Part shown: positions 1 through 64,000 of the stretch, piece by piece
Numbering within the stretch: position 1 is the stretch's first letter
How the letters are laid out: each line of letters starts with the position of its first letter
DNA from: Chloranthus sessilifolius
Lineage: Eukaryota; Streptophyta; Magnoliopsida; Chloranthales; Chloranthaceae
DNA length: 64,000 nt
NCBI GenBank assembly: GCA_021018995.1
Contig: CM037588.1
Span: forward strand, 140,737,725 to 140,801,724
Direction: 5' to 3'
Translations under genes and position numbers: made by a program
Notes under the pieces: model-generated
What the model saw: only the letters and a program-made list of their open reading frames with translations
Told to the model about the DNA's origin: nothing
The model's database searches: none

Positions 1-2037
1 GATAAAAGCACCTTAAATAACGGAAGATAAAATTTCTTTAAAACATTAATTAATCTAAATAAAACTCATGATAATGTTCTTATTCCAATAACAAGTCTAA
101 CATAATTAAAGCTTAAACAGTTTAGATAAAATACTAACTAATCAATGTCCCATTTATTTAAAATTATCAATAACAAGAAAGGAAAATAGCTAATTAGGCC
201 GCGAAGCCATCAACGCCATTCAGTCCAGTTTCTTGAGCACCACGTGCCGTCTCATCGCCATAGACCCATACATTGTCATTGGCAACACCTGTCTCATCTG
301 GTCACCCACATAAATAAGGGGTGTAAGTTTACACTTGTATGGACCAGACATGCAATCCATTGAAGCATAAAATGAACTGAACGTAAGTTTACACTTGCAT
401 GTGGCATGTGGCATGTATAATCTCACTAAGCTAAAATGAACTGAACGTAACATATATATTAATATTACATGAATGCATCATATCTTTTAATTTCATCTTT
501 CTTGTCATTTAATGCACGTTAGACTCCGTCCCGCTCAAGACGTTGGGTCTTAATCATGCTTATCACTTGTTAGTTAGACTCCGTCATGCTCGAGATGTTG
601 GGTCTAATGAATCATGTTATTTATTGCATGTCAAACTCCGTCCCGCTCAAGACGTTGGGTTGAATCATGCTCATCATACTCTTGTTCAGTTAGACTCCAT
701 CTTACACAAGATGTTGGGTCTAATACCTTCTTAGACTCCATCAGGTACAAGATGTTGGGTCTAATGCTCATTAATCATGGCTTGACATTTCATCGTATTT
801 TACGTATCTTGATTGTGAATTATATAGATCATCATGGGACATATAAAGTGCATGAGAGTGATATCATACTACATATGCATTTAAGTGCATTTAATTATGG
901 TACGTAAATATCAAAGTGTACACAATCATGGTGCATAAATATTACAGTACATATCATACGATCATGGTGCATAAAACAGCCCAAGAATTCTGAAAATAAT
1001 ATCAAAATACTGTAACTTTGGGTCATCGGGAACTTAGTGCTACTTACAGCTCAATTTGGACCTTCAAGACGTCAGATTCAGAAACTAGCTAAAACACAAA
1101 CGTTGTAGAGCTTGTCGTCAGGTTTCCAACGCCATAAGAATCGCCTCAATCCGAATTCTGGATAAAACGTTATAGCTAAAATACCGAGGCAGTATCTGAT
1201 GCAAAGTTTGGCAGGAATTCACGGAAATTGCTTTTAGGTGTCATTCGATTGATTTCAATCCGTGAGCACGCCTCAAAATACATCAAATCACATGGTGAAA
1301 TTTAATCGGACTTCTTTTTAACTCAACATCATTAACATTAAAAATCTATTAATCATAGCATGCATTCATTTAATCATTCCATCATTATCTATGAAATAAA
1401 ATCACTAATTTATATAAAAATCTATTAATAAAAAAATAATATTTTAAGATCAATGGAAAGCATGATTTCTCCATACCTAGATCGATCGTATCACCACGAT
1501 TAGATTCAGATCCTAATAATGATGATGATTTTAGAAGAAGGTGAAGGCCGCTTGAGAATATACGCCAATGTCTCACCGCACTTCTAAAAGAAGGGCTCTA
1601 GGAAGATAGATCTAGAATTTCTTCTCTAAGGTCTCTAGGGTCTCTGACGGCTCTATTCTTAAGGACTCTAAATGAGCTTATAATTTAGGATTCTCCGTAA
1701 GACACTTATTTATTACACTTTAGAGATTATCCAGTGTTAAGCCAACACAATAAGAAAGAGTGTATAGGCTTTTATCTCAAAGTCTAAAATAGAGGTTTAA
1801 AGCACACATAACAAGGTTTGATCCCTAGACCTCTTATCTAGAATTTAAAGCCTTTAACCAATAGGCTACCACATAACTTGTGTTCATTAATGACGAAAAT
1901 AAATATAAAAGCTTGAAAAACCAAAACATGCATTTTTAGATAAAACGTTTTGAAAACTCAAGGTATGCAGGGAATATGGTATTAAACACATACACATATT
2001 TTAGGTGTATCAAAGGTATAAAATTCAGATCATGACA
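1..2037. repeat. Repeat-rich non-coding stretch, probable LTR fragment
   Basis: No convincing gene. Read on the minus strand, about 1000-1250 resembles the inner part of the long LTR at 6912-9381: both have a stretch around 'TTTTAGC(C/T)ATAAC' followed by a sequence close to 'GCGATTCTTA(A/T)GGC' (minus-strand match at 1130-1180, plus-strand match at 8210-8260). Together with the tandem repeats at 519-765 this suggests an LTR of the same broad chromovirus group in minus orientation, cut by the window edge. The exact ends cannot be seen. The short open frames here have no recognisable domain and are treated as chance. AT-rich sequence with low-level direct repeats fills 1250-2037. Confidence 0.35.
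519..765. repeat. Five copies of a 35-bp repeat with variable spacers
   Basis: Copies lie at 519-554, 574-608, 631-665, 690-724 and 731-765. Each starts TTAGACTCC (TCAAACTCC in the third) and ends near TTGGGTCTAAT. Start-to-start distances are 55, 57, 59 and 41 bp, so the unit is conserved while the spacers vary. The conserved part contains GCTCAAGA(C/T)GTTGG or a decayed form. Similar spaced repeats occur in the solo LTR at 32712-35581 (copies of a CCCGCTAACTCGGG dyad). They are probably LTR-internal repeats; function unknown. Confidence 0.7.
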
Positions 2038-2433
2038 GTTTTCAAGAGAGAACTGGTGAGAATACTTTGAGAGAAAAGTATTGAAGAAAAGCTTGGGGAT
2101 TGAAGATCCGATAGAAGACGTTCTTGTGTCGGAATCGTGATTATATTCTGGCAGATCTCTTCTCTGTTTTTGAAGGACTGCGTCCTTGGTTTAACAACGG
2201 GTTTGTTGTTGAAGATCGTGTTAGATCTTGATTGAGTTTACACTAGAGAGAAGAGAGTGTGTGTGTTGTCAGCGTTCATAAAATAGTGCATATCCTCCCA
2301 TGGACGTAGCCCTTGATTAGGTGAACCACGTAAATCTTTCTGTTGTTTGTGTGATGATTTTATTACCAGAATCGTCTTATTTTTCCACATTCATCGCTAT
2401 AGGGAGTTCGTCGAGTGGGTAGAATTCCTAACG
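2038..2433 (+). repeat. 5' LTR remnant of Copia-A (U3 missing)
   Basis: Matches 5303-5700 almost base for base, starting at TTTTCAAGAGAGAA and ending ATTCCTAACG. The upstream ~300 bp of the 3' LTR, which hold the CAATCGATTG dyads, have no counterpart before 2038. The promoter part of this LTR has therefore been lost. Confidence 0.85.
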
Positions 2434-2435
2434 AG

Positions 2436-2466
2436 TGATATCAGAGCTAACAAGTAGTATCAAAGC
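2436..2466 (+). other. tRNA-iMet primer binding site, two PBS-like copies
   Basis: TGATATCAGAGC (2436-2447) directly follows the expected LTR end and differs by one base from TGGTATCAGAGC, the usual plant Copia PBS for initiator tRNA-Met. A second, weaker copy TAGTATCAAAGC lies at 2455-2466. The same pair, with TGGTATCA in the second copy, also follows the 3' LTR (5703-5729). Confidence 0.7.
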
Positions 2467-2481
2467 CAAGTTTACACTATA

Positions 2482-3057
2482 ATGGCGATGAAGATCTCGA
2501 ATGCATGATTCGAGGTGGAGAAGTTTTATGGGAAGAATAACTTCGCTTTGTGGCAAGTTAAGGTCACAGATCTCCTTATCCAACAAGGCATTGATGATGC
2601 TCTACTTGGTAAGGAGATGGAGAAGAAGGCAGAGATGTCCGATAAAGAGTGGAACTCTATTGATAAGAGGGCCATAAGCACTATCCGATAGTGTTTGTCT
2701 GATGAAGTCCTTTACAACGTTCTTCACGAAAAGACAACCGTCGATCTGTGGAAGAAGATGAAATCTCTCTATATGATAGAGTCATTGTCTAACAGACTCT
2801 TCATGAAGAAGCAACTCTACACCCTTCGTATGAAGGCTAGTACGCGTACTCATGACCATTTGAATTCGTTTAATAAAATAGTTAGTGAACTATTGAGCAT
2901 TGAGCTGAAACTTGAAAAAGAAGATCTAGCACTTCTCTTGCTCACCTCATTGTCAATATCTTATGAGCACCTTGTTACCACATTAATTTATGGTAAAGAT
3001 ACTATTGTCATTGAAGAAGTGGCTGCTACACTTCTTTCCAACAAATTGAGAAAATAG
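2482..3057 (+). pseudogene. Copia-A gag (decayed)
   Basis: Copia-type gag (UBN2 family), the capsid protein that packages element RNA. The frame starts at the ATG at 2482 (MAMKVSNA) and runs with stops at about 2506 and 2689. The longest open part is 2695-3057 and contains motifs usual for TNT1-type gag: LWKKMKSLYM, FMKKQLYTLRM, LLLLTSL and LIYGKDTI. It is co-linear with Copia-B gag at 42773-43363. The first stop (CGA to TGA) looks like decay of a CpG site. The product would be truncated. Confidence 0.85.
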
Positions 3058-3087
3058 CCTGAATCTAACTCTTAAGGGATTAGTCTC

Positions 3088-3498
3088 TTGAGCGAAAGGG
3101 GTCGAAACCATGATCGCAAAAGAGACAATTCCAGAGGAAACAATAAATCAACGAGAAGAAACAACAGGTCCAAATCTAGGGGTGACAGAAAGGATATTAT
3201 CTATTACTTCTGTAAGCAATCTGGACATATTCGCAAATATTGTAAGCAGAGATTGAATAATAATAAGGGTGATGAAGGGACTTCGCAACAAGCTAGTGTT
3301 GCTAAGTCAGATTCCGGTGGAGACCTATTGTGTGCATTATTAAGCTCTAGTCACTTTGATGGTAGGTGGATCCTAGATTCAAGGGCATTGTATCACATGT
3401 GTTCGTATAAGAATTGGTTTGACCAGTATAAGGCAGCCAATGGTAGGACAATTTTGATGGGGAATGGCATGTATGTAAAGCAGTGGGTATCGGTTTGA
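3088..3498 (+). pseudogene. Copia-A nucleocapsid and protease region
   Basis: A basic stretch rich in Arg, Asn and Lys precedes a zinc-knuckle-like YFCKQSGHIRKYCKQR (C-x2-S-x4-H-x4-C pattern with the second Cys lost), which would bind RNA. Next comes the aspartic protease entry, WILDSRALYHMC. In Copia-B the matching site reads DSGAS, so the catalytic D-S-G has become D-S-R here and the protease is very likely dead. The frame breaks near 3495. Confidence 0.8.
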
Positions 3499-3699
3499 TC
3501 AAAATTAAGATGTTTGATGGTTGTGTTCGCACTCTTACTGAGGTCAGCAGGCATGTGCCTGATCTGAAAAAAAAATCTGATTTCGTTGGGGGCATTGGAT
3601 GAGATAAGATGTCGAGTCATCCTAGAATCCGATAAACTAAAGGTTACACATGGTGCAATGACTGATGAAAGGTAAAAAGATAGGGAATCTGCATACTTT

Positions 3700-4663
3700 A
3701 GTAGGCAACACAATCAGCGGCAGTGGTATTGCAACTACAAAAGATTCTAAGGATTTCTTAGATTTGTGGCACAAGAGGCTTGGTCATATGAGTGAACGTG
3801 CATTAACGGAGCTCATAAAGAATAAGGCGATTTCATAAATTCAAAGTTGTAAACTGAATTTTTGTGAAGATTGTATCTTTGGGAAGCAGAAGAAAGTCAG
3901 TTTCTCCACTGAAAAATATACTTCGAAGGGGCTGATTGATTAGATATATTCAGATATATGGAGACCGGGTAAAGTCACTTTAATAGGTGGAGCCAACTAT
4001 TTTATGTCATTTATAGATGACTACTCAAAAAAAGTTTGGGTGTATCTGATTAAAAATAAATCGGATGTGTTTCAGAAATTTAGGCAGTGGCAGAGTATGA
4101 TTGAAAAGTAGACAGACAGAAATGTGGAGATTCTCAGATCAGATAATGGTGGAAAATATTTATCATCAGAGTGTAAAGCTTACTCTGAAAATCAAGGGAT
4201 TGTTAGGCACTTAATAGTTCCTGAAAATCCTCAGCAAAATGGTGTAAGTGAGAGGATGAACAGAACACTATTAGAAAAAGCACGGTGTATGTTGAACCAT
4301 TCCGGCTTGAGTCATGGGTTCTGAGCAGAGGCTGTGAACACAGCATGTTACTTGGTCAACCGGCCGCCTTCACCAGCATTGAACTCGAAAACTGCAGATG
4401 AGGTTTGGTATGGAAGACACAGGAGTTACTCTCACTTGAGGGTGTTTGGATGTGCGGCTTATGCATTACTTCAGGGAAGTGAATTATCCAAATTAGATTC
4501 AAAATCTAAAAAGTATGCCTCGATTGACTATGGCGAAAGAGCCAAGGGTTATCATTTGTGGGATACACATGCTCATAAAGTGATAGTTGAAAGAGATGTT
4601 ACTTTCAACAAAGATGAGTTTCCAATGAAAAAGGCAGAAGACAAAACCTCAGTCATCTGGTGA
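3700..4663 (+). pseudogene. Copia-A integrase (decayed)
   Basis: GAG-pre-integrase region (LWHKRLGHMSERAL at about 3763) with a zinc-binding FCEDCIFGKQ, then the retroviral integrase core. The catalytic D-D-E residues are visible in SDIWRPG (about 3953), LRSDNGGKY (about 4135) and NGVSERMNRT (about 4240). The C-terminal part includes VFGCAAYALLQGS and VIVERDVTFNKDEF. In-frame stops at about 3837, 3942, 4111 and 4322 interrupt it. After 4663 the frame is lost and the RT and RNase H domains are missing. Confidence 0.88.
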
Positions 4664-5001
4664 ACCTAAAGTATAAGTTGATGTTGAGAGGCATAAGCAA
4701 GATGAGAAAGATAATAAAGACTCTGTGATAGAGCATGATGGCACAATTTCTCAAGACTTGCAGTCGCAGGTACCGGTTCAGACTACTTGAGAAGATCAGT
4801 GATGATGAAGAAATGCCTGAAAAATTTAAGGATATGGCCCGATTAACACTTGCACATATCTAAGAGAATGCAGTGAACATGTTAATCAACCCAGTTACAA
4901 AGAAGAAGTTTGGGCATTGCCTAAACTTGATTAACATTTGTAGAAAATATTGATGCCCGTTGGGGCGGTGACGTGGTTGGGGATGAAACCTTGGTGGAGA
5001 T

Positions 5002-5700
5002 TATTGAATAAGGTTTAATCCCAACCACAGGTGTCAATCGATTGAGTTTGGAAAAATCAATCGATTGAGTTTAAGAAGTCAATCAATTGACTTCTAGGCG
5101 GATCCAGATCTGCAGGTTTGAATTTTGGCTATTTTAAAAGATTGCCTTAGCCGAAATTTCCTAATGTGTTCTTAGGAGCCATTTTTGGAAGAGTTTTGAA
5201 TACTTGCAAAGTTTAGAAGATTTGTGAGTTATGTTTCCAAAAGAGTTTAGTGCCTATTTGCAGAAAGTTTCTCTGGGGGTTCTAGGCAATTGTTTTGAGA
5301 AAGTTTTCAAGAGAGAAAACTGGTGAGAATACTTTGAGAGAAAAGTATTAAAGAAAAGCTTGGGGATTGAAGATCCGATCGAAGCCATTCTTGTGTCGGA
5401 ATCGTGATTATATTCCGACAGATCTCTTCTTTGTTTTTGAAGGACTGTGTCCTTGGTTTAACAACGGGTTTATTGTTGAAGATCGTGCTAGATATTGATT
5501 GAGTTTGTACTAGAAAGAAGAGAGTGTGTGCGTTATAAACATTCATAAAATAGTGCATATACTCCCGTGGACGTAGCCCTCGATTGGGTGAATCACGTAA
5601 ATCTTTGTGTTGTGTGTGTGATTATTTCATTGCATGAATCTTCTTATTTTTTCGCATTCATCGTGATAGAGAGTTCGTAAAATGGGTAGAACTCCTAACG
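5002..5700 (+). repeat. 3' LTR of Copia-A
   Basis: Begins just after the polypurine tract GGTGGAGA (4993-5000) and ends ATTCCTAACG-like, matching the 5' remnant over its last ~400 bp. The normal TG start and CA end have decayed. It carries three CAATCGATTG-type dyads near its start (5035-5089). Confidence 0.78.
5035..5089. promoter_or_regulatory. Three CAATCGATTG dyads at 22-23 bp spacing
   Basis: Dyads CAATCGATTG (5035-5044), CAATCGATTG (5058-5067) and CAATCAATTG (5080-5089) lie near the start of the LTR, with centres 23 and 22 bp apart. In Copia-B, the same family, the matching LTR position holds CGCTCGAGCG dyads instead. They are probably binding sites for a dimeric DNA-binding factor; this is inferred from symmetry, spacing and position in U3. 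Confidence 0.6.
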
Positions 5701-5733
5701 AGTGATATCAGAGCTAACAAGTGGTATCATTCG

Positions 5734-6146
5734 TAACATAGGTGTCACGATAATCATAACTATTTCGTGACAAAAATTAAAATATAAAACTACACAGTTA
5801 ATGGCATCAACTATGGTGGGAAATGAACAGTAAAACCAAATGTGATTTTACCGTTCATTTTATATGCAATTAACTCTTTTGATTGTATTGTTATATATAT
5901 ATATATATATTTTTTTTTTCATAAAATAATTGTTCTTATTGAACCGCTCCTATCCATTGCATCCGATAATGTAATTGTTGCCACGTGGCTGCAAATTAGT
6001 GTGGGACAAGGTAAGCTACCTGGTTCATAGTATCAGACTAGCTTTACCCTCTCTTTTACCAAATTCTAGATCTTTAATAATTATATAGAAAAGTTAAATT
6101 TGAAATCCTAAATTCCTTGTTGCTTTTATGAGTATATTAATAAATG
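5734..6146. other. No gene seen; AT-rich spacer with (TA)n
   Basis: AT-rich sequence with a short (TA)n run at about 5891-5910 followed by a T run. A small inverted pair GTCACGATAATC / CGTGAC lies near 5751-5783. No coding or RNA feature is supported. Confidence 0.6.
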
Positions 6147-6644
6147 GAGAAAATTTCAAATATAACCTCTGAACTTTGAATCTGATATCTCTAACACACC
6201 TAAACTATTGCTAATGTCAAACGAGCACCCGGAGATTTCATAAGTTCATTAACTAAACCCTTACCGTCAACTCCCATTAATATGCGAACGAAAAAAGCTA
6301 ACGACATGGGTCTAGTTGATGAACTTATGATTTCTTCAGGTGCTAATTTAAATGCCAACTTAGCGTTTTCTGTTCGTGTGCCGGAGTTGACATTAAGGGT
6401 TTAGTAGATGAACTTATGGAACGGGATGAGTCTAATTGATGAACTTATGATTTCTTCGGGTGCTAATTTGAATGTCAACTCGACGTTTTTCGTTCGCATA
6501 TTAACGGGAGTTGACAATAGGGGTTTAATTGATGAACTTATAAAATCTTCGGGTGCTCGTTTGACAGGAGCAATAGTTTATGTGTATTAGAGATATCGGG
6601 GTCAAAGTTCAAGTTTTGTTTTTTTTTTTTTTTTAAATTTTCCC
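6147..6644. mobile_element. MULE-type MITE with 9-bp target duplication
   Basis: About 500-bp element with long terminal inverted repeats: the left arm (from GAGAAAATTTCAAA) pairs with the right arm (inverse starting GGGAAAATTTAAA) for roughly 140 bp, including AAACTATTGC, GAGCACCCG and TTAATATGCGAACG. It is flanked by TAATAAATG at 6138-6146 and again at 6645-6653, the 9-bp duplication typical of Mutator elements. The centre holds repeated TTGATGAACTTAT segments derived from the arms. It is non-coding and non-autonomous. Its TIR differs from that of the large MULE at 50531. Confidence 0.85.
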
Positions 6645-7160
6645 TAATAAATGTGTTATATAATGTTCCAAGCACTTGCTTGTGTTTGAGACCCTTTATT
6701 TTGAAAATAATTTTCTTCTTATTTGTTCAAAATTTTTACTTTTTGAAACCCTGAGGGTGAACCTTGGGTGACCATGCCATGGGGTAATTCGAGTGCGTTC
6801 ATCCTAAATAATATTTTGCCAAACCCAAGGAGTAAAGTTATAGAAAAAATTTCTGATTCGCTAGCAGGTGGCCCTCTCAAATAAAGAAAGCCCACACATT
6901 TTAGCAGAAGATGTAACAACCCGTATTTTGCTACCATTGACTCATTGACCCTGCATGGTCGTGCAACTATTTTGACCCAAGTCAAACATTTGACCTATGT
7001 AAGGTGGTATTGAAAACCCTTGGTTATAATTAGAGTACGCGCCAAGTGCATAAAATCCCAAGTCGTACCCTATGTAGAGTGTATGCGTGTTTGTGGACGT
7101 TGCAGACGAACCCGAGCCCAATTTGCAAACTTAGGCCTCTACCCGAATACGCCAACTATG

Positions 7161-7305
7161 TGGGCCGACTGGTTGGGCCGACTATTGGGCCAACCAGTTG
7201 GGTTGACTAATTGAGCCCACTATATTGGGCTCACTAATTGGGCCGACGATTGGGCCGATTATATTGGGCCGACGATGTGGGCCAACTATTCGAGCCGACT
7301 ATAGG
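7161..7305. repeat. 13-bp array of TTGGGCCGACTA-type units
   Basis: Eleven GGGCC-type cores start at 7162, 7175, 7187, 7200, 7213, 7227, 7240, 7252, 7266, 7279 and 7292, so the period is 12-14 bp. Most units read (T)TGGGCCGAC plus an AT-rich tail. The array lies in the upstream part of the solo LTR, where other LTRs of this window carry spaced dyads. Confidence 0.8.
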
Positions 7306-8714
7306 TCTTGATTGGGTGCATGTCTGTTAAGAAATACGTCGCCATTCGAATTTTCAAACGGGATCGTTTTGGGTCCGTTTGAGCTCGTGTAAGGTTTTAG
7401 GACCAAGTTTATACACCGTGGTGGTGTGTATTCATTCAACACTGAAATTGATTGATGAGTGGTTTGGGTGTGTAAGCCCCACACCGAACCAAAAGGTCAT
7501 TTAGATAGTAGATGACACCTTGAATAGGTATGTCTGCTTCACGCGAAATTTCATTCTTTGAATAAGAACTAACACCCAAAATGGGTGTATGAGTTTTATA
7601 AGGGAATAGTCCCTTTAGCTATAAAACAAAACAAGCTTCTTTTGGAAGCTAATAGTCGGTTTCACTTCCTTGGGGCATTGGGTTTTTAGAGAGAGAAAGA
7701 GAGAGAAGATAGAAGAGATAGCACATGTGGAAGTCCGAAGCTCGGATCGGTTCTGTTGACCTACAGGGTATTGGCCTCAGGTTAGTACGTGTACCGCAGG
7801 GAGTCGTTAGATTCTGACTTCGGTGAGATTTGAGAGATTTTGAATGTGTGAATTTGACAGTCGAGAACCGACCATGTGATCGTGCCATAAGCGATCAAGA
7901 GAGTGAAGAATGATGTGTGATCAAGAGTAGAGTTGTCATGGGTTCCGTTTTGACTCAATTGCAAGAGGAATTGGCTAAATCAATTTTGAAACCCTAGCTT
8001 ATGGTGTGAACGCGTGGATCGAAAAATCGATCAATTTTGAGGTATGGAAATGGTGCTAAATTATTATTTATAGTTGAGTTAGGTTAATTTATATTTATGG
8101 GTGAAGAATTAGAAGAAATGAGCTAAGATTTGAGAGAAAATGGGTTGGAGAAGTTGAAACCCGAGTTTGGGTGAGCACGTTTTGACTGAAGTGCTGGTAC
8201 AGCTTTTGTATTTTAGCCATAACTTTTTATTCCGAACTCCGATTAATGCGATTCTTAAGGCATTAGAAAAGGGGTAACAAGATCTACAACTTTTGTGAAT
8301 TAATCATTTTGTGAATCCAAATATTTAAAGGTAAAAATTTTGGAGAAATATTACGTCAAATTCTAAGTTAGCACTAACTTGCCCATTTCCGCCTCAATTT
8401 TGAGAAAGCACTTAAATATGTCTTAGTTATTAGTAGTTAGGGTTAATCCTTAATACATCGTGTATTTGTGATGTAGATTGAGAGCAAAAAACTATCGATA
8501 GAACTTTGATTGGCTTCGTGCAACTTTGGGGTTAAGATAGGGGAAATTCACCATCTAATTACATTTTTTATTTTATTCATAGATAATGTAATGTAAAAGA
8601 ATATTTTATAACTATTTTAGAAAATATGAAAGCTTTGAAGTATGAATTTGTAATTAAAGGCATGTGTATGCTTGTTCCGTTTATATATCGAATTTTGTTC
8701 CGTTTATGTATCTG

Positions 8715-8775
8715 TTTGTGTTTTGTTCCGTATCCGTTTGTGTTTTGTTCCGTATCCGTTTGTGCTCCGTTCCGT
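8715..8775. repeat. 22-bp tandem repeat
   Basis: Two exact 22-bp units, TTTGTGTTTTG followed by TTCCGTATCCG, at 8715-8736 and 8737-8758, then a partial third copy. They are preceded by a degenerate TTCCGTTTAT version. Confidence 0.8.
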
Positions 8776-9386
8776 TTTCAAATTCGTTATTCCGCCAAGG
8801 AAGTTGAATTGAGAACTCTTTGAATCTGAAAAAACGAGTGGCGGAGAGGAGTTTAGTCTCCGAAAAGGGGTTGAGTCCCCAGGGTTTTTACTCTGTTCCC
8901 ACTTATGGGATGCTTTGTTCCCGCTTATAGGATGCTTTGGCCCCTCGTTGATTTTGTGACCTGATATGTTTTGTTCCCCGCATACGGGATGACTATGTGA
9001 TTGTAATATGGTTATACTTTATGTGCAAAGAGGGGTTGAGTCCTCGAGGTTTTTACCTTGTTCCCGCAATGGGATGCTTTGATTTTCGGATATGTATGTT
9101 CTATTCCTTGATACGTTCTGGTTCTCGTATGCTTCAATTTGATGATATGTTACTTCGTTTCATTATATTTTCATCAGATATGTCTCCGTTTCTAACATGT
9201 TTATGTTTTGATATATTTTGCTTATTATTTGCTTATGTTTCCAGCTATAGTTTGTTCTGGTCTATGTTCGTCTCCGATATGCTCTGATATCAACTGTGAC
9301 AGCCTAAGTTTTCCTATTAAGTTGCTTTGACAAAAAAATTTATCTCAGGAATTTCGGGTTGGGAAAATTCAGATTGTCACAAAAGA

Positions 9387-11230
9387 TGGATCCAAGCATA
9401 GTAGGCAGTGCTTACGTCTGGTATGCAAGTCAAGGCTCGGGAATAAAACGGGTTACGAAAAATTAGAAAGATTCAACGAATAATGGTAAAATTTTTGAAA
9501 ACTAAAAAGAAAAATTATAAAAGATATTAATAAAATATATACAATTAAAAAATCAAAATTTTAAAAATATTGAGAAAAATCCAAATATGGAAGAATTCCT
9601 TTTGTTTGTAGAATACTCAATTTTGTTAAAAAGTCGTGATCGACTTTTTCAAAAATCCGTGATTTAATCAAGATTTGATCATTGATCAGAAAAGTTGCAA
9701 CTAAAATGCAACTTTTTAAATTAAAAGTCAAGTATTTGGGCTTAGTGATGGTGAGTTGCTTCACCGGGACCGCTGCCTGCAAATAGATAATATAAGGCTG
9801 TGATGATGATAGTATGATTGGTGAGTTGCATCAAGGCTCTATAACTAGCATAGTGACCAAGTCGGAGTTCGAGGCTTGGGATTCGGAAAAATTTAGCAAA
9901 ACTGGTCAAATTCGAAAAAGATCAAAATCCAGAAAAATGAAAAGAAAAAATTATAAAAATATATTAATAAGAAACTATCAATATTTAAAAAATAAAAAAA
10001 TCATTCAAAAATTCTAGCCATTTGATAAATTCATGAATAATTCTTAATGATTATAAAAGGGATAATGAAACGGACTTTTAAACACCACCATATGGTGTGT
10101 AAATGATCTTATATCATTAAAATATCACTTTTTATTTCAGACCATTGAAGTGTGATTTAGCAATGTGCCATGTGGCACACATCTATGAACAATCGAAATT
10201 ACTCAAGTGGCAATTCATAGTTGGAACATGATCTAGCCAAAGGATCATGCTTCTATGTGAATGCAAACCATCCGATCGGTGAACGTTAATATCAACCATC
10301 AAAATTAAGAACAAGCGTTGGTATTAGAGTGTATAGATCAGATGATTCGATTCTCCCAAAATATGTCATTTTTGGACCCATAGCCCTTCAATTGATGATA
10401 TATCACTTTAACAATGAATTTTCAATAAATGGTGTACACTATTTGGAGTTTAAATGGCGGTCAGGAGAGTCAGTCTCTTATAAAAGTCGGGAATGATTAT
10501 AAAATTTAGTTGATTTTTTTTCAAAAAGTCGGAAAATTTAGTCACTATAATAACTAGTATGGTGCTAGACAAGGAACGTGATCATTACCAAAACAAAAGC
10601 AAGAGGCTTGGAGCAAAAACTCCTGCCGCGGCCCGGTGACGCACTGCGGGGATGGTAGAGTGTTGAATCAACGACCGTTAATCAGAACCGAAAAAATTAA
10701 GGAACATTAGACAATCGAAAACCTACACCCCAAAATTTAAAAACATAATTGAATGCAGCATCAGTGAGAACACCACTTGATGAAATAAACGAAAGAAAGA
10801 AAAAGAGGGTGTGGCGTTATCACCAACGCTGCACTCAATGATGCTTTTGATTTGGGTTCTTCGATAATTCTCTTTTCTCAAATTCTTCAATGCCTCCCTC
10901 CCATGCTTTTGAAATGTCTTTTGAAATGCTTTTTGAAATGTCTTATTTTTGTACTTGATTTGGGTTCTTCGATAATTCTCTTTTCTCAAATAGTACACGT
11001 TGTACTTTGTACTTTCTAGCTTGTACTAGCTTTTAATTCACACCAAATTCCCCTCTACCTACTGGATCTCTACCTACTGGATCTTTCTCAGAAGCTGAAA
11101 TCAATCACATGCATTGCAACGGTCAATAAGGTTATGGAACTAGGGACCATCATTCACTATAGTTAGTGATCCATTGATGATCCATCGCAACAATTAGAAT
11201 ACGGGCTAGATTGATGGGCATAAGGGTGCG
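9387..11230. other. No gene seen; AT-rich dispersed repeats
   Basis: Two copies of an AT-rich dispersed repeat lie at about 9420-9560 and 9840-10015. Both include AAAAAGAAAAATTATAAAA or a near form followed by ATATTAATAA. Further copies are near 13110-13440 and 14605-14820. A direct repeat containing GATTTGGGTTCTTCGATAAT occurs at 10848-10881 and 10955-10988, separated by GAAATGTC repeats. The short open frames have no recognisable domain. Confidence 0.55.
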
Positions 11231-11367
11231 CACTACAAATATAAGGTGTTTCAGCGGTATTTACTGTTAAGACAATTTTTGGTAGCGACAGAACTAATAG
11301 CGGCAGTTTTTAATAGCGACAGGACTAATATAGCAGCAATCCGCTAATTGTCTTATTTTTTCTAGTG
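11231..11367. mobile_element. 137-bp CACTA-type MITE
   Basis: Begins CACTACAAATATAAG and ends CTTATTTTTTCTAGTG, which are inverted repeats of each other. The flanks are GCG (11228-11230) and GCG (11368-11370), the 3-bp duplication of CACTA elements. The interior is rich in AGCGACAG and AGCGGCAG motifs. Related copies are at 49423-49574 and, as a left end only, at 18210. Confidence 0.85.
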
Positions 11368-11370
11368 GCG

Positions 11371-14300
11371 GGTGCGTATAAAGGCCAGGTTTGGGATGGG
11401 TCAAGGCGACTTGAACCCGACCCGACTTGAACCATTTAGCAAAATTCAGGTCAGGTCAGGTTGGGATTTGAGAAAACTACGCTAAAAATTATAAGGAAAA
11501 GAGTCAGGTTGGGTCGAGCTCGAGTCACGAAACTTCAATCCGAATTTGATCCATTTAATAATGACTTTGGTCTCTGGAATTTCAACCCAGCCCGATTCAA
11601 CCACTCAGGTCAAAAACCCAGCCCGATTCGCTCATAGGGTTGAACCCTAGTTACCAAAAATGGCAATTTTTTGTAAAAAAAAATGGTTTAAAAGATGTTT
11701 TTTTCATAAAACGTGGGCAATGCATTTAAAACATGTCTTTAGAAAAAAATACTTGTACTTTAAAAAAAAATACTTGTACTTTTTAAAAACTATGATTTTT
11801 ACATTTTCAACGATTTTTTCACAAAATTTTCTCATTTTGCCAACAAAATATTTATTTATAAATATTTTTATTACTTTTCACCAAATGCTTACCCTTTTTT
11901 TTTTCCGGAATTTTGCCAATTTTTTCACCTAGCTTTCTTTCATTTTTTCGCCGTGCCAAGTTTTTCCCGAATTCCGGCTTCATAAATCGTAACCATGGCT
12001 GACCCGATTGGTCTGCACTCAGAGATGGGCGCTTTTACCGACTCTGATATAGTTAGGTTGTACAATTATATAAGGAAGTCATTATTTGCACACGAGAAGT
12101 TATCCCTTGCACATAGCTTAAAAGAAATACTTGTCATTTTGGGGACTTATAGCATGTGAAGACATCATTTAAGCCATCCGATTTGAAGGTTAAAAAATCT
12201 AGAAATCTTAATTTTAAGTAAAAGATTAGCACAAAAGTCGATCGCTATCATATGATTTAATGTAATCAACTGGTGTCAGATAACGGCATTTGACTGCATT
12301 CAATCATATGATAAAGATCGTGCTTCATGCCAATCTCTTAAGATCTTTAGATCATGCCCTAGAAATCAGATGCCTTAGATGCGTCTTCACATGGCACAAG
12401 TCCCTAAAATAATAAGTTTTTCTTTTAAAAGTATATGCAAGTGCCATGGCACATGTCCCCAAAATGATCAGTCTTTCTTTTAAAAGTACGTGCGCACTCG
12501 GATGCACAGGATGACCCATGTGCCCTGTCGCATTTCAAATGCCATGTGACATGATCAATAAAAAAAAAACTCTCATGGGACATGTGATTTAAAAAAAGCA
12601 TGGGATGTGTTATTTTAAGAAAGAAAAGTAACTTTTTTGCCTTATTGATGGGTCAATAATAAGGTACTCCCCAAAACCTTGGTCCAATGATTTTCTCAAC
12701 TTTTGACCATAATTTTAAGGGTGAAAAAATAATAAGATCAATATATACTTTTGAATGGGACCTCATCAACTTTACCTAAATAGCCATAGAACCCGATCCT
12801 CGTGATGAACGCTACATTATGGCCAAGTAATAGTTTTGATAGTGGGTGAAGAAACGTTTCTACACCCGGACGTATGGTCTCCGGCCTCATACTACTATAT
12901 ATGATTCATATTATATCGAATCCCAGTAAGCTTCCATCGCTAATACGTACTTCATGGACGCCTTTCATCGGGAGAAGGCTTTATTGCCTTTAGGCTTGGT
13001 TCAAATTTAGGGATATGAGTAACGGGCATGACAGCTCAATTTGTGATGGAGCCGCATGACGCTGGCAATTTTTTATTTACTTATAGAGTGGCTGTTGTAA
13101 ATATAGTCCCCAGGTCCGAGTTTGGCAATAATTCGACAAGGTTAAAATTCAAAAAAATTTGACAAATTCGAACAGTTTGGGAAAATATTAAAAGAAAAAT
13201 TGGAGAGAAAAATTAAGATTAAAAATATTAAAAATCACGATTTATTGAAACAATCGAGAATTATTCAAGAATTACTCGTGAATTTTTGTAAACTCACGAT
13301 TTTTAGAAAAATTCGTGAATAATTCGGGATTAATTCACAGAACCTCAAATTCATGAATTATTCGTGAATTTTTCAAACATTCGGTGAATTTTGTGACTAT
13401 GGTCACAAATTCTCTAAATTAATTAACATTTTTTGATACCTAATGGCCGAATTTTTACGACATAAACTTGATTTGTTTGGTCGGGTCGGGCATGAGACAT
13501 CTGACTCGACCTTCAAGTCAAGTATGGTCGACAAAGAGGTAAGGTCAGGAAAAAATAGGATCTATATCCTTACTATTACATAAAAGTAAAAATAGTTTTT
13601 GTCACATTTTGTAATACCAAAAATACCCTTAACCCTTTTAAACTTTCAATCCATATCCTTTTCCAATTTTTTTGCATTCTTATCCTAAATATCTAATTAT
13701 TAAGTAAGGAGGAAAGATAAAGGGGATTACTTTGTATATTTTAAACATATATATATATATATACCCTCAGGTTTCACTTCCACTATGGAGGTTTTAGGAA
13801 AAAATAAAATAGTAATAAAAATTTACATTCACCATCAATCACATACTGAGAAGATGATCATGAAATAATGAAATGATTTACTGTTCACTTCTAAGATATA
13901 AATCATTGTTACGTAGGTACCAAGGTAATAAAATAGGTATTGGTATCGGGTATCGGTCCTCCAAGGACTGATATGAATCGGCCGATACATATCGGACTTT
14001 ATATATCCTTACTACTATATAAAAGTGAAAATAGTATCTGTCAATTTTATACCTAAAATGCCCCTAATGCCCTAACTCATATCTAATTAAACTAGGGCTT
14101 TAAACTAGATACATACTCGATCTTTTTGGATTCGATCTTTTAGAGTTTCCAAATTCTTCTCCTCTTTATAACTATTATTTAAAGTAGTTGCTGAAAAAAA
14201 AAAAAATAGCAAACTACAGAAGAAGAAGGTAGCAGAACCTATAAAGAGAAGCACATTCCCCAAGACATCATCATCATGGAAATACTCACTAGAATTTCAT

Positions 14301-14967
14301 GTAAGTCTATTATAAGATTCAGGTGTGTTTCCAAGCTTTGGTCCCCCTTAATATCTAATCCTTACTTCATCGATGTTCACTCTGACCGCACGAAAATGGG
14401 CTCTTCCTCCAATCTAATTTTCAAGATCGAACAAGATGAACTCTGCTAACTTAAAATATCAATGGTGAATATAGAGAATGGGCAAGGGAAAAGATTTTAT
14501 TGAAAAAGAATCCTAGAATTGGGAGGTTCGAATTTTGCAAATCGATATCTTGAAATGGATTAATCTGCCTCACTATTCCTATTTACGTCTATAGTGACCA
14601 TATTGGGTTTCAGGAAAAAATCTGACAAAATTTATGAAATTCGGAAAAAGGAAAAAAAGTTAAAATTTAGAAAGTAAAATTATAAAATCTATTAGTTCAA
14701 AATGATAAAATTTTAAAAAGTGAAGTTTTTAACATAAATTGGGAAACTTGTAAAATTTCAAATTTATTCGAAATATTTCGATTTTATTCCCAAATTTGTG
14801 AATAATATGGATTTTGCATCCAATGGCCTCAAATTTAAACGAGATGAATGACACGTGATTTTATCAAATGTGATTTTACCTTTAAATATGTCCACCGAAT
14901 CTATGAGGGCATCCATGTTAAAATCAATTGACAGTTTTGAATCAAATGATGGAGAATGTTTTCATTC
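11371..14967. other. No gene seen; MITE remnants and AT-rich repeats
   Basis: A foldback lies at about 12222-12343: AGATTAGCACAAAAGTCGATC... pairs with a later inverse copy around ATCATATGAT. AT-rich dispersed repeats, also seen at 9420 and 9840, recur at 13110-13440 and 14605-14820. Two similar segments at 13561-13640 and 14005-14085 share ATCCTTACTA and TA(A)AAGT(A/G)AAAATAG. A (TA)n run is at 13748-13764. The last ~115 bp (14855-14970) resemble the left arm of the MITE at 41128, and the CACTA element inserted into it. No coding capacity is supported. Confidence 0.55.
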
Positions 14968-14970
14968 CAA

Positions 14971-15075
14971 CACTACAAAAAAATTAGGTTATCCCGACAG
15001 TTGTTTAATAAGCAGCCGTTGGCGTAGATCTATCCTATGCTGACGGCTATTATGGAAGCCGTCGGCGTAGGGTCA
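14971..15075. repeat. Left TIR and subterminal repeats of the CACTA element
   Basis: The TIR CACTACAAAAAAA is followed by GCCGTTGGCGTAG, TATGCTGACGGC and GCCGTCGGCGTAGG, alternating orientations of one 11-12-bp motif. In known CACTA elements such subterminal motifs are transposase binding sites; the role here is by analogy. Confidence 0.8.
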
Positions 15076-15117
15076 GAGTATATAAGCTACGCCCAACACA
15101 TGATGTCTACTAGTTTT

Positions 15118-15126
15118 TTGATATCG

Positions 15127-15161
<35 letters not shown>

Positions 15162-15300
15162 CCTCTCTCTTCAAAACCCTAGCTATTTGTCACACATCAG
15201 AGATCATCGTGATAAATTCCCACTTAATAATCGATTTAGAAATTCCCATTTTCGACCCTAACCCTCCCTCCCTCTCTCTCTCTCTCTCTCTCTCTGTGCA
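15118..15300. repeat. (CT)n microsatellites in a captured 5' UTR-like stretch
   Basis: CT runs at about 15129-15160 and 15271-15294 lie in sequence with AAAACCCTAGC and AAACCCTAAT, typical of plant 5' UTRs. They precede the exon-like ATG at 15456 and suggest that the promoter end of a host gene was captured. Confidence 0.6.
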
Positions 15301-15455
15301 AAACATGAAACCCTAATCTATTTTCTCTACTAAAATCCCATCTCTCTTCATCGCCATCTTAATCACGCTGTAGAACGACGCTGGTGAATCGGTGACCATA
15401 ATTTAGAGGTCCTCTCTATGATGTTCTTCAATCGAAGCTCCGGAGAAGCTCTCTA

Positions 15456-15590
15456 ATGGCGTTCTCTACTACTCTCGCCAGATCTGCATCTCCATTGATC
15501 AAAGGATCTTACTTATACTCTCCTTTTGATCATGGATCCCAAGCTCTCAATCAATTTAAGGCAAGTTCTATTATTGAGGATGTGTTTTGT
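15456..15590 (+). pseudogene. Captured first exon, gene not recognised
   Basis: An ATG following a CT-rich, UTR-like leader opens a frame starting MAFSTTLARSASPLIKGSYL, rich in Ser, Ala and Arg like an organelle targeting peptide. The frame runs into a GGCAAGTTC-like possible splice donor near 15560 and then meets a stop about ten codons later. I cannot name the parent gene. It sits inside the CACTA element upstream of the other captured exons, so the transposon could have gained a transcription start here; that is inference. Confidence 0.4.
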
Positions 15591-17164
15591 CTGATTTAAA
15601 ATGAGTTTCTATAAATTTTCTTTGTTTATTTTTTTGGATGGTTGTTGTTTCTTCTGATGTGAACAATATACGAAGCATATGATCGGATTTGTTTTTTTTT
15701 CCTTTTATGTTTTGTTTTGTGGTTTTTTAGTTTTGCTATTTTCAGGTATCTTGCTACAGTGGTAATCACATTACAAATTCTTCAAGAATATATGAGCACT
15801 TTTGGATCTCATGTTTCCCTTTTAGAAGTATCTTCCCAATAGTTAAAGATATGGTTATATCATTTTATCTTTTTTGATAAGATTAGGGGCTGTTTGGATA
15901 TTAGCCAATTTAAGAATAAGATGAAAATGGGATCATTTAGTACTGGATTAGTGAGTGCAGCTTGTTTAGTTGGCTACCTAAACATGAGCATATGGTTCAT
16001 TCCACTGCTAAAAGGAATGAATTTTGCAGATAATCATGCTTCATTTCATCTCCTTTTTGGATAAAAGGTTAATAAGATTTGCATCCAAGCAGTTCCCACA
16101 TGTTAAATATTTTATTACAATATGAAATTAGAATTATTTATTCATTGTAATTACACAGGAAATGTTTTGAGAAGTATTCAGCCTATTAAAGCCACAGATA
16201 TTGAAACCTCGTAGAGAGTTCAGAGTGAGACAGATTACACTCTACTTTCATACTTATAATTTTACCTGTGAAGACCATCATCTAACAATAAATGAACTAT
16301 AACTTTCATGTTGTGAGCTGATCTACCTGATTTTCAAATGTCCAAATCAGCAACCATCATCATAGATTGCACTTTCTTCATGAAAATCAGGGTGTAAATA
16401 TTAGGATTAGAAAAACGATAATGCTATGCTTGGATATTTAGAATTTCAAGAACTGAAAACAACGAGCTTGTTTCAGCAGGATAGGGATGAAAATTGTGAA
16501 AGATTAATATTAAATAAATTTGTATGTGTGAATATAATTTTTAAACAGAACAATGTTACTCCTTTTGTCAAGTTTGGGTTGAATAAATTGTTTTTTTTCT
16601 TTTCTTGTAGAAGTCATGTGTGCCCCATTCAAGCATGTGGGAAAGTTAAATATTTCGAACTTGATTTGGAAGGACTGCCATGTTGTATTTATTTTGCAAT
16701 CCTGTGTATAAGTTTACTCTCTTCACATTATTATGATAATTAAGTTTGTAGCATATGGCTTGATTGACCGGTCTGTGATATTTTATAAGTAGTTGTTTGA
16801 CTGCTTCATTCTCTATTATCTGTTTCCGCTAAATATATAAAAGCGCGCCTATATTTCCAGTCAAATCTGTTTTTTTTTTAAAGCTATAATTGACAGAATT
16901 TTTTTATGGTTCTGGATATTTATACTCTGATTATGTTTTATGTTTACATCTAAACTGCCTCGTTTAGCATATAGTTTAACTCCTCATCAATAGCATGTCC
17001 TAGCATAAAATTTTGATAATGATTTCCCAAATCATTTATGGCAGTTCAGTTCAGCCTCCTTGAGCATATATTCATACGGTGACTTTTTGCTAAAACTATT
17101 GTCGAAGTTTCACCGTATCTGAAATGGGCTGAGGAGGTATACTCAGTTTCTTGTACATAAGCGA

Positions 17165-17314
17165 GTGTCATTGTTGATGACTGTCCTACTACACAAGTGT
17201 ATCATCAAGACTATGGATTACAGCCAACATTGGTTTGGGCCAAGGTAGTAGTGTGATTGTTGATGACTGTCCTACTACACAAGTGTATCGTCAAGACTAT
17301 GGATTGCAGCCAGC
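17165..17314. repeat. Tandem duplication, 86-bp period
   Basis: A segment containing ATTGTTGATGACTGTCCTAC and ACTATGGATT is present at 17165-17228 and again at 17251-17314 with few changes. It lies in otherwise unassigned sequence of the CACTA element. Confidence 0.8.
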
Positions 17315-18021
17315 ACTGATGATGGCTGCTAATTGGAGCCTTCTAATGGGGGCTGCAAATCGGGGACATATAGTTTACGACTGATAAAATTTTAAGATAG
17401 CTGATAAACAAATAATAACTGATAATCGTCATATTTGAGCCCAATATGACGATTACTTTGGCATAACTGTTGCTGGGTTATCCAGGTTAGTTTAGATTTT
17501 ACATTTCTTTATGAAATGCATCCCATCAGCTTGAACTTGATGGAGACGAACTAGAGCTGAGTGGTTTTAGGCTCGAATATAAAAGAGCCGATCTCAAGCT
17601 AACCTTGGCTCCGCTTGAACTTGGCTCCTTGAGAGCCCTACTTTTCGGTATTCATCACTTCCATGCTATCAAAGGAAATAAGACCAAAAAATAATTTATG
17701 CATTACATTTCAGTAGAAGAAAGAAAAATAAAAGAAAAAACCTACAATTATTTTATTTTGCAGTTTATACACTAGACCAATTGGCAGAGAAATATAGCAG
17801 CCTCGCATTCCTACTTTACTGCCTAATATTGATGTTGATTTTTGCAGTCAATCACTCCATTTACAGGTAGATTTTATCCGTGTACCATATTGTTTATAGG
17901 ATGGATAACAGCTAGCATGCTCTGTTTCTGAGGAGTTCTTCTAATTTTTTAATGGTTCCATGATACATTGTTGGACACCCATTAATGGGATCTTCTTGAC
18001 AATCAAAACTAAAAAATGCAG

Positions 18022-18150
18022 GAGGGGGGAGCATCTGCTTTCTATTTCTAGGCATGACCTTAGTCCATATTGGCACATGTTTCTGCCTTTTTCATACGCC
18101 ACAGTTTCTGGTGCTGTAGGATCATGTTTGGTGTTGTTTGCAAAATCACT
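18022..18150 (+). pseudogene. Captured exon of a NIPA-type Mg transporter
   Basis: The frame reads PYWHMFLPFSYATVSGAVGS followed by CLVLFAKSL, which I recognise as a membrane segment of plant NIPA (Mg_trans_NIPA) proteins, putative magnesium transporters with about nine membrane helices. It is bounded by an acceptor-like ATGCAG (18016-18021) and a donor GTAAGT (18151-18156), so it was copied from genomic DNA with intron edges. Only this exon is visible; no neighbouring NIPA exon was found. It is a non-functional fragment inside the CACTA element. Confidence 0.65.
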
Positions 18151-18209
18151 GTAAGTTTGGTTGTTTAGAAGGATATTTTAACAAATTCTTGTGACTTGCA
18201 GCCATGGTA

Positions 18210-18438
<229 letters not shown>

Positions 18439-18782
18439 TGATGTGTTGTCGTTCAGTCGCCATAATTGTAGGTTCCTTGCTTGAAATGTCGACAATTTTA
18501 TATTTGATTACCTTTTTTTTATAATGCTTTTAACTAGATTGATCCCTATTATCCATTAGTTTAACGCATATTATGACTTCTCTGCAATTCATGATTCTTT
18601 TGGAACTGCGTCATACTCTTCTGATCATAATCAGTGGAGCTGAGGAGTACTCATTCACCTTATTCATAGTAAGAAGCCGATAAGTGACCCTTTTTCACAG
18701 TAAACTATATATGATCACCGTTCCTGACTGATCAAATCCTTTTTCTTGCGACATATAATCTATTATGTTCCATCTTATGCAG

Positions 18783-18872
18783 ATTTTATTATTGAGGACT
18801 ATGGAAATTCTTGTGCCGATATATATAATGGCATAAGAAGTTACTGCTATTCAAAGGCAGCGCCAACAACAG
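18783..18872 (+). pseudogene. Exon-like fragment, gene not recognised
   Basis: A 90-bp segment between an acceptor-like TTATGCAG and a donor-like CAG/GTAGA reads IEDYGNSCADIYNGIRSYCY in one open frame. The edges and open frame look like another captured exon, but I cannot identify the parent gene. Confidence 0.3.
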
Positions 18873-19144
18873 GTAGATGCATGTCCTTTCAGGTTCCTTG
18901 CCTTGGACAGAATTTATAAAAGACGGTGGCAGCTACTAATATGCATTGAAAATTTTCTATTGTTTCTCCTTGACCTTTTAGTATTAAATTATATGAGCAA
19001 TGATAAGTTAGCATGGGGAAGATTTTGAGGAGCCCGCTTTCTTTACTTCCAGATTTTCTGTTCTAGAGTTTATATAGTATTTTTCTTTGCAATCAAGCAT
19101 GAGCTGGAAAATGTAGAAACTGATCATGCATTATCTCTGGGCAG

Positions 19145-19191
19145 TGGCATGCCCAAGTGTAAACTTGGCCTAAATGACAGTACTATTGGAG
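19145..19191 (+). pseudogene. Captured AP-1 mu adaptin fragment, part 1 (split by Gypsy)
   Basis: The frame reads GMPKCKLGLNDSTIG, matching the conserved adaptor-complex medium (mu) subunit C-terminal domain. Immediately after it the chromovirus is inserted: TGGAG at 19187-19191 is the target duplication, and the mu sequence resumes at 31541. A small indel at the junction shifts the frame. It is a fragment of a clathrin-adaptor gene that sorts cargo at the trans-Golgi network. Confidence 0.75.
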
Positions 19192-19561
19192 TGTGACAGC
19201 CAAGATTTCGACACCTCAAAACCTGTGCCATCAGCACGGCCCTCTAGGCCGTGCCCCCGAAGTCCATACAGAACATTGGTATAATCAAGTCATCACTACT
19301 CAAAATGAAACATGTAACTGAACAACATGAAATAATTATATGCTAACCTAAAGCAAACGCTCAAAAGACAGTTCTTCTTCCATGCCAACACATGAACAAA
19401 AGAACCGACCCGAACCATCGGTGATAATCTAGATCACCCTAGATGGTTCGCCAAAAGAATATATCATTTAATTACATCTTTTCCAAAAAGAGGCTTGACA
19501 TACCAAGCCATACAGAAGGCTCTCAAAACTCACTCTCAAAGTACGCACAGGTCCTCTAAAA

Positions 19562-19670
19562 GAAGTCTTCAGGAGGAGGCTCTAACTCTTCCTCGAGCAT
19601 GTAATCCGAATCTCCCGAATTTACGTCTCCCGAAGCCTCGGCAGCCGCAAGCAATGGACCTGTGACGTAT
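19562..19670 (-). CDS. LTR-encoded acidic peptide, conserved, FF-ending
   Basis: On the minus strand, after an acceptor-like ACGTCACAG, a short frame reads LLAAAEASGDVNSGDSDYML followed by EEELEPPPEDFF and a stop. The partner LTR (29556-29664) gives the same frame with only conservative changes, ending DSDYVP, GEELESPPEDFF. Related solo LTRs end DSDYISKEELETSAEEFFP (minus strand, near 44350-44440) and NFAEEFFPK (35082-35200). The position, about 370-500 bp before the LTR end, is also conserved. No ATG starts it, so it may be an exon joined by splicing. The function is unknown. Confidence 0.45.
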
Positions 19671-19689
19671 AGTCTAAAAGGAGTGAGCT

Positions 19690-19716
19690 ACATCCTAGCT
19701 CAATAGGGAAACAGTA
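19690..19716 (-). promoter_or_regulatory. Conserved TGAGCT...AGCTCA inverted repeat in LTRs
   Basis: On the minus strand TGAGCTAGGATGTAGCTCA can fold as a 6-bp stem with a 7-nt loop. It recurs in the partner LTR near 29685-29705, as GAGCTTCAATGTTAGCTC on the minus strand near 44460-44480, and as GAGCTTTGATGATAGCTC at 35041-35058. In each case it lies 20-45 bp upstream of the acidic frame. It may be an RNA hairpin or a protein site. Confidence 0.55.
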
Positions 19717-20668
19717 TGTGAACATATAAGTCAAGTTCTCACACATATTCTAAAATAATTTAAAAGCATGATTTATCTAATGGAATTACTGAGAAGACAT
19801 TTTAAATAACTGAAAGATATACTAGATGCAACTATTGCTTTACATGAGTTTGTTCATTCTCAACTTGCTGATATTAGTTACTGATTTTGCTTAATTACTT
19901 AAATCTTAACTTAAATATTCTCCAACTTACTATAAAGTCAGGCGCCCGATGGAACACCCTCCATTGTCGTCTAAATAGACAGTTTTCATATCTTTTTCTT
20001 TCTTAAATACCACTCAGGTCCTTTTCTCATAGGCGACGGGGTTTCTAGTCTCATACACATCCCTGGGATGTCCAAACTGGTATACGGATTGGCCGCTGTA
20101 CCGGTCATGGATATTCTGTCGAGTCAGTCGTGGGTATCCCGCCGTGTCGGTGGGGTATTCTATTTAAACCTTAAATAACAAAAGTATCAAATGTGTGCTA
20201 CATATAGTTGTTCACCGTGTAATTATGCTAATTCATATTGATTAGGCCTTATCAATCTTTATTCACTTTTGCTTTACAATGTCACATACATCCCTGAGAT
20301 GTCTAAGTCAATCGCATCATACAGATGCCTTTATTATATTTTCATCCCCTGAGGATGTCTCATTTTCATTTATTTACTTGGTGTCACACACACAAACACA
20401 TTTAAAGATTCACATTTTGATGCACAAATATTTATTTGAATCTCTCTACATACACGCTTTTGAAAATTGAAATACATGTTCAAGGTGTTCCCTACCTCAA
20501 CGTAAAGCCATCATTTAACGCATTGCCGTTCCCTAGGGAATCAAATGCATCTAACACACGCCAAACCTACATTGCATGTGTCACAAATACCCTCAAAAAA
20601 GTCTCTAAGAATCTTGGGAACTATAGCTTCCAAGAACAATAAAAATAAAGTAAAATTCTATGTAGTAG

Positions 20669-20934
20669 CTCGCGCGAGCGAGCACTATTCATCGTTCGAG
20701 CGATCACTCAACCTCGCTCGAGCGATCATAAATGAGGCTCATACTATCAAGCAAGCGATTATAAACAAGGCCTTTTTCATTTCACACGACCCTCACTCGA
20801 GTGATCTTCCTCTTCACAAAGTTCCTCGCTCGAGCGAGGCCAGAACTATTTCTCTTATATATTTTATCCTTCCTCGCTTGAGCGAGCCATTTTAACCGCT
20901 CGAGCGAGGAGCGATGACAGTAATTGCTCGATCG
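20669..20934. promoter_or_regulatory. CGCTCGAGCG dyad cluster in the 3' LTR
   Basis: Dyads of the form CGCTCGAGCG or close variants are centred at 20673.5, 20697.5, 20719.5, 20798.5, 20831.5, 20879.5 and 20901.5, with weaker ones at about 20752 and 20929. Two adjacent pairs (20697.5/20719.5 and 20879.5/20901.5) are exactly 22 bp apart. The partner LTR shows the same pairs at 30686.5/30708.5 and 30867.5/30889.5. Each dyad holds CpG sites. Confidence 0.75.
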
Positions 20935-21556
20935 TTTCGAGAACTACCCCCAACCTCATTTAATACCGTATTTAAATATCAAAACAAATCTACCTAATAA
21001 TTAATACTTCATCTAAATCACATATAAACATTTACATACCTTGGATTTATGAGACCTCTTCTAGATTTGATCCAAGATCAGCCATACCAAATGAGGGTTT
21101 CAAAACCCTTCTTCCAAACGCTTTCTTGATCCTTCCCAAGCTCTCTAGACTAAGGAATCTTCTTCACTTTCATCACCATCATCATCACCCCATATATTAG
21201 AAATCCCTAAGGTGAATCTCACCTACTTCTCAAGGATCATCCTATTTCTAGCTACCTTTTAATAAAATTCCTTTTTTTTTTCTTCTTTCTCTCTATCTCT
21301 CTCTCTCTCTCTTTCTAAGCTCAACAAAACAAGTATGGGAGACTCCTCCCCTTTCTCTCACATACCTTAACTAGTGTGCTAATCACACACATACCTCCTA
21401 AGTGCTTTGCATCCACTTGGACTACTTGCCAAACATATACACCTAAGAGCATATATATAGATTTTTTTTTTTGTTTTTCTCCTGTGCACCACAATGCCAT
21501 AGTACTGTTCATGGCACACATGACCTGTACTATACACGAAAATCATGGATATTACA

Positions 21557-22282
21557 TTCGCCCCATCTTATAAAATTTTCGTCCTCAAAAATTGCCAAGG
21601 GAGTATTCAAAATAAAACTACACACCGGTAACAGGGGTATCCGAATAGGCTACCCACGTAGTCCAATTCTCTAATTAAGCATTTGGACAAAAGTGCTTCA
21701 TAATCACACCTGCATTATGGCAAAACATAATCCATATTCTCCCATAACAACTGATAAAATACTTATTGTATATCAACCTAAAATATAACAATCCATATTA
21801 CACCCATCCGAATTCAACGTGAAATATATCTACCAATATGCAACTATTATCACAACCAAATGATATCTATTTTAAAATTCACTTGAAATTATAACAATCA
21901 ATTTAGCAGGTATTATCAACCTGCCTCGAGAGATACTAGACATATTGCATTGAACTCAATGGTAGTCAAAGATGATTACACACTTTCAGAAACACCTGCA
22001 TAACAGAATAACGTAGACCCACACAATCGGGTATGACTACACACATCCCCGATCACCTGAATCAGAAGGCTATACACAACCACACATTCAAATATGAGCA
22101 CACACATGGTACCAATATTACCATATGAAAACTATATATATGAAGCTATCACCATGTCTAATAACAAAATTGTGACAAAAATATCACCACAGTTCAAAGG
22201 ATCGCATCCCGATATGCACATCAAAATACTTAAAAATATTACATTGGTATTTTCAAAAAGAATTTAAATGACAAATGATGAC
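21557..22282. other. Chromovirus 3' untranslated spacer
   Basis: Non-coding stretch between the accessory ORF and the 3' LTR. A purine-rich tract on the minus strand (AAGATGGGGCGAA, complement of 21557-21569) abuts the LTR and is the likely polypurine tract for plus-strand priming. Nothing else is recognisable. Confidence 0.6.
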
Positions 22283-23604
22283 CTAATCGTCACCTTGCTC
22301 ATACTCCTTGCCATCGTCATCGTCATCATCATCATTGCCCTCCTCGTCATCATCGTCACCAACCACCCTCGCGGTAGTGGCACCAGCTGTAGTCGCCCTA
22401 GTAGTAGGACCCGAGCTAGATGCACCAAAGATAGTACCTTACATAGCACCGATGCGCTCCCGGTACGTCTGTGGAAATGCATGGCCCATGAGGTCGATGA
22501 GGAGCAACTCCTGGAACCGCTGATGTAGCCGGATCTCTTGCCCTTATAAGAGGATCTCCCGCATCATACTGCTGTCGGTGGCAGGGAAAGGCTGAGGAGA
22601 CAAAGCGGAGGGAGTAGTCGGTCAAGTCGGTGGTGGTTGTGCTGCTTACCGGGCAACCTGACAATCCTGCTTCCTGTTTAAACTGTTTTGGAGGCTTTTT
22701 AAGTTTCTACTTAGGTCTTGGCCTAGGAATGGGACAATGTTATCAGTGAGGACGAGCTCGTCCTCTCGCATGGGAAAGCCGTCCTTCCCGTTGCGCAAGC
22801 TAAGAGGCAGGAAATAAGACGGGCGTACGGTAGGCGATTGATGGGTGGTGGAATAGCACCCTTCATGTTTCATTTAAGAGAATGTATAATGCCCTTGAGA
22901 ACCACCTTAGGTGCGTTAAATCACCTGTTGTGAAAAGCAGAGTCGTTAAACCACCTGTCGTGGCCCGTTGGGTATAAATTCTTTTTTAAAAAAAAGTCAA
23001 GAGGCCACATATGTAGCGGTAGCTAGGACCGAGTGATAGATTGTCCTGATGCAGTGGTGCCGCCAGTAATGTCGGCGACGATTGTCTGGAAAGGTACTTC
23101 TTGGGCAAAAGGTGGTTCTGAATTGGGTTCTCGGGTGTAGGCGTGAGGGTAATTCATGGCGAGCGAAATGTCGGCCTCGCCAAACTCAAACGACCTTCCG
23201 ACTATTTCAACGATGAGAATGTCCTCGTTGGTAGTGGTTTTAAGAGTTTGATAAAATAATTTAACAAGCGGTGGATAATACCAGTTCCCAAACGGCGTCA
23301 ATAAAGATCGCATGCAGTTTTGTGTGAGAAAATCAGAAGTCCATTTGGTGGACGTAGGATCCCGAAAGCAAGTGGGGTGGATTTCCCACTCGGTTTCAAA
23401 GACTTTGGCCCCCCACCAATCGTCCAATAGGACCGGTGCCTCTGTTTGAAGTGGTGGCTGTGGAGGTGGTGGTTGTGGTGGCTGTGGTGCTTGTGACGCT
23501 TTGCTGCAAGAAGATGACGATCGAATCACCACCTTCTTTCTAGGTTGTTGGTTAGGGCTTGCAGAAGCCATGAGAATCAAAAGAACCAAGATCGAGGAAA
23601 ACAA
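22283..23604 (-). pseudogene. Chromovirus accessory ORF (plant transposon-protein type)
   Basis: A sense-orientation ORF downstream of pol. The first part (23604 to 23023; alternative start MASASPNQQPRKK at 23571) has a Pro/Gln-rich N-terminus, then WTSDFLTQNCMRSLLTPFGN and FEFGEADISLAMNY. The frame then breaks, but further blocks follow: RLPYARLISCLL near 22815-22850 and an Asp-rich tail (several DDDD runs) ending at the stop 22283-22285. The layout resembles the 'putative plant transposon protein' domain found in many plant retroelement ORFs; I could not confirm this by search. It has its own upstream CGCTCGAGCG cluster (23790-23891). Function unknown. Confidence 0.55.
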
Positions 23605-23789
23605 GGTGGATTTAGAGTAGAAATCACCTTTTTACGCGTTTTGAACCAATCGGATCGCTTGATTCCGGCCTGAAGTCGTCCATAGAGCTAGGTCCCCAAA
23701 GTAAAACCCTAAACCCCAGCTCCCTAACTCCCTCTCGCATGAAGAAATGGGTGAAACGGTGAGCGCCCCCTTATTTATACCACTGCCCT

Positions 23790-23891
23790 CGCTCGAGGGG
23801 TCATAAGTCCTCACTCAAGCGAGGCCAGAACAATTTTGGCGCTATATTTTCATATGGCTCGCTCGAGCGAGCGTAAGTATTCGCTCGAGCA
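23790..23891. promoter_or_regulatory. CGCTCGAGCG dyad pairs upstream of the accessory ORF
   Basis: Dyads are centred at 23794.5, 23816.5, 23864.5 and 23886.5: two pairs, each exactly 22 bp apart, 48 bp between pairs. The block shares GCGAGGCCAGAAC with the LTR cluster near 20834-20846, in the same orientation, so it looks like a diverged copy of LTR control sequence placed before the accessory ORF. A TATA-like TTATTTATA sits at about 23771-23779 towards the ORF. Confidence 0.65.
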
Positions 23892-24150
23892 AGCGTAGAA
23901 ACATTTTTCTGTCTCTTTTGGTCCTATATTTTCATCTTGTATCACTTCTAACTCCAGTGTCCTTCTAACATATGATTCTCTATCTAATGCACTTGGAAAG
24001 TTACTGATGAAATAATCAATCTACCAAGATTGAAATGAATTATGCTCAAAATTTAACAAAAACTCCTCCATTCATTTCAAACAAAAATTGTACACACACA
24101 TTCCAAAATCTTACACATTTTATAACATTTGTAGGACACTAACTATTGTC

Positions 24151-27100
24151 CTAAAATAAGCTAGGGTATTGTTGTCTGACATCGGCCTCACGTTCCTACG
24201 TTGCTTCTTCGGCTAAATGATTTCTCCATTGAACAAGCACTAAAGGAATCATTTTCGTGTGCAACACTTGTTCTTTTCGATCCAATATCTCCGCTGGTTC
24301 CTCTATCATGCTCATATCTTCATGTATTTCCAAAGGTTGACTGCCCAAAACATGATCAAGGCCATTAATATACTTCCTGAGCATAGATATGTAGAAGACG
24401 TTATGTACCCGATCAAATAACGGTAGCAATCCAATACGGTAAGCAACTTCCCCAACTCGACCCAAAACTTCAAATGGTCCTAGATAGCGGAGACTCAGCT
24501 TCCCTCTCTTTATGAATCTCATCACGCCTTTACAAATACGTGTCTACCCACTTTATAGTTTACACTGGTTCGCTTGATATCGACATAGCTTTTTTGCCTG
24601 CTCTGAGCTGCTTTAAGTTTTGCTCTTATCATACGAACATAAGTGGCATTATCTTCAAGTACCTCGGGTCCCAAAATAAATTTCTCACCTGTCTCCTCCC
24701 AATTGATGAGTGATCTACATCGCCTTCCATAGAGAGCTTCATACGGTGCCATGCCAATGCTCTCTTGGAAACTGTTGTTATAGGCGAATTCAATCAACGA
24801 CCGGTGTTGATCCCATGGCCCTTGCAATTCAAGCATACACGCTCTGAGCATGTCTTCTATCACTTGGTTCACTCGCTTTGTTTGCCCATTAGTTTGCGGA
24901 TGGAAAGCTGAACTGAAGTCTAGTCGCGTTCCCATTCATTCTTGAAATTTCTTTCAGAACTTTGATGTATATAATGGGTCACGCTCAGAAACGATACTGC
25001 TCAGAATCCCGTGTAGGTACACGTTCTCTTTCATATACAATTCTGTAAGTCTTCCCACCATGTACATTGTGTTGTAAGGCAAGAAGTGTACTGACTTGGT
25101 CAATAGGTCTACGACTACCCAAATGGTATTATTTCTCTTTGCTATACATGGTAGTCCCACAATGAAGTCTATAGAGATTGATTCCCACTTCCACTCTGGT
25201 ATGGGTAGAGGTTATAATAATCCAGCAGGATGTCTGTGATCGACCTTCACTTGCTGGCAGGTCAAACATTGTGACACGTACTTAGCTACATTTTGCTTCA
25301 AACCTCTCCACCAGTAATTCTTTCTCAAATCTTAGTACATTTTAGTGCTACCGAGGTGGATCGCATAATTTGACTTGTGAGCTTCATCGAGGATGGTTCG
25401 CTGCAGATCGACATTATCTAGAATGAAAAGATGACCCTTGAATAATAAAGAACCATCTTCTTTCACTGAGAACTCAGGTCTAATGCCTTCAATCACGTCT
25501 TGACAAATCTTGGTTAGCGCCGGGTCTTTCGCCTGTAGCACGTGGATATGCTCAAATATCATTGGTCTCACTAATATGTTAGCCAAAAAGGCTCCTGTAG
25601 CTTGCAACTCAATATTTGCATCATACAGTGCAAGATTTTCAAATAACTTACATCGGTGCATACCCAAAATCAAACTAGCCAACTGAGCTGAACTCTTTCG
25701 ACTCAAGGCATCAGCTACTACATTAGCCTTGCCTGGATGGTACTGTATGGAACAGTCATAGCCCTTGAGGAACTCCATCCATCTACGCTGTCTCATATTT
25801 AGCTCTTTCTGGGTAAACAAGTATCTGAGGCTCTTGTGGTCGGTAAAGATCTCAAAGGTCTCACCGTACAACTGTCGCCAGATCTTCAATGCAAATATGA
25901 CCACTGCTAGTTTCAAGTCATGTGTCGGGTAGTTCTTTTCATGCTCTTTCAACTGTCTTGACCCGTAAGCTATCACCTTTTTGTATTAGTTGAGCACGCA
26001 GCCCAAACCATTATACGAAGCATCACTGTATACCGCAAACCCTCCACTGCTTTTAGGAATCGCTAATACTGGAGCTGAAGTGAGCCTCTTCCTAAGTTCT
26101 TGAAAACTCTTCTCGCACACTTCACTCCATTCGAACTTTGCATCCTTTCGTGTAACTCTCATAAGAGGTTCTGACATTTTTGAAAACCCCTCAATGAAAC
26201 GTCGATAATAACCCGCTAGTCCAAGGAAACTACAGACGTCGATCATGGTCTTTGATTGTTCCCAATTACTACTGCTTCGATCTTTGCTGGATCTACCGTG
26301 GCACCATGCTTTGAGATGACATGTCCCAAAAAAGTAACTTCAACCAAAACTCGCACTTACTGATCTTGGCGTACAGTTGGTGTTCACATAAAGTTTGTAG
26401 AATAACCCTCAAGTGTTCTTCATGCTTCATTTTTTATTTAGAGTATATTAAGATATCGTCGACGAATACCACGACGTAGGAGTCCAGGTGTGGTTTAAAC
26501 ACTCGATTCATTAAATCCATAAATGACGCCGGGGCATTTGTCAATCCAAACGGCATTATTAAGAACTCGTAGTGTCCATACTGTGTCCTAAACGCAGTCT
26601 TTTGAATATCCTCGGCCTTGACCCTCAACTGATGGTATCCAGATCTCAGATTGATCTTGAAAAAATATCTCGCTCCTTGCAGCTGATCGAATAGGTCATC
26701 TATCTTAGGCAAAGGGTATCGGTTCTTGATGGTGAGTTTGTTCAATTGGCGATAGTCAATGCACAGTCGTATTGACCCATCCTTCTTCTTTACAAACAAG
26801 GCCGGTGCTCCCCATGGAAACACGCTCGATCTTATAAACCCTTTATTTATGAGCTCTTGTAACTGTTCTTTTAACTCCTTCAACTCAGCAGGAGCCATCC
26901 TATATGGTGCTCTCAAAACAGGCTCTGTTCCTGGTGCTAAGTCAATGGCGAACTCCACTTCCCTCTCTGAAGGTAATCCTGGTAATTCTTTCAGAAATAC
27001 ATCTTCAAACTCTCGCACCACTGCTATTTTGGAGATAATATTCTTCTCTTCCTTATCCTCCTTCAAGAATGCCAAATAATCAGTGCAACCCTTTCTGATC

Positions 27101-27533
27101 AAGCGCTCGACCCTAACCGCAGAGATAAGTGGCATATGCGTCGTTCTCTCCCCTCGAAATAGAAATGATCTCCTTGTGTTAGGTCTGAAGATGACGATCT
27201 TATTCTTACAATCTACGGTCGCACAGTGTTGTGACAACCAATCCATGCCAAGGATCACATCGAATCCTTGCATGTCCAACAGTATTAATTTTGCGTCCAG
27301 TTCATAGACTTCTCCATCATCGATGCCAACTATCACTGATTTGTAAACTAATTCTGTGTCAACTAATTTCCCAGTCGGAATAGACACTGATAAAATAAAA
27401 TCCAACATCTCCAGAACGATCTTCATTCTCTTTGCAAACCTCGAAGTAACAAAGGAGTGGGTAGACCCTGGGTCTATCAACACTTTTGCTTTGCATGCTA
27501 CATAGCATCCCTTCTCATACACTCGTAACGAAC
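24151..27533 (-). pseudogene. Chromovirus pol: PR, RT, RNase H, INT, chromodomain
   Basis: Aspartic protease with DPGSTHSF (about 27465), then RT from about 27010, including [20 protein letters not shown] and the polymerase motif [10 protein letters not shown] (26434-26463). RNase H shows YSDASYNGLGCVL (26000), [12 protein letters not shown] and the [15 protein letters not shown] end. The integrase zinc region (H...H...C..C) leads into the core; catalytic D residues are in VVVDLLTKSVHF (25100) and SERDPLYTSKF. The third catalytic position reads GQTKRVNQ, Lys where Glu is expected. A chromodomain-like tail VLVQWRNHLAEEAT follows, ending QQYPSLF. Stops near 26433, 25984, 25331, 24945 and 24195 break the frame. 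Confidence 0.93.
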
Positions 27534-27681
27534 CTATAACACACACATATACATATATAGCACATATTTTATTTAGAAATTTTTATTGTGCAAAAAAGAG
27601 TCCACATGTTTTTCTAATGAATGCACCTTCTCTATCTATAATTTTAAGGAATGAAATTCTTTATTTAAAAAGGAATCTCAC
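27534..27681 (-). other. Apparent 148-bp intron between gag and protease
   Basis: On the minus strand the gag frame ends ...DIIQ at CAAG/GTGAGATT and the protease frame resumes after TGTTATAG/GTTCGT. Removing this AT-rich 148-bp segment joins the two frames in phase across a sequence (Q-G-S-L-R-V-Y) that fits the normal gag-protease linker of this group. The segment contains several stops if not removed. It has GT-AG ends and high AT content, as expected of a plant intron. Confidence 0.7.
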
Positions 27682-29082
27682 CTTGGATGATGTCATGCAC
27701 GTTCCCTACTTCTTGGGCGGTGACTGAGTAGGCTCTCTCTTGTATGACCGGCTTCCTTGTTTGTATCGGTCGTGACATTAAAGTAGAAGTCGTCTTATCC
27801 TTGGTCACCTCAGGGCAATCTTTAATCATGTGGCCCACCTTGCCACATTTGTAACATCCTCGTGTCCCTTGTTTGCAATCCGCCATCTTGTGTGACCTGC
27901 CACACTTGGCACAGGTCTCCCTAGGTGTGGAAGAAGCAGCTCGTGAAAAGCCCTGTGTAACTATAGCTCCAGTGGTGGCAGCAGGGCTCTCATAACGTAT
28001 CGGCCTCCCCAACGCAAGTAATGGGAATCTCTAATAGTTTGTCTGTTGCGCCGGTCTCCCATACCCTGCTTGGAACGGTGGTCTCTGACTAGGTGTTATG
28101 AATCTTGGATTTTTGTTCATTGGCTCATAGTTCCCTGTTCTACTCTGATCTACACTCCCTCGTCCCTATTGTTCCTTTGGCGGTATCGATTATTGTTTTC
28201 TTCCTCAACTACTAAAGCTTTACTCATGACCTCTCCATAGGTCTTCAACTGAAATGGTGCCACCCCCCCTCTAACGTCTGGTCTCAAGCCTTGTTGAAAC
28301 CTCTTCGCTCTCATCACATCCGTAATCACGCAATCGGGAGCGAAGCGAGCAAGCCTCATAAACTCCACTCTGTACTCCCTTACCGTCATTCGTCCTTGTA
28401 AGAGTTGCAAAAAATGTATCTCCATCTGATTCCTCACGACTTCGGGGAAATACTGTTTGTTGAACTCCTCTATAAACTCATCCCATGTCCAGGGCAATCC
28501 TGGGGTCTCCTGAGCCCTAATCCTAGAAACGGACTTCCACTAAGGCCCAACCTCCCCATCTAACATATAAGCTGCCCAATGGATGCTTTCATCTTCTATG
28601 CATGAAAGCACGCTGAAAACTTTTTCCATCTTGGTCAGCCAATTCTCGACAGCCATCGGCTCTGCTTGCCCTAAAAAGCTAGGAGGTCGCATCCTCCTAA
28701 ACTCAGTAAATATAGAGGGCACTGGCGGTGTTGAAGCTACTAGAGGTGTAGGTGGCTGTTGTTGATCATTGGCATTGTGAGCCGTCAAGGATGCTGCTTG
28801 TTGAGCCATGGCGGTCGCCATGGTTTCCATAGTATGCATCATCCTCTGACGCTCTTCTCAGTCTTTATTTCTTTCTCTGATTCTTTCTTGTTCCATCTAA
28901 TCTCGACCCTGACGATCTTGATCCTAATTTTCTACCTAATCTCGATTCTCTGGACCACTACCCTCGGGAACCTCTCTGTTTCCCATAGGTACTCTGTTCG
29001 TAGACGAGATGAAGTCATCTCTACTACGCAAACTCCGAACCTGGCCACCTCTAGGTCGAGCTCTTCTTCCTCTAGAAGACAT
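27682..29082 (-). pseudogene. Chromovirus gag (decayed)
   Basis: The start is taken at the ATG at 29082 (MSSRGRRARPRGGQ), a basic N-terminus. Open blocks include FRRMRPPSFLGQAEPMAVEN (28690), WDEFIEEFNKQYFPEVVRNQ and MTVREYRVEFMRLARFAPD (28380), typical of the Retrotrans_gag domain. A zinc knuckle CYKCGKVGHMIKDC (about 27823-27864; C-x2-C-x4-H-x4-C) follows a preceding Cys/His cluster CAKCGRSHKMADC. Several stops near the N-terminus and at about 28537 interrupt it; many are TAG/TAA where CAG/CAA fits. Confidence 0.9.
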
Positions 29083-29170
29083 CACGGTTTACACGTGAAA
29101 CCAAAGTTTCGTTAACAGAAGTCCCTATGCTCTAACAAAGCAAGACTTGTCAAAATAATTAAAAGAAAAA

Positions 29171-29182
29171 GCTCTGATACCA
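29171..29182 (-). other. Primer binding site, initiator tRNA-Met
   Basis: Plus strand GCTCTGATACCA is the reverse complement of TGGTATCAGAGC, the classic plant retrotransposon PBS. It lies two bases inside the 5' LTR boundary and fixes the minus orientation. Confidence 0.93.
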
Positions 29183-29184
29183 AC

Positions 29185-31540
29185 TGTGACAGCTCGAATT
29201 TTGATACCTCGAAACCTGTGCTATCAGCACGGCTTTCTAAGCCGTTCCCCCAAAGTCCATACGGAACATTGGTATAATCAAGCCATCACTACTCAAATTG
29301 AAACATGTAACTGAACAACATGAAATAATTATATGCTAAACTAAAGCAAACGCTCAAAAGACAGTTCTTCTTCCATGCCAATACATGAACAGAAGAATCG
29401 ACCCGAACCATCGGTGATAATCTGGATCACCCTAGATGGTTCGCCAAAAGAATATATCATTTAATTACATCTTTTCCAAAAAGTGGCTTGACATTCCAAG
29501 CCGTACAAAAGGCTCTCAAAACTCACACTCAAAGTACGCACAGGTCCTCTAGAAGAAGTCTTCAGGAGGAGACTCTAACTCTTCCCCAGGCACGTAATCC
29601 GAATCCCCTGGATCTACGTCTCCCGAAGCCTCAGCAGCCGCAAGCAATGGACCTACGACGTATAGTCTAAAAGGGGTGAGCTACATCCTAGCTCAATAGG
29701 GAAACATCAAGTGAACATATAAGTCAATTTCTCATATATTCTAAAATAATTTAAAGGCATGATTTATCTAATGGAATTGCTGAGAAGACATTTTAAATAA
29801 CTGAAAGATGTACTAGATGCAACTGTTGCTTCACATGGGTTTATTCATTCTCAACTTGCTGATATTAGTTACTAATTCGGCCTAATTACTTAAATCTTAA
29901 CTTAAATATTCTCCAACTTACTATAGAGTCGGGCACCCGATAGAATACCCTCCATCGTCGTCTAAATAGATAATTTTCATATCAGTTTCTTTCTTAAATA
30001 CCACTCAGTTCCCTTTCCAATAGGCGATGGGGTTTCTAGTCTCATACACATTCCTGGGATGTCCAAATTAGTGTACGGATTGGCCGTCGTACCGGTCACG
30101 GATATTCTGCCGAGTTAATCATGGGTATCCCACCACGTTGGTGGGGTATTCTGTTCAAACCTTAAATAACAAAAGTATCAAATGTGTGCTACATATAGTT
30201 GTTCACCATGTAATTATGCTAATTCATATCGATTAGGCCTTATCAATCTTTGTTCACTTTTGTTTTACAATGTCACATACATCCCTGGGATGTCTAAGTC
30301 AATCACATCATACAGATGCCTTTATTATATTTTCATCCCTTGGGGATGTCTCATTTTCATTTATTTACTTGGTGTTACACACACAAACACATTTAAGGAT
30401 TCACATTTTGATGCACAAATATTCATTTGAATCACTCTACATACACGCTTTTGAAAATTGAAATACATGTTCAAGGTGTCCTACCTCAACGTAAAGCTAT
30501 CATTTAACGTATCGTCGTTCCCTAGGGAATCAAATACATCTAACACACACCAAACCTACATTGCATGTGCCATAGATACCCTCAGAAAAGTCCCTAAAAA
30601 TCTTGGGAACTATAGCTTCCAAGAATAATAAAAATAAAGTAAAATTCTATGTAGTAGCTCGCGCGAGTGAGCACTATTCATCACTCGAGCGATCACTCAA
30701 CCTCGCTCGAGCGATTATAATGAGGCTCATACTATCGCACGAGCGATTATAAACGAGGCCTTTTTGACTTCACGCGACCCTCGCTCGAGCGATCTTCCTC
30801 TTCACAAAGTTCCTCACTTGAGCGAGGCCAGAACTATTTCTCTTATATATTTTATCCTTCCTCGCTCGAGCGAGCCATTTTAACCGCTCGAGCGAAGAGC
30901 GATGACAGTAATTGCTCGATCGTTTCAAGAACTACCCCCAACCTCATTTAATACCCTATTTAGACATCAAAACAAATCTACCTAACAATTAATACTTCAT
31001 CTAAATCACATATAAACATATACATACCTTGGATTTATGGATCTCTTCTAGATTTGATCCAAGATCAACCATACCAAATGAGGGTTTCAAAACCCTTCTT
31101 CCAAACCTTTTCTTAATCCTTCCCAATCTCTCTAGACTAAGGAATCTTCTTCACTTTCATCACCATCATCATCACCCCATATATTAGAAATCCCTAAGGT
31201 GAATCTCACCTACTTCTCAAGGATCATCGTATTTCTAGCTACCTTTTAATAAAACTCCTTTTTTTTTTCTTCTTTCTCCCTATCTCTCTCTCTCTCTTTC
31301 TAAGCTCAACAAAACAAGTATGGGAGACTCCTCCCCTTTCGCTCACATATCTTAACTAGTGTGTTAATCACACACATACTTCCTAAGTGCTTTGCATCCA
31401 CTTGAACTACTTGCCAAACATATATACCTAAGAGTGTATATATAATTTTTTTTTTTGTTTTTCCCCTGTGCACCACAATGCCATAGTATTGTTCATGGCA
31501 CACGTGACCTGTACTATACACAGAAATCATGGATGTTACA
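29185..31540 (-). repeat. 5' LTR of the chromovirus
   Basis: Plus-strand start TGTGACAGCT and end GGATGTTACA. It is the full-length partner of 19192-21556 and contains the same dyad cluster (about 30657-30922), TGAGCT hairpin (near 29685-29705) and acidic frame (29556-29664). Differences between the two LTRs are mostly transitions. Confidence 0.93.
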
Positions 31541-31605
31541 TGGAGGCTCAAGGGAGATCAACCAAAGGAAAATACATTTATTTGGATGATATCAAATTTC
31601 ATCAG
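31541..31605 (+). pseudogene. Captured AP-1 mu fragment, part 2
   Basis: Resumes after the chromovirus with EAQGRSTKGKYIYLDDIKFH, continuing part 1 at 19145. TGGAG (31541-31545) is the second copy of the target duplication. The fragment ends at CATCAG followed by TAAGTG, a probable decayed splice donor. Confidence 0.85.
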
Positions 31606-31736
31606 TAAGTGACTGAAGTCTTTATCTCCTAACTTTGTGTTTCAGTTGGACTCTTTAGTTAATTTGTGGAGTTATTTATTCCTAACTTATTATTCTCAGT
31701 GACACTTAACATTTTGACATTTGGCTTTTTGTTCAG

Positions 31737-31833
31737 ATGTGTCCGATTGGCCTATTTCGAAAATGACTGGACAATATCCTTCATACCACCTGATGGGTTT
31801 TTTTATCTGATGACATATAGACTTAGTACTCAG
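31737..31833 (+). pseudogene. Captured AP-1 mu fragment, next exon
   Basis: After an acceptor GTTCAG the frame reads CVRLAYFENDWTISFIPPDG then FFYLMTYRLSTQ, followed by a donor CAG/GTTTGC. This is the highly conserved cargo-binding mu domain of clathrin adaptor AP-1. Intron edges are preserved, so it was acquired from genomic DNA. Confidence 0.9.
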
Positions 31834-31941
31834 GTTTGCCTTTTGTCATTTGTTTGCTCATCAGCTAATGATATATCTGTCAATTAATCAAGTATTTAAA
31901 CCTACAATTTCAATTGAGGTTCATTTTATCTACGCTTTCTG

Positions 31942-32039
31942 GTAAAACCTCTACGTTGGGTGGAGGCTCAAGTTGAGAGGCATTCGAGAAGCCGTATAGA
32001 GATCATGGTAAAGGCAAGGAGCCAGTTCAAGGAAAGAAG
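31942..32039 (+). pseudogene. Captured AP-1 mu fragment, third exon
   Basis: Reads VKPLRWVEAQVERHSRSRIE then IMVKARSQFKE, directly continuing the previous exon, with a donor-like AAG/GTACAA. The homology then stops. Motifs similar to the CACTA subterminal repeats (ATGCCGACGGC, ACGCCGGCGGC) follow at about 32077-32112. Confidence 0.88.
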
Positions 32040-33594
32040 GTACAATTTTTACAATAATTTGTTTTGATATGCCGTAAGATATGCCGACGGCTACAAAACA
32101 CGACGCCGGCGGCTAGAGGACTATATAATTCACATATTGCGGAAAAGGAAATGCTTCATAGGTAAGTTTCAAAGATGGGCTAGGCACTTATTTTCCTTAG
32201 GTTTCAGCTAAAAAAGACTTTCACACCTCTCAAGGAAAATTTTATATTTGTTCAGCTTTAAAATCCATAAAATTCAAAATTTTCATGAGATTCTATAACT
32301 AAAAGGCATATACTTTCTTTGTAAAATAGCTCACAAGTCTTTCATAGGACATGCTGGAGAAGCATCCACTTATTTGTTTGTAGAACTTATATTGGTGTTT
32401 TTTTTTTTTGGTTTCTTTTTGTTTTTTCCTTGGTTGGATTCGTTTATCTTGTGTTGCTTATGAAAATTCCAACTGCGGATGGAATTTGAGTGTTGACTTT
32501 GGTTCCTATCCTATGACTTGGACAACTTCAGATTCATAGTATTAATTAAATATGGCTTGAATTTTAGAAGCCAGGGCTATATTCATAAAATATTAAGTAA
32601 TTCTTGTACCTAAATACTTTCAATTGTCATTGTTACATCATCATCATCATTATTGCTTTGTCCTGTCTATTTGGGTTCGACTTTTGGAGTTGTATTTCCC
32701 CACTCATTTATTGTAACGATCCCCAGATTTAGCACTATAGTGGTGAGAGTCCGATCAGGTCATGTGGAAGGACCTCACTAAGCTAACCTTTAAATTTGTG
32801 CACAAAATGAGACATCAAAAATTGGGATTCAAGCTAGACATCAGGAATCAATTTCTTATATCCAATCAGTGTTATATACACTTTACACTCAAGTAAAAAA
32901 TTTTGGCTTTATTTGCCTATACAAGACCAAAAATCATGTGAATGTTGCATAGTAGCCAGCCCAAAAATTTAGTCTAAACTAAACAACAGACATGTAACAT
33001 GAACTAGCCTTAATATAACCAAGAGAGAGGGGGGGCGCTATTAGATAAACTTTTTATTGGTTTCCCTGTTTGGTCTATCTGTAAAATATATAAAAGAGCT
33101 TTCCTGTTTTGTTTTTTTATGCAATACAATACCTAAAGTAGTGGTGGTTCACATAGTAATGTAACTAAAAGTACCTTGTAAGCTACTTGCATGGTAACTG
33201 CACTACACGACTCAAGTGAGTCATTCGCCATCTTCATGCACACAAAGTGCAGCAATCGCTATAAACTCCAGTAAAATTTTCTCCATCTTCTTCGTCTGAA
33301 TCTCTGGTTAAATTCTTCAAAGCCAATTTTGTAGAGAAAGCCAATCTGTTTGTGACCTCAGTTAAGTATAAAACAATCTTTATGGTTCGCTGGCTCGGCA
33401 AGCGCAGTGTCACTAGATGATCGGCACCGCACCGATGCGATCGTAATAACACCAAAAAGGTTAGTGATTTATTTGTTCTTATACAGAAGAATTGATACTA
33501 AGAATTTGTGGCTCAAAAATTATAGCCTGAGTATGCATTTGAGTGCAGATTGCTGCACTCCGGATCTTCATTGAAGATCTATAAATGGAAAATG

Positions 33595-33595
<1 letters not shown>

Positions 33596-33634
<39 letters not shown>

Positions 33635-33651
33635 AGAAAATATATATAGAA

Positions 33652-33689
<38 letters not shown>
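33596..33689. repeat. Two (TA)n microsatellites
   Basis: TA runs at about 33596-33631 and 33654-33689, separated by 22 bp. Another (TA)n run is at about 34352-34382. Open frames crossing these are artefacts. Confidence 0.9.
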
Positions 33690-33691
<2 letters not shown>

Positions 33692-33772
33692 CAAAAAGGG
33701 GGGGAAACAACATATCAAAAGAACAGAAAGGAACCCCATCTGAACCTCGGCAAGCCAACAAAATACACAGGC

Positions 33773-33898
33773 TTGCCGCGGCAACCTTATAGGGTTGCCG
33801 CAGCAAGAAGGCCAGCTGAAGGGCTTGCCGCGGCAACACTCATAGGGTTGCCGCAGCAAGGTGCTTGCCGCAGCAAGCCTTGAGTGTTGCTGCGGCAA
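33773..33898. promoter_or_regulatory. TTGCCGCGGCAA dyad cluster
   Basis: Six 12-bp dyads (TTGCCGCGGCAA or TTGCCGCAGCAA / TTGCTGCGGCAA) are centred at 33778.5, 33800.5, 33830.5, 33853.5, 33870.5 and 33892.5. Spacings alternate 22, 30, 23, 17, 22, so they form three pairs about two helical turns apart. They sit in the upstream third to half of the LTR, as the dyads of the other LTRs do. Confidence 0.75.
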
Positions 33899-34348
33899 CC
33901 TCCACCAGCACGGGTTTGGGCAATGCCTTGTACAATTCGGACCTTGGGTCCATGATGGGTCCAGGTGATTGCCTAATTGGGTCTTAGCGCACAATGGGTC
34001 ATCTATAGACTGTTAGTGTTTAAAATAAATCCATTTTTCCCTAGATTGGTGCCACATGGAGCACTTAAATAATTTTGAAGAAATGGGTTCGCATGATGTT
34101 ATCAGATGACTAAAAAGTGCATCAACGACAACACTCGTAAGATTCGACGTACACAGGTAGGGAATCTACGTTGGTATTTTATACTTGTATAAGCATGTCA
34201 CTTAGTTTCATAGAAGCTTGGATGAACATTCATGTACTAATAAGCATAGTAGAGATAAAATCTGATATTTTATTTAAACTAATAAACCTGAATTGATCTG
34301 AAATAAATAGACTTACATTGCCAGAAATCTGATGAGAAACAAAATAAT

Positions 34349-34384
<36 letters not shown>

Positions 34385-34609
34385 TAAATCAGCATCAAGA
34401 GCATCTGGTAGTTTGACCCTAGTCAGAAAGAAACTGATATTTCTAGTCTATAACAAGAAATCCTTTTGTAAATTCATGCTTATAGTAGCTTCATACCATT
34501 CAGCATAAAAGAAATACATGAAGCTGCATCTTGAGCTTAAGCATTTCACGTTGTTCATTATATCCTGTCATTTAAGATATTTGTTATACGTTGTTACTCT
34601 GTTTTAAAT

Positions 34610-34859
34610 CAAGTGATCCCGCTAACTCGGGAGCTTGAGATTCTCGAATCAAGTGATCCCGCTAACTCGGGAGCTTGACAAGTGATCCCGCTTACTCGGG
34701 AGCTTGAAGTATTCTAATCCAAGTGATCCCGCTAACTCGGGAGCTTGAAGTATTCTAGTCAAAGTGATCCCGCTAACTCGGGAGCTTGAAGGATTCTAGT
34801 CAAAGTGATCCCGCTAACTCGGGAGCTTGACAAGTGATCCCGCTAACTCGGGATCTTGA
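34610..34859. repeat. Seven copies of a 29-bp repeat with a CCCG..CGGG dyad
   Basis: The unit contains AGTGATCCCGCTAACTCGGG and then AGCTTGA. Copies begin about 34610, 34650, 34679, 34720, 34761, 34802 and 34831, so steps are near 40 or 30 bp, the longer ones carrying an ATTCTAGTC-type spacer. The core CCCG-N6-CGGG is a dyad. Confidence 0.85.
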
Positions 34860-35081
34860 CCTTGCTGTTCTCCTATTTTTGCCTGCATGTATATTCAGTT
34901 TCAGTTTGTTTCTCACACCTGTTACATCATGCATAAATTCAGTATTTCAGCATGTTATTCATAAATTTATTTTATTTTATACATCTCTATGAAAAAGTGA
35001 TAAACTGTCAATATAGAATAACAATGTGATATTCTCTACTGAGCTTTGATGATAGCTCATACCACGACTTCAATGTCTTAG

Positions 35082-35200
35082 TTGCAGAGCCTGACCTGGA
35101 GCACGTGGCAGATCCTTCCTACGTGCCTGACGAGGAAGAGGGGGAAGAAGAAGACGACGACGAGGAAGACAATTTCGCGGAAGAGTTCTTCCCGAAATAG
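35082..35200 (+). CDS. LTR-encoded acidic peptide (solo LTR version)
   Basis: After TTAGTTGCAG the frame reads VAEPDLEHVADPSYVPDEEE, then a Glu/Asp run and NFAEEFFPK with a TAG stop at 35198-35200. It matches the chromovirus LTR frames in position, acidity, the Y-V-P core and the E-(E/D)-F-F end. No ATG precedes it in frame nearby. It could be a spliced terminal exon or a C-terminal activation-like tail; the role is unknown. Confidence 0.4.
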
Positions 35201-35581
35201 GTTTGTAGCTTGGGATCTGAGGGGAAATGGGTTTGAGAAAGAGAGGAATGAGAGAGACAAATTTTATGGCATGTATAAATGATATATGATGGTTTTCAGA
35301 CATATTTTTGGATGTATAGGTTCTCTTTTCACTGTTTAGATGACGGGTGGCCGTCATCGGTGAAAAGCTATACATCAGATCTGTTATTTTGTTTATAGTG
35401 TTTATAGTCTATCTATCATTTATTTTGCCATATTATCCATCTGTCAGAGTTAAAATACATTGCTTCCGCATTTGCATCTCTTTGAGTTAAAGAAGTAACT
35501 CCTTGATGAATGGATCATGTCAGGTGATCTGATGGCGCGACCTTTCCCAGTTTAGAGACGGGGAAACGTCGGGTTGTCACA

Positions 35582-38500
35582 TTAATGTTTAAGGTTAAAT
35601 TCTTTGCCACTTTTAATCATTCATATAACTTCTTGCTCCTTACCTCCACCGAGTCCTTATTTCTCCTCCAATGCTCCTGCTTCTTGTGTTTATATCATTT
35701 CAATCCTTTGTATAGGGGTTGTTTCCGGTCTCTGATGGACATGTCAAAACTACCTCAAACAACATGCCTTAATTTTTTTTCTTTTACCTTAGCTACCATA
35801 CATCTCAGCTGCATGCATTGTAGCCTTTTTTTTGGTTTCCTTCTTTTCCAGTAATAAAATTTTTTTATTGAAATTAAAAAAGGAAAACAGAAAAAAAATA
35901 AAAAAATACTTGGGACTAGCGAGATGCTAGTAAACAACGAAGACACACAAATAATTATCACCTACCACAATAGACCAACTACATCGGGCCAGTGCAAAGA
36001 CTAGAAACCTCGATCCGACACCCAGTCCGGCAGCTCCAGGGTACACAAAGTCACAAGGTTATCCCACTAATCTCTCACAGTTGAATCCCCAGCTTGCTGA
36101 ACAATATATTCTTCACCAAGTCAATCCAATATGTACTTTGATATCCCCTTTTTTATCAATGAACAAGGTTGTTTTCCACCTGCTAAATATTCTATCATGT
36201 CTTTCCAACCTTATCCTCCACATTATTTCCAACGGAACAACAGATTCCCAACCTAGCCCTTAAACCTAACCCCCCCTCCACGCACACAGCATTTCCTGGA
36301 AGGTTCTTGGGGCCGTCCAATTGATCCTAAAAACCTATAGTACCCAATTTCAGACCTCCCCAGCCAAGTTGCAGTGCAAAAGTAAATGATTGCAACATTC
36401 TTCAGACGAAGCTGCCAGTCTACCAGCAATCAGCCCAACAGTAGCCAACCTATTAACAGCCTCAGTTGCAACAATAGCAGCCAGCTCAAAATCAATCGTA
36501 GACCAGAGGCAGGGTCGGTTTAGGCTGAATAGAGTTTTCACCCCATTAGGGAGACTTATGAGTGCGATCCTTCCAATCCTAGTTGAGAGAGATATAATGA
36601 CTTCTCAACCTTGTCTCTCTCTTTATCAACTAGTCTATAGTCAAGACGTCTCTAATGATGTCATCCATCCGAAGAACTGAATTTTGGGAGGGGCAACTGC
36701 CTTCCCTATGCCCATCCCGTCCTTCCATTTCCCATTTGATTCGCTGAGCACCTTGTAAAACACCCCTTATAAAGCAGCCATAAAGTACTATCCACCTTGC
36801 ATTGATCTTGTTTGTCACACAAAACATATACAGAAACTACCCCCCCTACGAAAACCCCAAATCACAAGTTCCTAATGTAAAAAAGCATAAACTCTATAAG
36901 ATGCTCGAGTAATTGACAGGGGCTAGGCAATCAATCTTTGAAGAATGGACAAAGACAGCTTGAGGCCACCCTTCTTTTATTGCCTGTGAAGGCATGTAGA
37001 CCCACTGTAAAGGCAAGTATCACTGCTAACATGATACTGTGAAGGCAAGTAGACCCACTGTAAAGGCAAGTATCACTGCTAACGTGATACTGGGTCCAAA
37101 CCCCTTCTGATTCTTGAAGCGGCCAGCTCTAGGTCCTTTGTTTAGCTCATTCATTCCATCCATGTTTTTGTTGCCATAACCAAATAATCCATTGCTTCTC
37201 CCCCTCGGTTTGTACTTGGTCTCTTGTTGATCCTTGAGTCAAGCTGGTTAAACCACTTTAATCTACAGCTCTTCCCTGTGAAAATAAAGATTCTAATTCA
37301 TAATTCATAACAAACCCATCAAGCCAATGTAGTATTGATCCCATTAACCAAAACAATCAGACATGAAAAAAGTATCATTTTTTTAGAATCCACCCAACCT
37401 GACGCATATTGGGTGAGAAGCACTTTCCTCCCAAAGAATTGGCCACCTGTAGCTGAAAACGAATAAACATCCTCGAGTTGCTTCTTCAAACACACCATTT
37501 TCAGCTATGTGGCCATATCCTTCGATGGAAAATGCCTCTCGCCCAATATTTTACCCTGAAAAGAATTTTTCGGAAGCAACTTTGCAAAACAAGGTGCTAA
37601 TTACCTAGGTTGGCTTTTTTTTTTTCCAATTTGGGTTTTCATTTATTTTTTTAAGCTTCAATTTAACATGGCTGTGTTGATATTGATAGAAGAAACAGTT
37701 TTGAACAACAGGTTTTGGGTCTCCTTTTTGACAACCCTGTTTTTCAAGTTCAGCTCTTTGCTCTTTAAAACCAAAAATAGTCCCATACTAAAGTGCTTTG
37801 CGCTAGAGCAAAGAGCTGCTCTTTGCCTCCAAAGAGCAATCCCAAATGCAGCCTTAGAAACTACATATTTGGTCTGGTTTGAGGTATGTGTTGTCAACTC
37901 AAATGACTATTTTGTTTTGTCTAATCTTAGAGGAGCAGGGCTCTATCCCTTTAGGCAGAGCCCTACTACAAATGAATGGCACTATTGGATCACAATCCAA
38001 CGATGCAGTTTAGTTTCGGACACCCATTTAGGGAAGAGGGAGACTCAAACTTGAAACCTACCCATCTTTCAATTATTGACACTAATGAATATGAATTTTG
38101 ATTGGTTCACTTGTATTTGTGGAAGATCGCATGAGCATAATTGGAGCACAGTTGACTGCAGTTGCCCAGGCCTCGATCAATAAATATTTTTATAATATAA
38201 ATTCTATACATATATATTAAAAAGAGGGTTGCTTTTTAAAGGCCTAAAGTATATTGGGACTTGTTGATTAGGACTTGGTGTTTTCATTTCATTAATAGGT
38301 TTTGGCAACGGCATCAGTTCGGTCAGATAGGGTCTAACTGAGTTTGGCCAGTCTAGTTTAAGAAGAGATTTATTAATACTTACTATGTAAGCTTTAAGCA
38401 TGTATATTAAAAATAATGTTGTTTTAAAGAAATCCAGTATATTGAGACTTGTTGGTTAGGACTATGTTTTCATTTAATAAATAGGTTTTGAGTCTGAATC

Positions 38501-38960
38501 CCCTCTCATGTATATTTGAAAAAATAAGAGTAAATGAAGCGGACTGGTTCATATTAAATCTACGAGATTGCCAATTTAATCAAAAACCGGGCTGGTCCAT
38601 TAGTTCAATAATAAAGGATCTGATGACATATAGACTTAGTACTTACCTAGTCCATTGTACCAGGGTGCCTATACTCTCTCTCTCTCTCTCTCTACAAGTT
38701 TTTTAGAAAACATTAACTGAATTTTTTTAAATAACAAATTTAATTTGTGTTTTAATTTCCAAGTGAATAATACACATTTTAAAAGCAGTTTTTTTTTGTA
38801 ACTATGTGGTTGTATGGTGATGAGGTCCTTTTGATTTGGTTATTGAATTTTGTGTGCCTTAATTTAATTGATGCTTATTAAATTTTGGAAATTAACTATA
38901 TGTTATTGTAATACCCATCATTCAGAGATCCAACTTTGCAGAACCTTGAGCTAAATTTCC
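35582..38960. other. CACTA interior: LINE remnant, repeats, no intact gene
   Basis: Mostly unassigned. A LINE-like remnant lies at about 36000-36830 on the minus strand. A tandem duplication (AGACCCACTGTAAAGGCAAG and neighbours, period about 58 bp) covers 36987-37092. An inverted pair CAGCTCTTTGCTCTTT / AGAGCAAAGAGC with a centre near 37780 looks like a small foldback. A 26-bp copy of AP-1 mu sequence (TGATGACATATAGACTTAGT and flanks) recurs at about 38620-38645. (CT)n is at 38675-38693. Confidence 0.5.
36340..36830 (-). pseudogene. LINE remnant, zf-RVT-like C-terminus
   Basis: The minus-strand frame reads SEECCNHLLLHCNLAGEV near 36350-36410, which resembles the zinc-binding C-terminal region (zf-RVT) of plant L1-type reverse transcriptases, where a C..C....H..H..C pattern is usual. 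Upstream minus-strand frames (36541-36830) show only broken matches. The reading frame is shifted and shortened, and no endonuclease or RT core is visible. Confidence 0.4.
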
Positions 38961-38967
38961 ATTCATG

Positions 38968-39092
38968 GTGTTCGTGATAGGGACTGGCCTGCTGAAAAGT
39001 TGAAGGAAGTGAAAATTGTTGATGCTTTGAAGCATCCTACCTGGAATATGAGGAAGAAAATCATAGTGGACTTTGCGACCCTTTTCAACAAG
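38968..39092 (+). pseudogene. Captured DXR exon (fragment 1)
   Basis: The frame reads [20 protein letters not shown] then [18 protein letters not shown], unmistakably 1-deoxy-D-xylulose-5-phosphate reductoisomerase, the second enzyme of the plastid MEP isoprenoid pathway. The usual G in W-N-M-G-K-K is R here, and the usual Ser in V-D-S-A-T is F, so the fragment is decaying. It is followed by unrelated sequence before the next exon. Confidence 0.88.
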
Positions 39093-39183
39093 GCACCCTA
39101 CTTTTTCATGGGCACCTTCTAAGATGTAGCTTAATACTGTGTCATATTATTCAATTTTTTATATTGTTTGGTTTGGTTAACAA

Positions 39184-39288
39184 GGTCTAGAAGTTATTAA
39201 ATCTCACTATCTTTTTGGGCCAGAATATGATGATATCGATATAGTGATTCATCCACGGTCAATCATACAATCAATGGTTGAGACACAG
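39184..39288 (+). pseudogene. Captured DXR exon (fragment 2)
   Basis: Reads [20 protein letters not shown] then [15 protein letters not shown], the direct continuation of fragment 1 in the DXR protein, followed by a donor CAG/GTATGG. The two exons keep their native order with an intron between them, so capture was from genomic DNA. Confidence 0.9.
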
Positions 39289-39857
39289 GTATGGATATCT
39301 TTAGATTTTTCTGTCTAGAATTTCTACCTAAGCTATGTAAATTGGAAGAACATTTGATTGCTTCCCTCTTTTTTTGGTTAGGTAAGCTGGAACTGAATCT
39401 ATGACCTCAAGGCTGTGTCATCGTCCATCTTGCAATTGAGCTACATGCCCAATGATCCATAGCTACAATGAATTGCATGAGCATTGAGACATGATCTCAA
39501 CCACGCGCCAATAGTTGACACCAAAATTTCTACATTTACTCAATACATTTTATTAATAATCCAATTAGTGCAAAAATTTCATTAATGCTAATGAATTTAC
39601 AGCCAATCCTAGTGGGGACTATGCTTGTAAGATGCTGAAGTAACTACTTGCTTATCATTTGTATGTGTTCTTTGCATGGTTTAAAAATCCAAAAACTCGA
39701 TTCGACTCGAAAGCCAATTGGGTCGAGTTAACTCGAAGACTCGAGTAAAATCGACTCATTCTGGCTCCGTAATTTAGTAAATACATTTAAATAATAATAA
39801 TAAATAATTAAAAAATAATAATTAATTATTTAATTAATATTTTTTTTTAAAATTAAA

Positions 39858-40123
39858 AAACACCTACGCTGACGGCTTCAGCCGTCGGCGTAGGTGGGGA
39901 AATAAAAAAAAAAAGAAAAGAAAATTATTATTATTTTTTTGTAAATTAAAAACACCTACGCCGGCTGCACGACGGCTGCAGTCATCGGCGTAAGACCCTC
40001 TTACCCTATGCCGACGGAATTATCACCGACGGTTGACAGCCGTCGGCGTAAGCTACACCGATGGTTGGGGAACTCTACACCGACGGCTGGCAGCCGTCGG
40101 CGTAGTTCCCTTTTTTTGTAGTG
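39858..40123. repeat. Right TIR and subterminal repeats of the CACTA element
   Basis: Repeated copies of TACGC(C/T)GACGG and CCGTCGGCGTA in both orientations run from 39866 to 40105, for example at 39871, 39884, 40011, 40042 and 40095, ending with TTTTTTTGTAGTG at the right terminus. They match those at the left end. Confidence 0.85.
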
Positions 40124-40126
40124 CAA

Positions 40127-42014
40127 CCTTTCACACACTTAATCTCAAGATAATGAGCATACCATCAAATGGTCAGGCATTGATTTGACGTAATACAGAA
40201 AAAAGTGGCCTTAAAATCAAATTTGGTGTCAATAGTGACAACCATATGAAAATTACCATCATCGGCATTGATTTGATATGACATAAATACCAAAAAGCGA
40301 CTTTAAAGTCAGCCATTGAAGAAGATGATGAATCCATCTCAAAAAAAATAAAATAAATAAGATGATGAGCTTTTTAAAAAGCTCCACAATCTATCCTTAT
40401 TTAGATAAACATTAATTGCTAAGTCTAATAGAATAAAGAGGTTCTCACTCTCTTAAAATCTATTCAAAATGGTTAGAAGGGCATGATGCTGTGATTTAAT
40501 TTTATTTTTTTACCAAGGATGGGTGCAAAATATGATCTTTATCATATAATTCACATAGCCAACTATTGAATCAAATGATAGATTTTGACTGTGTTCAATC
40601 TTTTGGTAGAGATCATGTTTTGTGCAAATGTTTGACCCCATAGATCTTTACATTGTCGCCATCAAATCAGGCGACTTAGATTTATTTTCAGATGGCACTG
40701 TTCGCCTCTACAAATTTACTAAAAACACTTACGTCCAAAACCATGTGAAAGCCATTGACTCCTTGACGATTTTCAATTGTGATGAATCTGATGATAGAGT
40801 TCATGTTCTGTGTGAAATTTTTAAACCAAAAATATTTGTTTCTATAAAGTATTAAAAAATTCAATGCACTGTGTGAGGCTATTCAAACTTTGGTTGAAGT
40901 TTAGACCACAAAAAAAAATTAATTTTTTTTAATAGATGACATGCGACATTACACACGATCCCAAAAAAAGCACTATCTTGGAATCAGGTGTCACGTGACA
41001 TATGATCTAAGGTTTGAATACATAAGTTCATCCATACATTAAAATCCAGACATTTTTCATTTTATAAATTTATTATTATTTTATGATTTTATAAAACAAC
41101 ACGTGCATGTTTTGTAGTATAAGAAATATAGAAAAGAGTACCTTTAAATTTTCACCCACCGAATCTTTGAGTTCACTGATGCTGAAACGCAAATTGACTG
41201 CGTTGAATCAGACAATGGAGATCGTTTATCCTCCCAATCTTTCACATGATGGATCTTGAGATCATGGGAATCCTATCAGTCGGTCAATGTTTTATTTCAC
41301 ATGGCACACATCTCAGAAAAGTGACCTTTAACATCACTTGCATGCTCAAAATTGAGTTAAAGTCACTTTTTTGGGTGTGTACCACATGAAATAAAAAATC
41401 GATCGTCTGATGGTACACCATGATCTCAAGATCCATCGCGCGAAAGATTGGGATCATAAACAATCTCCATCATCCGATTCAACGTAGTCAATGTGTGTCA
41501 GTGTCAGAGAACTCAAAGATTTGGTGGGTGGATTTGAAGGTACTCTATAGAAAATGGGAGCTACAGCCTGCACACGATATTTGTAAGACACGTGATTAAA
41601 AGGACAGACTGTTATTTTTGGGATCTATGTCACATGGAACACCATCTAAGTTGTATGATTTGAAGATCATGATGAAAAGATCTTTAAGACCAAAATTGAC
41701 ACGGAACATTATCCCTATATCAGCTGAATTACCAAAAAAATAAAGAAAAAAAATATGATTTCTATCATCTGATTTGTGAGAGTCAACCATTGAATCAAAT
41801 GATGGCCCTTGATTGTGTTCTCGATCAGAATGAAAGAAAAAAAGAGAGATTAAATTTTAACATGACATCTCTCAGAGGTAAAGGTGGAGGAAGGTCATCT
41901 TCACTAGGACATCTAACAATAGTGCTATCATCTGAGCCTAAAACATAAAGTAAATCAACACATTTATTATACCATTTTATTAAACCGAACAAGCCAATGT
42001 ATTGTTTCCTTTAC
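40127..42014. other. No gene seen; MITE-rich spacer
   Basis: 40127-40380 continues the MITE that the CACTA element split. 40520-40630 and 41750-41830 share ATCAAATGAT(A/G)G... GATTTT/CCTTGA(C/T)TGTGTTC segments, remnants of the same MITE group. The foldback at 41128-41560 is described separately. No coding or RNA gene is supported. Confidence 0.55.
41128..41560. mobile_element. Foldback MITE with ~200-bp arms
   Basis: The left arm (AGAGTACCTTTAAATTTTCA, CACCGAATCTTTGAGTTC, GATGGATCTTGAGATCATG, AAAAGTGACC) is repeated as the inverse in the right arm up to AAGGTACTCT near 41554, with the centre near 41345. It is non-coding. The DNA flanking the 25-kb CACTA element (14855-14970 and 40127 on) is homologous to one arm, so that element landed in a sibling copy. 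Confidence 0.75.
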
Positions 42015-42019
42015 ATAAA

Positions 42020-42742
42020 TGTTATTATAGGTTTACCCCAATGTTTAGTTGCTCGAGCGGAAATCAAATCCACTCAAGCGAGATAAGCATTAAACAAGTG
42101 CAAATTTTCGGGTCTAAATCGCTGGACCGATTTTGGTTCTCACTTGAGCGACTGGAGCATGGCTCAAAGGGAAAACTTTTGGGTGTAACTCGCTCGAGCG
42201 AGTTTGGTTTTCGCTCGATCGACCTGCGACGTGAAGTTACGTGTTGAGTTCGGGTTTTGAGCAGTTTCTCTTGTAATAAAAGTAGAATTTGAGACTTCTA
42301 TATAAAGGGAAAGTTCATGGATGAATTAGAGGGCTCTTGAGAGAGTTTATTTAAGAGAGAAAAACTTGGGAGAATACTTTAGAGAGGTAAGGTATTGAAG
42401 AATTGCTTGGGGATTGAAGATCCGATTGAAGTCATTCTTGTGTCGGGATCAATTACTATATTTAGGCAGATCTCTTCTCTATTGTTTGAAGGACCATGTC
42501 TTTGGTTTAACAACGGGTTAATTGTTGAATATTATGTTTGATCTTATTTTGAGTTTGCACTAGAGAAAAGAGAGTGTACGCATTATAAACGTTCATAAAT
42601 AGTGCATACTCTCATAAACGTAGCCCTCAATTGGGTGAACCACGTAAATCTGTGTTGTGTGAGTGATTGTTCTTTTTCATCTTTTTATTTTTTTGCATTC
42701 ATCGCGATCGAGAGTTTAATAGAGTGGATATAATTCCTAAAA
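42020..42742 (+). repeat. 5' LTR of Copia-B
   Basis: Starts TGTTATTATAGG; the 3' copy ends ...CCTAACA while this one has decayed to CCTAAAA. It contains three CGCTCGAGCG-type dyad pairs (42050-42221) in U3 and a probable TATA box TATATAAAGG at 42299-42308. Confidence 0.93.
42050..42221. promoter_or_regulatory. Three dyad pairs at 21-bp spacing in Copia-B U3
   Basis: Dyads related to CGCTCGAGCG are centred at 42054.5/42075.5, 42124.5/42145.5 and 42195.5/42216.5. Each pair is 21 bp apart and pairs recur every 70-71 bp. The 3' LTR preserves the same three pairs at 48911.5/48932.5, 48981.5/49002.5 and 49056.5/49077.5. They lie 80-250 bp upstream of the TATA box. Confidence 0.78.
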
Positions 42743-42744
42743 AG

Positions 42745-42756
42745 TGGTATTAGAGC
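42745..42756 (+). other. Primer binding site, initiator tRNA-Met
   Basis: TGGTATTAGAGC, one change from TGGTATCAGAGC, two bases after the LTR end. Confidence 0.88.
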
Positions 42757-42772
42757 AAGGTTTTATGCTACA

Positions 42773-43363
42773 ATGGCGATGAAGGTCTCGAATGCACGAT
42801 TTGAGGTGGAGAAGTTTTCAGAAAAGAATAACTTCTCTTTGTGAAAAGTCAAGGTCACAGATCTCTTTGTCTAATAAGACATTGATGATGCTCTACTTGG
42901 AAAGGAGATGGGGAAGAAGACAGAGATGTCTGATAAAGAATGGAACTTTAGTGATAAGAGAGTTGTAAGCACTATTCGATTGTGTTTGTCTGATGAAGTT
43001 TAATATAATGTTCTTCACGGGAAGACGACCGTGGATCTGTGGAAGAAGATGAAATCTCTTTACATGAAAAAGTCGTTATCCAACAAACTCTTTATGAAGA
43101 AGCAACTCTACACCCTTCGTATGAAGGCTAGTACGCGTACCCTTCGTATGAAGGCTAGTACACGTATTCATGACTATTTGAATTCGTTTAATAACATAGT
43201 TAATAAACTATTGAGCATTGAGGTGAAACTTGAAGAAGATGATCTTATACTTCTCTTGATCACCTCACTGCCACAATCTTATGAGCACCTTGTTATCACA
43301 TTAATTTATGGTAAAGATACTATTATCGTCGAAAAAGTTACTATTGTACTTCTTTCCGACTAA
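42773..43363 (+). pseudogene. Copia-B gag (decayed)
   Basis: Starts MAMKVSNARFEVEKF; stops follow at about 42842 and 42871, and the main open part is 43031-43363 (LWKKMKSLYMKKSLSNKLFM). A 27-bp tandem duplication gives TLRMKASTR twice, absent from Copia-A. The end LIYGKDTIIVEKV matches Copia-A gag. It encodes the capsid protein, inactive here. Confidence 0.88.
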
Positions 43364-43489
43364 TTGAGAAAATAATCTAAGTCTAACTCTGAAAGGATTA
43401 GTCTCTTGAGTGAAAGGGGTCGGAACCATGATCGCAAAAGAGACAAGTCTAGAAGGAATAATAAATCAACGAGAGAAAACAACAGGTCC

Positions 43490-44017
43490 AAATCTAGGGA
43501 TGATAAAAAGGATGTTATCTGTTACTTCTGTAAGTAATATTGACATATTTACAAATATTACAAGCAAAGATTGAATAAAGATAAGGGTGATGAAGGAACT
43601 TCGCAGCAGGCCAGTGTTTCTAAGTCAGATTCTAGTGAATACCTATTGTGTGCATTATTAAGCTCAAGTTAGTTTGATAATAGTTGGATCCTAGATTCAG
43701 GGGCATCGTATCACATGTGTCCGTACAATGATTGGTTTGACCAGTATAATGAAGCCAATGGTGGGATGATAATGATGGAGAATGATAGTGCATGTGAAGC
43801 AGTGGGTATTGGCTCTATCAGAATCAAGATGTTTGATGGTTGTGTTCGCACTCTTACTGAGGTTAGGCATGTGCCTGATCTGATGAAAAATATGATCTCG
43901 TTGGGGGCATTGGATGAGATAGGGTGTCGAGTCATCCTAGAATCCGGTAAACTTAAGGTCGTATATGGTGTTATGACCTTGATGAAAGGTGAAAAGATGG
44001 AAAATTTGTATACTTTA
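43490..44017 (+). pseudogene. Copia-B nucleocapsid and protease
   Basis: The zinc-knuckle region (CYFCK near 43520) has lost later Cys and His residues and carries stops. The protease begins WILDSGASYHMC (about 43685) with the catalytic D-S-G intact, and continues through ALDEIGCRVILESG. The frame is then interrupted by the solo LTR inserted after CTTTA (44013-44017). Confidence 0.85.
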
Positions 44018-44349
44018 TGTGACAACCTGACTTTTCCAATCCTTAAGGTATAGGAAAGGTCGATTTATCAACTTATTGATTTCTTAATAAGCCGTAAATT
44101 CAAACAAAAGCCGACAGCATAAGCAAAGTTCTAAACAGAAGCATATCAATATAAAAGTAAGGACAAAAGCTCAAACAAAATATATCACTAGGAGGAACCA
44201 GAAAGAACCACCGGTGATGGCCAACCCAACTCCTAAAATAGTGGTTTCTAATAATGGTTCCTCAAGTGATATCAGAAATGACAAAACAATGGCCTTGGGC
44301 CCATAATTCTAAACAAAAGTACCAAAAAGACAGTCCAAATCAGGGAAAG

Positions 44350-44450
44350 AACTCCTCTGCTGAGGTCTCTAATTCCTCCTTAGAAATGTAGTCAGAGTCC
44401 TCCAGATGAAGATCGTCTGATCCTACGTCAGTCTCAGCACCTGTGACGTA
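44350..44450 (-). CDS. LTR-encoded acidic peptide (third version)
   Basis: On the minus strand, after ACGTCACAG, a frame reads GAETDVGSDDLHLEDSDYIS then KEELETSAEEFFP and a TGA stop. It matches the chromovirus LTR frame in the D-S-D-Y core, E-E-L-E and the E-(E/D)-F-F end, though the surrounding DNA has diverged widely. No ATG is in frame. Confidence 0.42.
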
Positions 44451-45280
44451 TAGTCGGGGTGAGCTAACATTGAAGCTCAATAAAGGAAACTTATCCATTT
44501 ACATATTATCATAAGTAAAGGTTCTTCAAAGATAAATATCAGATCAAATATGGTTTTCAAAGGATGCATTGATGTCTAAATTCCAATTCTAAAATAGTAA
44601 GCCAAAAATGATTCAATAGATCTGATGTTCTGATGTTTTCAAAATTTTGAATTAGGCATGCTTCTTATCTTAAATTTATAACTTAATTTTATCTCCCAAA
44701 TTACATATAGCATGAGAGCACGAGTATTACCGATGGAAAACCCTACTGACCATCGCCATTCATACCTCATTTTTTGGAAAGAGCAACAAGCCCTTATGTA
44801 ATAAGGGAAACTTGTGCAAGGCTAAGTTACTGTCAACATAGTTGGCAAAATCTAGGGTTTTGTTCGTATGTACCTCAAATCGAATACAAATGCTAAACAT
44901 ATCAGATTTTATGTATATAACACATATTCGGATTTTTCAGAGTTCTAATACAAAATTCACATTCAAAGATGAGGTTCGAAATTTCAAAAGTTCTGAGTTC
45001 TCATATATGTCACAATTCAAAATTTTTATTCATGTTGTGTCTAACAAAATTTCAGAATTTATGCTTTAAACAAAACTAATCAAAACTTAGAATAGAATGC
45101 AAATTAGGTTTAGGGTTCCCTTACCTCAACTTGAATTGATCAAAATTTATACCAATAAGTCCTCATAATGGACTCATTATCACAAGACCTACAGTGATTA
45201 ACACCACAAGTGTTAATGAAGGTCCAAAAGTCCACACAGATGCCATCCAACAAAAATTTCGAAAGCCAGAAACAGGGTAA

Positions 45281-45440
45281 AATTCGATGGTCGAATTTGA
45301 ATTCGATGGCCGAATTTAAATTCAACCCTCGACTTCCCCAAAAGTGCATCAGGCTTAACAGCCCAAATTCGACCCTCGAATTTTAATTTGATGGTCGAAT
45401 TTCTCCAGGTCTGTGCTATTTCGAATTTGTCCTTCAGATT
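45281..45440. promoter_or_regulatory. AATTCGANNNTCGAATT dyad cluster
   Basis: Seventeen-bp dyads are centred at 45289, 45308, 45327, 45374 and 45393, with a weak one near 45432. Adjacent spacing is 19 bp (three intervals) with a 47-bp gap. Examples are AATTCGATGGTCGAATT and AATTCGACCCTCGAATT. The placement in the LTR is similar to the CGCTCGAGCG clusters of relatives. Confidence 0.7.
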
Positions 45441-46153
45441 TGATTTTTTTCCATTCCAAAGCACATAATCAGTTATATTTTTAGATGCACCCTTTATCTA
45501 AACTATTCTAAAAAAAATAACACTAATCAAAGGTGTTTATAGAGCCTACCTTTCAAGGTCGATTCAACCTCCATTGATCCAATTACATGCACCGGATTAA
45601 TCTGCAAGCTTTAGTTGGACTTCAAAGTTTAGTCCATCACAACCTTACTGTTAGAGCAGAGGTTGTCCAGACAACACACAGAACTATCCACTCTCCCCTA
45701 GCCTTCCTTTTGATTATCTCAAACTAATTCGAATCCATTCACAAGGCTTATTAATGGCCAAGATGGGGAGAGTGATTTCTAATCTCAAGGAATTTGCAAG
45801 AAAGTAAAGGGTTCTAAGGCTTCAAATCAGTTCACATGAGAGAGAGAAGAGTGAAGCTTCTCCTCTACACTTCTCTCTTTATAATACTAATAAGCAAACC
45901 AAAATATCTAGATCTTTACTTTTACAAATTTATCCACTTAACTTGCAATTATTTCTAGTGTCAATCGCATACACACGATTTAGCGTATATGTTTCTAAAC
46001 ATATAACTTCCGCAAGTCCAAAACAAAAATCCTTAGGTCAAATTTCATCTCATACCCTAACTTGCCTAATTAAATCCTATTCATCCCATAATTTTTTTGG
46101 GCACGCATATCGAGGTAAATCAAAATCAGGTCCAAAATATCAGGGATATTACA

Positions 46154-47276
46154 CTTTAGTAGGTAACGCAATCAACGACAATGGTGTTACGGCTATGAAA
46201 GATTCCAAGGATCTCTCTGATTTATGACACAAGAGGCTTAGTCACATGAGTGAACATGGGCTAATTTCTGTAAAAATTGCATCTTCGGGAAGCAGAAGAA
46301 AGTCAATTTTTCTATAGGAAAGCATACTTCGAAGGGGATGATTGATTAGATACATTCAGATGTATGGGGATCGGCTAAATTCACTTCGGTAGGTGGAGCC
46401 AACTACTTTGTGTCATTCATAGATGATTACTCCAGGAAAGTTTGGGTGTATCCGATTAAAAACAAATCGGATGTGTTTTAGAAATTCAGGCAGTGACAAA
46501 GTATGGTTGAAAAGTAGACAGACAGGAGAAAGGTGAAGATTCTCAGATCAGATAATAGTGGGGAATACATGTCATCAGAGTTTAAAGTTTACTGTAAAAA
46601 TCAAGGGATTGTTAGGCACTTAACAGTTCCTGAAAATCCTCAACATAACAGCGTGGCAGAGAGGATGAATAGAATACTATTAGAAAAAATACGGTATATG
46701 TTGAATCATTCCGACTTGAGTCATGAGTTCTAAGCAGAGGCAGTGAACACGACATGCTACTTGGTCAACTGATCGCCTCCAGCGACACTAAACTCAAAAG
46801 CTGTAGATAAGGTTTGGTATGGAAGACACGAGAGTTACTCTAACTTTAGGATTTTTAGATGTGTGGCGTATACATTACTTCAGGGAAGTGAACGATCCAA
46901 GTTGGATCCAAAATCCAAAAAGTGTGTCTTGATTGACTATGGCGAAGGAGTCAAGAATTATCATTTGAAGGATACATAATCTCACAAAGTGATAGTTGAA
47001 AGAGATGTTACCTTCAACAAAGATGAGTTTTCGATAAAAATGGTGGAAGACAAACCTCAGTCATCTGGTGAATCTCAGATACAAGTTGTTGAAAGACATG
47101 AGCAAGAAGAGAAAGATAATAAAAACTCCGATGGCACAATTTCTCAAGACTTTCAGCCCCAGGTACCGATTCTTGTTCAGATTACCTTAAGAAGGTCAGA
47201 AAGGACGAAGAAACGTCCTGAAAAGTTTAAGGATATGACTCCTTTAACACTTACACTTATTACAAAGAATGAGTAA
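46154..47276 (+). pseudogene. Copia-B integrase
   Basis: Resumes after the solo LTR in the GAG-pre-integrase region (HKRLSHMSEHG), then the zinc-binding CIFGKQKKV. Core catalytic residues are seen as SDVWG (about 46360), LRSDNSGEY (about 46545) and VAERMNR (about 46657). The tail has VIVERDVTFNKDEF and TLRRSERTKKRPEKFKDM, a basic C-terminus before RT. Stops occur at about 46227, 46347, 46480, 46515 and 46731. Confidence 0.88.
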
Positions 47277-48835
47277 CCAAGTACAGTTCAAGAAGCTCTG
47301 ATAGATATAGATGCAGTAAAGTGGCAGTTAACTATGGAAGAAGAATGACATTCACTTTTGAAGAATGAGACTTGGGATCTCATGAAACTTTCTAAAGGGA
47401 AGAGAGCAATCGGTTGTATATGAATCTTTCGAAAGAAAGAAAGTGATTAGAGTGAAACTTCGAAGTTCAAAACAAGACTAGTTGCAAAGGAGTTTTTTTA
47501 AAAAGATGGTATCGATTACAATGAGATATTCTCTCCAATTGCGAAACACACATCGATTCGCACGTTGTTGGAAGTTGTTGTTCAGAAAGATCTTGAACTA
47601 AAACAGATGGATGTGTAAACAACTTTTCTCTATGGAGATCTTCAGGAAGAGATTTATATGCAATAGCAAGAAGGATTTAAAGTAGAAGGATCAGAATCGC
47701 TAGTCTGCAAGTTAAAAAAATCCTTGTATGGTTTCAAGCAGGCACCCAGGCAGTGAGACATGAAGTTTGATTCATATATGTTGAGTATAGGGTATTAAAG
47801 GGGGCAGTATGATTGTTGTATCTACTGGAAAGAGTATTATAAAGGGGAGAGAATCTTCCTAATTCTCTATGTAGATGATATACTGATAGCAGCGAGAAAT
47901 AAAATTAAAATAAACAAGCTGAAGCAATCGTTGAGCCAAAAGTTTGAGATGAAGGATCTTGGTTTTGCAAATAAGATCCTATGTATGAAAATTATGAGAG
48001 GTCGTGAGAAGAAAAGGCTCCAGCAAACTCAAAGGACTTTTATCTAAAAGATTTTTGAGAAGTACAATATGAGTGATGTCAAGCCTGTATCAACTCCTCT
48101 TGTAGAGCATTTTAAACTCACAAAGAATATGAGTTCGTCCACACAAGCAGAAAGAGAATATATAAAGAATATTCCATACGCAAATATTATTGGGAGTTTA
48201 ATATATGTCATGGTGAGTACATGTCAAAATTTAGCGTAGGCCTTGAATGAGGTTTGTAAGTATATATCTAATCTGGGTAAGGAAAATTGGCTCACATTGA
48301 AATGGATATTGGGATATTTGAAAGGTACAGCTAAACATGAATTGATGTTTGAAAGTGGAGATACATGCGAGTTGAATCTCTACGATTATGTTGATTCTGA
48401 CTACGTTGGTGACTGTGACAGAAGAAGGTCAACCACAGGGTACGTGTTTGTCTTGACAGGTGGAGCAATCAGTTAAAAATCTATGCTCCAAGGGATAGCT
48501 GCGTTGTCAATTACAGAGGCAGAGTATATAGCAGCTACAAAAGCAGCTAAGGAAGCCTTATGGCTTAAATGTTTGGTCAATGAATTTGGAGAGGTTGATG
48601 AGAACACCGATATCTTCTGCGATAGTCAGAGTGTCATTTACCTAGTAAAGAATTAGGTCTTTCACGCTAGAAAAAAATATATAGATGTCCGATATCATTT
48701 TATTAGAAATATGATAGAAGATAAATAAATGTCGGTTGAGAAGATCGATACGAAAGAGAAAGCAGTGGACATGATGACCAAGCCGATTACACAGAATAAG
48801 TTTAGGCATTGCCTAAACTTCATTAACACTTATCG
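47277..48835 (+). pseudogene. Copia-B reverse transcriptase and RNase H
   Basis: RT (RVT_2 type): KTRLVAKEFF, SLYGFKQAPRQ and the catalytic ILYVDDILIAARN (about 47862-47900). RNase H shows YVDSDYVGDCDRRRSTTGYV (48390), then AALSITEAEYIAATKAAKEA and DIFCDSQSVIYLVKN, so the catalytic acidic residues are present. About a dozen stops occur, most where CAG/CAA, CGA or TGG would fit. It ends just before the polypurine tract. Confidence 0.92.
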
Positions 48836-48876
48836 AAGATGTTGATGCCCGTTGGGGATGAAACCTAGGTGGAGAT

Positions 48877-49745
48877 TGTTATTATTGGTTTACCCCAATG
48901 TTGAATCACTTGAGCGGAAACCAAATCTGCTTGAGCGAGGTGAGCACTAAACAAGTGTTAATTTTCGGGTCTAAGTTGCTTGAGCGATTTTAGTTCTCGC
49001 TCGAGCGACCGGAGCACGACTCAAATTTAGGGAAAACTTTCAGGTGTAACTTGCTCTAGTGAGTTTTGTTTTCGCTCGAGCGACATGAAGTTATGTGCAG
49101 AGTCCGGATTTTGAGCAGTTTCTCTTGGAACAAAAGTAGGATTTGAGACTTCTATATAAAGGGAAAGTTCATGGACAAATTAGAGGGCTCTTGAGAGAGT
49201 TTTTTTAAGAGAGAAAAATTTGGGAGAATACTTTAGAGGTAAGGTATTGAAGAATTGCTTGGGGATTGAAGATTCGATTGAAGTCGTTCTTGTGATGGGA
49301 TCGTTACTATATTTCGACAGATCTCTTCTCTGTTCTTTGAATAATCGCGTCCCTGGTTTAACAACGGGTTAGTAGTTGAAGATCGTGTTTGATCTTGTTT
49401 TGATTTTGCACTAGAGAGAAGAGACTACAAAAAATAAGACTATTAGTGGCACCAAAAACTGCCGCTATTAATAGAAAAAACTTGTTGTTTCAATAACGAC
49501 AATACTAGTTGCAGCACTTTTTTTGTTAATAGCGACAGTTTTTAATGCCGCTAATAGTCTTATTTTTTGTAGTGAGAGTGTGTGCGTTGTAAATATTCAT
49601 AAATAGTGCATCTACTCCCGTGGATGTAACCCTCGATTGAGTGAACCACGTAATATGTTGTGTGTGTGATTGTTCTTTTGTATCTTCTTACTTTTCCGCA
49701 TTCATAGCGATCGAGAGTTGGATAGAGTGGGTAGAATTCCTAACA
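48877..49745 (+). repeat. 3' LTR of Copia-B
   Basis: Starts TGTTATTATTGG and ends CCTAACA. It is about 150 bp longer than the 5' LTR because of the MITE at 49423-49574. The three dyad pairs are retained at 21-bp spacing. Confidence 0.93.
49423..49574. mobile_element. 152-bp CACTA-type MITE in the 3' LTR
   Basis: Ends ACTACAAAAAATAAGACTAT and ATAGTCTTATTTTTTGTAGT are perfect inverted repeats apart from the outermost base. The target duplication is AGA (49420-49422, 49575-49577). The interior has AGCGACAG / CTGCCGCTA motifs like the MITE at 11231. It is absent from the 5' LTR, so it came after Copia-B. Confidence 0.85.
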
Positions 49746-49750
49746 ATAAA

Positions 49751-50521
49751 TTCATGTGCAAGTAATAGCTCCTGTAGAAAAAAATATGGGATTTTTCTTA
49801 GGTTGGGTTGGGTGCACCAGTAGGTCGGGCATATGCCATTTTTCACTGGCGGCCAAGATTTTGGCGTGACCCGATCCGACTCGTTGATAGCCATAAATTC
49901 GACCCTTTTGCAAAACCTTAACAAATTTTGGGTTTTAAACAGGGTTATTGTCACTGGTTAGGCCTGGCCCATTGATAACCTTATTTTTAAGTACGAAAAA
50001 AAAAATACTTTCAAATCTCATGCCCTCAGTTCCAATATTGGGGTAAGAGCATCTCCAAGAGGTATCCCAAATCTAGCCGTACATGGACTCCCAAATGGCT
50101 AGTTCTAGAATATTGATCCAAAAATGAGCAAGTCCAACCGTTATTCCAAATCTACGTGTAAATGGGATACCGATTTGGTATCCAAAATCTGGGATATTGC
50201 TATTCATATTCCAAATTTTGAATAAATATATACTTTATTCAATTTACTATTTTAATTTTCTTTTAAATATGTATATTTTTCTCTATTATATTTTATTCAC
50301 TGTACCAAAATTATATTTTATTAATTTGGGAAAACATTGTTCAAGTTCACATATATCCGAAATCTGGTGTCCCACTTTTGCATATATTTGGCATCCCATT
50401 TTTGCATAAAATGGGATATCACTTATGAGATGCCTCTCTAAGATCATCATATTACAATACCCACGTGGGGTATTATATGAGTGAGCATTTTCCTCTATAT
50501 GAATGAGAGCATTTTCCTCTA
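49751..50521. other. No gene seen; probable MITE at about 50046-50447
   Basis: GAGCATCTCCAAGAGG near 50047 and the inverse-like GAGATGCCTCTCTAAG near 50427 are typical of plant MITE ends (PIF or hAT type). Inner arms share TATCCCAAATCT / GGGATATCAC. The target duplication was not resolved. The rest is unassigned. Confidence 0.45.
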
Positions 50522-50530
50522 GGAATTAAA

Positions 50531-50608
50531 GGGAAATTTACCTGATAGGCCCTGTTAGATGCGCCTTTAACGTCAGAAGCCCTGTAGTTTCACTTTTACC
50601 CAAACAAA
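50531..50608 (+). repeat. Left TIR of the MULE
   Basis: Starts GGGAAATTTACCTGATAGGC. It pairs with 59373-59450 and includes CGTCAGAAGCCCTGTAGTTT in both ends. Confidence 0.95.
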
Positions 50609-50896
50609 TCCGCTGCGCGCCGAGCTAACGCACGCCTGTAGGAAATGCCCAAACTACCCCCAATGTAAAAAATAGTCGTCCTCTTTTCCAATCATTTACT
50701 GTTTACTTTTTACTTTTTCGTTCGAAGTCAGTGGAGAGTCGTTGTCTCTTCGTGGACGCTAGCTTTCAAATCTACAACCTTCAAGTTACCAAATCTGTAA
50801 GTTAGAATTAAAATTACCTTCCATCGCTATAGATTTTTTTTTTCTCCTCTCTTTGGTGCACATTTTGACATAATTTTTTTAGGTTTTCCCATATGT

Positions 50897-51091
50897 AATC
50901 GATATCGATCTTATATGTAATCGATATCGATCTTATATGCAATCGTTACCGATTACATATTGAGTCGCTCTCGATTACATGTAGAGTCGTTATCGATTAC
51001 ATGTAGAGTCGATAACAATTATATATGTAGTCGTAATCGACTATATAAATAGTCGATGACGACTCTATAAAAAATCGATATCGACTCTCTA
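50897..51091. repeat. 22-bp dyad array 1 (5' region)
   Basis: Nine units in exact 22-bp steps, each with a core like ATCGATATCGAT or GTCGATAACGA(T/C) and an AT-rich tail such as TATATGTA. It lies between the left TIR and the small ORF at 51359. Confidence 0.92.
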
Positions 51092-51358
51092 TGAATATAA
51101 TTAATACTCATCATATGAACTAATTTCCCTATGTTATTACCCTCGATGTCATAATAAATCATACGAGGTTTTATATTTATCTCAGCCGACGTTCAATTTA
51201 TTGCCAACTACCCTTTTGTAAAACCATTATGGCAAGTTAGTTTGGAAGAATGAGTAAATTTAATACAACGATTCATATTCCACCATCTAGGAGCTTTAAA
51301 TACAGGTTTAGTTCGTCCTTAGCAAACCTATCATCCCTACCAGCCCATATTTTTCCCA

Positions 51359-51643
51359 ATGTCAGACGACGAAGAAAAAACCTACTATAACCCAATCAAG
51401 TTCGAGCCTGTATGGGAGGACCCACCACCACCACCAGAACCAGATCCTCTGCAGTTCCTGTAGGACGAGTACGATGAAGTAATGGAGATTTTGGCGAAGA
51501 ACCACCCGCCTCTCCACCCCATCCACCACCTGCTCTTCATCCATCTTCCTAAATTTTGGTTAGAAGGGAAGGACCGCTTTTATCGAAGAATCTTCCTTAG
51601 GACATTGCTGCAAGATTTTCTTTTCATTTTTAATTGTAATTGA
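51359..51643 (+). pseudogene. Small acidic/proline-rich ORF in the MULE
   Basis: Begins MSDDEEKTYYNPIKFEPVWE, then a five-proline run and PEPDPLQFL, an in-frame TAG at codon 35, and continues DEYDEVMEILAKNHPPLHP to a TGA at 51641-51643 (95 codons). The TAG fits CAG decay. It is preceded by array 1 and followed by array 2. I do not recognise the protein. It could be a third element gene, as VANDALs also have, or an exon of the downstream gene. Confidence 0.4.
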
Positions 51644-51783
51644 AAAATTATGAATGTAATTGAAAATTTTTGCAAGTAAATGAAATATTTTGATTCAATG
51701 GCGACTTCATGAAATCTTCTGAGTTAGTAAATTATATATTTTCTATATAAACAAACATTTTGTCTTCATTGCGACTTTATATT

Positions 51784-51975
51784 GAGTCGATGGTGATTTC
51801 ATTTGTAATCGATATCGATTACATCTAGACTCGATATCGATTACATATAGAATCGGTATCGATTATATATAGACTCGATATCGATTACATCTAGAGTCGG
51901 TATCGATTACATATAGGGTCGATATCGATTATATATGTAATCGATAACGATTATATATGTAATCGATATAGCTTT
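51784..51975. repeat. 22-bp dyad array 2 (upstream of the DUF1985/Ulp1 gene)
   Basis: Nine units in 22-bp register, for example CTCGATATCGATTACATCTA, ending about 90 bp before the ATG at 52068. It is positioned like a promoter-proximal array. Confidence 0.92.
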
Positions 51976-52892
51976 TATATATACATTTTATTCAATATTT
52001 AAACCCTTGTTAGTATGGGGCTCAGTCCTTTCTTTTTTATTACAGTTCATTTCAAAAGGCTGTCAAGATGGTTGTACATCGAGTTGTTGCCAAGTGTTCG
52101 CCCAGTGCCACTTCGAATCTCTACGAAAATGCTACCCCAGCTCGGAAGAAGATGCTGAGAGATTCCGTTTTTGGTGAAATATTTCAAATGCCTAAGGGTG
52201 TGGGATTTCTTTTTGATGTGGTGGATGAGATGTTGACATTTTGGATTGAAAAAAACTACTTCCGAATTGGGAAGACTGATGTCTATCTTTGGAAGATAGA
52301 CATTGCATTGATACTGGGCCTTGCCGTAGTTGGCCCATAAAAGTATACCCCATCCGTTAAACCATTGGAAGAACAAACCATTCAATACAAATACTTTCGT
52401 GGAATGCCTCCTGGAAAAATTCTCCGGTCTCATATAGATGCTGCAATTTGTAGAGCGAAAAGTGATGAGGACTTCGTAAAGTTGTCCCTTCTATTTGTAC
52501 TATGCATATTTCTCTTCCCCGGGTCCCACCATCAGCTTTCGGAAGACCACATCGACCTCATCGATGATGTGGAGAACTTTAACCGAACTTTGTAGGGTCT
52601 GCATGTCTACCAAGACTTGATCGAGTATATAATGAAGGGCGCGGCGAATAGAAAGACTGCCGAGATGGATAAAGCCCTGAAGACGTACAACATATATGAA
52701 TGCATATGTGTACTTCAATGGTGGGCTTATGAGATCCTGCCCGATATATCGCCATCCCAGCTAGGCCTCAAGGACCCTTTCCCACGGCTGCTGAAATGGT
52801 CGGACAGGGCGCAGTCAAGGATCAAAGGTTACACTCGCGGACAGATGTTAGACAGCAAAGTATGAGGTCTATTGCCAATTCAAAAAGCAACT

Positions 52893-53150
52893 TACCGATT
52901 CATTCTAGAATCGATAACGATTCATTACAGAATCGATAACGACTTTTTAAGAAGTCGATAGTGACTCAGTACAGAATCATTATCGACTACTTAGGAAGTC
53001 TATAGCGATTCATTTCGGAATCGATAACGACTTACTAAGTAGTCGATAATGATTCATTAAATAATCGATAGCAATTCATTAACGAATCGATACCAATTTA
53101 TTAAATAGTCGGTACCAATTCTTTTCATAATCGAGAATGATTTATTATAT
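52893..53150. repeat. 22-bp dyad array 3 (intron 1)
   Basis: Eleven to twelve units in exact 22-bp steps, for example AATCGATAACGATTCATTAC, filling the intron between exon 1 and exon 2. Confidence 0.92.
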
Positions 53151-53829
53151 ATACGATCATTTTATTCTGTTATTCACCATGTTTCCTTTTCTTTCAAAAA
53201 GTTCGCGCTCCCCTCGTGCCTCAGGGCTTTGAATTAGAGATACCCGTGTTAAGAGAATATCTACGGGTTCAAAAGGAGGTTGGGGGGAAGAGGAAAGAAC
53301 CGGTCAAGAAAGCTGTGGAAGAGATGCGGCCGAAGAAGAAAAGAAATTATATTCCGATCGAGAATATTGATGAAGAAGAATGGGATGACGCATCGACGTC
53401 AGAAAAAGAACCCTCCTCGAAAAAGGGCCCCGTCCATGTCGGAGAGGGTCGGCCAAGAACTAGGAGAGCCACCAAGGAGAGCCTGGCAGTGAAAGATAGC
53501 CCAGCTGAACCGTCCACCTCCAATGATCCTTTGATGAGGAGGGTCGATCATTTGATGATGGAGAACTTGAAGCTCACCCAAAGAGTGAGCGATTTGGAGG
53601 GAGAGAATAAGGCTCTGGCTAAACGTTGCGCTTCTGTAGAGAAACTATGCAACTCCTTCAAAGAGAGGCTAAACGTTGCGCTTTTGCGGAGTTGCAGAAG
53701 TTAAATCACTACAACTCTTTGGTTAGAAAGGGCCAGTCGAATATAAAAGAACTCCTTGAAAATTTATTTGAGGCGAGACCTAAGGTATGTGTTGAAATCT
53801 GGTTTTATAGGTTTAGTTTTGTTAACATA

Positions 53830-54062
53830 AATCGATATCGACTGTATATAGAGTCGATAACGATTATATACACAATCGTTATCGACTTTATATAGAGTCG
53901 ATACCGATAATATATGCAATCGTTATCGATTATATATACAGTCGATATCGATTTTATTTACAATCAATATCGACGATATATATAATCGATAACGATTATA
54001 TATAAAATCGATATCAACTATATGTACAGTCGATAACGATTATATTTAAAATCGATTTGAAC
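53830..54062. repeat. 22-bp dyad array 4 (intron 2)
   Basis: About eleven units such as GTCGATAACGATTATATACA in 22-bp register, filling the intron before exon 3. Confidence 0.92.
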
Positions 54063-54797
54063 TTTTTAAAATATGGACCAAAAATTAATTCTTATTTTGC
54101 ACCATTATTTCGATATACAGGATGTGGCTATGGAGGAGTTGATATCGAAGGTGTGCGACACAGCCGTCGATAAGGAACCATCAGCTCCTGCGCATCAGGT
54201 TCCTCCTCCTCCCGTTGATGAGGTGACGGCAGCTGCTGACGAGCAGCCTGAGACTCAAACTGATAAGGGTCCTGCTGGTGAAGAGGAAACCTCTTTCCAA
54301 TTACCTCACCAACAAGCTGAGCCTCGCTTAAGACCTAGAAAAGCAAAACTCAGCAAAGTAATTGCCGTCAAACCTAAGGCACAGCGAAGGGTAGCGGCTG
54401 AAAAGAAGCCTACCGAGAAGGCCAACGAAGGACCAAGCTAGCGAGCGGACCCAAGGCTCATTTCCATTTGGTCCAGGTCTCTTTGAAAGATGCTCTCGAG
54501 CTTCCACCGATGACAATGAGCAAAAATATATGCTAGACATATGGAACAAGCCTCTGAAGCAGGACGAGTAAGTTATTCTTCCCTGAATACTTAACTTTAT
54601 TATTATATATTTATTGTGAAGATTAGTTAAGTTGGCCATTTTTTTTACAGAGAATATGTAAACACTGTCGGCAAGTATAAGCTGGTGGTGCAATCCTTCA
54701 GATGTCTGGCGACCACGCAGTACCTAGATAACTTTATAAGTTTAACATACTGTAGGCAAAATCAAGAATGGTTAAAGCTGTCGACAACTCGAAAAAG

Positions 54798-55012
54798 AGT
54801 CGATATCGATTCATTATGGAGTCGATAACGATGACTTACATAATCGTTATCGACTCTCAAATTAATCGATATTGATGGCTTTTAGAGTCGATAACGATGG
54901 CTTATGTAATCATTATCGACTCTTTAACTAATCGATATCGATTCATTTGAGAGTCGATAACGATGACTTAAGATATCGTCATCGATGACTTATAGAGTTG
55001 ATAACGATTATA
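54798..55012. repeat. 22-bp dyad array 5 (intron 4)
   Basis: Ten units such as GTCGATATCGATTCATTATG in 22-bp steps, in the intron before exon 5. The two short introns of the gene (55346-55421, 55563-55641) carry no array. Confidence 0.92.
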
Positions 55013-56059
55013 TATTTTACTCTAACTGCATATTTAAATCTAACTGCATTGGTTTCAGGTTATGGGAGCCTACCTGAGACATTTGGAAGTAATTGATGAT
55101 AAAATTCATCCTGATAAAAATCTCAAAAACTTCCTTATGGACCCTGCCGCGCTGACGTACATGGGCTATGAACTGAGAGATTTCAACAAGTTCATGCTTG
55201 CTGAAAAATTATACAACTAATCGATCGAGGTTCAAGTTCAACGGTGGGCTGTCTATAGACAAAAAGAGACCGGAGGGAAGAAGCTGATGAAAACTTTCTT
55301 CTTCAATGAGCTTCAGAATCTGTGGGCTCACGAATGCAGCATAGTATGCTTTTATCCTCTTTATAATTATTCTTTTTAATTTTTCTATCATACCCTTTGA
55401 GATTATATTGCTTTTTTGTAGATATTTATGCCAATACATTCAGAACAACCACTACACTGGGCGCTTGCAATCGTGAAGGTAGTCGAACGATCGATAATGA
55501 TCATCGACCCTATATTTAATAGGCCCTCTAAGGAAAGATATGTGTCCCAATTGCAGGCGCTGGTAAGATATTTTGCTTAGCATATTTTTTATTATTGTTA
55601 GCTTAGCATATCTGACACTCCTCTCTATTATTTCGAAACAGACCCAATACCTTCCCGCGATTTTATATTCGTACGGTGACTCCGCTGCACTGATCAAGAA
55701 GAACTATCCTTGGCCATCTAGTGACTGCCGGATCAAAGCCCTCCCCCGACAGACCAACTCGTGTGATTGTGGAGTGTTTGTTGTGAAGTATGTCGAGTAC
55801 TTCATGATGGGGAAGAAATTTGACTTCGTGCAATTAGATATAGATAGGATCAGGGCAGAAATTTTGTCATATATTGGCTACATACACAGGCGATGGCGGA
55901 GTACTGGCGATGGACAACAAAAAGGAGGGAGAGTAGCAGTAGTGTGGTTGTATTTTAATATTTTTGTAAATGTAAATGAAATATTTTTTCTTAATGAATT
56001 ATTTTGAATATAATTGCACTATTTTTATGTAGCTGTGGTTAAAAAGTAGAAATCACAGC

Positions 56060-56365
56060 CATTATCGACTATATATAGAGTCATCATCGACTATATAACT
56101 AATCGGTAACGACTCTGTATGTAATCGCTATCGACTATATATAGAGTCGTCATCGATTATGTAACTAATCGGTAACGACTCTTTATGTAATCGCTATCGA
56201 CTATATATAGAGTCGTCATCGACTGTATCCATAATCGATACCGATTCTTAAATGAATCGATATCGACTTTATAAATAGTCGATGGCGACTCTATATAGAG
56301 TCGATATAGATTATGGATACAGTCGATGACGACTCTATGATTCATCGGTAAAGACTATATTACAG
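56060..56365. repeat. 22-bp dyad array 6 (between converging genes)
   Basis: Fourteen consecutive 22-bp units without slippage, for example AATCGGTAACGACTCTGTAT and AGTCGTCATCGATTATGTAA, between the 3' ends of the protease gene and the transposase gene. The longest array. Confidence 0.95.
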
Positions 56366-56553
56366 TAAAAAAATATGGATTCTGAATTTCTCGTTTACAT
56401 TCAATCTATCATTATTAAAAATATACACTGTCAACCCATCGGTCCCACTACCGTGCAGCTCCTGCAGTTGTGACCATATTCACTACACCTGCTACACTAT
56501 AGTGCCCTAACCTCACCCTTAGACCTTATCCTTCTCTTCCTCGGACAGCCAGC

Positions 56554-59043
56554 TTACTTTTGGTAATAATAGGGTGGTCTCACTTTCATATTTTCAGGGA
56601 GTTGCTCTGCTTGGAACTCCCATTGACTTTTATCGAAGGTGGGAACCCATTGCTCGTCGTATATTTGTCTACAGCAAGCGGTGAAAAACCATTTCTCACA
56701 AAAGTTATGATAGTCGTAACGTCTTCGATTGATGGCTGCCACGGCATGGGAGCAAGGCAAGCCATGAATGTGCCAACGGCGGCAACTACAGGTCTTGTGT
56801 TCCAAGTCAACGTGATGAATGAAATTTCCAGAATTGACTTGGAATTGATCGCGCCCGTATGGTTGAGCTCTCTTTCTACTGGCCCATTGCAACACCTTTT
56901 TCATGTGCGCGTCTGCTTTTGGGCAGAGAAGGGTGGTCCATTTCTTAGATATCTCTCTGCGTTTTTGAAAATGATCGACGACTTTCTCTCTAGTAGTTCT
57001 GATTAAGTCGATAATTGGTCTCTCTCGAGCTATCTTTAGCACGCTGTTTAAACTTTCGGCAATATTCGTAGTCAGGGAATCGTACTGCCTTCCTTCCATA
57101 TGTGCGTGTGCCCAATGCTTCGGATCTATTTTCAAAATATATTCTACGGCCTGAGAATCAGCAAGATCTTTCTTCATTTCGTTAATAAAATAATCAAATT
57201 TCTTTTTCGAATATGCACGGGCGGTGTACCACCATAGACCCTTCACATTGTTCCTGGGATACCTGTGCTGCAAATTTTGTGTCATATGTCACATGCAATA
57301 GTTGTGATATGCGTTAGGGAAGATACGTTTCACAGCATTTATTAAACCCTTCGACCTGTCCGTGATAAATACGAAATCTTCGTTAAACCCATCGATCACG
57401 AACGCACCTACCCATTCAAGAAACCACATCCACGTATCCTCTTCTTCTAACTCGACCACGGCAAATGCTAACGGTAATATATGACCATTACCGTCTTGCG
57501 CAGAGGCGATAAGTAGGATCCCTTCGAAACGTCCTCGTATGTGTGTGCCGTCTACAAGAAATATGCGACGAAGTGTATTGCGGTAGCTTCCGATGTATGA
57601 GTCAAAACTCCAAAAAAATCTTTAAAACTTACCGTCAAGAGTAAATTGAAAGGATGTTTGTATATTAGGATCTACCCTCTCCATCTCCTTCACGTAGGCC
57701 GGTAGATCGACAAATTGTCCTTCCCAACTGCCTCTAATATCATTAAGGGCAAGTTCTTTTCCCCTCCAAGTCTTTGCATATGAGATTTGCACATTATAAG
57801 CTTTTGCAATATCAAACATTATCGGCGTCGGTGTGTAGTCGAATCCTTCCATAAGTTTATCCCGTACATAGTTCGCTACGAAGGAGATTGTTGCATTACA
57901 GTGACCGTGCGGTCTGATCTTAGCGGCACCGCATGTGTGAGTACTTTTGAATGTCTTGATTTGGAAAGAATCGAGCCCAGTCAATTTAGAAGCATGTATT
58001 CGCCACGAACAATCGGGTTCGTAGCATCCGGCTGTCACTCGATAACTAGCGGTCCTCAAAGGCCGAATTTGAAAGTTTTTCTCCACCGCGTGCTCTTTCA
58101 ATGCTCTTTGAAATGTTTGTTTGTCTCGGAAGATCTCTCCAATTTTAAATGTCCAATTCCGATATTCAGTTTCCACTTCTTCATTGGAGGAGTCGCCCGA
58201 TTTCTCTAACATTTCGTAATCTCCGTCTACTAGGGGATTGTCAATGTCTCTCACAAAAATTTTCGGATCCTCTTTGATAAACCCATCCGGTTCGCCTTCA
58301 TATTCTTCTTCTAAGGTATCTTCATTCATGGCTTGAGGATGACTACGCCATTCACTAGTGGTGTTCTCGGGTGGTTGACTAGATCCTTCACCGAAGGAGT
58401 TCTGATGTGATTGACCAGATCCTTCACCGAATGGATAATGGCGTGGTTGGCTAGGCCCTTCACCGAAGGGGTTATCATGTGTATGGACATGGGGTTGAGT
58501 TACTCCGGTAATTCCCATCGATGGCATGGTAGAACATAAGTCTTGAGTAAATCAAGTTGTCCATCCACCGGGGAAGATATGACTGAAATCGTCGATATCC
58601 ACCACCCTTTCTGAAGTATAGTCTAACTATTGACTACATTGTTGTAACCTATGCATGTATTTTACTGGGTCATCATACGATTCAATCGGAGCATCGTTTA
58701 AATCAAATGTTGCTTTCCCTCTGCCATTGTTCACCGCAATATAACCGTCATCACCTAACGGGACGGTATCGTATACAGTTTCATCCTCAAACTTACATGA
58801 CTGAAATGAATGAGTCACAAAATCAGTCCCGCAGAGATTTACTTGTTCAGCTTCAACTGGGAAGGATGACGGTTCCTTAATGATGAAAACTTTTATAATG
58901 TCCACCGCGGATTTATAAAATGTAAATAAGGTAGCCAAATCATCAGAGTCCAAAATGTCGGCAACCACAGGCGTATTCACTATCTTCATATGAAACTTTG
59001 TGGAAACTGTTTCATCCGCCTTCGCAAAACTGGCAGTAGACAT
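56554..59043 (-). pseudogene. MuDR-type MULE transposase
   Basis: One 830-codon frame interrupted only by four stops (58627-58629, 58552-58554, 57622-57624, 57286-57288), no frameshift. The N-terminus starts MSTASFAKADETVSTKF; three NPFGEG/YPFGEG/NSFGEG repeats precede the MuDR DNA-binding domain (FRDKQTFQRALKEHAVEKNF, CYEPDCSWRIHA, THTCG). The MULE catalytic domain shows FLVDGTHIRGRF and FVFITDRSKGLINAV with the two Asp; NIAESLNSVLK holds a likely third acidic residue. A SWIM zinc finger CSCRRWHIHGLPCSHAVAA is near the C-terminus. Two of the stops fit CAG/CGA to TAG/TGA decay. It would cut and join the element at its TIRs. Confidence 0.93.
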
Positions 59044-59251
59044 TCGCCTTATGAATTGTTCATAAGAAATTTCAATTGAAATGTTAATAAGCCTCTACTG
59101 GCCACCTTGATACAAGCCATCATCTTTTACAAGAAGGCCATCATAATGACAAAGAAGGGGAATCCTTACGTCCGTCATCGTCTGTTTAAGAATGAGAAGC
59201 AAGGGGTCATAAGATTGATGAAACAAAAGAGAAAAGACGACTATAAATCTT

Positions 59252-59372
59252 AGCCGATTGTATATAGAGTCGTTATCGATTGTATATATGATCGATATCG
59301 ATTGCAAATACAATCGTCATCGACTCTATATAGAGCTGGTATACAATCGATATCGACTCTATATAGAGTTGG
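59252..59372. repeat. 22-bp dyad array 7 (right subterminal)
   Basis: About five units such as GTCGTTATCGATTGTATATA, directly inside the right TIR and upstream of the transposase start at 59043. One step near 59330 departs from the 22-bp register. Confidence 0.9.
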
Positions 59373-59450
59373 TTTGTTTGGATAAAAGTGAAACTACAGG
59401 GCTTCTGACGTAAAAGGCACATCTGACAGGGTCTGTTAGGTAAATTTCTC
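59373..59450 (-). repeat. Right TIR of the MULE
   Basis: Inverse of the left TIR, ending GGTAAATTTCTC, followed by the target duplication GGAATTAAA. Confidence 0.95.
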
Positions 59451-59459
59451 GGAATTAAA

Positions 59460-60530
59460 TCCTCCGGTATAAGGTACGCAGCTCGGGTACCACGTAAGCC
59501 GGTAGTCGCTGACTTTCTGGAATGTTAGCCACGTGGAAGTATCATGAGTGTTATCTAAAAGGTGCGTTATGATCTAACGATTTTTGATATAAAAGATTGA
59601 GATGAAAAATAATCTCCATCATATGATTAAAAAATAAATATAAAATTTCTATCATCTAAGTCATATTGTCAATTGTTGTATAAAATTAATGCCACTTCGT
59701 AAATCCAACATACCAATAATTCTAGATATCCTTTCACCACTTTAAAAAAGACGATGGTGACCGATAATTCTAGATATCCTTTCACCACTTTAAAACAGAC
59801 GATGGTGATAATACTTCGACCCAATTTTGGATAGAGTTTGATATCATGCCATCAAATCACACGAACACATGGTTACTCCAATGGCGTGTATCCCAAAAAT
59901 TGACCCAAATACCAAGAGTGTAGGGGCACGGGTAATTAATAACAACTCTTTCCTCTATAGAAATTATTTCAAGTTGCTGGTTATTCTCCTAAAACTCATA
60001 TATGGAAACTTTTGACCAATGAACACTATATAAAGTAGAGGGGATCCTCTATTAATCAATCTTCGTAGGCATAAATTTATTTTTCCTAAAACATAGACTT
60101 CTAATGATAAAAGTTTCATTTGTTAAAAGTTCGGTTTTAATATGAAAACCTAGCCTTTCGAAACGGCCCGAGTCAGACCCAAACGGACTGAAAACTGACA
60201 CCGAGCCGAACTGTTTCACTTTCGATTTTGGTAACTGAAAACTGGAAACATGCCCGATAGGGTGAGAAAACCAACCAAAACCTGAAAAAATAGAAAAAAT
60301 TTAAAAATAAAAAAAAGTAAAGAAAAACATGAAGAAAAATTGGAAACCAAACCTAACTGACCAAAACCTGAAAAAATAGAAAAAATTTAAAAATAAAAAA
60401 AAGTAAAGAAAAACATGAAGAAAAATTGGAAACCAAACCTAACTGACCAAAACCAAAATCTGATCATTTGAATTCAGCTTCGTATTAAGGGGGTGAGAAA
60501 TTCGGTTAACCGAAACTAAAATTTTTGAGA
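59460..60530. other. No gene seen; two tandem duplications
   Basis: A 45-bp unit (TTCTAGATATCCTTTCACCA and flanks) is repeated at 59716-59760 and 59764-59808. An A-rich unit of 86 bp (CCAAAACCTGAAAAAATAGA and flanks) is exactly repeated at 60275-60360 and 60361-60446. The rest is unassigned, with MITE-like ATCATATGATTAAAAAATAA near 59620. Confidence 0.6.
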
Positions 60531-60532
60531 TG

Positions 60533-60931
60533 TGTAGTTGCTATTCCGGTGAGTTTGAAGAGAATAGGCAACTAATTATTGAGTCTTTCAGTTAAGGTAT
60601 GATTGTGATTTCTAATCATACTATAATTAGAAATTAAAGTCCTTAATGGAAAAGGATTCTTTGGCTATAAATATAAGGGGTGCCTAGTCCTAACGATTGC
60701 TCGACACAATTCAATCCTCCCTATTGGCGAAAGCATCCCCATTGTGCTAGGAGATATTGAACGCGAGAAGATCGTTGAAGATCGGCGACCAACTATTGAT
60801 GGCTCACACTCAAGGTGCGCACATATATTTAATTTATAGATTATATGTTAATTGTTTTTGATTGATCATGCACCTAGATCCTAGGGCTTATTTTGGATGG
60901 TCGGATCGACAGATCTATTTAGATTTCAACA
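60533..60931 (+). repeat. 5' LTR of Copia-C
   Basis: Likely starts TGTAGTTGCT (60533; 60531 is an alternative) and ends TTTCAACA at 60931. TATA box TATAAATA at 60665-60672. The start is uncertain without the 3' LTR. Confidence 0.7.
60665..60672 (+). promoter_or_regulatory. TATA box of the Copia-C LTR
   Basis: GGCTATAAATATAAGGGG, a strong plant TATA context, about 130 bp into the LTR. Confidence 0.7.
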
Positions 60932-60932
60932 A

Positions 60933-60947
60933 TGGATATCAGAGCCA
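60933..60947 (+). other. Primer binding site, initiator tRNA-Met
   Basis: TGGATATCAGAGCCATG (TGGTATCAGAGCC with one inserted A), starting one or two bases after the LTR end. Confidence 0.85.
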
Positions 60948-62670
60948 TGACTGGTGTTTGATCGATCAAAGCATTAGAATATGAGTTTAATCTTGTGTAC
61001 CTTATTTTTGGCTGCCGGAATATTTGAGCGTGCACACGAATCCGCATTCTATTTTTTTTGGTCTTTGATTTTGAGATATATATTTTTCGGCGTCGGATTA
61101 TCAAGGCTGTTTTGGGATTCTGTTTTCAAGACGTTCTATGTCGTTTTGGAAGATAGCCCAACTGTATTTTATTAGTTATTTGGTTTGGAAATCTCTTATT
61201 AATTGTATTTGAAGAGACCACGTCTCCGTTAGCCATGGAAAAAAAAAAAAAAAAAGAGACCTAGTGGGTCTTATTCTTTAAATGACAGCCATGTTTTCCC
61301 CTTTTATTGTGGTTGCAATTAAAATCCCCAAAAGGTCTAATACAAATCAAGGTGAATGAAAAATAAAAGATAATAATTTTCTTTTGATTTGTGTCTTTCG
61401 GGTGGTGCAACGTCTTATAGCGGTTGCCAATAAAAGGTTTCCAAGGTCTATGGTTGGTAGCTCCTTTGGTGAAGATGACTACAGTAGTCGTAGGATGTTG
61501 GTTCTTCTTTCCTTTTCTAAAGTAGTAGGTGCATTAATTATTTTCATTGCATCTGAAATGGGAGCACAAAAGTTGGTGCTTCCCATATAAAGCCTTAAGA
61601 ACCCAACTCCCGATTTGTGGCCCTTGGCCTGACCCGCCTGGCCCTGGCCATGACCCGTTTGGCCTTTTGGCTCCTGGCCCGACCCGCCTGGCCCTTGGCC
61701 TAACCCGTCTGGCCCTTTTGGCCCCTGGCCTTGACCTGTCTGGCCTTTTGGACCATGGCCCGACCCGCAACCCGATACCCGGCCCAATTATGACCCTTTA
61801 AATTTCTTATTTTTCTCGGGTATTTTTTGGGCTATTTATAAGTCCGATTTTCAGACAGTATATATAAATTTTGACTTTCTCAGGCATTCTGGACACGTTT
61901 TTGAGGTCTATTTTTGACAATAAGCTCTCTGTTATGATGTTTTCATGACCTGATGTTATTTTTTCAATTTTTAATTGGGAATTAAAATTTTTTTTGAGTA
62001 CCATTAATTAGAATTGGGTAGTGGAGGTTGTGCTCCACCACCATGGCTGGTACTTACATATTATAATACTCGTTTATTGTCAATTTTGACACTTCCTCAT
62101 AACACGAATTGGACTTGGCTTATTCTTTTAATATCACTTTTGCGATCATCTAAAATTTTATCAAACCTAAATAGAAAACATGGCTTGGAAAGATTCTTCT
62201 GCCTAACGGTGATGATTCTTCCTAGTGTCGTAGTTTTCATAGTGAGGTTTAATTTTGTCCCAAACCGTGTTACAAATTCAATAAAAGTGTGTAGAGAACG
62301 TTGACATCACAACATAAGGGATTCTTCTGCCCAACGGTGATGAATCACTTAATATTGTATTATGGTTGTGTTTCACTATTCATTAATTTTGTGTGTGGGT
62401 ACTGCTAGTGTGTTGTGACTCGACCCAACGGAGTGTCATAATGACGCAATTAGTACCACAATCATTAATAGAGATTGAGGAAGCGGCTAGTGTGTTATGA
62501 CTCGACCCAACGGAGGGTCATAATGATATAAATTGTTTCTCAATAAAACCACATTGGTTTTAATTTTATATTCCTTGACATATTTTAACTCTTGCGTCAT
62601 CTATTATCATTATAACCTTGTGAAATTGCTAGTTACTTCAATTGTATGTGGACATAATAAACCCCTTAAT
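60948..62670 (+). other. Copia-C untranslated leader, 1.7 kb, with repeats
   Basis: Non-coding leader between PBS and gag. It contains imperfect repeats of GACCCGCCTGGCCCTTGGCC at 61621-61790, a direct repeat with GTGACTCGACCCAACGGAG (62412-62440 and 62490-62518), and a TTCTTCTGCC(T/C)AACGGTGATG repeat (62196 and 62323). An A run lies at 61239-61256. Open frames across the GC-rich repeat on both strands are artefacts of the repeat. Confidence 0.6.
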
Positions 62671-63369
62671 TATTGTGTAGCATTGAACCCGTCTTCTATA
62701 ACTAATATAATTGGTGGAATTCAACTTTTGAGTGGCTCAAATTATGGCAAATAGAAAGAATAAGTTGCTATTGTTCTCGGCTGTATGGATCTTGACTATG
62801 CTATACGATCTGATAAACCCAAAGTTCTCACAGCTGATGCCTCAGCTGAGGATCTGACAGTGATTAATACGGATTTGGAAAAATGGGATAGATCAAATCG
62901 TATGAGCCTCATGATCATAAAGAGTTCCATTACTGATGCGATTCGAGGAGGTATTCCTGACTCGCACAATGCCAATGAATACATGCAGGCTATTAAGGAA
63001 CAATTTCAAGGGACTTCTAAAGCACTTGCCAGTAGTCTAATTGTTAAAATGGGAACCATGAAATATGATAGTCATAGCGGCGTACGAGAGCACATTATGA
63101 AAATGAGTGGCATGGCAACTCAATTGAAAGAACTAGACATGGGTTTTTTTAAGGGTTATCTTATTCACTTCATTATGACTTCTCTTCCTACACAATTTGG
63201 TTCGTTAAAGATTAATTATAACACGCAGAAAGAGAAGTGGAAGATGAACGAGCTAATCGCTCACTGTGTCCAAGAAGAAGAAAGACTTCGGGTTGAAAAA
63301 CCTGAAAGTGCTCATTACGCCGCTCTTGGACCATCGAAAGGAAATTTTAAGCAAAAACAGGGACAATAA
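62671..63369 (+). pseudogene. Copia-C gag
   Basis: The frame runs in phase from about 62671 (LNPSSITNIIGGIQLLSGSN) through stops at 62752-62754 and 62761-62763 into the open part at 62785-63369 (MDLDYAIRSDKPKVLTADAS). Conserved UBN2-type features include WDRSNRMSLMIIKSSI and LKELDMGFFKGYLIHFIMTS. Stops at TAG and TAA fit TGG and CAA decay. Upstream extension is chosen because gag N-terminal sequence is recognisable before the first ATG of the open part. Confidence 0.85.
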
Positions 63370-63615
63370 AAAGGAAAGAATGTGAAAGCTCCTCCACCGA
63401 AAACCAAACAAGGAGAAGTTAGCAGATTTACTTCTGGCATCAAGTGTCACTTCTGTAAAAAGAATAGACACATTAAGAAGAATTGCCAGAAATACAGAGA
63501 TTGGCTAGTTAAGAAAGGTAATGACCTAGTCTTTGTATGTTTTGAATCACTTTATGTTGATGCTCCACGCAATACTTGGGGGATAGATTCTGGTGCAAAC
63601 TATTCACATAAGTAA
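63370..63615 (+). pseudogene. Copia-C nucleocapsid and protease start
   Basis: In the same frame as gag after a TAA at 63367-63369. Zinc knuckle CHFCKKNRHIKKNC (C-x2-C-x4-H-x4-C, 63448-63489) for RNA binding, then NTWGIDSGANYSHK with the protease D-S-G at about 63592. A stop at 63613-63615 follows. Confidence 0.88.
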
Positions 63616-63991
63616 TTTAATACAGGGATTTTGATCCAGCAGGAAGCTAAGTAAAGGCGAACGTACCATCAAACTCGAAAATGGAGTAGAAGCAGACGTG
63701 GAGGCCATTGGGACTCTCCGTCTCGTTTTAGATAGTGGTTTCATTTTGGATTTAGTTGATACTGTTTATGTTTCAAGTATCACTAGAAACCTTATCTCAA
63801 TTTCTAAATTGGATTCATTAGGTTTTGAATTTAAATTTGGACATAATATTTTTACTGTATTATTTAATTCCGATATTGTGGGTGGTGGCTCATTAGTGGG
63901 CAATCTTTATCAGTTGAACTTGGATTCATCTTACGCCCAATCTTTAGTTTCCATGCATGTGAATGATAAAATTAGTAAGAAACGAAAATGA
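63616..63991 (+). pseudogene. Copia-C protease end and GAG-pre-integrase region
   Basis: In another frame (shift between 63615 and 63698): VDTVYVSSITRNLISISKLD is the usual protease C-terminal block (L-x-N-L-(I/L)-S-(I/V)-S-K-L), followed by LVGNLYQLNLDSSY. A stop is at 63989-63991. Integrase would follow outside the window. Confidence 0.8.
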
Positions 63992-64000
63992 GCAATCAAC

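Follow-up and report, generated by a model that had tools for sequence, protein, structure and literature searches.

In a window of 64,000 nucleotides from one contig of Chloranthus sessilifolius, an 8.92-kb MULE ends in 76-bp TIRs, is flanked by a 9-bp target-site duplication and carries seven arrays of dyad-symmetric units in a 22-bp register (Table 1). Our strongest result is that a related clade within this genome has both half-sites of the dyad switched jointly, with the register kept at 21-22 bp. Judging from sequence comparison, the arrays are probably clusters of binding sites for a PMD/DUF1985-Ulp1 protein that the element itself encodes and that would be a relative of VANC21. The element also carries a transposase whose DBD_Tnp_Mut, MULE and SWIM domains all score above cut-off.

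Table 1. Features of the element, in window positions; arrays are delimited by the consensus scan
Feature	Positions	Strand	Description
Target-site duplication, left	50522..50530	.	GGAATTAAA, direct reading
TIR, left	50531..50608	+	Aligned part 50533-50608; 69/76 identity with right end
Array 1	50898..51085	.	9 dyad units, 5' region
Array 2	51786..51973	.	9 units, upstream of plus-strand gene
Inferred exon 1, PMD/DUF1985-type domain	52069..52860	+	Two stops in window copy
Array 3	52910..53141	.	11 units, inferred intron
Leucine-zipper-like stretch in inferred exon 2	53531..53659	+	7 heptads, 5 Leu
Array 4	53831..54062	.	11 units, inferred intron
Array 5	54799..55008	.	10 units, inferred intron
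Ulp1 (Peptidase_C48) match	55723..55860	+	E=1.3e-9
Array 6	56058..56355	.	14 units, between converging genes
Mutator-type transposase, in pieces	56554..58551	-	SWIM, MULE, MuDR DNA-binding domain
Array 7	59247..59357	.	5 units, one 33-bp step, adjoins right TIR
TIR, right	59373..59450	-	Pairs with left TIR
Target-site duplication, right	59451..59459	.	GGAATTAAA, direct reading

Across the seven arrays the consensus scan recovered 69 in-register units, two of which score only 7/10, and 61 of the 62 steps within arrays measure exactly 22 bp, the sole exception being the 33-bp step of array 7. This bears out the original prediction of about 70 dyad units in seven arrays with a 22-bp register, whose coordinates were correct to within about 20 bp; only the count of 14 steps in array 6 was wrong, as there are 14 units and 13 steps. 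Periods of 22, 44 and 66 bp also appear without any consensus, both with TRF and in the autocorrelation that had been proposed as a check. Sites scoring 9 or 10/10 number 68 in the window and 65 in the element, 62 of them within arrays, compared with a chance level of 1.15 on average and 4 at most (200 order-1 Markov resamplings of the element). The three isolated sites of the element lie at 50823, 55490 and 58591, the last between two transposase reading frames. All seven non-coding stretches carry an array and the coding segments carry none, in agreement with the claim that exons are free of arrays, although the isolated match at 55490 falls within an inferred exon.

To describe relatives of the element, we read 22 loci taken from 150 scored DUF1985 hits in the same genome, and looked within the fetched loci for half-site types other than TCG. 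Seventeen loci have a match to the window protein (E<=3.1e-22), and each of them carries GCG-N4-CGC-type pairs, in place of TCG-N4-CGA, spaced again at 21 or 22 bp; none of the five more distant DUF1985 loci has GCG- or TCG-type pairs at this distance. Seven of the 17 were compared with shuffle controls and contain 2-30 such pairs, against at most one in 60 resamplings each. In the ten short loci pairs were counted without shuffles; some have only one or two, and in three of the ten one T- or A-type pair with 21-22-bp spacing is present as well. Exact counts of TCG..CGA and GCG..CGC are 49 and 2 in the window element, 0 and 17 in locus L032, and equal (2 and 2) in L037. In 8 of the 17 loci the non-coding DNA shows a 22- or 42-bp period independently of any motif. 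The predicted 22-bp step holds in the window element and its copies but is not universal, since relatives use 21 and 22; rather than the random unit lengths that had been raised as a possibility, family members keep 21-22 bp despite their different motif.

The exons of the plus-strand gene can be joined, on the basis of splice-like signals, into one inferred PMD/DUF1985-Ulp1 gene. In copy L016, which has an open version of exon 1, this exon scores above the cut-off for PMD (40.2 bits, cut-off 34.9) and below that for Pfam DUF1985 (24.4 bits, cut-off 35.1). Of the DUF1985/Ulp1 product originally proposed, the Ulp1 match stands and the PMD assignment is above cut-off, while DUF1985 is reached only below it. 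VANC21 (9lnj/9lnk) is the top PDB match of the clade profile, with a weak E=0.014, and of a neighbouring DUF1985 profile, with E=5e-6; the two profiles align at 99.1%. VANC21 was not found when a single protein sequence was used instead of a profile, and a protein search using exon 1 of L016 scored none of 272 candidates. Profile comparison tentatively supports, in part indirectly, homology of the element protein to VANC21. The leucine-zipper-like stretch fits a dimeric protein, but its match to bZIP_1 stays below cut-off, 33 of 5000 shuffled versions of exon 2 also pass the zipper criterion, and among 12 scanned relatives only L032 passes it on the coding strand.

The arrays could instead be putative sites of the transposase or of a transposase cofactor, used for transposition or self-regulation like subterminal repeats elsewhere. 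Arrays 1 and 7 do lie near the ends, the latter against the right TIR, and short tandem repeats occur in the subterminal DNA of some MULEs, as described for Muta1 (PMC5225508). A repeated motif within a DNA transposon is common to Muta1, Spm TnpA and MuDR MURA, and TnpA and MURA are cited as acting both in transposition and in reducing methylation (PMC10398659). However, while the Muta1 repeats are described as subterminal, five of the seven arrays here (2-6) are internal, three of them in inferred introns and one in the intergenic gap. Moreover, in L032+L041 (14.0 kb) and L036+L042 (8.3 kb) arrays occur together with PMD and Ulp1 domains, and no relative of the window transposase was detected there, although such a relative may have diverged too far or lie beyond these loci. 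We consider sites for the transposase unlikely.

The composition of the units bears on a different possibility. Over its 22 columns the unit profile has dyad symmetry (r=0.985), with a second symmetry centre in the spacer, 11 bp from the first, and TpA at both centres. Each unit consists of a conserved 14-bp core and a variable spacer. Taken individually, the units fall slightly short of the palindromy expected from column shuffles (core 4.13/6 against 4.40, sd 0.08), which does not support exact palindromes as the selected feature. CpG o/e reaches 2.99 in the arrays, compared with 0.86 elsewhere in the element and 0.69 in the window outside it, and CpGs differ least between copies in array cores (6.1%, against 8.7% in other non-coding DNA and 12.0% in exons, for columns with at least 12 letters and a majority). 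TpA steps 11 bp apart, paired CpGs and AT spacers might allow the arrays to act through DNA shape or to be read by a host factor, by phasing or excluding nucleosomes, by enhancing, or by attracting a host repressor. Yet neither a general shape nor one host factor predicts a symmetric TCG to GCG difference that tracks the clade of the encoded protein, and we find this explanation quite improbable.

Mean identity among the units of one array is only 64-76%. At least 218 substitutions separate the units (NJ parsimony), and yet only one step is irregular, where 9.6-17.4 small indels would be expected at the rate of 0.044-0.080 per substitution measured between 21 copies (P 7e-4 to 5e-7). In the window copy and 20 others, 1,089 of 1,121 steps are multiples of 22. 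In these copies, most of which are broken, the register has decayed at the remaining 32 steps, which are irregular. The claim that phase is kept while unit sequence diverges is upheld by the indel deficit and by the register of the 20 further copies. Between copies, the rate of indels in arrays is about half of that elsewhere, which indicates that present copies are not strictly constrained, whereas gaps in multiples of 22 occur at 0.020 per substitution in arrays and 0.001 in other non-coding DNA (all these between-copy rates cover arrays 1-6; pairs were skipped when a segment was <0.6 or >1.6 times as long as its counterpart in the window, contained N, or exceeded 25% difference).

Units also share 44-bp and 66-bp blocks, and whole units are gained or lost between copies. 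Block structure is significant in array 1 (lag 1), array 4 (lag 2) and arrays 5 and 6 (lag 3), marginal in array 2 and absent in array 3 (arrays 1-6, 30 lag tests, uncorrected P). The shared blocks and the turnover of units indicate that the arrays arose by duplication, with their register apparently held by selection. The original contrast between selection on spacing and tandem duplication is therefore only half right: the indel deficit and the kept register favour the former, the blocks and unit gain and loss the latter. Simple recent duplication is ruled out as a full account by the low identity of units with one irregular step, and helical selection without duplication by the block structure in arrays 1, 4, 5 and 6. 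That the arrays are neutral repeats of a 22-bp founder, with a merely inherited register, would agree with the blocks, the turnover of units and the register decay in some copies, but is very improbable given the deficit of indels, the conserved core beside a variable spacer, the presence of arrays in all seven non-coding stretches and the equal step kept by a clade whose motif differs.

If the arrays are bound by the element's own protein, we infer the identity of that protein, dimer binding, cooperativity and demethylation as follows. A zipper-paired homodimer would read the dyad A-RTCGNTANCGAY-T, each subunit taking one TCG half-site. Dimers aligned two helical turns apart would recruit the protein strongly at arrays and not at isolated sites, and binding would extend over the 5' region, the introns, the intergenic gap and subterminal DNA. 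The bound protein would remove or block host silencing marks, leaving the element transcribed and mobile. As arrays turn over, one to three units at a time would be duplicated in tandem, with selection against off-register units in the active lineage, and new families would arise by joint change of protein and sites, from TCG...CGA to GCG...CGC or the reverse, with the same spacing. A broader proposal, which we offer tentatively and which as a whole is somewhat more likely wrong than right, is that in MULEs the PMD/DUF1985-Ulp1 proteins pair through their zippers into dimers, form a two-turn lattice on one face of the element DNA and keep silencing off, and that their specificity shifts by one symmetric base-pair switch (T to G, outer half-site) through tens of sites while the spacing stays fixed.

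The closest known parallel is found in the VANC21 and VANC6 arrays of Arabidopsis VANDALs, as described by Hosaka et al. 2017 (PMC5735166) and Sasaki et al. 2023 (PMC10398659). VANDALs are likewise MULEs that encode a DUF1985-related protein, their short motif is dense in terminal, intergenic and intronic non-coding DNA, the motif arrays grow by tandem repeats, and the motif differs among related families, as TCG..CGA and GCG..CGC do here. In contrast, the unit here is a 12-14-bp dyad with two CpGs, while the VANC21 motif YAGTATTAY is 9 bp long, lacks a dyad and keeps a single orientation within its arrays (PMC5735166). The two-turn step is fixed here, and the terms spacing, interval, period, palindrom and dimer are absent from the main text of PMC5735166. 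VANDALs are described as having degenerate TIRs, unlike the 69/76 identical ends of the window element, which also has a PMD-type domain and Ulp1 in one gene. This last feature recalls Kaonashi/KIU elements, which combine a DUF1985-related domain with Ulp1 within one gene and, according to a review (PMC13317346), recognise motifs in their own non-coding DNA. The review describes these as non-TIR MULEs, whereas the window element has TIRs. The host PMD proteins MAIN and MAIL1 share the Pfam domain, have a role in transposon silencing and are linked to a DNA motif in promoters of dependent genes (PMC7156037), but they are host genes, for which that source, as far as it covers them, does not describe tandem target arrays in transposons.

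These results place a probable VANC-like target system outside Arabidopsis VANDALs, with an anatomy far more regular than theirs in its dyad, its two-turn step and the half-site that cleanly distinguishes related clades. The way in which such proteins locate kilobases of DNA through a short motif becomes testable, and so does the joint change of motif and protein, with two proteins, two motifs and spacing variants.

The Mutator-like element of the window, located on contig C5 of a 2.17 Gb genome, is 8920 bp long and carries 76-bp TIRs (69 of 76 positions identical between the ends), flanked by a 9-bp target-site duplication that was read directly as GGAATTAAA. Its minus strand bears the transposase, in pieces, with a MuDR-type DNA-binding domain, MULE and SWIM. 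The coding pieces of the plus strand are an N-terminal domain, a linker containing a stretch that resembles a leucine zipper, a low-complexity part and an Ulp1 protease domain; we take these pieces as one interrupted gene, whose exon boundaries were deduced from splice-like signals. Neither gene is intact in the window copy. By scanning the element with the unit consensus, we identified 69 units in seven arrays, and 61 of the 62 steps within arrays are of 22 bp, the other being of 33 bp, which agrees with the original prediction of about 70 units at a 22-bp step. The element contains 65 sites scoring at least 9, compared to a mean of 1.15 and a maximum of 4 in resampled elements. The pattern is real and far beyond chance. 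Numbered from left to right, array 1 is in the 5' region, array 2 precedes the plus-strand gene, arrays 3 to 5 occupy inferred introns, array 6 falls between the two converging genes and array 7 adjoins the right TIR.

Array 1, used as a query against the same genome, returned 3035 first-look candidates; all 40 that were scored, the window itself among them, matched at 94-100%. We read 20 further copies as stretches of 9.1-9.3 kb, with the right end missing from most. Over the window copy and these 20 copies, 1089 of 1121 steps are 22 bp or a multiple of it, and 32 are not. Exon 1 is fully open in three of the 20 (L014, L016 and L019), and in L027 it is free of stops, with its start in a different frame.

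The column profile of the unit, over 22 bp, is highly similar to its own reverse complement (r = 0.985). The conserved part spans 14 bp (A-RTCGNTANCGAY-T), the remaining 8 bp are AT-rich, and the dyad symmetry has two centres at a distance of 11 bp, each of them on TpA. Single units are no more palindromic than the columns predict (4.13 versus 4.40 of 6 core pairs), so that the two half-sites appear to be constrained independently. The observed/expected CpG ratio is 2.99 in the arrays, versus 0.86 elsewhere in the element and 0.69 in the window outside it. CpGs differ between copies in 6.1% of cases in array cores, 8.7% in other non-coding DNA and 12.0% in exons; the few CpGs in array spacers are the most variable (30 of 124).

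The fixed step had been taken to suggest selection on helical phase rather than simple recent tandem duplication. We addressed duplication by permuting unit order (30 tests, uncorrected P-values). Neighbouring units are alike in array 1 (P-value < 0.0005), and similarity recurs in blocks of 44 bp in array 4 (P-value < 0.0005) and of 66 bp in arrays 5 and 6 (P-value = 0.010 and 0.001, respectively); the signal is marginal in array 2 (P-value = 0.043), and array 3 showed neither neighbour nor block similarity in these permutations. Moreover, array 7, which consists of five units in the window copy, numbers 7, 7, 9, 10 and 10 units in the five copies that contain all of it. Relative to substitutions, gaps of 22 bp or a multiple thereof are approximately 18 times as frequent in arrays as in the other non-coding DNA. 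On the other side, at least 218 substitutions have accumulated among the units and a single step is irregular, when 9.6 to 17.4 small indels are predicted from the indel rates between copies of the family. The P-value of this shortfall, 7e-4 to 5e-7, is rough, since the estimate takes changes as independent and pairwise comparisons share history. Between copies, small indels per substitution amount to 0.044 in arrays (zero in array 1, about 0.07 in arrays 3 and 4), compared to 0.071 in exons and 0.080 in the rest of the non-coding DNA; this lower uptake fits selection in the active lineage, relaxed afterwards. Selection is supported, its opposition to duplication is not, and both processes appear to have shaped the arrays.

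We searched the genome for DUF1985, scored 150 of 4046 candidates and read 22 of those scored. This sample is not random, because the first four loci were chosen for variety and most later ones for a profile match resembling that of one conspicuous locus, L032. Seventeen of the 22 loci have a domain that matches the window protein at E <= 3.1e-22 (32-44% identity), and each of these contains one or more pairs of GCGN4CGC-like dyads at 21 or 22 bp. Neither GCG- nor TCG-type pairs at this distance occur in the five more distant loci, for two of which the stretch covered was just 3.3 kb. Seven loci among the 17 were compared to resampled sequence and have 2, 6, 7, 7, 8, 20 and 30 GCG-type pairs, against at most one in 60 resamplings each; among the ten without this control, some have only one or two pairs, and three also have a single T- or A-type pair at 21-22 bp. 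Exact TCG..CGA/GCG..CGC counts are 49/2 in the window element, 0/17 in L032, 0/7-8 in L035, L036 and L039, and 1/4, 2/6 and 2/2 in L033, L034 and L037, respectively. GCG-type units were selected by the motif and a neighbour at 20-23 bp, which makes six columns and the step circular; outside those columns the profile retains dyad symmetry (r = 0.81). Motif-free periods of 22 or 42 bp are found in the non-coding DNA of eight of the 17 loci (L032, L033, L035, L036, L045, L046, L051 and L052), coding 42-bp repeats in L032-L034 and L036 being left out.

The motif reads A-R-T-CG-N-TA-N-CG-A-Y-T in the window family versus A-R-G-CG-N-YR-N-CG-C-Y-T in the GCG clade: the outer bases of both half-sites differ together, and the two-turn step is constant. 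A tree built from 12 loci and two window-family copies splits the five distant loci from the others (support 1.00); the GCG loci and the window family also separate in it (0.985). An array lies shortly downstream of the domain-bearing exon in the window, L032, L033, L035 and L036. L032+L041 (14.0 kb) and L036+L042 (8.3 kb) combine arrays with PMD and Ulp1 domains, and neither showed a relative of the window transposase, possibly because it is too diverged or lies outside.

Positions of the element and of other repeats in the window and in related loci
Feature	Locus	Coordinates	Remarks
Mutator-like element	window	50531-59450
Block including array 2	window	51499 (element offset 968)	Single here; extra copy in several other copies of the element (e.g. 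L009, L011, L016, L019)
Different 22-bp tandem repeat, CTCGCTCGAGCGATCACTAAAC-like	window	20669-20732; 30664-30715	About 10 kb apart; possibly the two long terminal repeats of one retroelement
Similar 22-bp repeat	L031	1156-1215
AAGTGATCCCGCTAACTCGGGAGCTTGA tandem units	window	34607-34860	Outside the element; periods 29/41/82 bp
86-bp tandem duplication	window	60274-60454	100% matches; roughly 0.8 kb beyond the element
Short repeats containing ATCGAT or TCGATTAATCGA	window; L032	5033-5090; 242-349	Outside the described arrays
42-bp repeats	L032; L033; L034; L036	3399-3478; 1624-1718; 1673-1757; 1672-1756	Read as two-heptad coiled-coil units such as VKVLQLEQENNKLK; frame confirmed for L032 only
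CCC-rich long repeats, 12-36 bp, in GCG-clade genes	L032; L033; L035; L036	3834-4188; 2074-2426; 2225-2442; 2177-2541	Proline-rich reading in L032; none reported by TRF in the window gene
26- and 55-bp short tandem repeats	L029; L030	8024-8100; 1880-2013	In DUF1985/Ulp1 loci that are more distant; perhaps separate target arrays of these loci

The candidate binder is the plus-strand product. The open exon 1 of L016 scores above the Pfam cut-off for PMD and below it for DUF1985. A shallow profile, built from 8 sequences of the two clades with arrays, finds the Arabidopsis anti-silencing protein VANC21 as its best PDB match (9lnj, 9lnk; E = 0.014), a neighbouring DUF1985 profile, also shallow (5 sequences), matches it at 5e-6, and the two profiles align at 99.1% probability; the L016 sequence alone did not find VANC21. 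Because of these matches and this failure, homology to VANC21 is likely, partly by an indirect route. The zipper-like stretch in exon 2 of the window gene has seven heptads with five Leu (equalled in 33 of 5000 shuffles), and among 12 relatives judged by this criterion, L032 alone carries such a stretch on its coding strand. Going by the 42-bp repeats in L032-L034 and L036, the presumed dimerisation zipper may itself grow by tandem duplication.

In Arabidopsis, VANC21 binds YAGTATTAY, and VANC6 targets have AGTTGTCC or AGTTGTAC; these motifs are tandemly repeated in non-coding DNA, where methylation is lost (PMC5735166). RdDM and VANC work in opposite directions on VANC target regions (PMC10398659), VANC genes with Ulp1 act likewise in Kaonashi, according to a review (PMC13317346), and a VANC21 crystal structure, then unpublished, was mentioned in a meeting report (PMC8756742). 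The text consulted in these sources describes neither a dyad nor a fixed step, and searches of open-licence papers listed none on two-turn arrays in MULEs. The window system differs from VANDAL/VANC proper in its sub-cut-off DUF1985, in motifs that are not in one orientation and in TIRs that are not degenerate, degeneracy being a VANDAL feature (PMC10398659). Since several such features fail, we describe it as working like VANDAL/VANC and do not class it as a member. We infer protein binding, dimerisation, cooperativity and demethylation at the arrays, and we read the element most economically as a MULE that has TIRs and a VANC-like system of target arrays.
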